From Blastococcus sp. PRF04-17 (GTDB lineage: Bacteria > Actinomycetota > Actinomycetes > Mycobacteriales > Geodermatophilaceae): DNA of 64,000 bases. Of the stretch, positions 1-64,000 are shown piece after piece (within the stretch, counting starts at the first letter, position 1; every line of letters starts with the position of its first letter). The notes below the pieces were generated by a model. The model saw only the letters and a program-made list of their open reading frames with translations, searched no databases and was not told the origin of the DNA. The stretch spans positions 1,550,001 to 1,614,000 of the forward strand of contig NZ_CP095412.1 of NCBI RefSeq assembly GCF_023016265.1. Reading direction: 5' to 3'. The position numbers were made by a program, and so were the translations under genes.

Positions 1-26
1 CGTCACGTATTCCGAAGGAGTGCGCC

Positions 27-230
27 ATGGAGAATCCCGATGACCTGCTGACCACGGCCGAGGTTGCCCTGATCATGCGCTCGCCCGTCTCCACGCTGAG
101 GTACTGGCGGCACCTCGGCACCGGGCCGCACAGCTTCCGTGTGGGACGGCGCGTGGTCTACCGGCGCGCCGACGTGGCCGCGTGGCTACATGAGCAGTCG
201 CAAGCAGGGCGCGCCGAACGAGCGGGGTGA
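27..230 (+). CDS. Excisionase-like helix-turn-helix protein
   Basis: A 67-residue protein made almost entirely of a winged MerR/AlpA-type helix-turn-helix: a TTAEVALIM helix, then a recognition segment (STLRYWRHLGTGP), and a wing ending in RRADVAAWL. This is the fold of Xis/excisionase DNA-binding proteins that sit beside integrases in actinobacterial integrative elements. A strong AGGAG ribosome site precedes the ATG. It is followed on the same strand by an integrase remnant, which fits the usual xis-int order of such elements. Role in excision is inferred from family and context. Confidence 0.8.
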   Translation: MENPDDLLTTAEVALIMRSPVSTLRYWRHLGTGPHSFRVGRRVVYRRADVAAWLHEQSQAGRAERAG

Positions 231-244
231 GCGGTGTGAGTGAA

Positions 245-291
245 CGCCGCCCCGCCGTCGTGTCAGAACTTCACGGCGACGCAGCTCAGCG
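245..291 (+). repeat. Left copy of a 47-bp direct repeat
   Basis: This segment matches 6566-6612 in the same orientation, offset by 6321 bases, with roughly 85% identity by eye. Shared blocks include GCCCCGCCGTCGT, TTCACGGCGAC and CAGCTCAGCG. It lies 14 bases after the excisionase-like gene and before the integrase remnant. The two copies bracket the whole oxidoreductase cluster. Confidence 0.7.
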
Positions 292-358
292 TGGCCGGGC
301 CCACCGGCTACGAGCCACCGGCGCTGACTACGGCAGTCGATCGGTCTCCCCCTCCCCA

Positions 359-485
359 CTGGGCGGCTGGCGCGACCCCTCCAACACTCAGGCTGCCCTA
401 CGAGAAGCCTTCGCCACTGCTGGTTTCGACTGGGTCACCTCCCACGCGCTTCCGCAAGACCGTGGCCACCCTCTGAATCAGGCCG
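359..485 (+). pseudogene. Tyrosine integrase remnant
   Basis: Reading plus-strand frames gives RDPSN, then WVTSH, then after a frame change FRKTVATL, then LNQAG. These are the pieces around the catalytic HxxR box of a tyrosine recombinase and resemble the same part of the intact integrase at 6607-7857. There is no N-terminal domain, no first catalytic Arg and no H/Y box, and the frame is broken inside the HxxR box, so this is a dead fragment. Unlike the intact integrase it lacks the cysteine-containing insert before WVTSH. Confidence 0.65.
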
Positions 486-522
486 GTTCCCCCCGTGGCG
501 GTCTGCCCCCGGCCCGCGGCCG

Positions 523-1620
523 CTACGGCCGGTTCTTGGCGCGCACCGACTGCTGGACCCCACCCGAGACCTGGGTGAGGGCCTTCCGGACGGCGGGCAG
601 GACCTCGGTGGCGAGCAGTTCGATGGACCGGGCGGTGGCGGCGAAGGGCAGCCCGCCGAGGCCGATCTGGGCGAGGAACCGGTCGTGGCCGAGCAGCTCG
701 TGCTCCCACAGGATCTTGTCCACGATCTCGGCCGGGCTGCCGGCGAACAGCGCGCCGTGCGGGCCGGCCCACTGCTCGAACGCCTCCCGAGGCAGGGCGC
801 GCCCCCGGGCGCTGGGCATGTTGTCGCCGATGTAGCGGGAGTAGTACGGGTAGAACGTCTCGCGCGCCCCCTGCGAGGTGGGCTCGGCGTAGAAGTGGCT
901 GGTCACCCCGATGCGGGTGTCCGCGGCCGGGGCCGCGTGGTCCGCGGCGGTGCGCCGGTAGAGCTCGGCGAGCGGCACGAAGCGCTCCGGCGCCCCGAGG
1001 ATGGCCAGGTAGAGCGGCAACCCGTGCCGTCCGGCCCGCACCACGCTGGCGGGCGTCCCGCCGACGGCGACCCACACGGGCAGCTGCTCCTGCACCGGCC
1101 GGGGATGGATGCCGGCGTCGTGCAGCGGCGCACGGTGCCGCCCGGACCAGGTCACCTTCTCCTGCCGGTCGAGCGCCACCAGCAGCTCGAGCTTCTCGTC
1201 GAACAGCGACTCGTAGTCGGCGAGGTCGTGGCCGAACAGCGGGAACGACTCGGTGTAGGCGCCGCGGCCGGCGGTGATCTCGGCGCGGCCACCGGAGATG
1301 AGGTCGACGGCGGTGAAGTCCTCGAAGACCTTCACCGGATCCGCCGTCGACAGCACGGTGACGGTGCTGGTCAGCCGGATGCGCTCGGTGGCCTGCGCGA
1401 CCGCGGCGAGCACGACCGGCGGTGAGGCGATGGCGAAGTCGGGGCGGTGGTGCTCGCCGACGCCGAAGACGTCGAGCCCGGCCTGGTCGGCCAGGACGGC
1501 GAGGTCGATGAACTCGCGCAGCCGGATGGCCGGGTCGAGGGGGCGGCCGGTGGCGGGGTCTGCGGTGATCTCGCCGAAGGTGAACAACCCGATCTCGAAC
1601 GGGTTCGGCTGCGGGGTCAT
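523..1620 (-). CDS. LLM-class flavin-dependent oxidoreductase
   Basis: A 365-residue luciferase-like monooxygenase: EIGLFTFGEI start, GLDVFGVGEHHRPDF active-site region near residue 50, then STVTVLSTADPVKVFEDFTAVDLISGGR and the barrel end with VGGTPASVVRAG. It should use reduced flavin (FMN or F420 type not decidable here) on an unknown substrate. The ATG at 1618-1620 is chosen because family homology begins there and a GAGGTGCCC ribosome site precedes it; the open frame upstream is unrelated to the family. Last gene of a seven-gene minus-strand cluster with a ring-cleavage dioxygenase and a quinone-type regulator, suggesting aromatic or quinone turnover. Confidence 0.9.
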   Translation of the reverse strand: MTPQPNPFEIGLFTFGEITADPATGRPLDPAIRLREFIDLAVLADQAGLDVFGVGEHHRPDFAIASPPVVLAAVAQATERIRLTSTVTVLSTADPVKVFEDFTAVDLISGGRAEITAGRGAYTESFPLFGHDLADYESLFDEKLELLVALDRQEKVTWSGRHRAPLHDAGIHPRPVQEQLPVWVAVGGTPASVVRAGRHGLPLYLAILGAPERFVPLAELYRRTAADHAAPAADTRIGVTSHFYAEPTSQGARETFYPYYSRYIGDNMPSARGRALPREAFEQWAGPHGALFAGSPAEIVDKILWEHELLGHDRFLAQIGLGGLPFAATARSIELLATEVLPAVRKALTQVSGGVQQSVRAKNRP

Positions 1621-1742
1621 GGGCACCTCGGGTTGTCGTGGTCGGACCGGGTGGCGGGTGGGTCGAGGACGCGGCGTCTCCCCGGCCGGCCCCGCCGCCG
1701 CGAGGCGGACGGCGGGCCGGCAGCCGCGCGTGTCGGTCGTGC

Positions 1743-2648
1743 TCAGGCGGCCTGGAAGGACCGCCGGGAGAAGCCGACGGAGTAGCCGTCCAGCGTCGTG
1801 ACCACGGGCGCGGTGGGGTCGGTGGCTGCGCCGAGGGTGACGAACAGCGGGGTGAAGTGCTCGACCGTCGGATGTGCGTAGGGCATGCCGGGGGCAGCGG
1901 TGCGGAACCGGGCCAGCTCGTCGACGGCGCCGCGGGCCAGCGCGTCGGCGGCCCAGGCGTCGAAGTCGGCCGACCAGCCGGGCACCTTGTTCTCGGTGAA
2001 CATCTCCCGGGTGAGGAAGGGCAGGCCGTGGGTCATGTGGCCCGAGCCGACCACGAGGACGCCCTGCTCGCGCAGCGGGCGCAGCCGCGTGCCGAGCGCC
2101 AGCAGCTGGTCGGGGTCGTCGGTGGGCAGGCTCAGCTGCAGCACCGGGACGTCGGCGGCCGGATACATGATCTTCAGCGGCACCCAGGCGCCGTGATCCA
2201 GGCCGCGGCGGGCGTGCTGGTGCACCTCCTGGGTGTCGGGCAACAGCGCGGCCACCTGGCGGGGCAGGTCCCCGGCGTCGGGGGTGTCGTAGCGGAACGT
2301 GTAGTACAGCGGGTCGAAGCCGCCGAAGTCGTAGACGAGCTCGTCGGGCCGGCTGGCGCTGACCGACAGCGGCGCGGACTCCCAGTGCGCGGACACGACG
2401 AGGATGGCCTTGGGCTTGGGCAGGTTGCGGGCCCAGTCGTGCAGCGGGTCGAGCCACTGGTCGTCCTCGAACGGCAGCGGGCCGCCGCCGTGGGACAGGT
2501 AGAGGCTGGGCAGCGGCCCGTCCGCCGACGTCCACAGCCGGTGCGGGGCAGCAGCCTCCGCCTCGGCGGCGCGGCGCAGGTGCGCGGAGAAGGGATGGGC
2601 GGCCGGGATCCGGGCGTCGGCGGCCGCGGTGGGGGCGGGGGTGGTCAT
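1743..2648 (-). CDS. Class III extradiol dioxygenase (DODA/YgiD-like)
   Basis: 301 residues of the LigB/4,5-DOPA extradiol dioxygenase family. Visible markers are SLYLSHGGGP near residue 50, the AILVVSAHWES segment, HGAWVPLKIMYP, the VVGSGHMTHGL loop, and a C-terminal VEHFTPLFVTLGA with the late His. The histidines in these blocks are the expected non-haem metal ligands. It probably opens catechol-type rings, but the substrate is unknown. Its start overlaps the stop of the DUF2218 gene by four bases, so the two are translationally coupled. Confidence 0.88.
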   Translation of the reverse strand: MTTPAPTAAADARIPAAHPFSAHLRRAAEAEAAAPHRLWTSADGPLPSLYLSHGGGPLPFEDDQWLDPLHDWARNLPKPKAILVVSAHWESAPLSVSASRPDELVYDFGGFDPLYYTFRYDTPDAGDLPRQVAALLPDTQEVHQHARRGLDHGAWVPLKIMYPAADVPVLQLSLPTDDPDQLLALGTRLRPLREQGVLVVGSGHMTHGLPFLTREMFTENKVPGWSADFDAWAADALARGAVDELARFRTAAPGMPYAHPTVEHFTPLFVTLGAATDPTAPVVTTLDGYSVGFSRRSFQAA

Positions 2649-3052
2649 GCGGACTCCTCGATGGAGATGGGGGCCGGGGCGCCGCCGGTGCGGACCCAGG
2701 TCACGGTGAGGGACTCGCGGTGGGCGAAGCGCTCCAGGTGGCTGCCGAGCACCTGCTCGGCGCGAGCGACGGACTCCTGGTCGTCGCCTGCCGTCAGGAG
2801 GGTGAGCACCCCGTCCCCGACGATGATCCAGGCGGTGGCCGCGCCGATCGCCGTGGTCGCCGGCGAGCTGGTCGCGTCGCCGGTGAAGGCGAGCTTGCGT
2901 CCGAGGTGGGAGATCAGCTGCTTGGCGTAGCGGGCAGCGGCGCCGGTCGTCACGTCGGCCCGGGAGCCGATCGGCCGGTCCTGGGCGGTGGCGCGATCCG
3001 CCGTCGCCTCTCCGGGCGTCGCCAGCGGCGCGGCAGGCGGGGTGCTGGACAT
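2645..3052 (-). CDS. DUF2218 domain protein
   Basis: 135 residues. The core matches DUF2218 proteins: RYAKQLISHLGRK, then GDGVLTLLTAGDDQESVARAEQVLGSHLERFAHRE. The function of this family is not established; members are often encoded with DoxX and extradiol dioxygenase genes, as here. The first 35 residues are low-complexity and probably disordered. GGAGGACCG precedes the ATG. Overlaps the dioxygenase by ATGA. Confidence 0.8.
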   Translation of the reverse strand: MSSTPPAAPLATPGEATADRATAQDRPIGSRADVTTGAAARYAKQLISHLGRKLAFTGDATSSPATTAIGAATAWIIVGDGVLTLLTAGDDQESVARAEQVLGSHLERFAHRESLTVTWVRTGGAPAPISIEESA

Positions 3053-3166
3053 CGGTCCTCCAGATGTGCCTAACGTCGAGGCAGGTGCGTGTGGTCTCTG
3101 CCGGCGGTACCGCCGGGCGGGCCGGGTGCTCGTCGGGGGCTGCCCGGCTCGCCGGGCGGCGCTGGG

Positions 3167-3604
3167 TCAGGCGCCGACAGGCTGGGCGGTGCGGCGGCGG
3201 CTGGCCAACAGATGATCGACGCTGAAGCGCCCGGCACCGACGGCGGCGAGAAGCAGGGCGGCCGCGCCGAGGACGAGAACGAGCTCGTAGCCGCCCTGCT
3301 CGACGAACAGCCCGGCGCCGGCGTGGACGAACACGAACGCGCCGACCATGTCGATCAGCAGCAACAACGCGGCCACGGGCACGGCCAGGCCGACGATGAG
3401 GGCGGCGCCGCCGACAAGCTCCACGAGCGCGGCGAACCAGGCGGCGGCCGAGGCTGCCGGCACGCCAACTGAATCGAAGAAGGCGGCGGTGCCGTCGATG
3501 CCGTTGGTGAACAGCTTCTGCCAGCCGTGAGCGAAGAACACCAGGCCGACGGCGATGCGGGCCAGGAGGACGGCGAGGTCACGGGCGGGAGCGGGGAAGG
3601 TCAT
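3167..3604 (-). CDS. DoxX-family membrane protein
   Basis: 145 residues with four predicted membrane segments: residues about 8-28 (LLARIAVGLVFFAHGWQKL), 45-70, 72-95 and 105-125. The GLVFFAHGWQKLF motif is typical of DoxX. In Bacillus subtilis a DoxX protein (MhqP) belongs to the quinone-responsive MhqR regulon; the same combination of DoxX, VOC dioxygenase, small esterase and MarR regulator here suggests an analogous role in tolerance to quinones or thiol-reactive compounds. The function of DoxX itself is not defined. Confidence 0.88.
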   Translation of the reverse strand: MTFPAPARDLAVLLARIAVGLVFFAHGWQKLFTNGIDGTAAFFDSVGVPAASAAAWFAALVELVGGAALIVGLAVPVAALLLLIDMVGAFVFVHAGAGLFVEQGGYELVLVLGAAALLLAAVGAGRFSVDHLLASRRRTAQPVGA

Positions 3605-3693
3605 GGTGGTCCTGTCGATGGTGGTGCGGGAAGGGATAGTGGTGCGGGACGTGGCTGTACCGGCCGGACGTCGGTGCCGGTGGCCGGGCGCGG

Positions 3694-4319
3694 TCAGCCG
3701 GTCCGGTCGGTGAGCCAGGCGGCGAGGGTGTCGACGTCGTCGCGGGTGAGGCCGTGCCCGCCCGGGGAGCGCCGGGCGGTCAGCTGCGCGCCGGAGTCGC
3801 CGTGCAGGTACTGCCAGGTGCGCGCCTGCAGCTCGACGGGGATCACCGCGTCGGCGTCCCCTTGCGCGACGAGGACCGGGACGCCGGTGAGTCGGCCGGG
3901 CGTCGTCGGCACGCCGGCGTCGAAGGGCAGGGTGGCGTACAGGGTCGCGAGCCCGGCGAACCTCGCGGGATCGTCCAGGACGACGCCGCCGGCGAAGGTC
4001 GCGCCGCCGCTGAACCCGGCGAGCACGATGGGGCGCCCCGCCGGGGCGACCCGGTCGAGCCAGGCCCGGAGCCAGGCGATGCCGTCGGCCAGGGACTCCG
4101 GGACGGGGCGCCCGATGCCGCGGTTGGCGAACCAGGCGTACCCGCTGCCCTCGGCGATCGGTGCCCGCACCGCGGCGTAGGCCGCCCGGCCGGCAGAAAA
4201 TCGACGAGGCCGATGATGTCGCGCTCGTCGGAGCCCCGGCCGTGCAGCAGCACGACCAGCGGCGCGTCCTGGTCCTCGGCGCCGCGCCAGAGGACGGTGG
4301 GCTCGGGGAACGCGGTCAT
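3694..4319 (-). CDS. MhqD-like alpha/beta hydrolase, frame broken
   Basis: A phospholipase/carboxylesterase-type hydrolase split over two frames. The N-terminal part (from the ATG at 4317-4319) reads VVLLHGRGSDERD; the C-terminal part carries the nucleophile elbow GFSGG, the acid region AQGDADAVIPV and the catalytic His in GGHGLTRDD, so all three triad regions exist. The span is 626 bases, 3n+2, and one missing base near 4180-4195 restores a continuous protein of about 208 residues. The start overlaps the VOC gene stop (ATGA). I favour a sequence error over a true pseudogene. Confidence 0.8.
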
Positions 4320-4834
4320 GCCCCGGCCACGTCGTGCTCGGTCACGATCCGGCCGGCGGTGCGTACCCCGGACCAGCGGGCGACCTCCGCGTCTAGGTCC
4401 AGGCGGTCGACCGGTGCGGAGTGCTCGTACTCGCCCCAGTCCGCCCGGGGGAGCATCCACATGATCTCGAACTCGTTGCCGTCGGGGTCGGCGCCATAGA
4501 CGCTCTTGGTGGCGCCGTGGCTGGACTCGCCGGTGTACGCGCCGGCGTCCTGAAGACGCTGGCGGAACTCGGCCAGCTCGTCGACGGTGTCCAGCTGCCA
4601 GGCCAGGTGGTAGAGGCCCACGCCGCGGCGACGCGGCCCGGCGGCCGACCCGAGGCCGAACAAGCCCAGGTCGTGGTGGTTGCCAGAGCGGGGCAGTCGG
4701 AGGAACGCGGCGTTGAACCGCTCCTCGCGGGTAACCAGCTCCATGCCGAACACCTCGCCGTAGAAGCGGACCGACCGGTCGAGGTCGGCCACGTAGAGCA
4801 CGGCGTGGTTGAGGCGGACGGGCGACGCGGTCAT
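4316..4834 (-). CDS. VOC-family dioxygenase/glyoxalase-like protein
   Basis: 172 residues: NHAVLYVADLDRSVRFYGEVFGM opens the first beta-alpha module and YHLAWQLDTVDEL the second, followed by DPDGNEFEIMW with the metal-ligand Glu. This is the vicinal-oxygen-chelate fold of extradiol dioxygenases and glyoxalases, comparable to MhqA/MhqO-type proteins. The ATG at 4832-4834 is the family start; an in-frame upstream extension would add a Pro-Ser tail coded by the 36-base repeat and is judged non-native. Coupled by ATGA overlap to the downstream hydrolase. Confidence 0.85.
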   Translation of the reverse strand: MTASPVRLNHAVLYVADLDRSVRFYGEVFGMELVTREERFNAAFLRLPRSGNHHDLGLFGLGSAAGPRRRGVGLYHLAWQLDTVDELAEFRQRLQDAGAYTGESSHGATKSVYGADPDGNEFEIMWMLPRADWGEYEHSAPVDRLDLDAEVARWSGVRTAGRIVTEHDVAGA

Positions 4835-4850
4835 GGTGTGCCTCCAGGGC

Positions 4851-4941
4851 GAGGGCGAGGGCGAGGACGAGGGCGAGGGTGAAAGCGAGGGCGAGGGCGA
4901 GGACGAGGGCGAGGGTGAAAGCGAGGGCGAGGGCGAGGGCG
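4851..4941 (+). repeat. 36-bp tandem repeat upstream of the VOC gene
   Basis: Two identical 36-base units (4851-4886 and 4887-4922) and a partial third, built from GAGGGC-type hexamers with one GGTGAAAGC interruption per unit. On the minus strand it is in frame with the VOC gene and would code alternating Pro and Ser. It starts about 15 bases upstream of the chosen VOC start, so copy number could alter the leader or an N-terminal extension. Confidence 0.85.
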
Positions 4942-5047
4942 CGGGATGCACCGAGGCGGAGGGGTCGCCGAGCGACGGGCGGGGCGGCGAGACCGGAAGG
5001 CGTTCACCGCCCCGCGCGCCGTCGGCGATCAGGGGAAGGGGCGGTCG

Positions 5048-5626
5048 TCAGGCGATGACGGCGAACCCGCCGGTCCAGGCGATCTTCTCGCCGGCAGCCA
5101 GGGTGAGCTGCAGGAAGCCCAGCGCCTCGAGCTCGCGGGCGCGGCGCAGTGAGCCGGCGTCGATGGCGCGCACGCCCCCGGCGGTGACGATGCCGGCCAG
5201 CAGCGACTTGGCGTCGGCGTCGTCTCCCGCGATCAGCACTGTGGTGGGCTGCTGCCCGCCGACCGTGCCCGACGCCAGGGTGGCGGCGAAGGTGGTGTTG
5301 AACGCCTTCACCACGCGCGACTGCGGCAGGGCCGCGGCGATCTCGGCGGCGGCGGAGCTGTCGGCCGGAACGACGAGGGAGTCGAAGGTCTCGAAGTTCA
5401 GCGGGTTGGTGATGTCGACGACGACCTTGCCGGCGAACTGGTCGCCGCGCTGGGCGACGATGCCGGCGATCGCGCCGTAGGGAACGGCGAGGACCACCAC
5501 GTCGCCGGTGACGGGCTTGGCGGTGTCGTTCTCACCGAGCAACTCGACGGTGTTGCCGCCCTTGCCGACGATGCCGGCGATGGCCTGTCCCATGTTGCCG
5601 GTGCCGATGATGCTGACGTGTGCCAT
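5048..5626 (-). CDS. NADPH-dependent F420 reductase-like protein
   Basis: 192 residues. The Rossmann motif IIGTGNMGQAIAGI opens the protein, followed by VVVLAVPYGAI, the DITNPLN motif and VVKAFNTTFA, all typical of the F420H2:NADP oxidoreductase/NADP-oxidoreductase coenzyme F420-dependent family. A strong GGAGGA site precedes the ATG. It is divergently transcribed from the MarR gene, across two palindromic sites, and is the first gene of the minus-strand cluster, so it is the likely direct target of that regulator. The redox partner cannot be told from sequence. Confidence 0.85.
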   Translation of the reverse strand: MAHVSIIGTGNMGQAIAGIVGKGGNTVELLGENDTAKPVTGDVVVLAVPYGAIAGIVAQRGDQFAGKVVVDITNPLNFETFDSLVVPADSSAAAEIAAALPQSRVVKAFNTTFAATLASGTVGGQQPTTVLIAGDDADAKSLLAGIVTAGGVRAIDAGSLRRARELEALGFLQLTLAAGEKIAWTGGFAVIA

Positions 5627-5648
5627 GACGGTTCCTCCAGGATGATTT

Positions 5649-5662
5649 GTTGTAGCGACAAC
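5649..5662. promoter_or_regulatory. Probable MarR operator 1
   Basis: The palindrome GTTGTAGCGACAAC has perfect GTTGT/ACAAC arms. It sits just upstream of the reductase ribosome site in the divergent intergenic region, next to a MarR-type gene, and shares its arms with the site at 5686-5696. Operator role is inferred. Confidence 0.6.
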
Positions 5663-5685
5663 GTTCATCTCATGTGAGCGTACTT

Positions 5686-5696
5686 GTTGCGACAAC
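5686..5696. promoter_or_regulatory. Probable MarR operator 2
   Basis: The sequence GTTGCGACAAC repeats the GTTG/CAAC arms of the first site, with centres about 36 bases apart. It lies between the two divergent coding starts, in a place suited to repress both. Confidence 0.55.
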
Positions 5697-5718
5697 CATT
5701 CCGGGTGAGGATGTGACC

Positions 5719-6273
5719 GTGGACACTCCCTGGCTCGACCGGCGTCAGCTGCGCGCGTGGATACGGATACGCGGCGTGCTCGAGCTCCTGCCCGGCGTGC
5801 TCGACGTCCAGCTGCGACGAGACGCCGACATCACCGAGTTCGAGTACTACGTGCTGGCGATGCTCTCCGAGGCGCCCGGTCGCACGCTGCGGATGACCGA
5901 ACTGGCCCGGCAGACCAACGCCACGCTGCCCCGGCTCTCCCACGTGATCGACCGGCTGGAAGGCCGCGGCCTGGTCGAGCGCTTCCGCTGTCCGGAGGAC
6001 CGGCGAGCGACCAACGCCCGGTTGACCGACGCGGGGTGGGCCAAGGTGCAGGAGGCCGCTCCCGGCCATGTGGTCAACGTGCGGCAGCACGTCATAGACG
6101 CCCTCAGCGACGAGCAGATCGACCAGTTGGCCGAGATCGGCGACGCCATTCTGGGCAGACTGGACCCGTCGGGGGCGATGGCCGCGACGTACACCCGCTA
6201 CGACGAGGCACCGAGCCCCGAACCCCGGAACAGGCCGGCGCCGGATGACGGCGACATCCGCCGTCCCGCCTGA
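5719..6273 (+). CDS. MarR-family transcriptional regulator
   Basis: 184 residues. The winged helix is clear: EYYVLAMLSEAPGRTLRMTELARQTNATLPRLSHVIDRLEGRGLVERFRCPEDRRATNARLTDAG, with the DRR wing characteristic of MarR. GTG at 5719 is preferred because GTGAGG lies eight bases before it; the GTG at 5674 would place the second palindrome inside the coding region. MarR proteins of the MhqR/YodB class repress quinone-detoxification genes and release DNA on modification or ligand binding. Here it faces the reductase-dioxygenase-hydrolase operon. The inducer is not known. Confidence 0.87.
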   Translation: MDTPWLDRRQLRAWIRIRGVLELLPGVLDVQLRRDADITEFEYYVLAMLSEAPGRTLRMTELARQTNATLPRLSHVIDRLEGRGLVERFRCPEDRRATNARLTDAGWAKVQEAAPGHVVNVRQHVIDALSDEQIDQLAEIGDAILGRLDPSGAMAATYTRYDEAPSPEPRNRPAPDDGDIRRPA

Positions 6274-6565
6274 CCGGCCAGCTGGGGCCTTCGGCGAAGT
6301 CGGCCGGTGTGCTGTCGGAAAGCACCCTTGAGGCATTCCCGCGATGCGTGGCCACGCTCGCCAGGTCGGCGCTCTTTGAAGTGCCGTTGCGCGGCAGCGA
6401 CGGCAGATGCACCCGCCCCGGGTGAGCGGGGCGCCTCCGTCCTGCTCCCGTGGCCATGACGGAGTCGCTGCCGGTGCTGTTGGTGCGCCGGGCCCACCTG
6501 TTGGCCCCCGGCGAGCCATCCCGGCGGGCACATGGCGCGGGGAGGGTCGGAACGGCGTCCGGGCC
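6274..6565. other. Intergenic, no gene seen
   Basis: Between the MarR gene and the right direct repeat. I see no convincing coding region, RNA or hairpin. It holds the 3' flank of the integrase side of the island. Confidence 0.5.
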
Positions 6566-6612
6566 CGGCGCCCCGCCGTCGTACCAGGAGTTCACGGCGA
6601 CACAGCTCAGCG
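6566..6612 (+). repeat. Right copy of a 47-bp direct repeat
   Basis: Partner of 245-291, same orientation. Its end overlaps the stop codon and last codons of the minus-strand integrase gene, so this copy lies at the 3' end of an integrase while the left copy lies just before an integrase remnant. Confidence 0.7.
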
Positions 6613-7857
6613 GTTCAGCACCTTCGCCGCCTCGGCGCTCACGACCTGCCGGCCGAAGTAGACATCGAGCGTCATCGACGGGTTGGCGTGCCCCAACTGG
6701 TCGGCCACCTGGCGCGGGCTGAGGCCGGCCTCGTCGAGGCGCGTGGCGACGGTCTTGCGGAAGGTGTGCGAGGTGACCCACGACCAGGGCCCCTCCTCGC
6801 AGCGGATGCGCCGCCCGCCTGCCCCGGCCCTGAAGGAGCCATCCTCGTCGAGCTGATAGCCCGTTCTGCCGCAGGTCTCGCACTCGAACGAATCGAGCAA
6901 CTGGCGGAGGTCTCCTGAGACGTTCGACGGATCCCGCAGAACGCCGGTCAGTGGCGGAGGGAAGACAACCTGAGCGTCCCTCTGCCGGCGCAGGTTCGCC
7001 CGCCGCGCCTCCAACATGCGGACGGCGAAGTCAGGGAGCGCGATGATCCGCCAGCCGGCGGTGGTCTTCGGCCGCGGCTGGACCATCAGCCCGGCCCCTG
7101 GAACGCGGACCACGGTGGCGTTCACCTCCCATGTCCCGGCCCCGAGGTCGAGGATCGGCTTGCCGTCGCCGTTGGTCCCGTACCGCAGGGCCAGCGCTTC
7201 ACCGATCCGACAGCCGGTGGCGAGCATCCAGTCGACGAGGTCGGGCAGGTCGAGCTCGACCGCGCGGTCACTGGTCCGGAACAGCTTGACGAGTCGTCCG
7301 GTCTCTGCCGCCGTGAGTGCGCGCGGCGCGCCTTTACCACTGCTGATCTTGGCGGTCGAGTCGCGCACCGGATTCACCGCGATCGCGCCGTCCTGGATCG
7401 CCAGTGCGAACATCCCGGAGAGGCACGCCCGCGCTGTCTTGGCCGCACCCGGTCCGCTGCTCTTGGCGATGGCGGACAGCGCCCGGCTCACCACGCCGGT
7501 AGTCACCTCGCGGACGCATAGTCGACCGAGGGCCGGCTTGACCTGCTTCCTGACCACCGACCGGTAGGTGCGCATAGTGCCGGTCGACCAGCCCTGGTCG
7601 GCCTCCAACCAGGCATCGGCCAACGCGTCGATCCTGGTCGCTCCGGTGACCACCTTGCCACCACCGAGACCCTGGCGGTTGGTCAACTCGGCCTTGAGCG
7701 CACGCTCAGCAGCCGCCCGCGACCGCCCGACCTTCGTCACCATCCGGATGCGACCGTCAAAGTCACGGAATCTGGTCCGCGCCTGCGTCTCGCCGCTGGG
7801 CTGCTCGACGAAGTATACCCTGCCGTACGTCCCTACGGGCTGCGGGGGCCGTCCCAC
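6607..7857 (-). CDS. Tyrosine site-specific recombinase (integrase)
   Basis: 416 residues with an N-terminal arm-binding/SAM-like region (residues about 75-170) and a catalytic domain holding Arg217 (ATGCRIGEAL), His364 and Arg367 (HTFRKT), His390 (LGHANPS) and nucleophile Tyr400 (LDVYFGR). All core catalytic residues are present. An insert of about 30 residues with CETC at 326-329 and Cys353 lies between the first Arg and the HxxR box. The GTG start is about 90 bases from the 3' end of tRNA-Asn, the classic layout of an element integrated at a tRNA. Confidence 0.93.
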   Translation of the reverse strand: MGRPPQPVGTYGRVYFVEQPSGETQARTRFRDFDGRIRMVTKVGRSRAAAERALKAELTNRQGLGGGKVVTGATRIDALADAWLEADQGWSTGTMRTYRSVVRKQVKPALGRLCVREVTTGVVSRALSAIAKSSGPGAAKTARACLSGMFALAIQDGAIAVNPVRDSTAKISSGKGAPRALTAAETGRLVKLFRTSDRAVELDLPDLVDWMLATGCRIGEALALRYGTNGDGKPILDLGAGTWEVNATVVRVPGAGLMVQPRPKTTAGWRIIALPDFAVRMLEARRANLRRQRDAQVVFPPPLTGVLRDPSNVSGDLRQLLDSFECETCGRTGYQLDEDGSFRAGAGGRRIRCEEGPWSWVTSHTFRKTVATRLDEAGLSPRQVADQLGHANPSMTLDVYFGRQVVSAEAAKVLNR

Positions 7858-7869
7858 GGCGACACCATC

Positions 7870-7888
7870 CTCACCAGTTTCTGGTGAG
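7870..7888. promoter_or_regulatory. Perfect inverted repeat upstream of the integrase
   Basis: CTCACCAG, a TTT spacer, then CTGGTGAG. It lies 13 bases upstream of the integrase start and between it and tRNA-Asn, a location suited to an operator for integrase expression or an arm-type site of the attachment region. Confidence 0.5.
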
Positions 7889-7945
7889 TAAATGATGCAT
7901 CCTTCGAGGCCAACTCGCTAGGGGCGGGCAAACCTGCTGGTCAAG

Positions 7946-8018
7946 CTCCCCCGATTGGACTCGAACCAATAACCCTGCGATTAACAGTCGCATGCTCTGC
8001 CAATTGAGCTACGGGGGA
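7946..8018 (-). tRNA. tRNA-Asn (anticodon GUU)
   Basis: The minus strand folds into a standard cloverleaf: acceptor TCCCCCG pairing with CGGGGGA, discriminator G, D arm with AATTGGCAGA, anticodon loop CTGTTAA giving GUU, and T arm GGTTCGAGTCC. CCA is not encoded. The tRNA 3' end faces the integrase, so this is the probable attachment gene of the flanking element. Confidence 0.95.
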
Positions 8019-8151
8019 CGAGCGGGTACGCGACCCGCCGGCCTGACGAGGGTACCCCAGGCCTTCCGTCGCCCCGGGAGCGGCTCGCCCGCGGGCCCCG
8101 TGCCGTAGGTCCCGGTAGCGTCATCGACCGTCCCCGATCAGGAGGTTCCCC

Positions 8152-8360
8152 GTGGCCAAGCTGTCCTTCCTCGCCGGCTTCGGTGCGGCTACGTCCTGGG
8201 CGCCAAGGCCGGCCGCGAGCGGTACGAGCAGATCCGCCGCGGCTGGGAGCAGGCGAAGGACGACCCTCGCCTGCAGAGCCTCGCCGGCATGGCGCAGGCG
8301 CGCGCCGACGACGTCGTCGCCTCGCTGCGGGCACGCATGGGCAGCGACACCCCGCGCTGA
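8152..8360 (+). CDS. Small YtxH-like protein, frame broken
   Basis: With one base restored near 8186 the reading is MAKLSFLAGFG, then GYVLGAKAGRERYEQI, then a charged helix ending VASLRARMGSDTPR, about 69 residues. A single short hydrophobic segment at the N-terminus followed by a basic GAKAGRERYE stretch is typical of small actinobacterial YtxH-type membrane proteins. A strong AGGAGG precedes the GTG. Span 209 bases is 3n+2. Function unknown; disruption is probably a sequence error. Confidence 0.65.
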
Positions 8361-8368
8361 GCGGGGGA

Positions 8369-8944
8369 TCAGTCCGGCTGCTCGGCCGCGACGAGCTCGG
8401 CCAGCTTCCGGCGGGCGTGCTCCCGGGCCTCGGGATCGCTGCGGCGCTCGTCGTCGTCGAAGACGACGGTCCACTCCCGGCCCGGTCGTCCCGGGATCCG
8501 GCGCGCGACGAGCAGCACTCCTCCCCCACCCGGCAGCGGCGAGCGTTGGCTGGCGACGATCGTCTGGTCCACCCGCCTGCGGACCACCGAGGGCAGGTCG
8601 CCGGCGTCGGTCAGGACGTGGCGGACCTCCGGTCGGCGGGCCTGCACCCCCGGCTCCACCTCGACCAGCGCCGTGACCCGGAACGCGCCGCCCCCGTCGT
8701 TGGTCGCCGTCCACTGTGCGGCGGCGATCTCGTGCCACGGCAGCACGACGGCGTCCTCGACCGAGGTGACCTCGGTCGGCACCACCCGCAGCCCGCGGGA
8801 GGTGGCCACGAGCCAGCCGGCGTCCCGGGTCAGGGCCCCCCAGGCGAGCACGCGCTCGTCCGCGTCCGGCGAGGCCAGGACGGCGACGCGCACCGGCTCC
8901 GGCGGCCTCGCGAACCGGCGCCGCAGCAGGTCGAGGAGGCTCAC
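8369..8944 (-). CDS. Conserved hypothetical protein downstream of dnaG
   Basis: 191 residues. The GTG start overlaps the dnaG stop (GTGA), so it is translationally coupled to primase. The protein begins SLLDLLRRRFARPPEP and contains ERVLAWGALTRDAGWLVATSRGLRVV, then LPWHEIAAAQW, a pattern of beta strands resembling a PH-like fold, then a C-terminal charged helix with REHARRKLAEL. No catalytic motif is visible. Its position next to dnaG is common in actinobacteria, but its function is not known to me. Confidence 0.75.
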   Translation of the reverse strand: MSLLDLLRRRFARPPEPVRVAVLASPDADERVLAWGALTRDAGWLVATSRGLRVVPTEVTSVEDAVVLPWHEIAAAQWTATNDGGGAFRVTALVEVEPGVQARRPEVRHVLTDAGDLPSVVRRRVDQTIVASQRSPLPGGGGVLLVARRIPGRPGREWTVVFDDDERRSDPEAREHARRKLAELVAAEQPD

Positions 8945-10827
8945 GGGGTCAGGCCGCCCATCGCCCGCTCGCGGAGCGATCGAGCCTGCTGCTCGAGCGA
9001 CAGCAGCTGGCCGAACACCTTCGTGTACTCGTCGGGGGCCTCGACCGGGTTCATCCGCTGCAGCTTGCTCTTCAGGGCCGCGACCCGTCGCACCGTCGCC
9101 ATCTCCTGCAGCCGGGCCAGCACCGCGTTGACGTAGGTCGCGTCGCCCTCTCCGTTCACCGAGCGCATGGGCTCGACCGCGAGGGCCGTCAGCTGGGCCC
9201 GGGCCGGCTCGCTGGTGCAGTGCGCCGCCACCTGATCCAGCCACGCCGGGCCCGTGACGGTGGCGCCGGCCGCTCCCCCGGCGGCGGCCACCGCCTCGGC
9301 GACCGCCCCGAGGTCCGGATCGGTGTAGGCCGCGGGCGGGATCGCGTCGAACGACGGCCCGGCGACCTCGGGCACCTGCAGCGCCGCCTTCACCGCCTCG
9401 CGCTCGACCTCCAGCGCGGCGTCGTCCGGCGTCCGCTGCGGCCCCCGCTGACGGGCGCGCGGCCGCGCGCCGCCGTCGCCGGTGATCCGGCGCAGGCGGT
9501 CCATCACCTCGGTCTCGTCCGGCAGACCGAGCAGGCCGGCCAGCCGGCGCGCGTAAGCCGGCCGCAGCGCGTGGTCCTTGATCTGCGCGAGCAACGGGGC
9601 CGTCTTCTCCAGCGCCGCCACGCGACCCTCGACGGTGTCCAGGTCGTAGTTGGCGATGGTCGTCTTCAGCACGAACTCGATCAGCGGCGTGCGGCGGGCG
9701 ATGAGGTCGCGCACGGCGGCGTCCCCGTGCTCCTGGCGCAGCTCGCACGGGTCGTGGCCGTTCGGCTCGACGGCGACGAACGTCTGCGCGACGAACCGCT
9801 GGTCCTCGGCGAAGGTCTTCATCGCGGCGGCCTGACCCGCGGCGTCGCCGTCGAAGGTGTAGATCACCTCGCCCGACAGCTCCTGCTGGTCCATCAGCAG
9901 CCGGCGCAGCACGCTGATGTGCTCGCCGCCGAACGCGGTGCCGCACGACGCGACCGCCGTGGTCACGCCGGCGAGATGGCAGGCCATCACGTCGGTGTAG
10001 CCCTCGACCACCACCGCCTGGTGGCGCTTGGCGATGTCGCGTTTGGCCCGCTCGACGCCGTAGAGGACCGTGCTCTTCTTGTAGAGCGGGGTCTCCGGCG
10101 TGTTGAGGTACTTCGGTCCCTGGTCGTCGTCGAGCAGCTTGCGGGCGCCGAAACCGATGACGTCGCCGGTGATGTCGCGGATCGGCCAGATCAGCCGGCG
10201 GTGGAACCGGTCGATCAGCGTGCCGCGGGAGGACTCCTTCGCCAGGCCCGCGGTTACGAGCTCGGCCTGGCTGAAGCCCTTGCCGCGCAGGTGGCGGGTG
10301 AGGGTGTCCCAGCCCCCCGGGGCGAAGCCGCAGCCGAAGTCGATCGCCACCTGCCGGTCGAAGCCCCGCTCGGCGAGGAACTGCCGGGCCGGACCCGCCT
10401 CCGGGGTGCCCAGCTGCTCGGCGAAGAACCTCGCCGCCTCGGTGTTGGCGGCGACCAGCCGTGCGCGCTGGCCGGCGTTGCCGCGGTCGGGCGCCCCGGT
10501 CGGGCGGCCGCCGTCGTCCTCGTAGTGCAGCTCGACGTTGGCCCGCCGCGCCAGCAGTTCGACGGCCTCGGAGAACGACAGGTGATCGATCTGCTGGACG
10601 AAGGAGATGACGTCGCCGCCGACCCCGCACCCAAAACAGTGGTAGAGGTTTCGCGTCGGGGTCACCTGGAAGGACGGCGACTTCTCGTCGTGGAACGGGC
10701 AGAGCCCCTTCAACGACCCGCCGCCCGCACGCTTGAGCTGCAGGTGCTCGCCGACGATCTCGTCGATCTTCGACCGCTCGCGGACCAGCGCGATGTCGGC
10801 TGCCCGGATCCGTCCCCGCCCGGCCAT
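8941..10827 (-). CDS. dnaG: DNA primase
   Basis: 628 residues, normal length for actinobacterial primase. The CHC2 zinc-binding domain is at the N-terminus (CPFHDEKSPSF, then YHCFGCGVGGD), followed by the catalytic core, the TOPRIM motif VVVEGYTDV near residue 260, TFDGDAAG (the DxD metal site), and a C-terminal helicase-binding helical region. It makes RNA primers for replication at the fork together with DnaB. Followed by a coupled conserved gene. Confidence 0.97.
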   Translation of the reverse strand: MAGRGRIRAADIALVRERSKIDEIVGEHLQLKRAGGGSLKGLCPFHDEKSPSFQVTPTRNLYHCFGCGVGGDVISFVQQIDHLSFSEAVELLARRANVELHYEDDGGRPTGAPDRGNAGQRARLVAANTEAARFFAEQLGTPEAGPARQFLAERGFDRQVAIDFGCGFAPGGWDTLTRHLRGKGFSQAELVTAGLAKESSRGTLIDRFHRRLIWPIRDITGDVIGFGARKLLDDDQGPKYLNTPETPLYKKSTVLYGVERAKRDIAKRHQAVVVEGYTDVMACHLAGVTTAVASCGTAFGGEHISVLRRLLMDQQELSGEVIYTFDGDAAGQAAAMKTFAEDQRFVAQTFVAVEPNGHDPCELRQEHGDAAVRDLIARRTPLIEFVLKTTIANYDLDTVEGRVAALEKTAPLLAQIKDHALRPAYARRLAGLLGLPDETEVMDRLRRITGDGGARPRARQRGPQRTPDDAALEVEREAVKAALQVPEVAGPSFDAIPPAAYTDPDLGAVAEAVAAAGGAAGATVTGPAWLDQVAAHCTSEPARAQLTALAVEPMRSVNGEGDATYVNAVLARLQEMATVRRVAALKSKLQRMNPVEAPDEYTKVFGQLLSLEQQARSLRERAMGGLTP

Positions 10828-10923
10828 CAGCTGCTCCCCCGACGACGGCCCCGCCGGTCCCCGCGGTCACGGTGCGGGTACCGGCCGAGCCGGCCTTGCC
10901 CAGTTCGAGCACGGTGACCCCTC

Positions 10924-11553
10924 TCAGCCGATCCCGGGCGCGCCGGCGATGCTCTCGCCGGTCACGCGGTAGAGCAGGTAGGCCGCGGTCTCCCGGAGGA
11001 TGTAGCGGAACTGCGTGGCGCGGGTCTGCACGGCCGGGCCCTGGCGGGTCGGCGAGCTCTCCGCCGCCATGCCGGCGTCCTCGGCCATCCGCTCGGCGCG
11101 CATGGCGTGCCACGGGTCGGTCACCAGGACGGCGCTGGTCCAGCCGCGCTCGTCGAACGCCGCGGCCACCGCCCGCATGCTCCCCAGGGTGTCGACCCCC
11201 TGTCCCACGGCGAGCAGCGAGTCGTCGGGCACGCCGGATCCGGCCAGGTAGGCCCGACCGGCCTCGGCCTCGCTGAACTCGTCCCCCGCTGCCTTGCCGC
11301 CCACGGTGACGATGACCGGAGCGACGCCCTGCTCGTAGAGGGCGATCGCGTGCTCCAGCCGCGCCGCGAAGATCGACGACGGGACGCCGTTGTACTGGGC
11401 CGTGCCGAGCACCACGATCGCGTCCGAGGCGGGCCTGGAGTCCTGCCGGGCGTTCCACCAGATCGCCAGCGCGGTCGACGCCACGAACAGGAGACAGGCC
11501 AGGAACGCGGCGCCGATGACCCGCACCATCAGGCTCGCCCGCCGCACCCCCAC
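10924..11553 (-). CDS. YdcF/DUF218 membrane-anchored protein
   Basis: 209 residues: one N-terminal membrane segment at about residues 10-30, then the ElyC/SanA/YdcF domain with DAIVVLGTAQYNG, YEQGVAPVIVTVGGKAAGDEFSEAE, and VTDPWHAMRAERMAEDAG. Members are envelope proteins implicated in cell-wall or vancomycin-related phenotypes in other bacteria; the reaction is unknown. It stands alone between dnaG and a two-component system. Confidence 0.85.
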   Translation of the reverse strand: MGVRRASLMVRVIGAAFLACLLFVASTALAIWWNARQDSRPASDAIVVLGTAQYNGVPSSIFAARLEHAIALYEQGVAPVIVTVGGKAAGDEFSEAEAGRAYLAGSGVPDDSLLAVGQGVDTLGSMRAVAAAFDERGWTSAVLVTDPWHAMRAERMAEDAGMAAESSPTRQGPAVQTRATQFRYILRETAAYLLYRVTGESIAGAPGIG

Positions 11554-11615
11554 GCGTCATGGGTACCACGCCGGGCTGACGACGTGCGGCGCCTGGGGAC
11601 GGTGTGCCGGACGAG

Positions 11616-12290
11616 CTACCGCTCGCCCAGCCGGACCAGCCCGCTCTCGTAGGCGAGGATCACCGCCTGCACGCGGTCCCGCAGCCCCAGCTTGGCCAGG
11701 ATGTGGGTCACGTGCGTCTTCACCGTGGTCTCGGCGAGGTAGAGGTGGCGCCCGATCTCGGCGTTGGAGAGGCCGCGCGCCAGGGCCCGCAGCACGTCCA
11801 GTTCGCGCTCGGTCAGCTCCGCCATGCCGGGCGGGACGGCGCCCTCGGCGGGCACGGTCGGCTGCCGGACGTAGGTCTCGACCAACCGCCGGGTGACGCT
11901 CGGCGCCAGCAGCATCTCCCCGGCAGCGCAGGCCCGGACAGCCGACACCAGCGCCGGCGCCGGGGTGGTCTTCAGCAGGAAACCGGAGGCGCCTGCCCGG
12001 AGCGCCGCCAGCACGTACTCGTCGAGGTCGAAGGTGGTCAGCACCAGCACGCGGGTGCCGGGGCAGCGGTCCAGGATCTGCCGCGTCGCGGTCAGCCCGT
12101 CCCCGCCGGGCATCTCGACGTCCATCAGGACGACGTCCGGGGCCAGCGCGGCCGCGGCGGCGACGGCGGACGGACCGCTGGAGGCCTCTCCGACCACCTC
12201 GATCCCGGGGTCGGCGCCCAGGATCGCCGTCACGCCGTCGCGCAGCAGGTCGTGGTCGTCGGCGATGACGACGCGCACCGGCCCCGTCAT
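11616..12290 (-). CDS. NarL/LuxR-family response regulator
   Basis: 224 residues. Receiver domain: VVIADDHDLLRDG acidic pocket, phosphoacceptor Asp in VVLMDVEMPGGDG near residue 55, switch Thr in VLVLTTFD, and Lys in GFLLKTTP. C-terminal LuxR helix-turn-helix: LTERELDVLRALARGLSNAEIGRHLYLAETTVKTHVTHILAKLGLRDR. Start overlaps the kinase stop by four bases, so they are one operon. Its stop codon is TAG, which matters because a UAG-reading tRNA-Sec is present. Confidence 0.95.
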   Translation of the reverse strand: MTGPVRVVIADDHDLLRDGVTAILGADPGIEVVGEASSGPSAVAAAAALAPDVVLMDVEMPGGDGLTATRQILDRCPGTRVLVLTTFDLDEYVLAALRAGASGFLLKTTPAPALVSAVRACAAGEMLLAPSVTRRLVETYVRQPTVPAEGAVPPGMAELTERELDVLRALARGLSNAEIGRHLYLAETTVKTHVTHILAKLGLRDRVQAVILAYESGLVRLGER

Positions 12291-13885
12291 GCCGGCCTCG
12301 CGGCCAGCGCGGGGATCCGCACGTGCACCCGGAAGCCGCCGCCCGGCCCGGGGCCCGCGGCGAACTCGCCCCCGACCCGGCGCACGCGCTCGTCGAGTCC
12401 CACGAGTCCGTAGCCGCGTCGCGGCGCGCTGCCCGGCCCGGGCCCGTCGTCGACCACCTCGACCTCCACCCCGGTCGCGTCCGCCCGGACCCGCACGACC
12501 GCTGCTGCGCCCGGCGCGTGACGCAGCACGTTGGTCAGCGACTCCTGCACCACCCGGTAGACGACGGCGGCTCCCTCGCCGGACAGCTCCCCGTCGACGT
12601 CGGAGCGCACGGCCAGGCCGGCCCCGCGGAGTCGCTCGAGCAGCGCGTCGAGGTCGTGTCCGTCCGGCGGCGTCATCGCCGCGCCGAGCACACCGTGGTC
12701 CAGCACCTCGACCAGCCGGTCGAGCTCGGCGAGCGTCTCACCCGCGGTCCGCCGGACGACGTCCAGCGCGCGCCGGGCCCGTGCCGGATCGCCCTCGCGG
12801 GTGGCCAGAGCCGCGCCCGCCTGCATCACCATGACCCCGACCGCGTGCGACACCAGGTCGTGCAGCTCCCGGGCCACGGCCAGGCGCTCGGCGCGCACGG
12901 CAGCGCCGGCCGCCGCGTCGAGCTCGGCCGCCCGCCGGTCCGCGCGCTCCTGCGCCCGCAGCTGCCACCGTTCCCCGGCGCGGACCGCCGCACCGCCGAC
13001 CGCGGCGAGGGCCAGTGTCAGCAGCGCGAGGAACACGTTGTCCGGATCGCGGATCCACATCTCCGCGCCGACGCCCGCGCCGAGGACGCCGAGCGCCGGC
13101 ACGCTGCGGACGCCGCGCGCCGCCGCCGCCCAGGCGAGCGCCGCCGGTCCGGCGATGAGCCAGAACCCCGCGGGCAGGGGCTGGGTCCAGATGCCGACGG
13201 CGAACACCAGCCCGCACAGCGTCGCGCCGAGCTCCGGAGCGACGCGCCGCAGGACGACGGTCGCCGCGGCGCAGATGGTCAGGAGCACCGAGACGGCACC
13301 CATCGTGGCGCCCGCGGGGAACTCCCCGCGGTAGGCGAAGTTCTCCGCCACCGCCAGCGCGGTGACCGCCGCGGCGAGGAGGACGTCCCGACGCGAGATG
13401 CGCGGAACGGCGGCCTCGGGTCGGGGCCGGACCTCGACGTCCTCGTCGGCCTCCCGCAGCAGCCCGAGCAGGCGCCGCAGCTCGAGACCGGCCCGCTGGC
13501 CGTGCTCCTGGACGGCGTTCAGCGCCGGGGTGGGGTCGTCGTCCCAGCGCCGGACGGCGTCGTCGGCGGCCGCGCCCATGGTCGTGGCCGCCGACCGGAC
13601 CACGGCCTGGATGTCGCCGGCCAGCCGGGCCCGCTCGACGGCCACCGCGGCCCGGGCGACGTCGGCCTCCGGCGTCGATGCCAGCCGCGCCGCACGGGCG
13701 TGCTCCACCGCAGCCCGCCGGCCGGCGCGGACGGCGAGCCGCAGCACCGCGGCCAGCGTGAGGAACACGACCGATCCGAAGAGGAACTCCGGAGCCCCCG
13801 CTGCCTCGTCGAGCCACACCCAGACCGCGTTGGCAGCCACGATCGTGGCGGCGGCGAGAGCGCTCAGCACGCGGGTGCGCGGCAT
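12287..13885 (-). CDS. Sensor histidine kinase with two dimerisation modules
   Basis: 532 residues. The C-terminal half is a standard HisKA_3 kinase: RELHDLVSHAVGVMV with the phosphorylated His, then HATPase blocks TNVLRHA, VVDDGPGPG and GLVGLDERV. The middle is a cluster of hydrophobic segments (about residues 170-290). Preceding these, about residues 100-165 read RARLAGDIQAVVRS through LELRRLLGLLREAD, which looks like a second HisKA_3 dimerisation domain whose ELHD is replaced by DIQA, so it lacks the phosphoacceptor. Partner is the adjacent NarL-type regulator. Stimulus unknown. Confidence 0.88.
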   Translation of the reverse strand: MPRTRVLSALAAATIVAANAVWVWLDEAAGAPEFLFGSVVFLTLAAVLRLAVRAGRRAAVEHARAARLASTPEADVARAAVAVERARLAGDIQAVVRSAATTMGAAADDAVRRWDDDPTPALNAVQEHGQRAGLELRRLLGLLREADEDVEVRPRPEAAVPRISRRDVLLAAAVTALAVAENFAYRGEFPAGATMGAVSVLLTICAAATVVLRRVAPELGATLCGLVFAVGIWTQPLPAGFWLIAGPAALAWAAAARGVRSVPALGVLGAGVGAEMWIRDPDNVFLALLTLALAAVGGAAVRAGERWQLRAQERADRRAAELDAAAGAAVRAERLAVARELHDLVSHAVGVMVMQAGAALATREGDPARARRALDVVRRTAGETLAELDRLVEVLDHGVLGAAMTPPDGHDLDALLERLRGAGLAVRSDVDGELSGEGAAVVYRVVQESLTNVLRHAPGAAAVVRVRADATGVEVEVVDDGPGPGSAPRRGYGLVGLDERVRRVGGEFAAGPGPGGGFRVHVRIPALAARPA

Positions 13886-14061
13886 GCGCCGACCGTAGCC
13901 ATCGGCAGGTCCGCCAGGCGTCCTCCGAACGTCGCATCGCGCTCCATCGGAGGTGCCGGTCGCATCGGTGCGTCCGGGAGGACGTCGGCCGCCGTCGCGG
14001 TTCCTAGCGTTCGCCTCGTCGCGTCGTCACCAGGACGGCGCCCGGTGCGAGGAGCAGATCG

Positions 14062-14658
14062 ATGAGGAATCTCGAGCGTGCGGCGCTGGGCGCCGCGGTG
14101 GCCCTGTCCGTCCTGTCGGTCGGCGACGCCGTCCTGCGCGGCGTCAGCGATGCCGTTCTGCCGTGGGACGACGAGGCGGGCACCACCTGGGGCATCGTCG
14201 CCACCAACCTGCTCATGGTCGCCACGTTCGGGCTATTGGCGGCCGTCCTGGTGCGCAACGCGCGCGGGATCGACGACGGCAGCGGTGCCCGGCGCTGGGT
14301 CCGCCGCCTGCTCGCCACCGCCCTCGCGGTCCTCTCCGTCGGCTACCTCGTGGTGTCGGTGGTCGACGCCGACGCCGCCGGGATCGTCGCCGGTGTCACG
14401 TTCCTGCTGATGTTCGTGCTGGGCGTCGTCCTCGGCGCGTTGCTGCTGCGCCGGCCGGAGGTGCGGCTGCCCGCCGTCCTCATGGTGTCCGTCGTCCCGT
14501 TGATCGGGCTGGCGTTCGCGGTCGAGGCGCTGGCACCGGGCTGGGGCCACCCCGGCTACGCGGAGACCGCGCTGTACCTGGGCATCGCCCTCCTCGGCAT
14601 CCAGGTCGCCGGCGAGCGCAGCGGGGTCGGCCCGTCGCTGGCCGGCGCCCGGACCTGA
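14062..14658 (+). CDS. Five- or six-span membrane protein, unknown
   Basis: 198 residues with hydrophobic segments at about 8-25, 45-65, 88-108, 112-135 and 143-165. Short charged loops separate them (RNARGIDDGSGARRW). No enzymatic or transport motif is visible. It is divergent from the two-component operon across 176 bases, so it could be a target of that system, but no operator is identifiable. Confidence 0.7.
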   Translation: MRNLERAALGAAVALSVLSVGDAVLRGVSDAVLPWDDEAGTTWGIVATNLLMVATFGLLAAVLVRNARGIDDGSGARRWVRRLLATALAVLSVGYLVVSVVDADAAGIVAGVTFLLMFVLGVVLGALLLRRPEVRLPAVLMVSVVPLIGLAFAVEALAPGWGHPGYAETALYLGIALLGIQVAGERSGVGPSLAGART

Positions 14659-14675
14659 GCACCCCTCCTGACGGG

Positions 14676-17375
14676 CTAACTGCCCGCGCGGTCCGCTCCC
14701 AGGGCCGCGCGGGCCGCCTCCAGCCGGGCGACCGGCACCCGGAACGGCGAGCAGGAGACGTAGTCCAGCCCCACCTCGTGGAAGAAGTGCACCGAGTCGG
14801 GGTCCCCGCCGTGCTCGCCGCAGACGCCGAGCTTGAGGTCCGGACGGGCCGCCCGGCCCTTCTCGACGCCGATCTGCACCAGCCGACCGACACCGTCGCG
14901 GTCCAGCGACTCGAACGGCGAGATCCCGAAGATGCCCTTGTCCAGGTACTGGTGGAAGAACGCCGCCTCGACGTCGTCCCGGGAGAAGCCCCAGGTCATC
15001 TGCGTGAGGTCGTTGGTGCCGAACGAGAAGAACTCGGCGTACTCGGCGATCTCGCCCGCCGTCAGCGCCGCGCGCGGCACCTCGATCATGGTGCCGATCA
15101 GCGTGTCGACCCCGACCCCCTCTGCCTCGCAGACCTCGGCGAGCACCCTCTCCGACTCCTCGCGGATCGCCTCGAGCTCCTGCACCGCGCCGACCAGCGG
15201 GATCATGATCTCCGGCCGCGGATCACCCCCGGCCTTGCGCCGCTCGCACGCCGCCTCGCCGATCGCCCGCACCTGCATGGCGAACAGGCCGGGCACGACC
15301 AGGCCCAGCCGGACGCCGCGCAGGCCCAGCATCGGGTTGGACTCGTGCATGCCGCGGACGGCGGCCAGCAGGCGCAGGCTGCCCTCGTCGGGTTCGCCCC
15401 GCTCCTCGGCCAGCGCGACGCGGACCGAGAGCTCGGTGAGGTCGGGCAGGAACTCGTGCAGCGGCGGGTCGAGCAGCCGCACGGTCACCGGCAGCCCGTC
15501 CATCGCCTCGAAGATCTCCAGGAAGTCCTGCTTCTGCAGCGGCTCGAGCGCGTCGAGCGCGGCTTGCCGCTCCTCGTCCCCCTCGGCGAGGATCAACTTC
15601 TCGACCAGCTGCCGGCGGTCGCCGAGGAACATGTGCTCGGTCCGGCACAGACCGATGCCCTGAGCGCCGAAGCGCCGGGCCCGGGCGGAGTCCTCCGGGG
15701 TGTCGGCGTTGGTCCGGACGCCGAGCCGGCGCACCTCGTCGGCGTGGGTGAGGATCCGGTGCACGGCCTTCACCAGGTCGTCGGCGTCCTCGGCGTCGGG
15801 GTCGATCTCCCCCTCGAAGTACCGGACGACCGACGACGGCTCGACCGGCACCTCCCCCAGCCACACCCGGCCGGTCGACCCGTCGATGGAGATGACGTCG
15901 CCCTCGTTCACCTCGGTGCCGTCGGGCGCGGTGAACTTCCGCGCCTTGGTGTCGACCTGCAGCTCCTCGGCGCCGCAGACGCAGGTCTTGCCCATGCCGC
16001 GGGCGACGACGGCGGCGTGCGAGGTCTTGCCGCCGCGACTGGTGAGCACGCCCTGGGCGGCGATCATCCCGGACAGGTCGTCGGGGTTGGTCTCCCGGCG
16101 GACGAGCACGACCTTCTCGCCCTGCTGCGCCCACTCCACTGCGGTCTCCGACGAGAACACCGCCTTGCCGACCGCGGCACCCGGCGAGGCGTTCATGCCC
16201 TGGGTGAGCTGTGTGGCGTCCCCGCCGGAGACGAAGCGCGGAAACATCAGCTGGGCGAGCTGGTCGCCGGTCACCCGGCGGACCGCCTCGTCCATGTCGA
16301 TGAGGCCCTCGTCGACCAGCTGGACGGCGATCCGGAACGCCGCGCCCGCGGTGCGCTTGCCGACGCGGGTCTGCAGCATCCAGAGCTTGTTGCGCTCGAC
16401 GGTGAACTCGATGTCGCACAGGTCGCGGTAGTGCGACTCCAGGCGGGCCATCGTGTCCATCAATTCGTCGTAGGCGCCCTTGTCGATGCTCTCGAGGTCG
16501 GTCAGCGGCACCGTGTTGCGGATGCCCGCGACGACGTCCTCGCCCTGGGCGTTCTGCAGGTAGTCGCCGTAGACGCCCTGCTCGCCGCTGCCCGGGTCAC
16601 GGGTGAAGGCGACGCCGGTGCCGGAGTCGGGCCCCAGGTTGCCGAAGACCATCGAGCAGACGTTGACCGCCGTTCCGGCGTCGCTGGGGATGCGCTCGCG
16701 GCGGCGGTACAGGACGGCGCGGTCGGAGTTCCAGGAGTCGAAGACGGCGTTGATCGCCAGGTCCATCTGCTCGCGCGGGTCCTGCGGGAAGTCGCGGCCG
16801 GTGTGGTCCTTCACGATCGCCTTGAACCGCGAGACGACGTCCTTGAGGTGGTCGGCGTCGAGGTCGAGGTCCAGGTCGGTGCCCTGCTCGGCCTTGACCT
16901 CGTCGAGCGCCTCGTCGAAGAGCTCGCCGTCGATGCCGAGCACCGTCTTGCCGAACATCTGGATCAGCCGGCGGTAGGAGTCCCAGGCGAAGCGTTCGCT
17001 GCCCGACTGCTGCGCCAGGCCCTGCACCGATTCGTCGTTGAGTCCGACGTTGAGGACGGTCTCCATCATCCCCGGCATCGAGGCGGCGGCTCCGGAGCGC
17101 ACGGAGACCAGCAGCGGATCGGCCGGATCCCCGAGGGTCTTGCCCATGGCCTCCTGCAGGGCCTCCAGGTACTCGGTGACCTGATCGCCCAGGTCGGACG
17201 GCGTCTCGCCGTGCTCCAGGTAGTAGCGGCAGGCGTCGGTGGTGATGGTGAACCCGGGCGGCACCGGCAGGCCCAGGTTCGTCATCTCGGCCAGGTTGGC
17301 GCCCTTGCCGCCCAGCAGGTCCTTCTGGTCCTTGTTGCCCTCGCTGAAGTCGTAGACCCACTTCGTTCCAGCCAC
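14676..17375 (-). CDS. ppdK: Pyruvate, phosphate dikinase
   Basis: 899 residues, full family length. N-terminal ATP-grasp part: KWVYDFSEGNKDQKDLLGGKGANLAEM; central phosphohistidine domain with GGKTSHAAVVARGMGK holding the catalytic His; C-terminal TIM barrel with CRTEHMF, GTNDLTQMTWGFSRDD and the active-site Cys in GVCGEHGGDP. It interconverts ATP, phosphate and pyruvate with AMP, PPi and phosphoenolpyruvate in the cytosol. A strong GGAGGTGCGC precedes the GTG start. Ends in TAG. Confidence 0.97.
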   Translation of the reverse strand: MAGTKWVYDFSEGNKDQKDLLGGKGANLAEMTNLGLPVPPGFTITTDACRYYLEHGETPSDLGDQVTEYLEALQEAMGKTLGDPADPLLVSVRSGAAASMPGMMETVLNVGLNDESVQGLAQQSGSERFAWDSYRRLIQMFGKTVLGIDGELFDEALDEVKAEQGTDLDLDLDADHLKDVVSRFKAIVKDHTGRDFPQDPREQMDLAINAVFDSWNSDRAVLYRRRERIPSDAGTAVNVCSMVFGNLGPDSGTGVAFTRDPGSGEQGVYGDYLQNAQGEDVVAGIRNTVPLTDLESIDKGAYDELMDTMARLESHYRDLCDIEFTVERNKLWMLQTRVGKRTAGAAFRIAVQLVDEGLIDMDEAVRRVTGDQLAQLMFPRFVSGGDATQLTQGMNASPGAAVGKAVFSSETAVEWAQQGEKVVLVRRETNPDDLSGMIAAQGVLTSRGGKTSHAAVVARGMGKTCVCGAEELQVDTKARKFTAPDGTEVNEGDVISIDGSTGRVWLGEVPVEPSSVVRYFEGEIDPDAEDADDLVKAVHRILTHADEVRRLGVRTNADTPEDSARARRFGAQGIGLCRTEHMFLGDRRQLVEKLILAEGDEERQAALDALEPLQKQDFLEIFEAMDGLPVTVRLLDPPLHEFLPDLTELSVRVALAEERGEPDEGSLRLLAAVRGMHESNPMLGLRGVRLGLVVPGLFAMQVRAIGEAACERRKAGGDPRPEIMIPLVGAVQELEAIREESERVLAEVCEAEGVGVDTLIGTMIEVPRAALTAGEIAEYAEFFSFGTNDLTQMTWGFSRDDVEAAFFHQYLDKGIFGISPFESLDRDGVGRLVQIGVEKGRAARPDLKLGVCGEHGGDPDSVHFFHEVGLDYVSCSPFRVPVARLEAARAALGADRAGS

Positions 17376-17548
17376 CGCGCACCTCCGCGCTCGTCAGCCC
17401 CCGGCGGGCACGTCATCGCGGCAGAACAGACGTACTAGACGTCCCATCCGCGATGTGCCGTTGATCGTGGCGGACGGAGGCGGTGGAAGCGAGACGGGAC
17501 GAGCGCCAGGTGACCCGGATCACTCGGAGGAGCCACTCAGCCGGGTGG

Positions 17549-17998
17549 TCAGTCCCCCAGGGCGGCGCCGCAGACGCGCGGGCCGTTCTCGCTGATGACC
17601 ACGAGGCGACTGCGCTGCCCGTCCGACCAGTCGACGACGACCTGGCGCGCCGGTGTGCCCGCCATGTCGGCACCCGCGACGGAGGCGATCTCCCCGTCGT
17701 CAGCCAGCTGGTACTCGGCGACGACACCCTCGGCCGGCACCCTGGCGCGCTCCTCCTCGCAGAGCAGGCCCCAGGCCGTCTCGGTGTCGCGCTGCTCCAG
17801 CGCCTCCAGGAAGACGCCGGCCACCTCCCGCGCCTGGTCGTCGGGCGACCCCTTGATCCAGAAGGAGGCCCCGACCATGAGGAAGGCCGCCACGACGGTG
17901 CCGCCGAAGACGAGGAGGAGCACTCCCTGCCGACGTCGCGGGGTGCCGGTGTGCAGGGGTGCCGGCTCCTCGTCGTACAGGAACGGTCCCTGGGTCAT
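17549..17998 (-). CDS. Single-span membrane protein, unknown
   Basis: 149 residues. A short cytoplasmic tail, one membrane segment at about residues 25-45 (GVLLLVFGGTVVAAFLMVGASFWI), then an extracytoplasmic domain with DQAREVAGVFLEALEQRDTETAWGLLCEEERAR, which resembles the NTF2-like DUF4878 fold, and two cysteines that could form a disulfide. Coupled to dusB by a four-base overlap. Function not recognised. Confidence 0.75.
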   Translation of the reverse strand: MTQGPFLYDEEPAPLHTGTPRRRQGVLLLVFGGTVVAAFLMVGASFWIKGSPDDQAREVAGVFLEALEQRDTETAWGLLCEEERARVPAEGVVAEYQLADDGEIASVAGADMAGTPARQVVVDWSDGQRSRLVVISENGPRVCGAALGD

Positions 17999-19134
17999 CC
18001 ACCACTCACTTCGAGTTCGGCGCCGGACGGGGGGCGCGGGTCGTCGCGGTCGTCCAGCCAGCCCTCGGGCAGGGCGACCGGGCGGGGCGAGCTGGTCCGG
18101 CCCCGCGGCGCCCCGAGGACGGCGGTCGGATAGGGCTGGTCGGGGATGCGCGCCAGCAGGTCGGCCAGCTCGTCGAGGCCGCTCACTATCGCCAGCGACC
18201 GGCGGATGTCCGATCCGACCGAGAAGCCCTTCAGGTACCAGGCGACGTGCTTGCGGAAGTCGGTGCAGCCGTGCGGCTCGCCCTGGTCCTCGCTGAGCAG
18301 CGTGGCGTGCCGGTGCATGATCGCGGCGACCTCGGCCATGGTGGGCAGCGCGCGCTCCGTCGTCCCGGCGAAGGCGGCGGCCAGATCGCCGAACAGCCAG
18401 GGCCGGCCGAGGCACCCCCGCCCGATGACGACGCCGGCGCAGCCGGTCTCGGCGACCATGCGCAGCGCGTCGTCGGCCTCCCAGATGTCGCCGTTGCCGA
18501 GCACCGGGATGTCGAGGGCCTCGACCAGCCGGGCGATGGGCGCCCAGTCGGCGGTGCCGCTGTAGAGCTGGTCGGCGGTCCGGCCGTGCAGCGTGATCGC
18601 CGCGGCGCCCTCGTCCTGCGCGATGTGGCCCGCGTCGAGGTAGGTGACGTGGTCGGCATCGATGCCGATGCGGGTCTTGACGGTGACCGGCACGTCCTTG
18701 GCGGCGCGGACGGCGGATCGCACGATGTCGCGGAACAGCACGCGCCGCCACGGCAGCGCCGAGCCCCCGCCCTTGCGCGTCACCTTGGGCACCGGGCAGC
18801 CGAAGTTCAGGTCGATGTGCGCCGGACGGGTACCGGCGACGTGCTCGTCGACGAGCATCTCGACCGCCCGCCCGACGGTGGCGGGGTCGACGCCGTAGAG
18901 CTGCACGGAGAAGGCGTCGCGCTCGCCGGCCGTCGCCCGGACCATCTGCAGCGTCTTCTCGTTGCGCTCGACCAGGGCGCGCGTGGTGATCATCTCGCAG
19001 ACGTAGAGCCCCGCGCCGAACTCCCGGCACAGGGTCCGGAACGCCGGGTTGGTGATGCCGGCCATCGGCGCCAGCACCACCGCCGGGTCGACCGCCAGGG
19101 TGCCCAGCTTCAGGGCAGGCAGCGGCGCGGTCAC
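17995..19134 (-). CDS. dusB: tRNA-dihydrouridine synthase
   Basis: 379 residues. FMN-binding barrel start VVLAPMAGITNPAFRTLCREFGAGLYVCEMI; the DLNFGCPVPKV signature with catalytic Cys near residue 103; RKGGGSAL; TVKTRIGID; and HGRTADQLYSG, GNGDIWEADDALRM. It reduces specific uridines in the tRNA D-loop using NADPH and FMN. A C-terminal extension ending RPPSGAELEVSGG is unstructured-looking. GTG start by family alignment. Confidence 0.95.
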   Translation of the reverse strand: MTAPLPALKLGTLAVDPAVVLAPMAGITNPAFRTLCREFGAGLYVCEMITTRALVERNEKTLQMVRATAGERDAFSVQLYGVDPATVGRAVEMLVDEHVAGTRPAHIDLNFGCPVPKVTRKGGGSALPWRRVLFRDIVRSAVRAAKDVPVTVKTRIGIDADHVTYLDAGHIAQDEGAAAITLHGRTADQLYSGTADWAPIARLVEALDIPVLGNGDIWEADDALRMVAETGCAGVVIGRGCLGRPWLFGDLAAAFAGTTERALPTMAEVAAIMHRHATLLSEDQGEPHGCTDFRKHVAWYLKGFSVGSDIRRSLAIVSGLDELADLLARIPDQPYPTAVLGAPRGRTSSPRPVALPEGWLDDRDDPRPPSGAELEVSGG

Positions 19135-19216
19135 GCCACCCAGGGTAGGCGGCGACGCCGGTCACTCACCCGCCGCGCGCCGAGGGCTGCCGTCCGGGGC
19201 GGCACGGGCGCGCCCT

Positions 19217-19275
19217 GAGTGGGTGCGCTGGGTGCCCATTCCAGCGCCCGGAATGGGCACTCTGCGCACCCACTC
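19217..19275. terminator. Large hairpin downstream of glyS
   Basis: GAGTGGGTGCGC pairs with GCGCACCCACTC, then after a 3x3 internal loop GTGCCCATTCC pairs with GGAATGGGCAC, around a 7-base loop. It lies between the 3' end of glyS and the start of dusB, so it can terminate glyS transcripts; it is longer than a usual terminator and lacks a U-tract. Confidence 0.65.
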
Positions 19276-19282
19276 GGGGTTG

Positions 19283-20686
19283 TCAGCAGCCGGGGAGGCG
19301 GGCGGCGAGGTAGGCCTCGACCGCGTCCAGCCCGATCCGCTCCTGGCTCATCGAGTCGCGCTCCCGCACGGTGACGGCCTGGTCCTCGAGGGTGTCGAAG
19401 TCGACGGTGAGGCAGAACGGCGTCCCGACCTCGTCCTGCCGGCGGTACCGGCGGCCGATGGCGCCGGCGTCGTCGAAGTCGACGTTCCAGTTCCTGCGCA
19501 GCGTGGCGGCGAGGTCCTTGGCCTTGGGCGAGAGGTCGGCGTTGCGGGACAGCGGCAGGACGGCGGCCTTCACCGGCGCCAGCCGCGGGTCCAGCCGCAG
19601 CACCGTGCGAGTGTCGACGCCGCCCTTGGCGTTGGGCGCCTCGTCCTCGGTGTAGGCCTCGATGAGGAACGCCATCAGCGATCGGGTGAGGCCGGCCGCC
19701 GGCTCGATGACGTAGGGCGTCCACCGGGTGTTGGTCGCCTGGTCGAAGTAGGAGAGGTCAGTGCCGGAGTGCTCGGTGTGCGTCGAGAGGTCGAAGTCCG
19801 TGCGGTTGGCGATGCCCTCGAGCTCACCCCACTCCGAGCCCTGGAAACCGAAGCGGTACTCGATGTCGACGGTCCGCTTCGAGTAGTGCGACAGCTTCTC
19901 CTTCGGGTGCTCGAAGTGGCGGAGGTTGTCGCGGTCGATGCCGAGGTCGACGTACCAGCTCGTCCGCTGGTCGATCCAGTACTGGTGCCATTCCTCGTCC
20001 GTCCCGGGCTCGACGAAGAACTCCATCTCCATCTGCTCGAACTCACGGGTGCGGAAGATGAAGTTGCCCGGCGTGATCTCGTTGCGGAACGACTTGCCGA
20101 TCTGCCCGATCCCGAACGGCGGCTTCTTGCGCGCGGCCCCCATGACGTTGGCGAAGTTGACGAAGATGCCCTGCGCTGTCTCCGGGCGCAGGTAGTGCAG
20201 CCCCGACTCGTCCTCGACCGGGCCGAGGTAGGTCTTGAGCATCATGTTGAAGTCGCGCGGTTCGGTCCACGCGCCCTTCGTGCCGCAGTTGGGGCAGGAG
20301 ATGTCGGCCAGGCCGTTCTCGGGCGCACGGCCCTTGCGCGCTTCGAACTCCTCCTCGAGGTGGTCGGCGCGGAACCGCTTGTGGCAGTTCTGGCACTCGG
20401 TCAGGGGGTCGGTGAAGACCCCGACGTGACCCGAGGCCACCCACGTCTGCCGCGGGAGGATCACCGACGAGTCCAGACCGACGATGTCGTCCCGGCTCTG
20501 GACGACGGTGCGCCACCACTGCCGCTTGATGTTCTCCTTGAGCTCCACGCCCAGCGGCCCGTAGTCCCACGCGGAGCGGGTGCCGCCGTAGATCTCGCCC
20601 GAGGGGAAGACGAACCCCCGGCGCTTGCAGAGGTTCACCACCTTGTCGAGGCGGGCAGGGTCGTGCTTGGCGGCGCTGTCGCTCAC
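19283..20686 (-). CDS. glyS: Glycyl-tRNA synthetase (single-chain)
   Basis: 467 residues of the dimeric alpha2-type class II enzyme. Motifs: [16 protein letters not shown] at the N-terminus, zinc-like pairs CQNCHKRF and CPNCGTKG, class II motif 2 region [15 protein letters not shown] with [21 protein letters not shown], and anticodon-binding domain near the C-terminus ([18 protein letters not shown]). It charges tRNA-Gly. GTG start with GGAG upstream. Confidence 0.97.
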
Positions 20687-20782
20687 GGCGAGGGTGCTCC
20701 ATCCGGCTGGCGGTCGGCGGGGTTGGTCCCGACCACGGTAGTTGGCCCGCCGCGGCGGACTCCGGCGCAGGCCCCGTCGAGA

Positions 20783-21175
20783 TCAGCGCAGCAGCAGGAG
20801 CAGGGCGACGCCGGCCCCGGCGATGACCAGGAGCGGCACGACGGTGAGCACGACCCAGGGCCACCGGCGGGGCGTCCGGTCGACCTGGACCGGGTGCACG
20901 GGCCGCTGCACCATCTCGGGGGCGCTGAAGGCGATGGTCCGCTCCGGCGGCCGGATCCGGACTCTCGGCGACCCCACCTTGTCGGTGGGCTGGTCGTGCA
21001 GCCGCGGGTCCTCCCCCGGGAGCGCCCGCAGCGTCGGTGCGTCGACGTCCGGCGGCTCGAGGTCCGCCCACTCCTTCGGCAGCGCCGGCGGCGGGCGGTC
21101 CGGGAGCGGCGGCAGGGTGATGTCACGGGTGCGGTCGTCGCGCGGGGGCGAGTCGTCCTGCGGACGATCGCTCAT
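20783..21175 (-). CDS. Proline-rich single-span membrane protein
   Basis: 130 residues: a long polar, Pro/Asp/Arg-rich cytoplasmic region (DITLPPLPDRPPPALPKEW) and one C-terminal membrane anchor of about 22 residues (WVVLTVVPLLVIAGAGVALLLLL). It is tail-anchored in topology with almost nothing beyond the membrane. No known domain. Lies between glyS and a monooxygenase-like gene. Confidence 0.65.
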   Translation of the reverse strand: MSDRPQDDSPPRDDRTRDITLPPLPDRPPPALPKEWADLEPPDVDAPTLRALPGEDPRLHDQPTDKVGSPRVRIRPPERTIAFSAPEMVQRPVHPVQVDRTPRRWPWVVLTVVPLLVIAGAGVALLLLLR

Positions 21176-21233
21176 GTGGTCCTCCCGGACGTCGACGACG
21201 GCAGCCGTGGCTGTGTGCCCGTCCGTGACCGAC

Positions 21234-21539
21234 CTACGCGTCCCGGGTGCCGAAAGCGATGTCCTCGTGGGGCAGGTACACGCCCGGCTCGTCGACGGCG
21301 TGGACCCAGACGGGCGCGCCGGTGATCTTGACCTCGGCGGCACCGAGCGCCCGGCGGTAGGAGCCGACGCCGTCCCACCGGGTCACCAGCGCCCACAGTG
21401 CCGGGTCGTCGGGCGAGCGGCCCAGCTCCCCGCCCACGAACCCGGGGCGGGCGCCCAGCGCGGCCAGCAGCGGTGCGACGGCCGCGGCCAGCGCCTCGGC
21501 GTCCTCCCCCGTCGCCCGCAGGCGTGTCACCGCGAACAC
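21234..21539 (-). CDS. Antibiotic biosynthesis monooxygenase-like protein
   Basis: 101 residues with the ABM dimeric alpha-beta barrel pattern: VFAVTRLRAT strand, helix AEALAAAVAPLLAALGARPGF, GGELGRSPDDPALWALVTRWDGVGSYRRALG. GTG at 21537-21539 is chosen because AGGAGGGCC precedes it and the family begins there. Substrate unknown; many relatives are haem or quinol monooxygenases. Stop is TAG. Divergent from the Fur-family gene. Confidence 0.75.
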   Translation of the reverse strand: MFAVTRLRATGEDAEALAAAVAPLLAALGARPGFVGGELGRSPDDPALWALVTRWDGVGSYRRALGAAEVKITGAPVWVHAVDEPGVYLPHEDIAFGTRDA

Positions 21540-21606
21540 CGCGGCCCTCCTCTCGTCCGGTGTCGGCAGACCTTGCCATGCCGACACGGAACGCCGACCT
21601 GCGACC

Positions 21607-22062
21607 ATGAGACGCATGGTCCGCACCACCCGCCAGCGCGCTGCAGTCCGCACGGTCTTCGAGGACCTCGACGGCTTCCACAGCGCACAGGAGGTGCACG
21701 CCCGCCTGCGCGACGCCGGGGACCCGATCGGACTCTCGACCGTCTACCGCGCCGTGCAGTCGCTGGCCGACGACGGCGAGCTGGACTCCATCCGCACCGA
21801 GACCGGCGAGGCCCTCTACCGCCGGTGCAGCCCGCAGCACCATCACCACCTGGTCTGCCGCGGCTGCGGGCTCACCGTCGAGGTGGCCGGCCCGGCCGTC
21901 GAGCGGTGGGCCGACCGCGTGGCCGACGAGCACGGGTTCGGCGACGTCAGCCACACGCTGGAGATCTTCGGCACCTGCGCCGCCTGCCAGGGCTCCCTGG
22001 ACGCCCGGCCGGCGGACCAGGCTCAGAAGAAGTCGCAGACCGTCAGGTCCGGGGTGACGTAG
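21607..22062 (+). CDS. Fur-family metalloregulator, probably Zur
   Basis: 151 residues. Winged helix: TRQRAAVRTVFEDLDGFHSAQEVHARLRDAGDPIGLSTVYRAVQSLADDGELDSI; metal region HHHHLVCRGCG with a second cysteine pair CAAC. Its position beside glyS and uppS and the CxxC pairs match Zur (zinc uptake regulator) of actinobacteria; metal specificity is inferred. ATG at 21607 or 21616 are both possible. The last 14 codons overlap the 3' end of the convergent proline-rich gene, and it ends in TAG. Confidence 0.88.
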   Translation: MRRMVRTTRQRAAVRTVFEDLDGFHSAQEVHARLRDAGDPIGLSTVYRAVQSLADDGELDSIRTETGEALYRRCSPQHHHHLVCRGCGLTVEVAGPAVERWADRVADEHGFGDVSHTLEIFGTCAACQGSLDARPADQAQKKSQTVRSGVT

Positions 22063-22802
22063 ACCAGCAGTGTGAAGCTCTGCCCGTCGTCGAGCAGCAG
22101 CGTGAAGGTCGCCATGTCGGTGTTCGAGGCCGACTGGTGCTCCACGCTGTCGAAGGTGCCCTCGGTGAAGCCGACACCGCCGAGGACCTGCTCGAAGAAG
22201 TAGGTGCCCAGCTCCCAGGCGGGGTCACCGGTGTTGGTCGCCGCCGCGGAGGTGGCCGCGTCCTGCACCTCGGCGCAGGAGAGATCGTAGGCGGTCTGGA
22301 ACTCACCGTCGGCCATCGCCTGCACCCAGGCCAGCGCCACGTCGCCGGAACCCTCGAACCGGCCGCCGCCGTCGTCGGCCGGCTCGGCCACCTGCGCCCC
22401 ACCGGGGAGGTCTCCGGTCGCCTCCCGGGTCGGCTCCGCGGACGACGACGTCGCCGGCGACGAGGACGACGTCGCGGCCTGCGGCTCGGGGTCGTCGTCC
22501 TTCCCCGTGAGCAGCACCACGAGCGCGACGCCGACGCCGGACACGAGCACGGCCAGCCCGACGATCAGCCAGGGCAGCAGGCCCTTCTTCGGCGGCTGCG
22601 TCGGCGGCCCGTAGCCGGGCGGCGGATAGCCGGCGGGCGGCGGACCGGCGGACGGATAGCCCCCGGGCGGGCCGTACGGCCCCGTCCCAGGCGGGCCCTG
22701 CGGCGGGTACGGCGGCGGCTGGCCCTGCGGCGGGTACGGCGGCGGCTGGTTCGGGTTCGTCGGCGGGTCGTAGGGGCCGTACGGACCAGGGGGCTGGGTC
22801 AT
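22023..22802 (-). CDS. Proline-rich membrane protein with extracellular domain
   Basis: 259 residues. An N-terminal Pro/Gly/Tyr-rich cytoplasmic region of about 80 residues (repeats of PPYPPQG), one membrane segment (LLPWLIVGLAVLVSGVGVALVVLL), a Ser/Thr/Ala linker, then an extracytoplasmic DUF4878/NTF2-like domain with VALAWVQAMADGEFQTAYDLSCAEVQDAA. Such architecture is common in actinobacterial envelope proteins. Function unknown. Its 3' end overlaps that of the Zur-like gene by 40 bases, tail to tail. Confidence 0.8.
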   Translation of the reverse strand: MTQPPGPYGPYDPPTNPNQPPPYPPQGQPPPYPPQGPPGTGPYGPPGGYPSAGPPPAGYPPPGYGPPTQPPKKGLLPWLIVGLAVLVSGVGVALVVLLTGKDDDPEPQAATSSSSPATSSSAEPTREATGDLPGGAQVAEPADDGGGRFEGSGDVALAWVQAMADGEFQTAYDLSCAEVQDAATSAAATNTGDPAWELGTYFFEQVLGGVGFTEGTFDSVEHQSASNTDMATFTLLLDDGQSFTLLVYVTPDLTVCDFF

Positions 22803-22905
22803 GAATGCTCGGTCTTCCTCACGGACGTGCGCGGGCGATGCTGCCCGGTGGACGGCAACGTAGTGAGGAGGAGCCCGTAGGAGGAGTGGATACGGCGCGG
22901 ATCGC

Positions 22906-23670
22906 TCAGGCGCTGCCGAACCGCCGCTGGCGCGACGCGTACTCCTCGCACGCTGCCCACAGGTGCCGGCGGTCGAAGTCCGGCCAGAGCGTGTCCAGGA
23001 AGACGAACTCCGCGTAGGCCGACTGCCAGAGCAGGAAGTTGCTGGTCCGGTTCTCACCGGAGCTGCGCACGAAGAGGTCGACGTCGGGCATGTCGGGCTC
23101 GTCGAGGAACCGAGCGACCGTCGACTCGTCGATCTTCTCCGGGTCGAGCCGACCGGCCGCCACCTCGCGGCCGATGGCCGCGGCGGCGTCGGCGATCTCG
23201 GCCCGGCCGCCGTAGTTGACGCACATGGTCAGGGTCAGGACGTCGTTGTCGCGGGTGAGCTCCTCGGCGACCTCGAGCTCCTTGATGACGCTGCGCCACA
23301 GCCGCGGACGGCGACCGGCCCACCGCACCCGGACGCCGAGCTCGTGCATCTCGTCGCGCCGTCGGCGGATCACGTCGCGGTTGAACCCCATGAGGAAGCG
23401 GACCTCCTCGAGGCTGCGCCGCCAGTTCTCGGTGGAGAAGGCGTATGCGCTGATGTGCGTGACGCCGAGCTCGATGGCGCCCTCGACGCAGTCGAACAGC
23501 GAGTGCTCCCCCGCCTCGTGGCCCGCCGTCCGCGGCAGCCCGCGCGACTTGGCCCAGCGGCCGTTCCCGTCCATGACGATGGCCACGTGGCGGGGCACCT
23601 TGTCCTTGGGCAGCTGCGGTGGCCGGGCACCCGACGGGTGTGGCGTCGGCGCCTTCACCTCCCGCCTCAC
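22906..23670 (-). CDS. uppS: Isoprenyl (undecaprenyl/polyprenyl) diphosphate synthase
   Basis: 254 residues. The cis-prenyltransferase signature [20 protein letters not shown] is followed by [51 protein letters not shown] and [28 protein letters not shown]. It extends isoprenyl diphosphates to the lipid carrier used in cell-wall synthesis. The GTG at 23668-23670 overlaps the recO stop (GTGA), giving recO-uppS coupling. The usual RTSGE is RSSGE here. Confidence 0.95.
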
Positions 23671-24412
23671 GAGCGGTCGACCAGCGCGAGCGACCGCAGT
23701 CCGCGCTCGAGGTGCCACTGCAGCAGCGCGGCGACCAGCCCGCTGGCCTCCCGACGGTTCGTGCCCTGGGTGGCCTCGGCGCGCGCCCACTCGCCGGTGA
23801 GCAGGGCGTCGAGCAACTCGATGGTGACCGGGTTGGGCATCGCCGACCCGGTGGGACGGCAGGACGGGCACACCGTGCCACCGGCCGGCACGGAGAAGTG
23901 CCGGTGCGGGCCAGGCTCCGCGCAGCGGGCGCAGTCGGACAGCGCCGGCTCCCAGCCGGCCACCGACATGGCGCGCAGCAGGAAGGCGTCGAGCACCAGC
24001 CCGGCGGGGTGCGTGCGCTCGGCCAGCGACCGCAGCGCCCCGACGACGAGCAGGAACAGCCGCAGCGACGGCTCCTTCTCCTCCGCGGTGAGCCGGTCGG
24101 CGGTCTCCAGGACGGCGGTGCCGGCGGTGTAGCAGGGGTAGTCGTCGACCACGTCGTTCCCGTACGAGCGGATCGACTCGGCCTGGCTGACGATGTCGAG
24201 GTTGCGGCCGGTGTAGAGCTGCAGGTCGACGTGGCTGAACGGCTCGAGCCGGGAGCCGAACTTGCTCTTGGTGCGGCGCACGCCCTGGCGACGGCCCGCA
24301 CCTTGCCGTGCCTCCGGGTCAGGACGGTGACGATCCGGTCGGCCTCACCGAGCTTCTGGGTGCGCAGGACGATGCCCTCGTCCCGGTACAGCGCCTTCGG
24401 CGTCGTGCTCAT
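23667..24412 (-). CDS. recO: DNA repair protein RecO, frame broken
   Basis: Two overlapping frames together make a full RecO of about 248 residues: [44 protein letters not shown], then [34 protein letters not shown], a helical region, and a C-terminal zinc site (CARCAEPGP, then CPSC). The junction is at the short C run 24283-24285, and one missing base restores the frame; the span is 3n+2. RecO loads RecA in recombinational repair. The conserved context and otherwise intact sequence argue for a sequence error. Confidence 0.88.
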
Positions 24413-24443
24413 GGCTCGGCTCCTGCGTCGCTCTCGGCGGCCA

Positions 24444-25361
24444 TCAGTACCCCAGCCGGTTGAGCTTCTTGGGGTCGTCCTGCCACTCGCCGAGGACGGT
24501 GACGTGCAGTTCGAGGTGCACCCGGGCGCCGAGCAGCGCCTCCATGCCGGTGCGGGCCTCGGTGCCGATCTGCTTGATGATCTGCCCGCCCTTGCCCAGC
24601 AGCATCGGCTTCTGGCTGTTGCGCTCGACGTGCAGCAGCGCGTGCACCTCGACCAGCTCGCCGCCGGGCTGCTTCGGGTCGGGACGGCGGACCAGCTCCT
24701 CGATCGTGACCGCGAGGGAGTGCGGCACCTCCTGGCGCACCTTCTCCAGCGCCGCTTCGCGGACCAGCTCGGCGAGCTGCCGCTCGACGTCCTCGTCGGT
24801 GGTCTGCTCCTCCGGGTAGAGCGGCGGGCCCTCGGGCAGCAGCCCGATCAGCAGGTCCTCGAGCAGCTCGACCTGGTCACCCTTCACCGCGCTGACCGGC
24901 ACGACCTCGGCCGCCTCGACCAACCGGCTCGCGGCCACCAGCTGCTCGGCGACCTGCTTCTTGCTCGCCGCGTCGGTCTTGGTCACGACGACGACCACCG
25001 GCGCCTTGACCTCGCGCAGCTGGCGGGCGATGAACGCGTCGCCGGTACCGACCGGCTGGTCGGCGGGGACGCAGAAGACGATCACGTCGACGTCGGACAG
25101 GGTGTCGCGGACGACGTCGTTGAGCCGCTTGCCCAGCAGGCTCTTCGGCTTGTGCAGTCCGGGGGTGTCGACGAGGACGATCTGCCCGTTCGGCTTGTGC
25201 ACCACCCCGCGGATCGCGTGCCGGGTGGTCTGCGGCCGGTTGCTGACGATGCCGACCTTCTCGCCGACCAGCGCGTTGGTCAGCGTCGTCTTGCCGGCGT
25301 TCGGGCGGCCCACCAGGCAGACGAAGCCGCTGCGGTGCGGCTGCTCCTCGGGGCTCGTCAC
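24444..25361 (-). CDS. era: GTPase Era
   Basis: 305 residues. G domain: [14 protein letters not shown] (G1), [16 protein letters not shown] (G3), VTKTDA (G4) and SAVKGDQ (G5); C-terminal KH domain with [24 protein letters not shown]. Era binds 16S rRNA and helps 30S maturation. GTG start at 25359-25361 fits family length. It lies upstream of recO, the usual actinobacterial order. Confidence 0.96.
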
Positions 25362-25422
25362 GCGCCCAGTCTCCCACCGAGGGCCGACACGGCTTCCGGC
25401 GACGCACTGGGATGATCGGCAC

Positions 25423-26000
25423 ATGGCGCGGCATCCCGGACTCGCAGGCAGAGCAGCGAAGGAACGCACGCTGCACCAGCAGCAGCTCCGCGGCTACGGC
25501 TTCCTCGCCGGCCGCGGCCCGCGCCGCGGCGCCACCGTCGTCCCGGCGCCGCTGCGGTACTGGCAGTACGACCCGCCCCGACCGGTGCCGCTCGCCGTCG
25601 TCGTGGTCGTCGTCGGGATCTGGCTGGGCGCCTTCGCCCTCGGCGGCGGGTGGACGGCGGTGGTCGACGAGGCGCCGCTGGCGCTCGGCGCGGGACTGCT
25701 CGTCCTGCTGTTCAACATCGGCCGGTTCACCGTGAGCGACCACGGCATGTCCGCCGACGTGCCGCCACGCGCACGAGGGCGAACGCGATCGTCCCGCTGG
25801 CGTTCGTCCGGGAGGTCCGGGTCGGCCCCGCTCCGGACGGCTGGCCACCAGCCGTGCGCCGGGGCGGCTGGCTGCCGGGACGGTCGCGGGTCGCCGTCCG
25901 GTACCTGGACGACGACGCCACGACCGAACGGGCCCTCACCCGCTGGGTCCGCGATCCGGAGGCCTTCGCCGACGCGCTCGACCAGCCCCTGCAGCACTGA
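25423..26000 (+). CDS. DUF3093-like membrane protein, frame broken
   Basis: N-terminal frame: a basic start, RYWQYDPPRPVPL, then two membrane segments (VPLAVVVVVVGIWLGAFAL and APLALGAGLLVLLFNI) and FTVSDHGMSAD. The second frame gives ANAIVPLAFVREVRVGP, VRRGGWLPGRSRVAVRYLDDD and RDPEAFADAL, a PH-like C-terminal half typical of DUF3093 proteins. The span of 578 bases is 3n+2; one base missing between about 25755 and 25795 would join them into about 192 residues. Function unknown. Family name is a moderate-confidence recognition. Confidence 0.65.
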
Positions 26001-26013
26001 TCCCTGCCTTCTC

Positions 26014-26038
26014 TACCGAAAGACGTGCGCTTTCGGTA
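26014..26038. terminator. Bidirectional terminator hairpin
   Basis: TACCGAAAG and CTTTCGGTA form a perfect 9-bp stem with a 7-base loop. It sits between two convergent genes ending at 26000 and 26051. Confidence 0.75.
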
Positions 26039-26050
26039 CAGAAAGCGGGT

Positions 26051-26383
26051 TTAGGCGGTGGTGCGGAGGGTTCCGTCGGGGCCGGCCAGGTGCACCGGTG
26101 CGGACGGCGTCAGGTCGCGGACGGCGGCCAGCCCGCCGGACTCCACCTCGTCGGCCGCCGAGACGATCGCGGCGGCCTCCAGCCCTTCGACGCCGCTGGA
26201 GACCGCGGCGGCCACGGCGGCCTGCAGCGCCGACAGCTCCAGCGACGGCAGCGACACCGTGGCGGCGACGTAGGTGCGGCCGTCGGTGTCGCGGACGGCC
26301 GCGCCCTCCGGCGCGCCGGTGCGGCCGCGGGCCGAGCGGGCGAGGGTGACGAGCTTGGCGTCCTCGGGCTGCAGGTCAGGCAC
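26051..26383 (-). CDS. Cytidine deaminase-like protein lacking the catalytic site
   Basis: 110 residues. The alignment to cytidine deaminase is visible (DAKLVTLARSARGRTGAPEGAAVRDTDGRTYVAATV), but where active enzymes have CAE the sequence reads LELSALQAAVAAA, and no PCxxC follows, so both zinc-binding motifs are missing. It cannot be a zinc-dependent deaminase as written. Similar proteins sit between era and the CNNM gene in other actinobacteria as I recall. It follows the CNNM stop by six bases, in the same operon as ybeY and phoH. Confidence 0.75.
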   Translation of the reverse strand: MPDLQPEDAKLVTLARSARGRTGAPEGAAVRDTDGRTYVAATVSLPSLELSALQAAVAAAVSSGVEGLEAAAIVSAADEVESGGLAAVRDLTPSAPVHLAGPDGTLRTTA

Positions 26384-26389
26384 GGTGCG

Positions 26390-27739
26390 CTAGCTTTCCA
26401 CGGGCGCCGGGACCTCGGCCCGGGTGGCTCCGGACGGGCGCTCGTCCGCGGCCTCGCCGTCCTCCGACGGTTCTTCCACCCGGCACACGAGCAGGGTGTC
26501 GATGCGGTTGCGACGGCCACCGGTGCTCTCGGCGACCAGCCGCAGGCCGTGGACCTCCGCGGCTGCGCCCTCGATCGGCACCCGGCCGAGGGCACGGGCG
26601 AGCAGACCGCCAACGGTCTCGACGTCGTCGTCCTGGGGCAGCTCGACCCCGAAGAGGGAGGCGAGGTCCTCCACGGGGAGCCGGGCGGTGAGCCGCATGG
26701 AACCGTCGGACAGCTGCTCGACCTCGGGTCGCTGGAACGCGTCGTGCTCGTCGGCGATCTCGCCGACGATCTCCTCGAGGATGTCCTCGATGGTGACCAG
26801 GCCGGCGAAACCGCCGTACTCGTCGACCACGATCGCGATGTGGATGCGCTGCGCCTGCATGTCCCGCAGCAGCTCGTCCACCGGCTTGGACTCCGGGATG
26901 AAGGTCGGTGGCCGCATGAGCTCGTCGACCCGCGGCCCCCGGGCGTCGGCAGCGTTCTGCGACCGGCGGACGAGGTCCTTGAGGTAGACGACGCCCACGA
27001 CGTCGTCGACGTTCTCGCCGATGACCGGGATGCGGCTGAACCCGCTGCGCAGCATCAGGGCCAGCGCCTGACGGACCGTCTTCGTGCGCTCGATCCACAC
27101 CACGTCGGTCCGCGGCACCATGACCTCGCGGGCGATGGTGTCACCGAGCTCGAACACCGAGTGGATCATGTTCCGTTCGCCGGACTCCACGACCCCGCGT
27201 TCCTCGGCCATGTCCACCAGTTCGCGCAGCTCCACCTCGGAGGAGAACGGGCCGTCGCGGAAGCCGCGGCCGGGCGTGATCATGTTGCCGACCAGGATGA
27301 GCAGCGTCGCCACCGGGCCGAGCACGCGGCCGAGCAGCCGCACGACCCCGGCGCTGGCCAGGGCGGTGCCGTAGGCATGCTGGCGGCCCAGGGTGCGGGG
27401 CCCGACGCCGACGAGCACGTAGCTGACGACGATCATCACGCCGGCGGCGGTGAGCACGGTCTGCCAGCTGCTGCCCCACAGGTCGTAGAACAGGACGGTC
27501 ACCAGGACCGCGGCGAGCATCTCGCAGACGATGCGGAGCAGGAGCAGGAGCGCGACGTGCCGCGCGCGCTCGAGGACGACCTCCTCCAGGGCGCTGGCCC
27601 GCTTGACCCCCTCGCGGCGCATCTCCTCGACCCGCGCCTTCGACACCCGCTGGATGGCGGCGTCCATGGCGCCGAACAGTCCGGCGAGCGGCACCAGGAG
27701 GATGGCGACCACGAGCATCGTGATCTCGCCGGTGCTCAT
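26390..27739 (-). CDS. CNNM/CBS-pair membrane protein (CorC/HlyC type)
   Basis: 449 residues. An N-terminal CNNM membrane domain of about 190 residues, [30 protein letters not shown], two CBS motifs ([24 protein letters not shown] and [33 protein letters not shown]), then a CorC_HlyC C-terminal domain. This family is linked to magnesium efflux or homeostasis. Start overlaps the ybeY stop. It ends with TAG, and the GTG of the next gene is in the same frame two codons later. Confidence 0.92.
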
Positions 27740-28218
27740 CGGGGCTCGCCGGTCACCGGTTCGCGGGGCGCCGAGCGCCAGCCCTCCAGGAGCTTCTGCT
27801 GGAGAGCGAACATCTCCTTCTCCTCCGCGGGCTCCATGTGGTCGTAGCCGAGCAGGTGCAGCACGCCGTGCGTGGCCAGGAGCACCAGCTCGTCGTCCAT
27901 GGAGTGGCCGGCGGCCCGCGCCTGGCGGACGGCGACGGCCGGGCAGAGGACGATGTCGCCGAGCAGGGCGGGGCCGGGATCGGGGTCGTCGGGGCGGCCG
28001 GTGTCGAGCTCGTCCATGGGGAAGGCGAGCACGTCGGTCGGGCCCTTCTCGCCCATCCACCGCTCGTGCAGGGTGCTCATGTACTCGGTGTCCACGCAGA
28101 GCACCGACAGCTCGGCCATCGGGTTGACCTTCATCTCGCCGAGCACGAAGCGGCAGACGCCGGCCAGCTCGGCCTCGTCGACCGCGATCTCGGACTCGTT
28201 GGCGACCTCGACGGGCAC
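27736..28218 (-). CDS. ybeY: Endoribonuclease YbeY
   Basis: 160 residues. The metal site [11 protein letters not shown] (H-x3-H-x5-H) is intact; [34 protein letters not shown] and [10 protein letters not shown] match the family. It processes the 3' end of 16S rRNA and takes part in ribosome quality control. Located directly after phoH, the common phoH-ybeY arrangement. Confidence 0.95.
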
Positions 28219-28223
28219 GCCGG

Positions 28224-29357
28224 TCAGCTCCCCTGCCGGCGCGACCGCGCCGTCCGGGCCGGCGCGGCGGGAGTCGTGGTCTGCCGGGTGGTGTCCCAGC
28301 GCTCGTAGGCGTCGACGATGTCTCCGACCAGCCGATGGCGGACGACGTCGGAGCTGGTCAGGGTGGTGAAGTGCACGTCCTCGATCTCGCCGAGGATCTC
28401 GCGAACGATGCGCAACCCGCTCTGTTGGCCGCCGGGCAGGTCCACCTGGGTGACGTCGCCGGTGACGACGAACTTCGACCCGAAGCCGAGCCGGGTGAGG
28501 AACATCTTCATCTGCTCGGCGGTGGTGTTCTGCGCCTCGTCGAGGATGACGAATGAATCGTTCAAGCTCCTACCGCGCATGAAGGCCAGCGGCGCGACCT
28601 CGATCGTCCCGGCGGCCATCAGCCGCGGGATCGACTCCGGGTCGACCATGTCGTGCAGCGCGTCGTACAGCGGCCGCAGATAGGGGTCGATCTTCTCCGA
28701 CAGCGTGCCCGGCAGGTACCCGAGCCGCTCCCCCGCCTCGACCGCCGGCCGGGTCAGGATGATGCGATTCACCTGCTTGGTCTGCAGCGCCTGCACCGCC
28801 TTGGCCATCGCGAGGTAGGTCTTGCCGGTACCGGCGGGGCCGATGCCGAAGACGATGGTGTGTGCGTCGATGGCGTCGACGTAGCGCTTCTGGTTCAGCG
28901 TCTTCGGCCGGATCGTGCGACCGCGCCGGCTGATGATGTCCAGGCTGAGGACGTCGGCCGGGCGCTCGGAGCCGCCGCTCTTGAGCATCGCGATGACCCG
29001 GCGCACCGAGTCCGGCCGCAGCCCCTGCCCGGTGCCGAGCAGCGCGATCAGCTCGTCGAACACGCGGACGGCGAAAGCGTTGTCGGCCGGCTGGCCGGTG
29101 ACGGCGATCTCGTTGCCGCGCACGTGGACGTCGGCGTCGACCTCGGCCTCGACCAGGCGGAGGAGCTCGTCGGCCGACCCGAGGAGGGCGACCATCGAGA
29201 CGGCGTCGGGGACGGTGATGGTGGTCCGGACCGGCGGCGGCGCGGACCCGATGGGGGCGGATCTTCCGGCGGCGCTGTCCGCGGCGGCGGCCTGCGCCGA
29301 GGCCTCACGGGACGTGTGGGTGCCGGGCGCGGAGTCGCCTGGGGAGGTGTCGGGCAA
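28224..29357 (-). CDS. phoH: PhoH-family ATPase
   Basis: 377 residues. Walker [17 protein letters not shown], Walker [12 protein letters not shown], and [12 protein letters not shown]. The N-terminal 45 residues are low-complexity; a KH-like region ([28 protein letters not shown]) precedes the ATPase. The TTG at 29355-29357 is a possible start; an internal GTG near the VRTTITVP segment is an alternative. PhoH proteins are thought to act on RNA with YbeY; exact role not proven. Confidence 0.93.
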
Positions 29358-29459
29358 GAACCCTCGACCCTGCCTTCCTGCTACGGGACGTGCGGACCGG
29401 TCGAGTCTACCCGCGCCCGCACCCGGGAAATCCCGCTCAGCGTGTCGACCTCACCCCGA

Positions 29460-30284
29460 TCAACGCCCCGAGTAGCGCGCCTTGCCGGGCCCCTCGGTGA
29501 GGAAGGAGGTCACCGCGCCGCGCAGGTCGGCGGTGGCGAACAGCGCGCCGGACGCCTCCGGCACGAGCGCGTCGGCGGCCCGGGCCCCCTCCCGGACGGA
29601 GGTGGCGACCAGCCGCTTGGTGGCCGCGTGCGCCACCGTCGGGCCCGCCGCAACCCGGTGGGCGTACTCGCGGGCGGCAGCGGCGAAGCCGTCGTCCGGG
29701 AGCACCCGGTTGACGACGTTCCACCGCTCCAGGACCTCCGCGGAGTACCGCTCACCGGTGAAGATCAGCTCCCGCGCCCGCGCGGGTCCGGCCCGCTCGG
29801 CCAGCCGCTGCGGCCCGCCCATCGACGGCGTGAGCCCGACGACGATCTCCACCAGACCGAACGACGCCTTCTCGGCCGCCAGCAGGATGTCGCAGCACAG
29901 CGCCAGCTCGAACGCCGCGGTGAGCGTGAGCCCGTGGGCGGCGTAGACCGTCGGCACGGGGAGGTCCTCGATCGTCTGCGCCACCCGCAGCAGCCGGGTC
30001 CACAGGTCCGCGCCCCGGCGCACCGGCTCCTCGCTCTGCGCGATGTCCTGGAAGAAGGTGACGTCGACGCCGCCCGAGACCACCTTGCCGCGGGCCTCGA
30101 ACAGCACCGCGCGCGCCCGGCCCGGCTGCGTGGGATCGGTCATCGCGACGAGCTCCGCGGCGATGTGCTCGAGCCCGTTGAAGACCACCGGCGTGAACAG
30201 GTTCAGCGGCGGGTTGTCGAGGACGACGACGGCGACGTCGCCGTCCCGCTCGATGCGGAGGGGATCGGGGTGCGAGTCGGTCAC
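29460..30284 (-). CDS. Enoyl-CoA hydratase/isomerase-family protein
   Basis: 274 residues of the crotonase fold: VAVVVLDNPPLNLFTPVVFNGLEHI, VVSGGVDVTFF, TVYAAHGLTLTAAFELALCCDILLAAEKASFGLVEIVVGLTPSMGGPQRLAERAG. The oxyanion-hole region is recognisable; the usual catalytic Glu positions cannot be assigned with certainty. GTG at 30282-30284 is favoured because the family begins there. Acts on acyl-CoA; substrate unknown. Situated between HIT and phoH genes. Confidence 0.88.
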   Translation of the reverse strand: MTDSHPDPLRIERDGDVAVVVLDNPPLNLFTPVVFNGLEHIAAELVAMTDPTQPGRARAVLFEARGKVVSGGVDVTFFQDIAQSEEPVRRGADLWTRLLRVAQTIEDLPVPTVYAAHGLTLTAAFELALCCDILLAAEKASFGLVEIVVGLTPSMGGPQRLAERAGPARARELIFTGERYSAEVLERWNVVNRVLPDDGFAAAAREYAHRVAAGPTVAHAATKRLVATSVREGARAADALVPEASGALFATADLRGAVTSFLTEGPGKARYSGR

Positions 30285-30328
30285 CCGGTGCACGATGCCA
30301 GCCCTCCGATCGCCCGGTGCAGCCGGTG

Positions 30329-30688
30329 TCAGCCCGGGGGCCATCCCAGGCGGCGGCCGCCGAGGACGTGCAGGTGGAGATGATCCACCGACTGGCCCGC
30401 CTGCGGCCCGGTGTTGGTGACGACGCGGTAGCCCGGCTCGATGCCTCCGTCGGTCACCAGGCCCTCCTGCAGCGCGACGGCGTGCGCTCCGTCGACCACC
30501 TCGCCGAGCAGAGCAGGATCCGCCGCGGCGAGCGCGCCGAGGTTGCGGTGGTGCTCCTTGGGGATCACCAGCACGTGGGTCGGTGCCTGCGGGTTGATGT
30601 CCCGGAAGGCGAACACCCGGTCGGTCTGGTGGACGACGTCGGCGGGGATCTCGCCGGCGACCATGCGGCAGAACAGACAGTCACTCAC
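30329..30688 (-). CDS. HIT-family nucleotide hydrolase
   Basis: 119 residues. CLFCRMVAGEIPADVV at the N-terminus (a CxxC zinc pair), DINPQAPTHVLVIPKEH in the middle, and the histidine triad VDHLHLHVLGG. HINT-type proteins hydrolyse AMP-lysine or AMP-amine bonds. It follows rsmE in the same direction. Confidence 0.93.
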   Translation of the reverse strand: MSDCLFCRMVAGEIPADVVHQTDRVFAFRDINPQAPTHVLVIPKEHHRNLGALAAADPALLGEVVDGAHAVALQEGLVTDGGIEPGYRVVTNTGPQAGQSVDHLHLHVLGGRRLGWPPG

Positions 30689-30722
30689 GCCTGCGACCCT
30701 ACGGCCGTCGGAGGGCGGCCAC

Positions 30723-31484
30723 TCAGGCCCAGCGGGTGCGGGCCGACAGCGCCGCGAGGGCCGCGGCGCCGGCGGTCGACGTCCGCAGGACCTCGGCGCC
30801 GAGCCGCACCGCCTGCGCGCCGGCGGCGCGGAATGCCACGACCTCGCCGTCGGTGAGCCCGCCCTCGGGACCGACCACGACGGCCACCGTCCCCTCCCCG
30901 GGGATCGGCACCTCGGACAGCGGACGGCGCGCCTGCTCGTGCAGGACGACGGCCAGGTCGGCCGCGCCCAGCAGACCGCACACCTCGCGGGTGGTCATGA
31001 GGTCGGTGATCTCGGGGAGGTGCGGACGACGGGACTGCTTGCTGGCCGCGTGCGCCGCGGCCCGCCACTTGGCGACGCCCTTGGCCACGCGGTCGTCGCG
31101 CCAGCGCGTGACGCAGCGGGCGGCAGCCCACGGGACGATCCGGTCGACGCCCAGTTCGGTGGCCAGGTCGACGGCGAGCGGACCGCGGTCGCCCTTGGGC
31201 AGCGCCTGGACCAGGACGAACTCCGGGGACTGCACAGGCACCTCGAACCGGCGGACGACCGCGACCCGCAGGCCCTCCTGTCCCGCGCTGACCACCTCGC
31301 TGTCGGCGACGGTGCCCTGGCCGTCGCCGACCCTGACCCGCTCCCCGGGCGACAACCGCAGCACCTCGACCGCGTGCCGTCCCTCCGGGCCGGTGACCAG
31401 CAGCTCGTCGGCATCGGCCAGGCCGTCGACGATGAACATGGGCGCGCCGCCGAGCTCGGGGACGCCGGTGTCCTGAGCCGTCAC
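30723..31484 (-). CDS. rsmE: 16S rRNA (uracil-1498-N3)-methyltransferase
   Basis: 253 residues. N-terminal PUA-like part with GRHAVEVLRLSPGERVRVGDG, then the SPOUT knot: AVVVGPEGGLTDGEV and RLGAEVLRTSTAGAAAL. It methylates U1498 of 16S rRNA with S-adenosylmethionine. The GTG start lies two bases after the dnaJ stop, so it is in the hrcA-dnaJ operon, a standard arrangement. Confidence 0.94.
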   Translation of the reverse strand: MTAQDTGVPELGGAPMFIVDGLADADELLVTGPEGRHAVEVLRLSPGERVRVGDGQGTVADSEVVSAGQEGLRVAVVRRFEVPVQSPEFVLVQALPKGDRGPLAVDLATELGVDRIVPWAAARCVTRWRDDRVAKGVAKWRAAAHAASKQSRRPHLPEITDLMTTREVCGLLGAADLAVVLHEQARRPLSEVPIPGEGTVAVVVGPEGGLTDGEVVAFRAAGAQAVRLGAEVLRTSTAGAAALAALSARTRWA

Positions 31485-31485
31485 G

Positions 31486-32616
31486 TCAGCGCCCGTTGAA
31501 CGCGTCGCGGACCCGGGAGAACAGCCCGCCCTGGGCTTCCCGGTGGGACTCGGGCGTGTCCTCTCCGCGCAGCGCCGCGAGCTCGCGGAGCAGCTTCTCC
31601 TGCTCGGCGTCCAGCCGGGTGGGCGTGGAGACCTCGATGTGCACGACCAGGTTGCCGCGGCCGGTGCCACGCAGCCGGGGCGCGCCGTGCGCCCGGAGCG
31701 TCAGCACACTGCCCGACTGGGTGCCGGGACGGATGTCGAGGTCCTCCTCCCCGTCCAGCGTCTTGAGGCTGAGCGTGGTGCCGAGCGCCGCCGAGGTCAT
31801 GGGCAGGGTGACCCGGCAGTGCAGGTCCTCGCCGTCGCGGGTGAAGACGTCGTGCGGCCGCTCGTGGATCTCCACGTAGAGGTCACCGGCCGGCCCGCCG
31901 CCGGGACCGACCTCGCCCTGCCCGGTCAGCCGGATCCGCATGCCGTCCTCGACGCCTGCCGGCACCTTGACCTGCAGCGTGCGCCGCGAGCGGACCCGCC
32001 CGTCGCCGCCGCACTCGCGGCAGGGGTCCGGGATGACCTGCCCGGTGCCTGCGCACGTCGGGCAGACGCGGCTGGAGACGACCTGGCCGAGGAAGCCGCG
32101 CTGCACGCTCTGCACCTCGCCGCGGCCCGAGCAGGTGGTGCAGGTCGTCGGGTGGGTGCCCGGCGCGGTGCCGGCCCCGGTGCACACGGTGCACAGCACG
32201 GCGGTGTCGACGGTGATGTCCTTCGTCGTCCCGAAGACCGTCTCGTCGAGTTCGAGCTCGATGGGGATCAGGGCGTCCCGGCCGGCACGGACGCGACTGC
32301 GCGGCCCGCGCGTCGCCGCACCGCCGAAGAACGCGTCCATGATGTCGCCGAGCCCGCCGAAGCCGGCGCTGCCGAAGCCGCCGTTGCTGCTGCCTCCGGT
32401 GTCGAACGGGTCGCCGCCCAGGTCGACGATCCGTCGCTTCTCCGGGTCGGTCAGCGCCTCGTAGGCGCGCGTGACCTGCTGGAAGCGCTCCTTGGCGGCC
32501 GGGTCGGGGTTGACGTCGGGATGCAGGTCGCGGGCGAGCCGGCGGTAGGCCCGCTTGATGTCGCTGTCACTGGCATCGTGGGACACGCCCAGCACGCCGA
32601 AGTAGTCGGTTGCCAT
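31486..32616 (-). CDS. dnaJ: Chaperone DnaJ
   Basis: 376 residues. J domain with HPD at residues 31-33 ([11 protein letters not shown]), a short Gly/Phe linker ([12 protein letters not shown]), four CxxCxGxG zinc repeats ([32 protein letters not shown]) and two substrate-binding domains. It stimulates DnaK ATPase. It follows hrcA by 15 bases, so it is the HrcA-controlled dnaJ2 of actinobacteria. Confidence 0.96.
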
Positions 32617-32631
32617 CGAGAAGTCTCAGCC

Positions 32632-33654
32632 TCAGCTCTCGGCCAGCAGGTGGCCGACGTAGCGGGCCACGGCGCGAACCGCGGCCATGTTTCCGGGGTA
32701 GTCCATGCGGGTCGGCCCGACGACCCCGAGCCCGCCGAGGGCGCGGTCGCCCGAGCCGTAGCCGACGGAGACGAAGGAGGCCCCGGTGAGCGCCTCGTGG
32801 GCGTTCTCCTCACCGATGCGGACCAGCACCGTGCTCGCGTCCACCTGAGCCATCAACCGCAGGACGACCACCTGTTCTTCCAGCGCCTCCAGCAGCGGGC
32901 GCACGGTACCCGGGAAGTCGAGGGCGTTGCCGCGCGCGAGGTTGGCGGTGCCCCCGATGACCAGCCGGTCCTCGCTGGGCTCGACCAGCGTCTCCAGGAG
33001 CGTGGCGCTGACCGTGGCGACCAGCCCCCGCAGGTGCTGCGGCGCCGTCTCGACCAGGTCGGGCACCTTGCCGCCGGCGTCGACGAGCTTGACCCCGCTG
33101 AACGCGGAGTTCAGTAGCGCGCGCAGCTCCGCCACCGCCTCGGCGGTCACGTCCACCGGCGAGTCGACGACGCGCTGCTCGACCCGGCCGGTGTCGGTGA
33201 TCAGCACGAGCATCAGCCGGCCGGCGGCCACCTGGATCACCTCGAGGTGGCGGACGGCGCTGCGCGACAGCGTCGGGTACTGGACGACCGCCACCTGCCG
33301 GGTCAGCTGGGCGAGCAGCCGGACGCTGCGGGTGAGGACGTCGTGCAGGTCGACCGCGCCGTCGAGGAAGCGCTCGATCGCCCGGCGCTCGGCGACCGAC
33401 AGGGGCTTGACCGCCGACAGCCGGTCGACGAACAGCCGGTAACCCTTGTCGGTAGGCACCCGACCGGCGCTGGTGTGCGGCTGGGTGATGTAGCCCTGCT
33501 CCTCGAGCACCGCCATGTCGTTGCGGATCGTGGCCGGGGAGACGCCGAGGTCGTGGCGTTCGGCGAGGGCCTTGCTGCCCACCGGGTCGTTGGTCGAGAC
33601 GTAGTCCTGGACGATGGCCCGGAGGACCTCCAGTCGGCGTTCGTCGTGCGCCAC
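32632..33654 (-). CDS. hrcA: Heat-inducible repressor HrcA
   Basis: 340 residues. N-terminal winged helix: [68 protein letters not shown], then the HrcA sensing domain. GTG at 33652-33654 is chosen because GGGGAGG lies upstream and the family starts there. HrcA binds CIRCE operators; one lies at 33693-33719, so the hrcA-dnaJ-rsmE operon is autoregulated. Confidence 0.95.
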
Positions 33655-33692
33655 GGTGACACCTCCCCGTACCGGTCGACACGCCGTGCGGT

Positions 33693-33719
33693 CTGGCACT
33701 CGCACGGACAGAGTGCCAG
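33693..33719. promoter_or_regulatory. CIRCE operator for HrcA
   Basis: A perfect 9-bp inverted repeat, CTGGCACTC and GAGTGCCAG, with the exact 9-base spacer of CIRCE (consensus TTAGCACTC-N9-GAGTGCTAA). It lies 39 bases upstream of the hrcA start. Confidence 0.92.
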
Positions 33720-33875
33720 GCCAGTCTACGCGAAGGACGCCCGTCCACCTCGGCGCTCGCACGCTCGCGGCGAGCCTCTGGACGAGGCGGGCAGGGGCGG
33801 GGCGGGGCGGGTGATCGGCGGTTAGGGTGGGGCGGTCGGCGCCCCCTCGCGGGGCAGAGAGCGGAGGTCGGTTCC

Positions 33876-34253
33876 CTGATCTTCAAATCGGTCCGCGAGG
33901 GACGCCCCTATCCCGACCACGGCCTGTCCACCCGTGACTGGGCGATGATCCCGCCGCGTCAGGTCCGCATGGACACGCTGACGACGACGAAGAAGGAACT
34001 GGCGCTCGACGCACTGCTCGCCGACGACTCCACCTTCTACGGCGACCTGTTCCCCCACGCCGTCCAGTGGCACGGCGAGCTCTACCTGGAGGACGGGCTG
34101 CACCGCGCCCTGCGGGCGGCCCTGCAGCAGCGCAACGTCATCCACGTCCGGGTGCTCGACCTCGACGCGCTCACCCCGGTCCAGGCGGCGTCCGGTCCGT
34201 CGACGGCCTCCATCCCGGTGCAGCCGCCGGTCCCCAACCCCCGGCGCGTCTGA
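33876..34253 (+). CDS. Conserved small protein, possible CTG start (VapB-like annotation)
   Basis: 125 residues from CTG, or 102 from the internal ATG at 33945. The family pattern is [87 protein letters not shown]. Homologous segments continue upstream of the ATG to the CTG, which has GGAGG seven bases before it; no ATG, GTG or TTG fits there. Such proteins are often labelled VapB-like antitoxins, but no toxin gene is adjacent, so that label is doubtful. Confidence 0.75.
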
Positions 34254-34282
34254 CCACCGAGGCGCCGGGGGTTGGGGACCGG
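34227..34282. terminator. 21-bp perfect hairpin between convergent genes
   Basis: The arm 34227-34247 is the exact reverse complement of 34262-34282, around a 14-base loop that contains the stop codon of the preceding gene. The next gene is convergent and ends at 34304, so this is a bidirectional terminator whose left arm is inside coding sequence. Confidence 0.85.
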
Positions 34283-34303
34283 CCACCACTGGGAGCTGAG
34301 GGC

Positions 34304-34624
34304 TCAGTGCGGCGTGGCGCAGGCCACGCAGCCACCGGCGAACGGGCGCAGCTCCAGCCGCTCCTCCGGGATGGCGGCGCCGCAGTGCACGCACGCCCCG
34401 TACGTGCCGGCGTCGATGCGCGCCAGGGCGGCGTCGATCTCGTTCAGGGTGACCTGGAGGTCGGCGCTGCGACGCTGGGCGACCGGGTCGGGCACGGACT
34501 GGGCGCACTCGGCGAGCGCCTCCTCGCGCTGGCGGGCGCAGTCGGCCCGCTGGGTCTCCAGCAGGGCCCGGAACCGGCTCCAGTCGGACGCGGCGGTGGA
34601 CGGGGTGTCGATGCTTGCGGACAT
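34304..34624 (-). CDS. TraR/DksA-family zinc-finger protein
   Basis: 106 residues. An N-terminal coiled coil (ALLETQRADCARQREEALAECAQ, DLQVTLNEIDAALARIDAGTYG) and a C-terminal C4 finger (CVHCGAAIPEERLELRPF, then CVAC). This family binds RNA polymerase through its secondary channel; whether this member responds to ppGpp is unknown. GAGGAG precedes the ATG at 34622-34624. Confidence 0.88.
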   Translation of the reverse strand: MSASIDTPSTAASDWSRFRALLETQRADCARQREEALAECAQSVPDPVAQRRSADLQVTLNEIDAALARIDAGTYGACVHCGAAIPEERLELRPFAGGCVACATPH

Positions 34625-34936
34625 GCGGTTCTCCTCGGGGAGCAATGCCAGGGGGACGCGGTCACCAGCGGGTGCGCGTCAGGGCGGGTACTCGGTGTCG
34701 CAGCGGATCAGCAGCGCTGCGGCGGAGCCCGGTCCTGACTTCGCCGGAGGACGTCGAGCCCTCGCAGGCCGCGGGCGCGTCGGTTCAGGGCCAGGGCCAG
34801 CAGCATGCCGCCCGATACGGCCGGCGGTGCTGCGCGGAACGCAGGCACGTGCACCGCGGACACCCCCTCGCGACCCGGAACCGGCACCGTTGCCGGAACG
34901 GGCACCATAGCTCTGACCGGGAAGATTCGGAACTGC
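34625..34936. other. Intergenic, no convincing gene
   Basis: About 310 bases between the DksA-like gene and the MpaB-type gene. A 66-codon minus-strand open frame at 34708-34908 has no clear ribosome site or family resemblance. No hairpin or RNA was recognised. Confidence 0.45.
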
Positions 34937-35863
34937 TCAGACGGGTGAGGCCCCCACCTCGTCGCCTTTCTCGGCCCCGGGACCGGGCCGCGGGTGCGGC
35001 ACCGGGCAACCGCTCGGGAACGTGCCGAGCGCGGCGACGTCGTAGCCGGCCGGGTAGCTGCGGATCTGCGGCAACTGACGGGCGTGGAAGGGTGCCGCCC
35101 GCGGCGGGAGGAACCGGACCATCCGTCCCCGGGCCCGGAGACCGGCGCGCACGAGCGCCCGCATCGCCGGTGCCGGGTGCGCGAACCCGAGGGCGTCCAG
35201 CAGGTGGGCGTCCATCGTGGCCAGCGAGATCTGCCGCACCAGGCGCTCGGGCAGCAGGTGGTTGGGGGGAAAGGTCGCGAGCAGCGCGAGGGTCGCCTCG
35301 GCGACGGTGCGGCCGCCGGGGTCGACGCCGAAGTGCCGCCGCTCGTAGTCGTCGAGCAGCCGGGCGAAGGATTGCCAGGTGGCAGGAATGTCCCGGATCG
35401 CCATGTGCCGGCCGAGCTCGCGGTAGTAGTTGGCGCTCGCGATGCGCTCGATCTCGGTCATGCGCCGCCAGCCGAACGCGTCGATCCAGCGGATCGGCGT
35501 CACGACGAAGGTGGCCAGGACGTAGCGCAGGTCGTCGTTGCCGATGTCGTAGGCGCGGTGCATCTGGTTCATCCGCCGCACCGCGGTGCGCCCCACGGGG
35601 CTGTCCAGGCCGTGCTCCACGATCGCGTCGAGGATCAGGACCGTGTCGTCGTAGCGCTTCTGGGTGTGCTCGGTGAGCTCACCGGTGCGCGCCAGCAGCG
35701 CCCCGATGCTCGGGACGGCGTACGTGCGGAACAGGGCGAAGCTCAGCGCCTGCGTCATGTCCCACGGGAACTCGTAGCCGCCGGTCAGCCGGTAGATCTC
35801 GGCGTGGTCGCGGCCCGGGTCCAGGCGCTCGATCCGGCGCAGCACGTCGAACCGTCGTCCCAT
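34937..35863 (-). CDS. MpaB/DUF2236-family oxygenase-like protein
   Basis: 308 residues. The pattern FALFRTYAVPSIGALLARTGELTEHTQKRYDDTVLILDAIVEHGLDSPVGRTAVRRMNQMHRAYDIGNDDLRYVLATFVVTPIRWIDAFGWR is that of ER-bound oxygenase MpaB/rubber-oxygenase relatives, with a conserved His in MHRAYDI expected to bind haem. The C-terminus, from about residue 280, is low-complexity. Substrate unknown. Stands alone before hemW. Confidence 0.82.
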   Translation of the reverse strand: MGRRFDVLRRIERLDPGRDHAEIYRLTGGYEFPWDMTQALSFALFRTYAVPSIGALLARTGELTEHTQKRYDDTVLILDAIVEHGLDSPVGRTAVRRMNQMHRAYDIGNDDLRYVLATFVVTPIRWIDAFGWRRMTEIERIASANYYRELGRHMAIRDIPATWQSFARLLDDYERRHFGVDPGGRTVAEATLALLATFPPNHLLPERLVRQISLATMDAHLLDALGFAHPAPAMRALVRAGLRARGRMVRFLPPRAAPFHARQLPQIRSYPAGYDVAALGTFPSGCPVPHPRPGPGAEKGDEVGASPV

Positions 35864-35941
35864 TCCTTCAGCCTGACCCGCTGTCGTGGCCCCGTCCAGA
35901 GGCCCGCCGCGAGCTGGCGAGCGGTGAGGAGGAGGGGGTCC

Positions 35942-37162
35942 TCAATCGGTCAAGTCGCGGATCACCGCATCGGCGAGCAGCCGGCCCCGGTCGGTCAGGA
36001 CCGCAGAGCCTGCGGCGTGTGCGCCCGGCTCCAGCAGCCCGTCGGCCACGGCGACCCGCGCCCGTTCCCGGCCCGCGCCGGACAGCAGGGACAGCGGGAG
36101 CCCCTCGCGCAGGCGCAGGCCCAGCATGATCGTCTCGAGCGCCCGGTCGGCGTCGTCCAGGAGCTCGCTGTCCTGGGCAGGGCTCTCGCCGCGCGCCAGC
36201 CGGTCGGCGTAGACGGCGGGGTGCTTGACGTTCCACCAGCGCAGCCCACCGACGTGGCTGTGCGCCCCCGGCCCGATGCCCCACCAGTTGGCGTTCGCCC
36301 AGTAGAGCTCGTTGTGCCGGCAGCGGGCGGCGTCGTCCGTCGCCCAGTTGGACACCTCGTACCAGTCGAACCCGGCCTCGCGCAGCGTCGCGTCGGCCTG
36401 CACGTACCGGTCGGCGAGGACGTCGTCGTCGGTCATCGGCAGCTCGCCACGGCTGATCCGGCGCGCCAGCCGGGTGCCCTCCTCGACGATCAGCGCGTAG
36501 GCGCTGACGTGGTCGACCGGACTGCCCAGGACGGCGTCGAGCGAGGCCGCCCAGTCCTCGTCGGTCTCCCCCGGCGTGCCGTAGATGAGGTCGAGGTTGA
36601 CGTGCTCGAAACCGGCGGCCGCGGCCTCGTGCGCCGCCTGGACCGCCCGCCCGGGTGTGTGCCGGCGGTCCAGCACGGCCAGCACGTGCTCGGCGGCCGA
36701 CTGCATGCCGAGACTGACCCGCGTGAACCCGGCCTCGCGCAGCCGGGTGAGGTAGGCCGTGCTGACCGTCTCGGGGTTGGCCTCGGTGGTCACCTCGACG
36801 TCGTCGGCCACGGGGAACAGCCGCTGGATCTGGGCGAGGACGGCCGCCAGGTCGTCGGCCGGTAGCAGCGTCGGCGTGCCGCCCCCGACGAACACCGTGG
36901 ACACCGTCGGCAGGTCGGGGCCCAGGGTCTCCGCCGCGCGGCGCAGCTCGGCGATCGCCGTGCCCGCGTACTCGGAGCGGTTGGCACCGGGCCCGAGCTC
37001 GTCGGAGGTGTAGGTGTTGAAGTCGCAGTAGCCGCACCGGGTGGCACAGAACGGCACGTGCACGTACAGCCCGAACGGCGTGCGGGCCACGTTCTCGAGT
37101 GCGGCGGCGGGCAGCTCGAGCGAGGCGGGAGTCTCTCCGAGCAGCGGCAGGACGGTGTTCAT
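35942..37162 (-). CDS. hemW: HemW-type radical SAM haem chaperone
   Basis: 406 residues. Radical SAM cluster motif CATRCGYCDFNTYT (Cx3Cx2C), VFVGGGTPTLLPADDL, TTEANPETV, RVSLGMQSAAEHVLAVLDRRHTPG, NLDLIYGTPGETDEDW and a C-terminal HemN-like domain. HemW proteins bind haem and were long annotated as coproporphyrinogen III oxidase; true oxidase activity is unlikely. Position near hrcA and lepA is the conserved actinobacterial order. Confidence 0.93.
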   Translation of the reverse strand: MNTVLPLLGETPASLELPAAALENVARTPFGLYVHVPFCATRCGYCDFNTYTSDELGPGANRSEYAGTAIAELRRAAETLGPDLPTVSTVFVGGGTPTLLPADDLAAVLAQIQRLFPVADDVEVTTEANPETVSTAYLTRLREAGFTRVSLGMQSAAEHVLAVLDRRHTPGRAVQAAHEAAAAGFEHVNLDLIYGTPGETDEDWAASLDAVLGSPVDHVSAYALIVEEGTRLARRISRGELPMTDDDVLADRYVQADATLREAGFDWYEVSNWATDDAARCRHNELYWANANWWGIGPGAHSHVGGLRWWNVKHPAVYADRLARGESPAQDSELLDDADRALETIMLGLRLREGLPLSLLSGAGRERARVAVADGLLEPGAHAAGSAVLTDRGRLLADAVIRDLTD

Positions 37163-37210
37163 CTGCTCCCAGTGTGCCGCGCCGGCGCTCCCGCCCGGCA
37201 GGATGCGGCT

Positions 37211-37981
37211 GTGACTCAGGACCGAGTGCTGCAGGTCGAGGTCTCGCGGGGTGTGGCCACGCTGACCCTGGACTCCCCCGCGAACCGGAACGCGCTCTCC
37301 CGCGCGATGCGCACCCAGCTGCGCGACGCACTGTCCGAGGCGCTGGCCGACGACGGCGTCCGCGTCGTGGTCCTCGACCACACCGGCCGGGTGTTCTGCT
37401 CCGGGATGGACCTCTCCGAGGCCACCGGCGGCGGGGTGCAGGACCAGGGCGTCCGCGAGTTCCCCGAGCTCCTGGAGGCCATCTGGACGTCGCCCAAGCC
37501 GGTCGTCGCGGTCGTGCGCGGCCCGGCCCGGGCCGGCGGCGTCGGACTGGCGGCGGCCTGCGACGTCGTCGTGGCGGGGACCTCGGCGACCTTCGCCTTC
37601 TCCGAGGTCCGGATCGGCATCGTGCCCGCCGTCATCTCCGCCGTCGTGCTGCCGCGGATGGTGCCGCACGTCGCGCACCGGCTGATGCTGACCGGTCAGG
37701 CCTTCGACGCCGACGTGGCTGCCGCCGGTGGCCTGGTCGACCTCGTCGTCCCGGACGCCGACGTGGACGGCGAGGTGCGTGCGCAGCTGGTGCACCTCAC
37801 CGCCGGTGCGCCCGCCGCGCTGGCTCAGACGAAGCGGCTGCTCCGGGCGCGGACGGCCGAGCTCGAGTTCGACGAGCTGCTGGAGCTCTCGGCCCGCTTC
37901 TTCGCCAGCGAGGAGGGCCAGGAAGGCATCGCCTCGTTCCGGGAGAAGCGGCCGGCCCGCTGGGTGCCGTCGCAGGACTGA
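37211..37981 (+). CDS. Enoyl-CoA hydratase/isomerase-family protein
   Basis: 256 residues, crotonase fold: VATLTLDSPANRNALSRAMRTQL, VFCSGMDLSEATGG, KPVVAVVRGPARAGGVGLAAACDVVVAGTSATFAFSEVRIGIVPAVISAVVLPRM, and LTGQAFDADVAAAGGLVDLVV. GTG start at 37211. Divergent from hemW across about 50 bases. It ends eight bases from the convergent GGDEF-EAL gene. Acyl-CoA substrate not identifiable. Confidence 0.9.
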   Translation: MTQDRVLQVEVSRGVATLTLDSPANRNALSRAMRTQLRDALSEALADDGVRVVVLDHTGRVFCSGMDLSEATGGGVQDQGVREFPELLEAIWTSPKPVVAVVRGPARAGGVGLAAACDVVVAGTSATFAFSEVRIGIVPAVISAVVLPRMVPHVAHRLMLTGQAFDADVAAAGGLVDLVVPDADVDGEVRAQLVHLTAGAPAALAQTKRLLRARTAELEFDELLELSARFFASEEGQEGIASFREKRPARWVPSQD

Positions 37982-37989
37982 TCGCTGGG

Positions 37990-40539
37990 TCAGAGGGCGC
38001 GCAGCGTGGGGCGGGCCGTCGGGCCGGCGTGCGCCCGCAGCCAGGGAGCGAGGTCGGCGACGGGCATCGGGCGTCCGAGGTGCCAGCCCTGCACCAGGTC
38101 GCAGCCCATGGAAGCCAGCAGGTCCCAGGTCGCCTCGTCCTCGACGCCCTCGGCCACGACCTCGAGGCCGAGGTGCCGGCCGAGGTCGACGATCGCCCGC
38201 ACGATCGCCACGTCGTCGCTCTGGCTGCTCAGGCCGATGACGAAGCTGCGGTCGATCTTGACCTCCTGGACGGGCAGGCTCTTGAGGTAGGACAGCGACG
38301 AGTAGCCGGTGCCGAAGTCGTCCACGGACAGCCGGACGCCGAGCGCGCGCAGCTGGTGCAGCAGCGCGATCGCCCGCGCCGGGTCGGCCATGACCGAGCT
38401 CTCGGTCACCTCGAGGGTGAGCCGTGACGCGGGGACGCCGTGCCGGCGGAGGAGGCGGGAGACCTCGTCGATCAGATCGGTGTCCTGGAGGCTGCGGGCG
38501 GAGAGGTTGACCGCGATGCCGAGGTCCGTGCCCTGCCGCCGCCAGTCGGCCACCGCGGCGAGCGAGGCGTCGAGGACCCGGGTGGTGAGCAGGCCGATCA
38601 GTCCGCTGCGCTCGGCGATCGGGATGAACTCGTCGGGCGCGATGAACCCGAGATCCGCGTGGTTCCACCGCACCAGCGCCTCGACGCTGACCGTCTTCCC
38701 GGTGGACAGCCGAGCCTGTGGCTGGACGTGCACCTCGATCCGGTCCTGGTTCAGTGCGGTGCGCAGCTCCGAGACGAGCATGAGCCGGCGCGGGTTGTCC
38801 GCGTCCGAGTCCGGCTCGTACAGCCGCAGGCCGCCGGTCGAGGCCTTGGCGTCGTACATCGCCATGTCGGCCCGCTTGAGCAGGCCGGCCGGATCCGTCG
38901 CGTGGGTCGGGGCCATGGCCAGCCCGAGGGAGCCGCCCACCTCGACCTCGAGCCCGTCGAGGGCAACCGGCTGCTCCAGCGAGCGCAGGAGTCGGCGGCC
39001 CACGCGGACGGCGCGGTCCTCGTCGTCGGTGCCGCTGAGCAGGATCGCGAACTCGTCGCCGCCCAGGCGGGCGACGAAGCCGGCCGGGCCGGCGGCGGTG
39101 CGCAGCCGTGCGCCGACCTCGACGAGCAGCTGGTCGCCCTGCTGGTGCCCCAGGGTGTCGTTGACCTCCTTGAAGCTGTCGAGGTCGAGGATCATCACCG
39201 CGGCCCCGGGCGAGCGGCCCTCCGACACCTCCTCGAGTGCAGCCACCATCTGGCGCTGGAGGGCGGTCCGGTTCGGCAGCCCGGTCAGCGCGTCGTGGGT
39301 CGCCTCGTGGCGCAACTGGTCCATCAGCTTGCCGTTCTGCAGCGCGACGGACGCGTGACTGGCCACGGTCTCGAGCAGGCGGACGTGGTCCTCGGAGAAG
39401 GTCCGGACGTCGCCGATCCGGTCGGTCACGATCAGCACACCGAGGATGCCGGTGCCTCCGCGGAGGGGCACGGCCACGGCCTCTCGGGCGACCTGGGAGT
39501 CCAGCCATCGCCGCTCGGCGGGGTCTCGCGTCCCGCGGGTGATGAGCAGCGGCTCCCCGTCCCCGACGACCCGCGCGATCAGCCACTGCTCCGCCGGCGC
39601 GGGCGTTTCCGACGACCGGCCGAGGCGCCCGGTGCTCCCGAGCCGCACGTGGGCGACGTCCCCGCCGTCGGAGGCGACGAAGGCGACCTCGGCGCGCTCG
39701 CCGCGCAGGAGCTCCTTGGCCTCCTGCAGCAGCTTGCGCAGGGTCTCGTCGACCTCGGGCGCGCTGGTCACGGCCTGGGCGAAGCGGTACAGCCGCTCGG
39801 TGCCCAGGTGCCGGTCGGCCAGCGCGGCGTACGCCCGGTAGCCCAGCAGCAGTCCGGCACCGGTGACGAGCAACAGCCAGGCGCTGTGCTGAGCGGCCGA
39901 GAGGCTCATCACGGCGATCAGGCCGAGGGTGATCACGAACGGCGCGAAGGGCTCTCCCTTCACCATGTCGTCGAGGATCGGGCGGACCCGCAGGTCGCGC
40001 TCGTAGATGGCGATCACGAGGGCCAGCGCGATGCTGGCGACGCAGTTCGCGGCGATCGCGCCGCAGTAGGCACCCAGCCAGACCACGGGGCTGCTCGCGT
40101 CCCGTCCACCAGCGAGGAGGTGGAACAGGGCGACGGCGACGGCGGTCTGCAGACTGACCAGGGCGAGGTTCCACGCCGTCTTCAGCACCGGAGCGCGACG
40201 GTGCGCGAGGAAGACCGCCAACGACCCGGCCAGGCGGCCGAGGAGGAGCTGCACCGGTGAGGCGAGGAACAGGCCGAGGACGAGCGGCAGCTCGCTGATG
40301 GAGACGGTGCGTGCCTCGCGGCGGGTCTGGAGGTAGAAGACCGACGCCTCGGTCGCCGCGAACCCGATGCCCAATGCCCACCAGGGCAGGTTCGCGAACC
40401 CGAGGTAGGGCGCCAGCTTCGCGAACGGGTGGCCGATGAGCGCGGTGAGGCCGAGCAGAGCCAGGATCATCGCGACCACCAGCACGGTCTGCGGCGACGG
40501 CCGCAGGACGGTACGTGGGCCCGGCCGGGCGTCGGCCAT
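37990..40539 (-). CDS. Membrane GGDEF-EAL cyclic-di-GMP protein
   Basis: 849 residues: an N-terminal membrane sensor of about 230 residues with seven or eight spans, a GAF domain (about 255-410, including GTGILGVLIVTDRIG), GGDEF (THDALTGLPNRTAL to ARLGGDEFAIL, intact GGDEF) and EAL (VSVEALVRWNH, ESSVMADP, VDDFGTGYSSLSYLKSLPVQEVKIDRSFV, EGVED). Both catalytic motifs look intact, so it may make and degrade cyclic di-GMP. The ATG at 40537-40539 is chosen for its GGAGGAGGTGAGG leader. Confidence 0.93.
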   Translation of the reverse strand: MADARPGPRTVLRPSPQTVLVVAMILALLGLTALIGHPFAKLAPYLGFANLPWWALGIGFAATEASVFYLQTRREARTVSISELPLVLGLFLASPVQLLLGRLAGSLAVFLAHRRAPVLKTAWNLALVSLQTAVAVALFHLLAGGRDASSPVVWLGAYCGAIAANCVASIALALVIAIYERDLRVRPILDDMVKGEPFAPFVITLGLIAVMSLSAAQHSAWLLLVTGAGLLLGYRAYAALADRHLGTERLYRFAQAVTSAPEVDETLRKLLQEAKELLRGERAEVAFVASDGGDVAHVRLGSTGRLGRSSETPAPAEQWLIARVVGDGEPLLITRGTRDPAERRWLDSQVAREAVAVPLRGGTGILGVLIVTDRIGDVRTFSEDHVRLLETVASHASVALQNGKLMDQLRHEATHDALTGLPNRTALQRQMVAALEEVSEGRSPGAAVMILDLDSFKEVNDTLGHQQGDQLLVEVGARLRTAAGPAGFVARLGGDEFAILLSGTDDEDRAVRVGRRLLRSLEQPVALDGLEVEVGGSLGLAMAPTHATDPAGLLKRADMAMYDAKASTGGLRLYEPDSDADNPRRLMLVSELRTALNQDRIEVHVQPQARLSTGKTVSVEALVRWNHADLGFIAPDEFIPIAERSGLIGLLTTRVLDASLAAVADWRRQGTDLGIAVNLSARSLQDTDLIDEVSRLLRRHGVPASRLTLEVTESSVMADPARAIALLHQLRALGVRLSVDDFGTGYSSLSYLKSLPVQEVKIDRSFVIGLSSQSDDVAIVRAIVDLGRHLGLEVVAEGVEDEATWDLLASMGCDLVQGWHLGRPMPVADLAPWLRAHAGPTARPTLRAL

Positions 40540-40565
40540 GTCCTCACCTCCTCCAGGACGAGGAC

Positions 40566-40606
40566 GGCAGAGCGGGGTGGGACGTTGAGTCCCACCCCGC
40601 TCTGCC
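40566..40606. terminator. 18-bp perfect hairpin after the subtilase gene
   Basis: Arms 40566-40583 and 40589-40606 are exact reverse complements around a 5-base loop. It lies 60 bases after the minus-strand subtilase stop and before the GGDEF-EAL leader, so it probably ends subtilase transcripts. Confidence 0.85.
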
Positions 40607-40667
40607 TCACCCGGTCGGGTCACTGGTGGTGTGGCCGACGTTTCGGCGCGGCCCTACCTCGTATTCA

Positions 40668-42257
40668 TCAGTCCCAGCCGTGGCCCGACCACGTCTTGGC
40701 CGACCAGGTGTCGCCGCTCCAGGTCTTGGCCGACCACGTGTCGCCGCTCCAGGTCTTGGCCGACCACGAATCGCCGCTCCACGTCTTGGCCGACCAGCCG
40801 TCGGCGGTCCAGCTGGCCCCGGTCCAGTCGGCGCCCGGCCAGGTGACCGTCGGCCAGGCACCGTCCCGCCAGGCGTTGCCGGCCACGCGGACGCCACGCC
40901 AGTCGCCGTAGTTCCAGACGGTGCCGTAGGAGGTGTCCCGCGCCCAGGTGTAGGCGCTCCAGGCGCGGCCGAAGATGTCGATCTCGCCGCGGAGCTCGGA
41001 AGTGCCGCTGCCGACGTGGAAGCTGCCCCGCGCCTTCTCGAGGGACCCGGTGCCGGAGCTCCAGCGGAGGTTGAGGACGCCGTCCAGCAGGCCGCCGACG
41101 GTCTTCAGCAGCGAGTCGATGGGGTTGTTCAGCACCGCCCGCAGATTGACCATGCCGCTGCCGCCGAAGATCGGCACGGTGGAGAGGATGCCGCTGGCGG
41201 TGGTCATCATCAGCTGCTTGACCTGGTCGGGCGCCAGCCACGGGTACTGCTGCAGGATCAGCGCCGCCTGACCGGCGACCACCGCCGTCGCCTGGGAGGT
41301 TCCCGAGGCGCGGGCGAAGCGGTCGCCCACGCGGGCCTGCGGGTTGTCCGAGTCCGACACGCCGCCGGGCACGCGCAGACCGAGCACCGAGACGCCCGGG
41401 GCGACCACGTCGACGTGCCGGGCGGTGGTGCCGCGCGTCGACCACGACGGAACGGTGTCGTCCGAGGAGTCGACGGTGCCGGCGCTGTCCATCGCGCCGA
41501 CCGCCAGGACGTGCGGGTCGTAGGCCGGGTTGGCCAGCGTCTTGTCCGGCCGGCCGTCGTTGCCGCCTGCGGCGACGACCACGATGCCGCGCTTCCAGGC
41601 GTTCTCGACGGCGTAGGCGAGGGGGTCGACCGTGCTGCTCTGCAGCGAGTCCGTGCCGTAGGCCAGGCTGATCACCCGGATGTTGAGACCCGGGTCCTTG
41701 GCGTGCTCGACCACCCAGTTGATGCCCGCGATGACCTGTGTGACGTCGACGGCCCCGTTGTGGGCTCCGACCTTGACGTTCACCAGGGTGGCGTCGGGCG
41801 CGATCCCGGTGAAGCGGCCGGGGTCGAGGTAGGACGACGGCGTTCCCGCGGCGTCACGGCCGGCGATGATCGACCCCATGTGGGTGCCGTGGCCGAAGGC
41901 GTCCAGGTGCGCCATCCCGTCGAGCTGGCTGTCGAACGACAGGTCCGGGCCGTTGACCACGTTGCCGCTCGTGAGGCCCGGGACCGGCGCGATCCCGGTG
42001 TCGATCAGCGCCACACCGACGCCCTTGCCGGTGAGCCCCTTGCGGTAGGCGTCGTGCGCACCGACGACCTCGGCGATGTTGTACAGCGCGCCCTTGTTGG
42101 TGACCGGGTCGTAGCCCAGCGCCGGCTGGACGTCGGCGTGCGCGGCGCTCAGACCGCTGCCGGCGAGCAGCGCACCGAGGGTCGCCACGGCGACCCCCCG
42201 GGCGATGCCGCGGCGGCCGCCGTTCCCACCTGCCCTGTATCCCGTTCGTGGTGACAC
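40668..42257 (-). CDS. Secreted S8 subtilase with tryptophan-repeat tail
   Basis: 529 residues. Twin-arginine-like or Sec signal at the N-terminus (GGRRGIARGVAVATLGALLAGSGLSAAHA). Catalytic triad: Asp in GVALIDTGIAP, His in DAFGHGTHMGSIIAG, Ser in ASGTSQATAVVAGQAAL, and the oxyanion Asn in AAGGNDG. After about residue 405 the protein becomes a Trp-rich region with W about every five residues, ending in four near-identical 10-residue units of the form WSAKTWSGDx. The tail has no protease homology and is likely exposed on or outside the cell. Confidence 0.92.
   Translation of the reverse strand: MSPRTGYRAGGNGGRRGIARGVAVATLGALLAGSGLSAAHADVQPALGYDPVTNKGALYNIAEVVGAHDAYRKGLTGKGVGVALIDTGIAPVPGLTSGNVVNGPDLSFDSQLDGMAHLDAFGHGTHMGSIIAGRDAAGTPSSYLDPGRFTGIAPDATLVNVKVGAHNGAVDVTQVIAGINWVVEHAKDPGLNIRVISLAYGTDSLQSSTVDPLAYAVENAWKRGIVVVAAGGNDGRPDKTLANPAYDPHVLAVGAMDSAGTVDSSDDTVPSWSTRGTTARHVDVVAPGVSVLGLRVPGGVSDSDNPQARVGDRFARASGTSQATAVVAGQAALILQQYPWLAPDQVKQLMMTTASGILSTVPIFGGSGMVNLRAVLNNPIDSLLKTVGGLLDGVLNLRWSSGTGSLEKARGSFHVGSGTSELRGEIDIFGRAWSAYTWARDTSYGTVWNYGDWRGVRVAGNAWRDGAWPTVTWPGADWTGASWTADGWSAKTWSGDSWSAKTWSGDTWSAKTWSGDTWSAKTWSGHGWD
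40680..40800 (-). repeat. 30-bp coding tandem repeats in the subtilase tail
   Basis: Four units of about 30 bases encode the WSAKTWSGDx decapeptide repeats. Units are nearly identical at DNA level, suggesting recent expansion. It is a coding repeat, not a CRISPR array: there are no unique spacers. Confidence 0.85.
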
Positions 42258-42481
42258 TCTGTTACCTGCGCTCTCGCTGGCGTAATGGACTCACGATCCA
42301 CCCCGTGGTGAGTCGCACACGCAGTAACCCTTCGAGTGCGCACCGTGTCATCACCCCTGCTGCAGCATCTCCTCCTTCCTGGTGACGCCAGCGGCCTGAT
42401 CCGTTTCCCCACGGCTCGTGCAGGGGCTCGGGAACGGCTCCGGGCGGCGCGCAGGGCGGCATCGCCACCGGTCACCCCCCG

Positions 42482-44236
42482 TCACCGCAGGCGGCGGGTG
42501 CTGTCGGGCAGCCGCACGGTCACACCCTGTGCGTCGAGCCACTCCATGAGCGGGACGGCGACCCGGCGGCTCGTGCGCCAGGCCCGGCGCGCCTGGCTGA
42601 CGGTGAACGGCTGCTCGATGCCGGTCAGGCGGGCGCGGGCCTGCTCGGCGATCCCGGGCGCGAGGTAGACGCCCTCGGCGATGCGGATCAGCTGGCCGCC
42701 GCGCACCGCTGCCGCCAGCTCGCGCGCGCCGAGTCCCGCCGCCTGCAGGTCCGGCGCCTCCGGGGCGGCGAACGGGTCGTCGGCGAGCCGGGTGCGCACG
42801 GCGTCGACCGCACGCTGCACATGCGGGGGCAGGTCGGCCGCACCGTCCACCACCCGTCCCTCGCGCAGCTCGAGCGGTGACCGGACCACGGCACCGACCA
42901 GGTCGGCGTCGGGCAGGTCGAGCGCCCGGCGGACCACCTCCGTCGGGGGCCCGGGCTCGAGCGGGCGGAGCCTGCGGTACCGGACGACGACGTCGGGCAC
43001 GCGGGCCGCCAGTTCGTCGGCCAGCCCCGCAGCCAGCAGCCAGCGCCCGTGCACGGCGGCTCCCGCCGGCACCGGCCAGCCCATGGCGGCGAAGTCGTCG
43101 GCCCGCACGATCCGGCGGCGCGCCAGGTCGGCCGCCGCACCCGCCGCCCCTCCGGGCTGGGCCACGAGCTCGGCGGCGCGCTGCCGGGCGGCGCCCCGGC
43201 GGCGCAGCTCCGGCGGCGCGACGTCGCGGACGTCGGCCCCGAGGACCCGGCGGGTGCCCGGCTCCCGCAGCAGCAGCCGGTCACCGACCCGCAGCGGCAG
43301 CGCGGCGTTCAGCCGCAGCCGGACGACCGGGCCCTCCAGGGGGCGCAGCCGGGCGCCCACCGTGGCCGAGCCGACGTGCACGACGGCTTCGGTGGGCAGC
43401 CGGCCCTCGGGCGCCCCGGCGAGGGTGACGTCCACGGTGCCGGTCGCGCGGAACGCACCCGGCGTCAGCAGCGCGTCCCCCCGGGAGAGCTCCTCGACCG
43501 CGATCCCGCGCAGGTTGAGCGCGACCCGCGCGGTCGCCGCCGCGCTCGGGACCGCCTCGCCGAGGGACTGCACGCCCCGGACGGCCGCCTCGCGATCGCC
43601 GAGCTGCAACCGGTCGCCGACGGCGACGGAACCCGCCGCGAGGGTTCCGGTGACGACGGTGCCCGCGCCCCGGATGGTGAAGGCCCGGTCGATCCACAGC
43701 CGGACCGGCGCGGCGGTGTCGGCCGCCGGCAGCCCCGCGAGCAGGTCGTCGAGGGCGGCGGTGAACCCGGACAGCCCGGCGCCGGTCACCGCGCTGACGG
43801 CGACGGCGGGGACCTCGCCCATCGACGTCGTCCGCAACCGGTCGCGGACGTCGGCCAGCACAGGTGCGGGATCGGCGAGGTCGGTCTTGGTGACGGCGAG
43901 CAGCGCGTGCCGCACGCCGAGGGCGTCGAGGACGGCGACGTGCTCCCCGGTCTGCGCCGACCAGCCGTCGTCGGCGGCGACCACGAGGAGCGCGGCCGGC
44001 ACCGACCCGACGCCGGCGAGCATGTTCCCGACGAACTTCTCGTGGCCCGGCACGTCCACGACCGCGAGCCGGCGCCCTGAGGGCAGCGTCGTCCAGGCGA
44101 AGCCCAGGTCGATGGTGAGCCCGCGCCGCCGCTCCTCGGCCCAGCGGTCCGGCTCCATGCCGGTCAACGCGCGGACCAGCGCGGACTTGCCGTGGTCGAC
44201 GTGACCGGCCGTCGCGACGACGTGCATGCCGGTCAC
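42482..44236 (-). CDS. selB: Selenocysteine-specific elongation factor
   Basis: 584 residues. EF-Tu-like G domain: TAGHVDHGKSALVRALTG, DVPGHEKFVGNMLAG, VTKTDL; then beta-barrel domains (FTIRGAGTVVTGTLAAGSV), and a C-terminal set of winged helices ending FTVSQARRAWRTSRRVAVPLMEWLDAQGVTVRL, which bind the SECIS hairpin. SelB carries Sec-tRNA to a recoded stop codon next to a SECIS. Start overlaps selA stop (ATGA). With a CUA-anticodon selC nearby, this SelB should act at UAG. Confidence 0.96.
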   Translation of the reverse strand: MTGMHVVATAGHVDHGKSALVRALTGMEPDRWAEERRRGLTIDLGFAWTTLPSGRRLAVVDVPGHEKFVGNMLAGVGSVPAALLVVAADDGWSAQTGEHVAVLDALGVRHALLAVTKTDLADPAPVLADVRDRLRTTSMGEVPAVAVSAVTGAGLSGFTAALDDLLAGLPAADTAAPVRLWIDRAFTIRGAGTVVTGTLAAGSVAVGDRLQLGDREAAVRGVQSLGEAVPSAAATARVALNLRGIAVEELSRGDALLTPGAFRATGTVDVTLAGAPEGRLPTEAVVHVGSATVGARLRPLEGPVVRLRLNAALPLRVGDRLLLREPGTRRVLGADVRDVAPPELRRRGAARQRAAELVAQPGGAAGAAADLARRRIVRADDFAAMGWPVPAGAAVHGRWLLAAGLADELAARVPDVVVRYRRLRPLEPGPPTEVVRRALDLPDADLVGAVVRSPLELREGRVVDGAADLPPHVQRAVDAVRTRLADDPFAAPEAPDLQAAGLGARELAAAVRGGQLIRIAEGVYLAPGIAEQARARLTGIEQPFTVSQARRAWRTSRRVAVPLMEWLDAQGVTVRLPDSTRRLR

Positions 44237-45540
44237 CGTGCGGCGACCGCCAGCACGGCCGCGGTCAGGTCGTCGTCCGCCTCCGGGGGCAGGCTGCGCA
44301 GGTCGAGCAGCGTCCGGTCGCCGTCGACGTGTCCGACGACCGGAGGCGCACCGTGCCGCAGCGGTGCGGCGAAGCCGGCGGGGAGCGAGATCGCCGCGCT
44401 GGGCAGCGGGTGCTCCGGCGCTCCTCCCCCGCCCACCCGTGCCTGGCTGTCGACCGCGCGGGCGTCCACGCCGGCGGCGATCAGCCGGGCGGCGATCCGG
44501 TCGGCCCGCGCGCGCAGGTGCGCCGGATCCGCAGCCAGCATCTGCTGGACCGGCGGTCGCGGGCCCCGCAGCGTCGCCTCGAGCCCGGCCAGCGTCGTCT
44601 TGTCGACCCGCAGCGCGCGGTAGAGCGGGTGGCGGCGGAGGCGCTGGACCAGATCGGCGCGGCCCAGGACCAGCCCGGCCTGCGGCCCGCCGAGCAGCTT
44701 GTCGCCGCTGGCCAGCACGAGGTCCGCGCCGGCGGCCAGCGTGGACTGCGCGTCCGGCTCCTCGAGCAGGAGCGCATGGGACTCGAGGAGGCCGGAGCCG
44801 ATGTCGGCGACCAGCGGCGTGCCCGTGCCCGCCAGTGCGGCGGCCAGCTCGGCCACCGCGACCTGCCGGGTGAAGCCGCGGACGACGAAGTTCGACGGGT
44901 GCACCTTGAGCACCGCGCCGGTGTCCGGGCCCAGCGCGCCCCGGTAGTCGCCGAGGGTCACGCGGTTCGTCGTCCCGACCTCGCGCAGCCGGGCGCCGGT
45001 GGTCACCAGGAGGTCCGGGATCCGGAAGCCGTCGCCGATCTCGACGAGCTCGCCGCGGGCGAGGACCAGCTCCTTGCCCTGCCCGAGCGCGGTCGCCACC
45101 AGGGCGAGCGCGGCGGCGCAGTTGTTCACCACGAGCGCCGCCTCGGCCGCGGGGACGGCGGCGAGCAGCGCGGCGATCGCCGCCTCCCCGCGCGGGCCGC
45201 GGCGGCCGGTAGCGAGGTCCAGCTCGACGTCGGTGGTGCCGCTGGCCGCCACCACGGCCTCGACCGCGGCCGGCGACCAGGGCGACCGGCCGAGGTTGGT
45301 GTGCACGAGGACGCCGGTGGCGTTGAGCACCGGCCGCAGGCTGCTGGCCGTCGACGGCAGGGACGCGAGGACGGCGGGCACGGCTTCCGGCGGGGCGACC
45401 TCGCCGTCGCGGATGCGCTGCTGCACCCGCTGGACGGCGTCCTTCACCAGGCCGCGGCCGAGCCGTTCGCCGGCGGCGGCCAGCTGCGGATCGGCGAGCA
45501 GCGTGTCGGTGCGGGGCACCTGCCGGCGGTGATCGCTCAT
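44233..45540 (-). CDS. selA: L-seryl-tRNA(Sec) selenium transferase
   Basis: 435 residues. The PLP lysine is K281 in SGDKLLGGPQAG; other family blocks are LNATGVLVHTNLGRSPW, VELDLATGRRGPRG, VNNCAAALALVATAL, KVHPSNFVVRGFT and LVADIGSGLL. It converts Ser-tRNA(Sec) to Sec-tRNA(Sec) using selenophosphate. It starts 42 bases after the 3' end of selC, so selC-selA-selB are probably one transcript. Confidence 0.96.
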   Translation of the reverse strand: MSDHRRQVPRTDTLLADPQLAAAGERLGRGLVKDAVQRVQQRIRDGEVAPPEAVPAVLASLPSTASSLRPVLNATGVLVHTNLGRSPWSPAAVEAVVAASGTTDVELDLATGRRGPRGEAAIAALLAAVPAAEAALVVNNCAAALALVATALGQGKELVLARGELVEIGDGFRIPDLLVTTGARLREVGTTNRVTLGDYRGALGPDTGAVLKVHPSNFVVRGFTRQVAVAELAAALAGTGTPLVADIGSGLLESHALLLEEPDAQSTLAAGADLVLASGDKLLGGPQAGLVLGRADLVQRLRRHPLYRALRVDKTTLAGLEATLRGPRPPVQQMLAADPAHLRARADRIAARLIAAGVDARAVDSQARVGGGGAPEHPLPSAAISLPAGFAAPLRHGAPPVVGHVDGDRTLLDLRSLPPEADDDLTAAVLAVAAR

Positions 45541-45582
45541 CGTCCCGGAGCGTAGGCGGCTCTGCTCGCGGATGAGGAGGTA

Positions 45583-45678
45583 TGGCGGAGGCGGACGGGA
45601 ATCGAACCCGCCTGACCGAGCTGCTCGGCCACGTCGGCTTTAGAGGCCGCGGGGGTCACCAGACACCCTGACGCCTCC
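45583..45678 (-). tRNA. selC: tRNA-Sec with CUA anticodon (reads UAG)
   Basis: The minus strand begins GGAGGCG and ends CGCCTCC, then G (Sec discriminator) and an encoded CCA, 96 bases in all. The D hairpin has a long stem with a TGGT tetraloop. The variable arm is a 7-bp stem (GGCCGAG with CTCGGTC), the hallmark of serine-type and Sec tRNAs. T arm is GCGGG-TTCGATT-CCCGT. The anticodon loop is CTCTAAA, so positions 34-36 are CUA, not the usual UCA. The position next to selA/selB makes the identity secure. The eighth acceptor pair is a U-C mismatch. Confidence 0.95.
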
Positions 45679-45727
45679 GCAGCCCAGCCTACGTGGCGCC
45701 TGTTCCGAGGATCGGCCTCACCAGAAA

Positions 45728-46339
45728 ATGTCAGAGGCCGGTGCCAGCATCCGCCGCGTGAGCCGAACCGAGCCCCGTCCCGCCGCTCCCCTGCCGCCGG
45801 TCGCCCTGACGCCGGAGGAGGCAGCCGCCGTCGCCGTCGCGCTGGCCGCCGGTCCCGACGGGCCGTACGCCGCCGACGGCAGGACGGCGCTGGAGAAGGT
45901 GCTCGAGGTGCTCGAGCCCGATCCGCGGCGCCGCGCGCAGCTGCTGGCCACCAGTCTCTGGGTCAGCGCCGAGGCCGACCGCAGCGAGCAGGTCCGCGCG
46001 CTGCTCGAGCAGGCGGTCACCCGCCGGCGGGTGCTCGTGCTGCGCTACCGGGACCGGCAGGACCGCGCATCGCGCCGGGAGGTCGAGCCGCAGGCGCTGG
46101 TCCGCAGCAGCGAGCACTGGTTCCTGGTCGCCTGGTGCCGCGAGCGGCAGGCGATGCGCTGGTTCCGGCTGGACCGCGTCGAGAGCGCCGAGACCACCGA
46201 CGAGGCGGCGCCGAGGCGCGACCTCACCGACGTGGGCGCTCCCCCGGCGTCCCGCCACCCCGCGGGCCGGGCACTGCGCACGCCGCCGGCCCCGACCGGT
46301 CCGCCCCGGCTCGTCGTCCTCCCCGGCGGTCGCACCTGA
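45728..46339 (+). CDS. WYL-domain protein without a helix-turn-helix
   Basis: 203 residues from ATG (GTG at 45758 is an alternative). The middle reads ALEKVLEVLEPDPRRRAQLLATSLWVSAEADRSEQVRALLEQAVTRRRVLVLRYRDRQDRASRREVEPQALVRSSEHWFLVAWCRERQAMRWFRLDRVESAE, which is a WYL domain with its linker. The N-terminal DNA-binding domain of ordinary WYL regulators is absent. It is divergent from selC. WYL domains sense nucleotides or nucleic acid ends; whether it controls the sel genes is not known. Confidence 0.8.
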   Translation: MSEAGASIRRVSRTEPRPAAPLPPVALTPEEAAAVAVALAAGPDGPYAADGRTALEKVLEVLEPDPRRRAQLLATSLWVSAEADRSEQVRALLEQAVTRRRVLVLRYRDRQDRASRREVEPQALVRSSEHWFLVAWCRERQAMRWFRLDRVESAETTDEAAPRRDLTDVGAPPASRHPAGRALRTPPAPTGPPRLVVLPGGRT

Positions 46340-46529
46340 TCGGTCCCCGGCGCAGACCTCGGCCATCTCGGCCATCTCGGCCAGGTCGGTGAGGTCGCCC
46401 GACGATGCCCGCCCCTCGGCGACCGCGGCGCGCAGCAGCAGCACGACGAGCAGCCGCTCTCGCACGGGTTCTCCTGGGACGACCGGCTCATGATCACGTC
46501 TGCCGACCGTGGCGGCTACCGTCGTCGGC

Positions 46530-47537
46530 GTGACGACCGCACCCGCCCGTGTCCGGCTCACCCAGTACGCGCACGGCGGGGGCTGCGCCTGCAAGATCCC
46601 GCCCGGCGAGCTCGAGGCGGTGGTGGCGGGGCTGACCGCCGCCGGACCGGCGGCCCCGAACGCGGAGCTCGTGGTGGGCCTGGACGACGGCGACGATGCC
46701 GCCGTCGTGCGCATCGCCGGGGGCCAGGGACTGGTGCTCACCACCGACTTCTTCACCCCGGTCGTCGACGACGCGTACACGTTCGGCCGGATCGCGGCCG
46801 CGAACGCGCTGTCCGACGTCTACGCGATGGGCGGCACTCCGGTCGTGGCGGTGAACCTGCTCGGCTGGCCGCGCGACGTGCTGCCTGCCGACCTGGCGGC
46901 CGAGGTGCTGCGGGGTGGGCTCGAGGTTGCCCAGGAGGCCGGCTGCCACGTCGGCGGCGGTCACTCGATCGACGACCCCGAGCCCAAGTACGGCATGGCG
47001 GTCACGGGGTTGGTGGACCTCGACCGCGTCATCCGCAACGACGCGGCGGTCCCGGGGACGGCGCTGTCGCTCACCAAGCCCCTGGGTGTCGGCGTCCTCA
47101 ACAGCCGGATGAAGGCCACCGGCGAGGTGTCGGAGGCGGCGGTCGCCTCGATGACCGCGCTCAACCGCGAGGCGGGCCGGGCTGCCGTGGCCGCGGGCAT
47201 CCGCGCCGGCACCGACGTCACCGGCTTCGGGCTGCTGGGGCACCTCTACAAGATGGCGCGGGCCAGCGGCGTCACCGCGGTCGTCGACGCGGCCGCCGTC
47301 CCCTACCTGACCGGCGCCCGCGAGGGCCTCGCCGACGGCTTCGTCTCGGGCGGCACCCGGCGCAACCTCGACTGGGTGCGGCCCCACGCCGACCTGTCCG
47401 CGGTGTCCCAGGACGAGGCCCTGCTGCTCGCCGACGCGCAGACCTCCGGCGGTCTGCTGCTGGGCGGGGAGGTCCCTGGCGCCCCGGTGATCGGCGAGTT
47501 CGTCCCTCGCGGGGAGCACGTCGTCGTCGTGCGCTGA
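46530..47537 (+). CDS. selD: Selenide, water dikinase
   Basis: 335 residues from the GTG at 46530 (46509 is possible). The active site HGGGCACKIPP has Cys19 and Lys22; LTTDFFTPVVDDAYTFGRIAAANALSDVYAMGG, GGHSIDDPEPKYGMAVTG and TGFGLLGHLYKMA are conserved. It makes selenophosphate from selenide and ATP. The Cys form means that SelD itself is not a selenoprotein here. Completes the selABCD set. Confidence 0.96.
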   Translation: MTTAPARVRLTQYAHGGGCACKIPPGELEAVVAGLTAAGPAAPNAELVVGLDDGDDAAVVRIAGGQGLVLTTDFFTPVVDDAYTFGRIAAANALSDVYAMGGTPVVAVNLLGWPRDVLPADLAAEVLRGGLEVAQEAGCHVGGGHSIDDPEPKYGMAVTGLVDLDRVIRNDAAVPGTALSLTKPLGVGVLNSRMKATGEVSEAAVASMTALNREAGRAAVAAGIRAGTDVTGFGLLGHLYKMARASGVTAVVDAAAVPYLTGAREGLADGFVSGGTRRNLDWVRPHADLSAVSQDEALLLADAQTSGGLLLGGEVPGAPVIGEFVPRGEHVVVVR

Positions 47538-47549
47538 CCAGCCGGACGT

Positions 47550-48413
47550 TCAGGCGTCGGTGCGGTCCAGACGGTAGTGCAGCCGCAGCACCGGCAGCCG
47601 CCAGAGGTCGATCCGGTGGTCGGTGCGCAGCACGCCCTCGTCGTCCACGAACACCCGGAACCGCTCGTGGACCGGGGTGCGCCGCGCCCAGCCCCGTGAG
47701 CGGCCCGGCGGCTGCACGACGAGGTATGCGCCCTCGTCGCCCCAGCGCCCCTGCGTGGACGTCAGGAGCAACGCGCCGTCGGCCGCCACCTCCGGCCGGA
47801 GCAGCACCACCAGCCGGCCGTTCGGCAGTGGGAAGACCACCCGGATGCTGGGGCGGTCGGCGCCCGGAAGGGCGTCGACCCCGTACCAGCCGCTGAAGAC
47901 GGTCTCTCCGGTCGAACGCAGTCGGCGGTGCCAGGAGGTGCCGAGCACCGTTCCGTCGGCGTCGACGACCGAGCGGACCTCGCTGCTCATGCCGTGGGCG
48001 GCCTGCAGCGGGCGCAGCGGCAGGCTCAGCTGCTGCAGCCGGCGGGCGAAGACGACCGAGACGAGCCACCCGAGCGGCCAGGCGACCGGCGACCACTGCG
48101 TCCAGACCTGGAGCCGCCACCGTGCTGTGTGCTCGTAGAAGTCGCGGACCTCCGGCCGCAGCTTCGCCGCGTCGAAGCCGGGACCGTCGAGCAGCGCCAT
48201 GGACGGCAGCAGCCCGGTGTCCCCGTCGTCGTCGCGAAACCGGCCGCTGCGCCGGGCCACCTCGTCGGCCAGCCAGGCGTCGTCCACGCGGGCGAGGTCG
48301 CCGGTGGGGCCCCCGAGCCAGCCGTTCCGGTCCAGGTCCACCCGTCGCCCGGTCAGCCGAACCCAGGCGCGAGTACCGGCGTCGAGGATCTGGCCGACCG
48401 GACGGCGCCGCAT
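47550..48413 (-). CDS. Conserved hypothetical protein
   Basis: 287 residues starting MRRRPVGQILDAGTRAWVRLTGRRVDLDRNGWLGGP. It contains DAWLADEVARRSGRF, LRPEVRDFYEHTARWRLQVWTQWSPVAWPLGWLVSVVFARRL with one hydrophobic stretch, and a beta-rich C-terminal half (VFSGWYGVDALPG, VVFPLPNGRLVVLLRPE). No known motif. GGCGGGAG precedes the ATG at 48411-48413. Ends 12 bases from selD, convergent. I do not recognise its function. Confidence 0.7.
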   Translation of the reverse strand: MRRRPVGQILDAGTRAWVRLTGRRVDLDRNGWLGGPTGDLARVDDAWLADEVARRSGRFRDDDGDTGLLPSMALLDGPGFDAAKLRPEVRDFYEHTARWRLQVWTQWSPVAWPLGWLVSVVFARRLQQLSLPLRPLQAAHGMSSEVRSVVDADGTVLGTSWHRRLRSTGETVFSGWYGVDALPGADRPSIRVVFPLPNGRLVVLLRPEVAADGALLLTSTQGRWGDEGAYLVVQPPGRSRGWARRTPVHERFRVFVDDEGVLRTDHRIDLWRLPVLRLHYRLDRTDA

Positions 48414-48489
48414 GATCACTCCCGCCAGCCTAGGGACCGCCCCGACCGCGGTGTCGCCGGTCCGCCGAGCGTGACCTAACGTCGCGATC

Positions 48490-49455
48490 ATGCTCGCCGC
48501 CTTCGTCTCCACGCCCGCCCCGAAGGACCCGCTCTCCGTCCTCGAGGTCGGTGACCGCCCCGAGCCCGACGTTCCCGACGGCTGGACGACCGTCCGGGTG
48601 AAGGCCGTCTCGCTCAACCACCACGACCTGTTCAGCCTGCAGGGCATCGGGCTGCCGCAGGAGCGGATGCCGATGATCCTGGGCACCGACGCCGCCGGGC
48701 TCGACGAGGACGGCAACGAGGTCGTCGTCCACGGGGTGGTCGCCACCGAGGGCTGGACGGGCGACGAGACGCTCGACCCGAAGCGGACCCTGTTCTCCGA
48801 GCTGCACCAGGGCACGATGGCCGAGAAGGTCGCCGTCCCGAAGCGGAACGTGCTGCCCAAGCCCACCGAGCTGTCCTTCGCCGAGGCCGCCTGCCTGCCC
48901 ACCGCGTGGCTGACCGCCTACCGGATGCTGTTCGTGAAGTCCGGGCTCCGCCCGGGGCAGACCGTGCTCGTGCAGGGCGCGAGCGGCGGCGTCGCCACGG
49001 CCCTCATCGTGCTGGGCCGCGCCGCGGGCTACCGGATCTGGGTGACCGGCCGGAGCGAGGAGAAGCGGGCCGCCGCGCTCGCGCTGGGGGCCGACCAGGC
49101 GTTCGAGACCGGCGCCCGGCTGCCGACCCGGGTCGACGGCGTCATGGAGACCGTCGGCGAGGCCACGTGGTCGCACAGCATCAAGTCGCTCAAGCCCGGT
49201 GGCGTGCTCGTGACCTCCGGTGCGACGACCGGCTTCAACCCGGGCGCCGAGCTGAACCGGGTGTTCTTCACCCAGCTGTCGGTCATCGGCTCGACCATGG
49301 GCACCCGCGGCGAGCTCGAGGACCTGATCGAGCTGTGCCGCGTGACCGGCATCCGGCCCGAGATCGACGTCGAGCTGCCGCTGGACCGGGCGCGGGAGGG
49401 CTTCGAGCGGATGCTCGAGGGCCGCACGGCCGGGAAGATCGTCTTCACCCTGTGA
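48490..49455 (+). CDS. Zinc-free quinone oxidoreductase, MDR family
   Basis: 321 residues. GroES-like part: VKAVSLNHHDLFSLQGIG and MILGTDAAGLDEDGNEVVVHG; Rossmann part: GQTVLVQGASGGVATALIVLGRAAGYRIWVTGRSEEKRAAALALGADQAFE and SLKPGGVLVTSGATTG. The catalytic-zinc Cys is missing, as in quinone reductases and enoyl reductases. Uses NADPH. Convergent with nothing; followed by a truncated ABM gene. Confidence 0.9.
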   Translation: MLAAFVSTPAPKDPLSVLEVGDRPEPDVPDGWTTVRVKAVSLNHHDLFSLQGIGLPQERMPMILGTDAAGLDEDGNEVVVHGVVATEGWTGDETLDPKRTLFSELHQGTMAEKVAVPKRNVLPKPTELSFAEAACLPTAWLTAYRMLFVKSGLRPGQTVLVQGASGGVATALIVLGRAAGYRIWVTGRSEEKRAAALALGADQAFETGARLPTRVDGVMETVGEATWSHSIKSLKPGGVLVTSGATTGFNPGAELNRVFFTQLSVIGSTMGTRGELEDLIELCRVTGIRPEIDVELPLDRAREGFERMLEGRTAGKIVFTL

Positions 49456-49546
49456 GAACACCCCTGCCCTCCACCGCTCGCAGGCTCGCGGCGGGACCCT
49501 GCAGGGGGCCCGCGACACCTACGTCGCGTACGTCGCGGAGACCGGC

Positions 49547-49777
49547 ATGGCGCACTACCGCCGGCCGCCGGGAAACCGGGGCGCCCACCTGCTCACCCGC
49601 GAGCTGGACGACGGCCGCACCGAGATCCTGACCCTCAGCTTCCGGGACTCGATCGACGTCGTCCGCGGGTTCGCCGGCGACGACGTCTCCCGGGCCGTCT
49701 TCTACCCCGAGGACGACCGCTGGCTGGTGGACCGCGAGACCATCGTGACCCACTGCGAGGTCCACTCCCCCGCCTGA
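49547..49777 (+). pseudogene. Truncated antibiotic biosynthesis monooxygenase-like gene
   Basis: 76 residues from ATG. The reading MAHYRRPPGNRGAHLLTRELDDGRTEILTLSFRDSIDVVRGFAGDDVSRAVFYPEDDRWLVDRETIVTHCEV matches the C-terminal three quarters of ABM proteins, and homology continues upstream in frame for only about 10 codons (DTYVAYVAETG). The usual first beta strand is missing and replaced by a GC-rich intergenic-like sequence, and no start codon precedes. Likely 5'-truncated; a short functional form is possible. Confidence 0.6.
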
Positions 49778-49808
49778 TCGCGCCGACTGCAACGACCACG
49801 TGGGCACC

Positions 49809-49855
49809 CTGTCAACCGATGTTGACAGGGACCCGATTGCAACTTAGGTTGACAG
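49809..49855 (+). promoter_or_regulatory. Tandem palindromes and promoter of the HTH/Clp-N pair
   Basis: CTGTCAAC-N4-GTTGACAG (49809-49828) is a perfect palindrome; ATTGCAAC-N4-GTTGACAG (49836-49855) is an imperfect second copy 27 bases on. TTGACA (49822-49827) and TAGGTT (49845-49850) are spaced by 17 bases, giving a near-ideal promoter whose start would fall at the ATG (49858), so the mRNA may be leaderless. Confidence 0.7.
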
Positions 49856-49857
49856 CC

Positions 49858-50094
49858 ATGGCGGACACGACGCAGGTGGCCTCCGCCGCCAGCAGCAAGG
49901 ACCCGGCCGTCGGGCTGAAGGCGGTCCGCTCGCTCCGGGTCCTCGTCGAGCGGCTCGAGGCGCTCCAGGTGGGCAACGCCCGCGACCAGGGCTGGACCTG
50001 GGACCAGATCGCCCAGCTCCTCGGCGTCAGCCGGCAGGCGGTGCACAAGAAGTACGCGAGCGGCCGAGGGCCGCTCCGGCGGCGGAAGGACTGA
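49858..50094 (+). CDS. Small helix-turn-helix regulator
   Basis: 78 residues. A helical N-terminus (VGLKAVRSLRVLVERLEALQVGNARDQ) precedes a helix-turn-helix GWTWDQIAQLLGVSRQAVHKKYASGR, with a basic tail RRRKD. No ribosome site is visible at a normal distance; see the promoter entry. The downstream Clp-N gene begins one base after its stop. The palindromes overlapping its promoter are the likely autoregulatory target. Confidence 0.82.
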   Translation: MADTTQVASAASSKDPAVGLKAVRSLRVLVERLEALQVGNARDQGWTWDQIAQLLGVSRQAVHKKYASGRGPLRRRKD

Positions 50095-50095
50095 C

Positions 50096-50629
50096 ATGTT
50101 CGAACGCTTTACGACGGCAGCCAGGCAGACGGTGGTCGGAGCCCAGGAGGAGGCCCGGCGGCTCTCGCAGGGCGTCGTCGGCACCGAGCACCTGCTGCTG
50201 GCGATGCTCGCCGAGCCCGGCACGCTCACCGGCGCCGTCCTCGGCCGACACGGGCTGACGCACGACTCGGTGGCCGAGTCGGTCGCGGCCCGCGTTCCGC
50301 GGGACGACCTGGACGCCGACGCGCTGACCACCTTGGGCATCGACCTGGACGCCGTCCGCAGCAGCGTGGAGGCCACTTTCGGGCCGGGCGCGCTCGACCG
50401 GGGCAGCCCGCGACGCGACGCGCACCTGCCCTTCAGCCGGCGGGCGAAGAAGGTGCTCGAGCTCTCCCTGCGCGAGGCGTTGGCGCTGAAGTGCAAGCGC
50501 ATCACCGATGTCCACATCGCGCTGGGGCTCCTCCGCGAGGGCGAGGGCCTGGCCATGCAGGTGCTCGCCGAACGCGGCGTCGACCCCACGGATCTGCGGC
50601 GCGACCTGACCGAGGCCCTGGCGGCCTGA
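50096..50629 (+). CDS. Clp N-terminal domain protein
   Basis: 177 residues with two Clp-N repeats and no ATPase: MFERFTTAARQTVVGAQEEARRLSQGVVGTEHLLLAMLAEPG and FSRRAKKVLELSLREALALKCKRITDVHIALGLLREGEGLAMQVLAERGVD. Clp-N domains bind adaptors or substrates of ClpC/ClpB. As a stand-alone copy it may act as an adaptor or decoy. GGAAGGA precedes the ATG. Co-transcribed with the upstream HTH gene. Confidence 0.9.
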   Translation: MFERFTTAARQTVVGAQEEARRLSQGVVGTEHLLLAMLAEPGTLTGAVLGRHGLTHDSVAESVAARVPRDDLDADALTTLGIDLDAVRSSVEATFGPGALDRGSPRRDAHLPFSRRAKKVLELSLREALALKCKRITDVHIALGLLREGEGLAMQVLAERGVDPTDLRRDLTEALAA

Positions 50630-50649
50630 TTCGGCGGCCTGACCCGGCG

Positions 50650-52058
50650 TCAGCTCCCCCGGGATCGTGCGGAGCCAGGAAGAGGTTGCCGGGGTCCGCG
50701 GCCCGGCGGACGGCGGACAGCCGGGCGTGCACGCCGGGCGGGAAGACCTTCCGGGTGTCGGTGCGGTCGTCGAGCATCGGCAGGTACTGCCGGCCGGTCG
50801 CCCACGGCTCGACCGCGGCCAGGAACCGGGCGGCATCCGCGCGCTGCCGCGCCCAGTGCCGGTCGTCCCCGCCGCCGAGGCCGAGCCCCAGAGCGAGGAA
50901 CGAGCCGTCGAGCGCGTCCAGCGCACCGCCGTCGGGGTCGGGGCGGGCGAGCGCACCCCCCAGCTGGCGCAGCTCCGCGGCGGCCAGCCGGGTGCCGGAC
51001 CCCGGGCCGACCGCGTCGAGCATCCGGCCGATCGCCTCGTCTGGCAGGCCGGAGACCAGCGTGCTGCTGGCGTAGGCCGGGGTCGGGCCCTCGGGATCGA
51101 GGTGCAGGCGCACGAGGGACGACGCCGGCACGCGCGCGACGGTGTCGAACTCAGGGTCGAGCGCCCGCAGCGGCGCGAGCACCTCGTCGGCGGCCCGGTC
51201 GTCGCCGAGGACCGCGCCGTCGATCATCGCGATCCGCCGTCCGCGCAGCTCGGCCGGGACCACCGGGTCCTCGGGCACATCGAGGAGCCGGAACGCCGTG
51301 GTGGCGTCCTCCGGGGCGTCCGCGCACCAGGCCACCCAGGCGGGCAGCACCCGCTCGACCGCGGTCCAGTCCCAGGTGAGGTGCCCGGCGACGACGGTCT
51401 CGAGCGGGAACAGGTCGAACTCCATGGCGGTCACCACACCCAGCGGCGCCGCGCCCCCGCGCAGGGCCCAGAACAGCTCGGCGTCGTGGTCGGGGGTCGC
51501 GCGCACGAAGCTGCCGTCGGCCAGCACCAGCTCGGCCGCGGTGACCGCGTTGCACTGCAGGCCCAGCTTGCGCGCGTACCAGCCGATGCCGCCGCCGAGG
51601 GTGTATCCGACCACTCCGACGTCCGGTGACGACGGATGGCGCGCGGCCAGCCCGTGCCGGCCCGCCGCGTCGGTGAGGTCGCCCCACAGCACGCCGGCGG
51701 CGGCGCGGACGGTGCGGCGGTCGGGATCGATCTCCAGCCCGGTCATCGCCGACGTGCGCAGCAGCACCGCGTTCCCGAGCCGGCCCTCCAGCGGCGGGGC
51801 GCCGTGGCCGGTGCCCTGCGCGGCGACCCGCAGCCCCGCGGCCGCCGACGCGAGCAGTACCTCCGCGACCTCCTCGGGGAAGGCCGGATAGCAGACCGCT
51901 GCCGGGTCGTCGCGCATCTGGAGGTTCCACAGGGAGCGCGCCATGTCGTAGGCGGGGTCGCCGGGCAGCTGCACCGAGCCGCCGCACAGCCCGCGCAGCG
52001 CTTCGGCGCGGGATGCGCTCCTCGGCTGTGCCGTTGTCATGTCCTGCTGCGTCGTCAC
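50650..52058 (-). CDS. FAD-linked oxidase (BBE type), 3' frame broken
   Basis: About 469 residues. FAD-binding PCMH domain: CYPAFPEEVAEVLLASAAAGLRVAAQGTGHGAPPLEG, SPDVGVVGYTLGGGIGWYARKLGLQCNAVTAAELVLADG; C-terminal berberine-bridge-like end FLAAVEPWATGRQYLPM and DPGNLFLAPH. As written the frame runs on antisense into the Clp-N gene to 50502; one extra base in the C run 50656-50660 gives a stop at 50650 just after FLAPHDP, the normal family end. Start GTG overlaps the stop of the BTAD regulator gene, so the two are coupled. Confidence 0.82.
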
Positions 52059-55000
52059 GGGGTCCTCCCGGTCACCGGTGACCGAGGATCGACCGGTGCA
52101 CTTGAGGACAACTTGAGGCCGTTCCCGGACCAGCCGTCAGCCGACGCGGACTCCAGCACGGCCTGCACCGTGCCGGGCGTCAGGAAGAGCCGCTGCGCCA
52201 CGTCGCGGACGCCGAGGCCCGTGGCGGCCAGTTCGACGATCCGGCGCTCGGTGGTCGTGGGGCAGCGCTGCGCGTCCCTGCCGCTCTCGTCGGGGCGACC
52301 GCGCAGCGCCAGTCCCTTGCGCGCTCGCCGCTGGAGGCCGAGAGCGCCGCGGTCCAGGGCCGTCTCGAGTGCGGCGCGCAGCAGGTCGACCGCCTCGTCG
52401 TCGGCCACCTGCGGGCGCAACCCCAGCATGCAGCGGGCACGCGCCAGCTCCACCGCTGCGTAGGTGGGCGTGAGCACCTCGACCGCCTCGCGCACCTCGT
52501 CGAGCCCGTCGGGGCCGCGCAGCTCGCCCAGCCGGCACAGCGCCGTCCCCAGGTAGGTCGGCGCGCCCCACCGCCGCAGCCGGTCCACCTCCTCCTGCAT
52601 GAGCGCGACGGCCTCGTCGGTGCGGCCCAGCCGGTCGAGCGAGATCGCCGCGGTGGTCAACCACGGGTTCCACACCGGATTGCGCACCGGCACGGGCATG
52701 GGGATGTCGTCGAGCAGGGCGAGGGCCTCGGCGGGCCGGCCCTCGACGGCGAGCAGCCGGGCGATGGCGTGCCGCAGCAGCCGGCCGCCCTCCCCCAGCG
52801 CCGGTCCCCGCAGCGCGGCGTCGGCGACCCGGCGGGCCGTGGCGACGTCGCCGCGGTCGAGGTGGCAGCCGATCTGGAACGAGCGCGTGTAGGGCTCGCC
52901 GATGCCCGAACCGCCCCACATCCGGTCCTGGTCGAGCGCCGCGGTGAGGCACTCCAGTGCCTGGTCGAGCTCGCCGCGCCGCCAGTGCCAGTAGCCCTCC
53001 CACAGGCTGACCGACATCACCATGAACAGCGAGCCCCGGGCGTGCGCCTCGGTGCGGGCGCGTGCCCAGAAGTCGCCGAGGTCGTCGTCGGAGAGCATGC
53101 GGACGTTGGCGGCGACCACCCAGAACAGCCCGTTGTCGACTTTCCAGAGCCGGTCGCCGTCGAGCGCGAAGCGGGCCAGCGCGATCGCCCGGGCGCGGTC
53201 GACGCCGTCGATGGTCGCCTCGAACGACAGGGTGGCGGCCAGCATCTGGGCGCCGGGCCCGGTGCCGTCCGGAGCGGGCGGTTCGGTCCGGCCCCAGACC
53301 TCGCGCTCCAGGCCGTGCATGTAGCCACCGGTGCGCTCGATGGCCAGCAGCGCCTGGCGGTGGTCGCCGAGCTCCGGCGGGAGGGTGCGGGCCGCCTCGC
53401 GCGCGAAGGCCGATGCCACGCCCGGCGGGCTGGCGAACACCTCGGTGCGGGCGATGGCGACGGCGATGGTGGCCCGTGCGCGCGGCTGCTCGGTGAGCGC
53501 GTAGGCCTGCAGCAGGTGCTCGGTGCTGGCGGCTCCGTCGATGAGCGACTCGGTCATGCCGAGCTGGGTCAGCACGGCGCAGCGGAGCTTCCCGGCGGGC
53601 AGCTCGTCCAGCGCCCGGCGCAGCAGCGTGACGGCGCTGTCGGAGGCGCCCCGCTCGGCCGCCGTCCGCGCCGCCCGGCGCAGCACCTCGACGGTGGCGG
53701 GGTCGCCCCTGGTCGGTGCGAGCAGCAGATGGGCGGCGACCTGCTCGTCGCTGGCCCCCGCCGTCCGCAGCAGCTGCGCCGCCCGCTCGTGGCGGAGCGC
53801 GCGCTCGGCGGCGGGCAGGTCGCGGTACACGGCGTCCCGCACGAGGGGGTGCACGAACGCCATCGGCTGCTCGTCCTTGACGATCTCGCAGCGGGCCAGC
53901 GACGCCAGCCCGATGGCGGTCTCCGCCTCCGGCAGTCCGGCGAGGGCGGCGACGGTCGGCAGCGACGCGCCGTCCCCCAGGACGGCGGCCGCCCGCGCCA
54001 CGTCGGCCGCCGCGCCCGGGAGCCGGCGCAGCCGCATGAGCACCATGCTGGAGACGGCCCGCGAGCCGACGGCGACGACCACGTCCGCGTGCGCCGCGTC
54101 GGGACGCACGCCGTCGGCCTCGAGGCCGCGCAGCAGCTGGCGCAGCAGCAGCGGGTTGCCCGACGTGGTGCGGTGGCAGGCAAGGGCGAACAGCGGCGAG
54201 ACCGGCCCCCGAGCCGGCGCTCGACCAGGTCCGCGGTCGCCTCCGGCGTCAGGGCGGCCGGCCGTACGACGGCCGCGGACGGCTCCACCGACAGCTCGGC
54301 GAGCAGCTCCTCGTCGGGGTGCTGCTCACCGGTGCGGACGGTGCCCACGACGAGAACGGGGACGGCGTCCAGCCGGCGGGCCAGGTACGCCAGCCACCGC
54401 AGCGACGCACTGTCGCACCACTGCAGGTCGTCCACCGCCAGCACCAGCGGACCGTCCGCGGCGAGGTTCACCGCCAGCCAGTACAGCCCGTGCAGGACGG
54501 CGAACGACCCGTCGGGCGACTCCCCCGGCGCCAGGTCGAACACCGTGCGCGCGCTGGCGGCGGCCCCGGCGAGCAGCGCCTCCCGGTGCTCGGCGGTGGC
54601 CAGCTCCGGCTCGAACAGCTGGCGGACCGCGCCGAAGCCGAACGACTTCTCCAGCTGGCTGCCCCTGGCGGTCAGCACGCGCATCCCGCGCTCGCCGGCC
54701 AGCCGCCGGGCCTCGGTGAGCAGCCGGGTCTTGCCGATGCCGGCCGGCCCCTCGATCAGCAGCAGGCCAGGGCCGCCGCCCGCGAGGTCGTCGAGGGCGG
54801 CGCGGACGGCGCGCATCTCCCGGTCGCGGTCGAGCAGGTCCTCCGGTGCGACCGCGGCGGGCCGGGAAGGCGGCGGCTCGGGAGCGCGGGACCGCTGGGC
54901 GGGTACGGCGAGAGCGGGTGAGTGGGCGAGCACCTGCCCCTCCAGCTCACGGAGGGCGGGTCCGGGGTCGACGCCCAGCTCGTCGGCGAGTGTGCTGCGG

Positions 55001-55674
55001 GCCCGGCGGAGGGCGCCGAGCGCATCGGCCTGCCGATGCGCCCGGTAGAGAGCCAACGCCAGGAGTCGCCAGCGCTCCTCGCGCAGCGGCTCCTCGGCCA
55101 CCATGGCCTCGAGGTCGGCGACGAGCATCGCCGACTCGCCGAGCGCCAGGCGCGCGGCCATGAGCTGTTCCCGCGCCGCCGCGCGCAGCTCGAGCAGCCG
55201 GGCGATCTCGGCCTCGGCCCATGGCTCGTCGGCCCAGTCGGCCAGCGGGGGCCCGTGCCAGAGCCGCAGCGCCTCGGTGAGCAGGTCGGCCGCGCCTGCC
55301 GGCCCGTCCGCCGTCCCGGCGCGCTCGACCAGCCGCTCGAAGCGCCACACGTCGACGGCGTCCGGCGGCAGACGGACGGAGTACCCGCGGCCCTCGCTGA
55401 CGACGACCGACGCCCGGGTGCGGGCCGCGCTGCCCGGGTGCAGCCGTCGCCGCAGGTGCGACACGTAGGCCTGGAGCGCGGCGGCGGGATCCGCCGGAGG
55501 GCCCGCACCCCACACCGCGTCGGTCAGGCGCTCGACCGGCACGACCTCGCCGCGCGCGATCACGAGGACGGCGAGCACGGCGCGCTGCCGAGGCCCGCCC
55601 AGGTCCAGCGGAACGCCGCCGGACGTGGCCGTGCACGGACCCAGCAGGTTGATCCGCAACTGCTCGGTCTCCAC
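52055..55674 (-). CDS. BTAD-AAA transcriptional regulator with LuxR-like end, frame broken
   Basis: About 1206 residues once one base is restored in the C run 54206-54210. Order: OmpR-like winged helix (INLLGPCTATSGGVPLDLGGPRQRAVLAVLV, 1-100), BTAD helical domain (100-245), AAA ATPase (IEGPAGIGKTRLL Walker A; VLAVDDLQWCD Walker B), a long TPR-like helical region, and a weak C-terminal LuxR-type helix-turn-helix (TTTERRIVELAATGLGVRDVAQRLFLTPGTV). This is the AfsR/SARP-LuxR class of pathway activators. Coupled to the FAD oxidase, a likely target. Span is 3n+2. Confidence 0.85.
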
Positions 55675-55725
55675 CCGGCCTCCCTCGCGGGGACCGTAGA
55701 CGAGCGGACCCGGTTTCGGGAGCGG

Positions 55726-57474
55726 TCAGCGTCCGACGGCGGTCGTCCGGCCCGACCGGAGCAGCACCAGCGCGGCGAGGGCCGCCAGAGCTGCGGCGAC
55801 AGCCGCACCCACGAAGACCGTGTGCAGCTGCGTGAGGATCGCCGAGTCGACCGCCGCGTCGTACGGCGCGCAGTCCGACGGCGTCCGCGGGCACAGCTCC
55901 AGCGGACTGCCCGCGGCCGCGATCTCCGCGTTGAACCGCCGGAGGGCGACGGCGGTCAGCAGGGAGAGCCCGGTGAGCATCCCGACGGTGCGGGCGACGA
56001 CGGCCAGAGCACTGGCGCTGCCGTGCACCTCCGACTCGGTGACCGCCAGCAGGACGGCGTTGACCGGCGCGATGGCGAGCCCGAAGCCGAGGCCCGCGGC
56101 CAGCAGCACGACCGTCGACCACCCGCCGTCGAGGGAGTCGGCGTCCCAGCGGGCCATCGCCACGAAGGCGGCCGCGGCCAGGGCCATCCCGGCGGCCGCC
56201 ACCAGCCGCGGCGCCACCACCCGGCAGAGCCAGCCGCCCGCCACGGCACCGATCGGGACCGCGATCAGCAACCGCAGCAGCACCAGCGCGGCACCGAGCT
56301 GGTCGCCGGGTGTCGTGGTGCTGCGGGCGAAGAGCGGGATGTCGACCAGGGCGGCGACCAGCGCCACGCCGACGAGCAGGTTGACCAGCAGGGCGCCCCA
56401 CGCCCCGACCGGCCGCAGCGCGTGCAGCGGCAGGACCGGCCGGGGGGTGCGGCGCTCGTGCCAGATGAACACCACGGCAGCGGCGACCGCCACCGGCAGC
56501 AGGACGGGGCCGTGGGCGACGACCTGGCGCGACGTGTCGGCCGCGGCGAACGCCCAGACCAGCGAGCCGAGGGCGACCACGACGAGCGCGGAGCCCAGCA
56601 GGTCGACCTCGGTCGCCAGGCGCCGCACGCCTCGCAGGGGCAGGACGGCGCCGTCGGGAGTCGACAGGCTTCGGGCGACCAGGGCCAGCGTGGCGACCGC
56701 GCCGACCAGCAGCAGCGGCGTCGTCCACTCCAAGGGCTCGGCGACCGGCACGTACAGCAGGCCGAGGGTGACGTCCTCTGCCAGTTGCGCCGGCTCGGCC
56801 AGCTGGAGGCCGAGCGCGAGCGCGGCCACGACCGCCAGCCCCAGGCCGACCGGGTCGGGGCGGCGGACACGGCCGGTGGCCACGACGCCGACCGCCAGGC
56901 CGAGGCCGAGCAGCAGGTTGAGCCAGAAGATCGCCCGCCAGTCGGCCACCGCGAGGACCGCCGCCCCGGCCAGCGGGCCGAGCACGGCACCGCCCTCCTG
57001 CACCGCGCCGACCACCCCGAGCGGCACCGAGCGGCGCTCCGGCGGCCACCGGTCGGCGACCAGCGCGAGCGTCGCGGGCACCAGCCCTCCGGCGCCGATG
57101 CCCTGCAGGCCGCGGCCGAGGACCGCCGGGCCGAGGGAGTCGGCGGTGGCGGTGAGCAGGGAGCCGACGGCGAACAGCAGCAGGCAGCCGATCAGGACGG
57201 GGACGCGGCCCCGCAGGTCGGCCAGCCGGCCCAGCAGCGGCAGCGTCGCCGTGTAGCCGAGCAGGAAGCCGCCGACGATCGGCGTGGCCCGCTGCAGCTC
57301 GTCGAGGCTGACGCCGACCCCGGTGAGGATGTCGGGCAGCGCCAGGACGACGACGTAGGTGTCGGCCGCGGTGACCAGCACGGCGAGGGTGGCCAGGACG
57401 ACGGCGGGCAGCCCCGGGACGGCGCCGGCCTGCGACGCGCGCTCAGCCGGTGGGTGGCGCGGTGATCTCGACAT
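55726..57474 (-). CDS. MFS transporter, P55-like, 14 spans
   Basis: 582 residues with fourteen predicted membrane segments. Motif A is GRLADLRGRVPVLIG; motif C-like GAVLGPLAGAAVL. A segment GLQGIGAGGLVPATLALVADRW is typical of DHA2-type drug and lipid transporters. It lies directly downstream of an LprG-like lipoprotein with a 32-base overlap, the same pair as mycobacterial lprG-Rv1410c (P55), which works in lipid export to the envelope. Role here inferred from that pairing. Confidence 0.88.
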   Translation of the reverse strand: MSRSPRHPPAERASQAGAVPGLPAVVLATLAVLVTAADTYVVVLALPDILTGVGVSLDELQRATPIVGGFLLGYTATLPLLGRLADLRGRVPVLIGCLLLFAVGSLLTATADSLGPAVLGRGLQGIGAGGLVPATLALVADRWPPERRSVPLGVVGAVQEGGAVLGPLAGAAVLAVADWRAIFWLNLLLGLGLAVGVVATGRVRRPDPVGLGLAVVAALALGLQLAEPAQLAEDVTLGLLYVPVAEPLEWTTPLLLVGAVATLALVARSLSTPDGAVLPLRGVRRLATEVDLLGSALVVVALGSLVWAFAAADTSRQVVAHGPVLLPVAVAAAVVFIWHERRTPRPVLPLHALRPVGAWGALLVNLLVGVALVAALVDIPLFARSTTTPGDQLGAALVLLRLLIAVPIGAVAGGWLCRVVAPRLVAAAGMALAAAAFVAMARWDADSLDGGWSTVVLLAAGLGFGLAIAPVNAVLLAVTESEVHGSASALAVVARTVGMLTGLSLLTAVALRRFNAEIAAAGSPLELCPRTPSDCAPYDAAVDSAILTQLHTVFVGAAVAAALAALAALVLLRSGRTTAVGR

Positions 57475-58150
57475 CGGCACCGAAGTCGCTCAGCTCGAGG
57501 GTGTAGGTCGCGTCGTCCTCGGCCGCGAAGAACGGCCCGGTCAGCTCGGCCCGGCGCAGCTCGCCGGTCTCCGTGGCGATGGAGAAGCGGGCCCGCACGG
57601 GCCTGCTCGGGTCCTCGCTGGTCAGGATCTGCTCGACCAGCGCCCCGGGCAGCTCGGCGGTCACCTCGCGGACCACCTCACCGCCCACCCGGCGCTCCTC
57701 CCCCAGCTCGGCCGAATCGGCCTCGGCGAGCAGCTGGCTGATGCCGGTCTGCTCGTCGAGCAGCGCGCCCGGGTCGCCGAACCCGAACTGGGCCGGGTCG
57801 ACGACGCTGAAGCCGGAGGTGAACGGCAGCTGGGCGTACACCGTGCCGTCGACCGACACCACCTCGAGGTCGAGGGTGGCGCCGAGTGCGAGCACCTTCA
57901 GCGTGCCCGCGAACGACGCCGGACGGGCGATGTCGCCCTCGCCACCGACGAGCAGGGTGCCGGACTCGGGCGCGCCCTCGCTGTCGAGGACGAAGTGCGC
58001 GCTGCTGGCGTCGTCGAGCACCGTCTTGGCGCGCGCCAGCAGGTCGGCCGCCGACTCCTCCGGCTCGTCGCTGCCGCCGCAGCCGGCGAGCACCGGGACG
58101 GCGAACACGGCCATGGCGAGCAGCGAGCCGCCCGTACGGCGCAGCGACAT
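57443..58150 (-). CDS. LppX/LprAFG-family lipoprotein
   Basis: 235 residues. Signal peptide with lipobox LAGC at about residues 20-23, then DLLARAKTVLDDASSAHFVLDSEGAPESGTLLVGGEGDIARPASFAGTLKVLALG, the hydrophobic-cavity fold of LprG/LppX that binds acylated lipids. It should sit on the outer face of the membrane. The downstream MFS gene starts inside its 3' end. As in mycobacteria, lipoprotein and transporter probably act together. Confidence 0.9.
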   Translation of the reverse strand: MSLRRTGGSLLAMAVFAVPVLAGCGGSDEPEESAADLLARAKTVLDDASSAHFVLDSEGAPESGTLLVGGEGDIARPASFAGTLKVLALGATLDLEVVSVDGTVYAQLPFTSGFSVVDPAQFGFGDPGALLDEQTGISQLLAEADSAELGEERRVGGEVVREVTAELPGALVEQILTSEDPSRPVRARFSIATETGELRRAELTGPFFAAEDDATYTLELSDFGADVEITAPPTG

Positions 58151-58276
58151 GTGACGACCTCCCCGTCGGCCGGGCGGCCCCGGCGTACCGCGGCGGACAG
58201 TAGCGCGTCTCCGCAGCACCGCGGCGCAGGCGCCGACGACGTCCCTCCGCGCGGGTGACCGGTGCCAGGGTGGGGC

Positions 58277-58687
58277 ATGGACGTGCTCTTCGTCGCCAGC
58301 GTCAGCGTCATCGCCCCTGATCCCGCGGCGAGCCGGCGGCTCTACGTCGAGGCGCTGGGGCTGCCCCTCGAGCGGCTGGACGGCGAGTACTTCGCCAGCG
58401 AGCGCATCGAGGGCAGCAAGCACTTCGGGGTGTGGCCGCTCGCCGAGGCGGCGCGGGCCTGCTTCGGCACGGAGAGCTGGCCGGCCGACCGGCCGGTACC
58501 GCAGGCCAGCATCGAGTTCGAGCTGGCGGACGCCGACGCGGTGTCCGCGGGAGCGGCGGAGCTGACCAGCCGCGGGTTCGACCTGCTGCACGGCGCGCGG
58601 ACGGAGCCGTGGGGCCAGGCGGTCGCCCGGCTGCAGTCGGGCGAGGGGCTGGTGGTGGGGCTGTCCTACGCGCCGTGGCTGCACTGA
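58277..58687 (+). CDS. VOC/glyoxalase-like protein
   Basis: 136 residues. SVSVIAPDPAASRRLYVEALGLPLERLDGEYFASERIEGSKHFGVWPLAEAARACFG and ASIEFELADADAVSAGAAELTSRGFDLLHGARTEPWGQAVARLQSGEGLVVGLSYAPWL. It is the vicinal-oxygen-chelate fold; the usual metal ligands are not all clear, so it may be a binding or resistance protein. Function unknown. Confidence 0.8.
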   Translation: MDVLFVASVSVIAPDPAASRRLYVEALGLPLERLDGEYFASERIEGSKHFGVWPLAEAARACFGTESWPADRPVPQASIEFELADADAVSAGAAELTSRGFDLLHGARTEPWGQAVARLQSGEGLVVGLSYAPWLH

Positions 58688-58694
58688 CCGGTGG

Positions 58695-59384
58695 TCAGAC
58701 CTGCGCGCCGAGCCGTTCGGCGACCGCCGCGTCGACCTTCGGCCGGTTGCGGACGGGCAACGCCTCGCGGGCCGGTGCGAGGTCGGCCAGCCGGTGGCGC
58801 TCCGTGGTGAACGCGCGGAAGGCCAGCCCGATGGTCAGGCCGTGGTGGGGCCGCTCGAGGACCTCGATGCGGTCGCCGGCGCCGATGTCGCCGGTCGCGA
58901 GCACGCGCAGGTAGGCGCCACTCGCGCCGTGCTCGGTGAACCGCTTGATCAGCCGCGGGACGCCCCAGTGCGCCTGGAGCTTGGCGCACGGCGTGCGGGG
59001 CGCGGTGACCTCGGCGAGGACGCTCCCGATACGCCACCGCTCGCCGAGGACGGCGCCGGTGAGGTCGAGGCCGCTGATCCGCAGGTTCTCGCCGAAGCGG
59101 CCGGGCGGGAGCTCGCGGTCGAGCTCGGCGGCCCACCAGTCGGCGTCCTCCTGGGCGTAGGCGTACAGGGCCTGCCCCTCCCCGCCGTGCCACGTGCGGT
59201 TGACCTGCACGTCTCCGTCCAGGCCGAGCGGGTGGACGGCGACCCGGCCGGCGACCGGCCGCTTGTCGATGGCGCTGGTCGTGTCCCCCGCGCGTGGCAG
59301 CCGGATGGGGCGGGGACCGGAGACGCAGACCGCCTCGAGGACCCCCGAGCGACCGGAACCGCGATTTCGGTCGCTGCCGCTCAC
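58695..59384 (-). CDS. MOSC-domain protein, YiiM-like
   Basis: 229 residues. MOSC blocks: [60 protein letters not shown] and [17 protein letters not shown] with the molybdenum-cofactor Cys. YiiM-type proteins reduce N-hydroxylated substrates with a molybdenum cofactor. The GTG start overlaps the lepA stop (GTGA), so it is in the lepA operon. Confidence 0.88.
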
Positions 59385-61225
59385 TTCTTCGACGCGGTGG
59401 ACTCGTTGGTGGAGAGCGCGGCCACGAAGGCCTCCTGGGGGACCTCGACGCGGCCGACCATCTTCATCCGCTTCTTGCCCTCCTTCTGCTTCTCCAGCAG
59501 CTTCCGCTTGCGGGTGATGTCACCGCCGTAGCACTTGGCGAGGACGTCCTTGCGGATGGCGCGGACGGTCTCCCGGGCGATGACCCGGGAACCGACGGCC
59601 GCCTGGATGGGCACCTCGAACTGCTGCCGCGGGATGAGCTCGCGCAGCTTGCCGGCCATCATCACGCCGTAGCTGTAGGCCTTGTCCTTGTGCACGATCG
59701 CGCTGAACGCGTCGACGGCCTCGCCCTGCAGCAGGATGTCCACCTTGACCAGTGACGACTCCTGCTCGCCGGCCTCGGCGTAGTCGAGACTGGCGTAGCC
59801 GCGGGTGCGGGACTTCAGGGCGTCGAAGAAGTCGAAGATGATCTCGCCGAGGGGCAGCGTGTAGCGCAGCTCGACGCGGGACTCGCTCAGGTAGTCCATG
59901 CCGCCCAGCTGGCCGCGGCGGCTCTGGCAGAGCTCCATGATCGCGCCGGTGTAGTCGCTCGGGGCGATGATCGTCGCGCTGACGACCGGCTCGAAGACCT
60001 TGTCGATCTTGCCCTCGGGCCAGTCGCTGGGGTTGGTCACCGTGAGCTCGGAGCCGTCCTCCATGACCACCCGGTACACGACGTTGGGGGCGGTGGAGAT
60101 CAGGCTGATGCCGGCCTCGCGCTCCAGGCGCTCGCGGACGATCTCCAGGTGCAGCAGGCCGAGGAAGCCGACGCGGAAGCCGAAGCCCAGGGCCGCCGAC
60201 GTCTCCGGCTCGTAGGTGAGCGCGGCGTCGTTGAGCAGCAGCTTGTCCAGCGCCTCGCGGAGCAGCGGGTACTCGCTGCCGTCGATCGGGTAGAGGCCGG
60301 AGTAGACCATCGGCTTCGGGTCGCGGTAGCCGCCGAGCGACTCCGCGGCCGGCTTGTGCTGCAGCGTGACGGTGTCGCCGACGCGGGACTGGCGGACGTC
60401 CTTCACGCCGGTGATGAAGTAGCCGACCTCGCCGACGCCGAGGCTCTCGACCGGCTTGGGCTCGGGGCTGATCACCCCGATCTCGAGCAGCTCGTGCGTG
60501 GCGCCGGTCGACATCATCTTGATCCGGTCGCGCGCGGAGATGCGCCCGTCGACGACCCGGACGTAGGTGATGACGCCCCGGTAGATGTCGTAGACCGAGT
60601 CGAAGATCATCGCGCGGGCCGGGCCGCCGGCGTCGCCGACCGGGGCGGGGATCTGGTCGACGATGGCGTCGAGCAGCTCGGGCACGCCTTCGCCGGTCTT
60701 GCCGCTGACCCGCAGGACCTCGTCGGGGTCGCAGCCGATGATGTGCGCGATCTCCGCGGCGTACTTCTCGGGCTGCGCGGCCGGCAGGTCGATCTTGTTG
60801 AGCACCGGGATGATCGTGAGGTCGTTCTCCATGGCCAGGTACAGGTTGGCCAGGGTCTGGGCCTCGATGCCCTGTGCGGCGTCGACCAGCAGGACGGCGC
60901 CCTCGCAGGCGGCCAGCGACCGGGACACCTCGTAGGTGAAGTCGACGTGTCCCGGGGTGTCGATCATGTGGAGGACGTGGTCGGTGCCCTCGTGGCCGCC
61001 GCTCTTCGGCGTCCACGGCAGGCGCACGTTCTGCGCCTTGATCGTGATGCCGCGCTCGCGCTCGATGTCCATGCGGTCGAGGTACTGGGCGCGCATCTGC
61101 CGTGCCTCGATGATCCCGGTGACCTCGAGCATCCGGTCGGCCAACGTCGACTTGCCGTGGTCGATGTGGGCGATGATGCAGAAGTTCCGGATGCGGGCCG
61201 GATCGGTGGTGGCAGGAGTCGTCAC
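59381..61225 (-). CDS. lepA: Elongation factor 4
   Basis: 614 residues, standard length. G domain: [47 protein letters not shown]; then domains II, III and V, and the LepA-specific C-terminus ending [41 protein letters not shown]. It remodels stalled ribosomes. GTG at 61223-61225 is chosen as the family start; there is little ribosome-site sequence before it. Confidence 0.97.
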
Positions 61226-61307
61226 AGTGCAGCCATCGTCCCACGCCGGCCGTCCGGGCCGGGCGACCGTGGGCAGACGGTGTGCTGAGGGTCGCCCCGA
61301 CCGCGGG

Positions 61308-61337
61308 TTGGGCTCGGTCGATCGACGCTGGTATCTT
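61308..61337 (+). promoter_or_regulatory. Possible rpsT promoter
   Basis: TTGGGC and TATCTT, spaced by 18 bases, lie about 90 bases upstream of rpsT in the lepA-rpsT divergent interval. Fits a vegetative promoter by eye only. Confidence 0.4.
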
Positions 61338-61429
61338 GGCAGACCGGTCCGCCGGTACGGCGCTGGTTGCGCTGCGCCCGGACGCACTGTCAGAAGTACT
61401 CCCCTCCTGCGAGACACCGAGGCTCACGC

Positions 61430-61690
61430 GTGGCGAACATCAAGTCCCAGAAGAAGCGGATCAAGACCAACGAGAAGGCGCGCCAGCGCAACGTTGCCGT
61501 CAAGTCCGCCCTGAAGACGGCGGTCCGGCGCGTCCGCACGGCTGCCGAGTCCGGGGACGCCGCCGCTGCCACCACCGCCTTCCAGGTCGCCGCGAAGGCG
61601 CTGGACAAGGCCGCGAGCAAGGGCGTCATCCACAAGAACCAGGCTGCCAACCGCAAGTCGGGTCTGGCGAAGCTGACCGCCGGCCTCTGA
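61430..61690 (+). CDS. rpsT: 30S ribosomal protein S20
   Basis: 86 residues. [21 protein letters not shown] is the S20 signature, followed by a three-helix bundle rich in Ala and Lys and ending [21 protein letters not shown]. Binds 16S rRNA early in 30S assembly. GTG start. Divergent from lepA and convergent with holA, the normal actinobacterial arrangement. Confidence 0.97.
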
Positions 61691-61720
61691 GTCGGCGCTC
61701 CGCGCCCCGCGCGGCGTGAA

Positions 61721-61752
61721 CGAGCCCCCGTCCCTCTCGGGTCGGGGGCTCG
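61721..61752. terminator. Bidirectional terminator between rpsT and holA
   Basis: CGAGCCCCCG and CGGGGGCTCG form a perfect 10-bp stem with a 12-base loop between the two convergent genes. Confidence 0.85.
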
Positions 61753-61770
61753 TCGCTGTTCAGGGGGCGG

Positions 61771-62775
61771 TCAGCGGCCGGTACGGGCGGGCCGGCCGCG
61801 GCCGGTCTCGGCGCGGATGGTGACGATCCGCCGGACAGCGCGCTCGAGCGCGTAGTCGGCGCTGGCTGCCGCGCCCTTGACGTCGGCGTTGAGGTCGGCG
61901 GCCACGCCGATCGCCTGCTGCAGGCCGTCGATGCTCCAGCCGCGCGACTGCGCCTGGGCCTTCTTGACCTTCCACGGCGGCATCTTGAGCACCCGCGCCA
62001 GCTCGCCGGGGTTCGTGGAACTCAGCGCGGCCACCCGGGCGGCGGTGCGCACCCCGTCGGCGATGGCGTCGGCGATGAGCACGTGGGCCACCCCGCGCTC
62101 GAGGGCCCAGCGCAGCATCTCGATGGAGCCGGCGCGGTCGCCGAGCAACACCCGCTCGGCGACGGTGAAACCGCTGACCTCCGCCTGGCCCTGGTGGAAC
62201 CGGGCCACCGCGTCGGCGTCGACGGTGCCGCCGAAGTCGGACACCAGCTGGGTGGCCGCGGCCGAGAGCTGGCGGAGGTCGGCGCCGATCGCGTCGACGA
62301 GAGCGACGACGGCGTCGGCGGTGATCCGGCCGCCCGCGGAGCGGACCTCGTTGCGCACGAATGCCCCGCGGTCGCCCGCCGAGGTGATCTTCAGGCACTC
62401 GTCGACGGCGGCACCCGCGGCGGTGAAGGCCTTGACCAGGGCCTCGTTCCGCTTGCCGCCGAAGTGGACGATCACCAGCGTCAGGTCGGGATCGGGGTCC
62501 TTCGCGTAGCCGATCAGCGCATCGGCCAGCGCGGCGGCGCACTCGTGGACGCCGCTGACGACCACCAGGCGGTGCCCGCCGAACAGCGAGGGGGCGAGCA
62601 CGTCGGCGAGCTCGCCGACCGGGAGGCCCGCGGCCTGCAGCTCGTGGACCTCCGCCTCCTCGTGGCGGGCGAGCACGGCGGTGCGGACCGCCGAGACGGC
62701 GCGGGAGCGGAGCAGCTCCTCCTCCCCCATCACCACGCGCAGGCGGGAGGTGGGTTCGACGGGAGCGGCCGGCAC
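61771..62775 (-). CDS. holA: DNA polymerase III delta subunit
   Basis: 334 residues. VVMGEEELLRSRAVSAVRTAVLARHEEAEVHELQAAGL, APSLFGGHRLVVVSGVHE, and a C-terminal collar region AVRRIVTIRAETGR with AQSRGWSIDGLQQAIGVAADLNADVKGAAASADYALE. It opens the beta clamp within the clamp loader. GTG start with AGGG upstream. Downstream of comEC, as usual in bacteria. Confidence 0.94.
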   Translation of the reverse strand: MPAAPVEPTSRLRVVMGEEELLRSRAVSAVRTAVLARHEEAEVHELQAAGLPVGELADVLAPSLFGGHRLVVVSGVHECAAALADALIGYAKDPDPDLTLVIVHFGGKRNEALVKAFTAAGAAVDECLKITSAGDRGAFVRNEVRSAGGRITADAVVALVDAIGADLRQLSAAATQLVSDFGGTVDADAVARFHQGQAEVSGFTVAERVLLGDRAGSIEMLRWALERGVAHVLIADAIADGVRTAARVAALSSTNPGELARVLKMPPWKVKKAQAQSRGWSIDGLQQAIGVAADLNADVKGAAASADYALERAVRRIVTIRAETGRGRPARTGR

Positions 62776-64000
62776 CCCTGCATCGTGTCACGCGGGTACG
62801 ACCTTCCCTGCTCCTCCCGCCGCCGCGGGCGGCGACTCCCCACTCCTCCGCGGAACCCGCGATCGCCAGATCGCCGTCCTGGTCCGTGCGGTGGACCCGC
62901 ATGCCGGCCAGTGCCAGCCAGTCGAGCAGCCTGCGGGCGGGATGGCCGTAGGTGTTGTCGGCGCCGACGGAGATCAAGGCGGCGCGGGCACCGCTGGCGG
63001 CGAGGAACTCCGGGTCGGCGTCGCCGCTGCCGTGGTGGGGGACCTTGAGGACGTCGGCCCGCAGGTCGATGCCGGCGCGCAGCAGTCGGGCCTCCGCGTC
63101 GGCGCTCAGGTCTCCGGTGAACAGGATCCGGATGCCGGAGACGGTGATCCGCGCGACCAGGGACAGGTCGTTGGGCTCGGCCCCGGCGGTCGCCCGCGCC
63201 GGATCGGGGGCGAGCACGTCGATCGCGGCGGGACCGATCGTCCGGCGGTCGCCGGGGACGAGCACCTCCCACTCGGCTCCGTGGGCCCGGACCGCGCGAC
63301 GGAGGTCATCGACGCGCTCGTCGGCGGGCGACAGCGTGCCCGTGGCGACCACCCCGACGTCCCGGCCGCCGAGCGCACCCGCCAGCCCCCGACGTGGTCG
63401 GCGTCGAGGTGGGACAGCACCACGAGGGGCAGGATGTCGATGCCGAGCCGCTCCAGGCAGCGATCCACCGCCGCCACGTCCGGGCCGGCGTCGACGAGGA
63501 TCCCGGCCCGCGTCCCGGTCGGCAGCACGAGCGCATCCCCCTGCCCGACGTCGCAGGCGACCAGCACGGTCTGCGGCGGCGGCCAGCCACGCACGGCCTG
63601 TCGCATCGGCCAGCCGACCGCGACCAGACCGACCAGCGCGGCCAGCGCCAGCGGGCGCAGCCGGCCGAACCGCCACAGCAGCCACCCGGCCAGGGCCAGC
63701 AGCACCGTCAGCAACGCGGCGCCGGGTGTTCCGGCCGGCCAGCCCGTCACGGCGTCGGGGAGGTCGGCCGAGCGCTCGGCGACCGCGACGAGCCAGCGCG
63801 CGGGCCAGCCGGCCAGCCACACCAGACCGTCGCCGAGCCACGGAGACGGCACGGACAGCAGCGCGCCCGCCAGCCCGAGGACGGTGGCCGCCGGGACGGC
63901 GGGCGCCGCCAGCAGGTTGGCCGGCAGCGACACCAGGCTCACCGTGCCGGACAGGCCGGCGACGACCGGCGCGGTCACCAGTCCGGCCGCGGCGCTGACC
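62776..64000 (-). CDS. comEC: ComEC/Rec2 competence protein, 3' part, frame broken
   Basis: Runs off the right edge. Visible parts: C-terminal membrane segments, then the metallo-beta-lactamase-like domain with VACDVGQGDALVLP, LVDAGPDVAAVDRCLERL, SHLDADHVGG (metal HxDxDH), and in a second frame LFTGDLSADAEARLL, LKVPHHGSGDADPEFLAA and SVGADNTYGHP. The frames join at the C run 63386-63390 if one base is added. The C-terminal limit is uncertain: the frame stays open into holA after WGVAARGG at about 62820. ComEC imports single-stranded DNA in transformation. Confidence 0.85.

Follow-up and report, generated by a model that had tools for sequence, protein, structure and literature searches.

The window, a 64,000-nucleotide stretch of the Blastococcus sp. 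PRF04-17 chromosome, contains a selenocysteine (Sec) tRNA gene, selC, surrounded by the genes for Sec synthesis and delivery (Table 1). The gene is 96 nt long and reads on the minus strand as a tRNA with a long variable arm and a G73 discriminator before an encoded CCA. Rfam assigned it to the tRNA-Sec family RF01852 with 66.8 bits against a gathering cut-off of 47, and it is the sole match over the cut-off in an Rfam search of the whole 4,585,415-base genome. ARAGORN detected the gene and labeled it 'tRNA-Pyl (cta)', a label that goes with the anticodon. The pair 31:39, which closes the anticodon loop, is C-G. The gene lacks the usual UCA anticodon and has CUA instead, which defines it as a UAG variant. 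UCA is usual, not obligatory, for bacterial tRNA-Sec, and CUA forms are included in PMC5330540. A preliminary description of this DNA had noted the long variable arm, the G discriminator, the encoded CCA, and the CTCTAAA loop with its CUA anticodon; the sequence, ARAGORN, and Rfam confirm each of these features. Its placement of the tRNA beside selA and selB is likewise confirmed by profile matches, and selD adjoins too. The N-terminal motif of the translated SelD contains Cys rather than Sec. The WYL-domain protein encoded between selC and selD is probably unrelated to Sec decoding.

Table 1. Features of the selC locus, the formate dehydrogenase gene, and the two tRNA-Sec genes of Geodermatophilus sp. 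LHW52908. Plain coordinates are window positions.
Feature	Coordinates	Strand	Evidence
selC, tRNA-Sec, anticodon CUA, G73, encoded CCA	45583..45678	(-)	ARAGORN; Rfam RF01852, 66.8 bits; sequence reading
Anticodon CTA (CUA) of selC	45641..45643	(-)	ARAGORN and sequence reading
Anticodon loop CTCTAAA of selC	45639-45645	(-)	Sequence reading
selA, L-seryl-tRNA(Sec) selenium transferase	44233..45540	(-)	TIGR00474, 426.9 bits
selB, Sec-specific elongation factor	42482..44236	(-)	TIGR00475, 286.3 bits
selD, selenide water dikinase	46509..47537	(+)	TIGR00476, 387.4 bits
WYL-domain protein between selC and selD	45728..46339	(+)	PF13280, 67.8 bits
fdhA, TAG at the Sec site	C1:2895188-2895190 (= L013 5189-5191)	(-)	ORF and NF041513 match
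UCA tRNA-Sec of LHW52908, complete	C17:1173-1263 (in L209, G117:C17:1-16000)	(-)	81.8 bits
Native CUA tRNA-Sec of LHW52908	L325, G117:C11:15836-15927		Family tRNA-Sec survey

The formate dehydrogenase (FDH) gene, fdhA, lies ~1.28 Mb from the window on the same chromosome. A single TAG, located at the Sec position (QARI-TAG-HSATVPGLG), interrupts its otherwise open frame, and the 905-amino acid ORF 3' of the TAG fits positions 192–1067 of NF041513 with 1535 bits. A gene for a 4Fe-4S protein comes next after fdhA. The preliminary description had proposed Sec insertion at selected UAG codons and had named, as the place to look, an FDH whose Sec codon is an in-frame TAG with a SECIS hairpin behind it; both the codon and the hairpin are present, and the proposal holds at the sequence level. 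The TAG at the expected place in FDH also argues, as had been suggested, that the CUA anticodon is not a sequencing error. We looked for an FDH with TGA or with Cys only, and for a UCA anticodon on re-reading of the selC locus, and found none of them in this genome. A Molydop_binding search of the genome gave three matches, one of which is the FDH. The match at C1:968132 (L012) is closest to a NasC-type nitrate reductase and lies next to NirB, and the third match is NuoG.

The SECIS hairpin of fdhA consists of a 7-bp stem, formed by positions 15–21 and 27–33 numbered from the T of the TAG, and a 5-nt loop that starts 18 nt after the TAG. The GGUCU loop and the 18-nt distance agree with those of E. 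coli fdhF. Pairing was scored across 35 distinct FDH TAG sites (56 loci), where 244 of 245 pair cells are paired, a statistic that, like the other pairing counts given here, partly reflects codon constraint. When the partner strand is shifted by 1 or 2 positions at the same sites, 106–148 cells are paired. The layout is identical at 14 distinct TAG sites of a second protein family, UGSC (96 of 98 cells paired). In 20 chosen FDH and UGSC sites, 97.9% of the cells are paired and all 7 pairs show changes on both sides. Shuffling, a test that ignores kinship, never reached the observed values of four measures in 500 trials, and it reached the fifth, which concerns further pair types, in 5 of them. 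The 22 distinct TGA-type FDH sites have 141 of 154 cells paired, with the lowest pair missing in 12, and the stem is not kept in two Cys-type FDHs (8 of 14 cells).

A SECIS model built from 20 FDH and UGSC sites, this genome's FDH among them, was used to search the genome. The FDH site scored 61.3 bits, as expected for a member of the model, and the informative quantity is the gap to the next match at 23.1 bits, whose sequence does not read as a SECIS. The pattern of a TAG, 18 nt, and the loop fits none of the 17 weaker matches in or around them, and we did not detect a second UAG-Sec site with the same SECIS layout in the genome using this model. A scan for a stop codon, 18 nt, and a hairpin was negative for the window, for L209-L221, and for L252-L255. 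Two other proteins were considered as candidates. The UGSC protein of this genome is a Cys form, and none of the four AhpC-TSA matches has an internal stop. FDH is therefore the only putative UAG-Sec gene found in this genome by searches that could miss genes with a different SECIS.

The relationship between codon and anticodon was examined across relatives. The tRNA-Sec was read at the best 80 loci of a SelA scan of named genomes, which gave 26 CUA, 39 UCA, and 15 stretches without a tRNA-Sec. The 26 CUA loci come from records named Blastococcus, Geodermatophilus, Modestobacter, Trujillonella, Klenkia, Goekera, Geodermatophilaceae, and 'Bacillus sp. AZ43'. FDH was searched in 32 of these 80 genomes (26 CUA and 6 UCA) at a threshold of E 1e-100. 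FDH has TAG in 26/26 CUA genomes and TGA in 5/6 UCA genomes; the sixth, Kribbella, gave no FDH match at this threshold. The GTDB family of the window has FDH in 100 of 112 genomes (120 rows), and all 114 rows that span the Sec site, from 97 genomes, contain exactly one stop, a TAG. Base-by-base reading of 56 loci (49 distinct 1-kb sequences) always placed the TAG at the Sec codon, and the rest of the 114 were counted by stop. At the order level, FDH was matched in 206 of 298 genomes. Among the rows listed, those of the family have TAG and those of other families have TGA or no stop, except G280; two of the rows with no stop were read and have Cys. The FDH of G280 (L160, C4) is of the TGA type but also contains a second stop, a TAG at a Gln position that precedes the Sec codon by eight codons; this TAG looks like a chance nonsense change or a sequence error. 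UGSC is represented in the family by 94 rows from 54 of 112 genomes, and the other 58 gave no match at E 1e-15. A single TAG is present in 72 UGSC rows, no stop in 22, and TGA in none; in the 22 of these 72 that were read, the TAG is always at the UGSC motif. As judged from these sequences, codon and anticodon covary across the family, and UGSC appears to be a second protein family that has switched too.

UAG is also found as a stop codon. A home-made codon-based caller predicted 48 genes in the window, of which 42 end in TGA, 5 in TAG, and 1 in TAA, and some of the five TAG genes score low. The UGSC gene of this genome terminates in TAG, and RF1 is present (477 bits) without internal stops. 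Because UAG ends genes and RF1 is present, UAG is predicted to have two meanings here that are set by the SECIS context. A global reassignment of UAG to Sec, in place of context-dependent recoding, is very unlikely: it would fit the minor share of UAG among the window's stops (5 genes compared to 42 with TGA), but the same five genes, as called, and the UGSC gene do end in TAG, RF1 is intact, and the Sec sites carry a conserved hairpin. Even less credible is a pyrrolysine tRNA that reads UAG as pyrrolysine, as the ARAGORN label has it; that label comes from the anticodon, whereas the gene matches Rfam tRNA-Sec, adjoins selA, selB, and selD, has closely similar counterparts with UCA in other actinobacteria, serves a UAG that occupies the Sec position of a known selenoenzyme, and has a long variable arm where tRNA-Pyl has a short variable loop. 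The notion of a degenerate or erroneous selC alongside an FDH pseudogene with a nonsense TAG has a negligible likelihood as well. An in-frame TAG would normally break a gene, and the extra TAG of G280 does resemble chance nonsense or error, but CUA occurs in 101/112 family genomes with one TAG in every spanning FDH row, the frame is open on both sides of the TAG, the hairpin is conserved even though both strands of its pairs have changed, and UGSC shows the same.

The interpretation that we favor is that selC encodes a tRNA-Sec that reads UAG, the UAG of fdhA is Sec, and a UAG without a SECIS stays a stop, and this is almost certainly correct as far as sequence can tell. The sequences directly show the CUA tRNA, its Sec factors, the FDH codon that matches it and the hairpin there, as well as the family covariation, RF1, and the UAG stops. 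Charging, insertion, and competition with RF1 we infer from the known pathway. Serine would be loaded onto the CUA tRNA-Sec, SelA would convert it to Sec with selenophosphate made by SelD, and SelB would deliver the Sec-tRNA to the ribosome at a UAG with a downstream SECIS hairpin, so that the in-frame UAG of fdhA would be read as Sec. A UAG lacking a SECIS would be read by RF1 as a stop, and Sec insertion would therefore compete with RF1, not RF2.

The origin of the CUA anticodon was traced by reading all 110 tRNA-Sec matches above 60 bits in the 112 family genomes. CUA is found in 101 genomes, UCA only in 7, and neither in 4; one of the 101 (G117) has both. The recurrence of the same loop in 101 of 112 genomes agrees with the earlier statement that a single-base error does not explain CUA. 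Two matches in G372, which bring the number of matched genomes to 109 of 112, are both serine tRNAs. Five of the 25 second matches at 49–52 bits were read (G370, G371, G372 twice, and G373), and their loops identify them as serine tRNAs. Pair 31:39 is C-G in every CUA tRNA read and U-A or U-G in the matched UCA tRNAs, which suggests that this pair changed together with the anticodon. The UCA genomes are G367, G369, G370 (g77), G371 (g78), and G373-G375 (g79). These seven are fragmented assemblies of 190–550 contigs with 2–5% contamination, and their family placement is the GTDB grouping. FDH (NF041513) gave no match in them at the threshold used. Four of the seven have sel genes on the contig that carries the UCA tRNA (selA and selB in L210-L213; selD in L210 and L211). 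Contamination or acquisition of the sel genes from elsewhere is a possible source of UCA in g77-g79. With UCA retained in three genera that the collection assigns to the GTDB family, the switch appears to have taken place within that family.

A quick SelA tree was calculated from 52 of 86 sequences, with g77 left out. The CUA rows form one clade with an SH-aLRT of 100, corresponding to one anticodon change. The four rows from g78 and g79 cluster together, apart from the CUA clade, in a tree whose deep forks are unsure. The SelA tree and the family tRNAs support a single origin of CUA/UAG from UCA/UGA.

The codon before the Sec codon was compared among the gene types. ATA precedes the FDH UAG in all 56 loci (49 distinct 1-kb sequences), and it is rare elsewhere: downstream of the UAG it makes up 6 of 1583 Ile codons of these FDH genes (~0.4%), and in the window genes 4 of 483. 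The codon before TGA in 23 TGA-type FDH loci is ATT in 20, ATA in 2, and GTT in 1. The UGSC UAG is preceded by GAT in 13 and GAC in 9 of 22 sites, and GAT accounts for 65 of 1030 Asp codons in the window genes. These counts point to an apparent preference for A or U as the base that precedes the Sec codon, perhaps through release-factor competition or mRNA structure. A strict requirement for A or U at this position in every UAG gene is contradicted by the 9 of 22 GAC codons in UGSC.

Geodermatophilus sp. LHW52908 (G117, the same as G008, with identical FDH coordinates) has a UCA tRNA-Sec besides its CUA one. The UCA gene is located near the end of the 69-kb contig C17, together with IS21-, IS30-, and IS3-type transposase genes. 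The GC content of C17 is 0.64 at the tRNA end and 0.72–0.79 beyond 16 kb, and that of C11 is 0.778. This climb along the contig indicates that the region may be a chromosomal island rather than a contaminant. SelA, SelB, SelD, FDH, and UGSC were not detected on C17 by tblastn, and a looser stop/hairpin scan of the contig gave four sites that resemble chance. The full scenario, in which the anticodon, pair 31:39, and AUA before UAG switched as one package inside the family, and LHW52908 later regained UCA and may read both UAG and UGA, is tentative and on balance rather unlikely.

UAG-Sec decoding was reportedly described by Mukai et al. in 2016 in Geodermatophilus and Blastococcus, with a CUA tRNA-Sec and UAG in FDH and UGSC, and Sec insertion is said to have been reported there for relatives. 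The genome studied here resembles that system in its CUA tRNA-Sec, the UAG in FDH, and the bacterial family, and differs in having Cys in its UGSC protein and no UAG-Sec gene found besides FDH. It belongs to GTDB genus g1, compared to g2 for B. xanthinilyticus; g1 also contains records named Blastococcus. SelA, SelB, SelD, and the SECIS are shared with canonical E. coli-type UGA/UCA decoding, whereas UAG and RF1 here replace UGA and RF2, and the tRNA loop and pair 31:39 differ. PMC5330540, PMC10778597, PMC8124441, and PMC5133445 cite the Mukai 2016 UAG-Sec work. PMC5330540 (Secmarker) describes three Geodermatophilaceae genomes with CUA tRNA-Sec, FDH, and UGSC, and adds a UAG AhpC in B. saxobsidens, unlike the uninterrupted AhpC-TSA matches here. 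The preliminary description had regarded the variant as known, and this source bears that out: the genome has the published Geodermatophilaceae UAG-Sec variant, not a new system. In E. coli, engineered UAG-Sec with tRNA-Sec(CUA) is SECIS-dependent and about equal in activity to UGA/UCA according to PMC3834832. The complementary CUA and the SECIS at UAG are common to both systems, engineered there and natural and clade-wide here. A search of the literature on Geodermatophilaceae UAG-Sec, with most subscription papers, Mukai 2016 included, outside its scope, identified PMC5330540 and PMC5133445 as addressing this topic and found no mention of in-family UCA genera, the 31:39 change, the AUA context, or a second tRNA, which is a weak indication that these features, the last seen in LHW52908, are new.

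This natural code variant extends throughout one clade, with relatives that keep the ancestral anticodon, a UGSC family that switched too, and one genome, LHW52908, possibly holding both tRNAs; the steps of a stop-codon swap for Sec are thus testable by comparison. In these bacteria, standard tools truncate FDH and UGSC at the UAG, and they may name selC a tRNA-Pyl.

Three records stand apart. Six family FDH rows start after the Sec site, and two of these, the first containing 2 TGA and the second 1 TAG, come from G196 (genus g6; L356 and L357). In both G196 copies the region of the Sec codon and the SECIS is missing, with a frame change at that point and a right-hand edge common to both, reflecting either a real loss or an assembly fault. 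In the G349 draft genome, each of two contigs carries a CUA tRNA-Sec gene (L281 and L208), possibly through assembly redundancy. The record named 'Bacillus sp. AZ43' (L016, marked unverified) has CUA, and its SelA clusters with that of Blastococcus in the tree; the name is very probably wrong.
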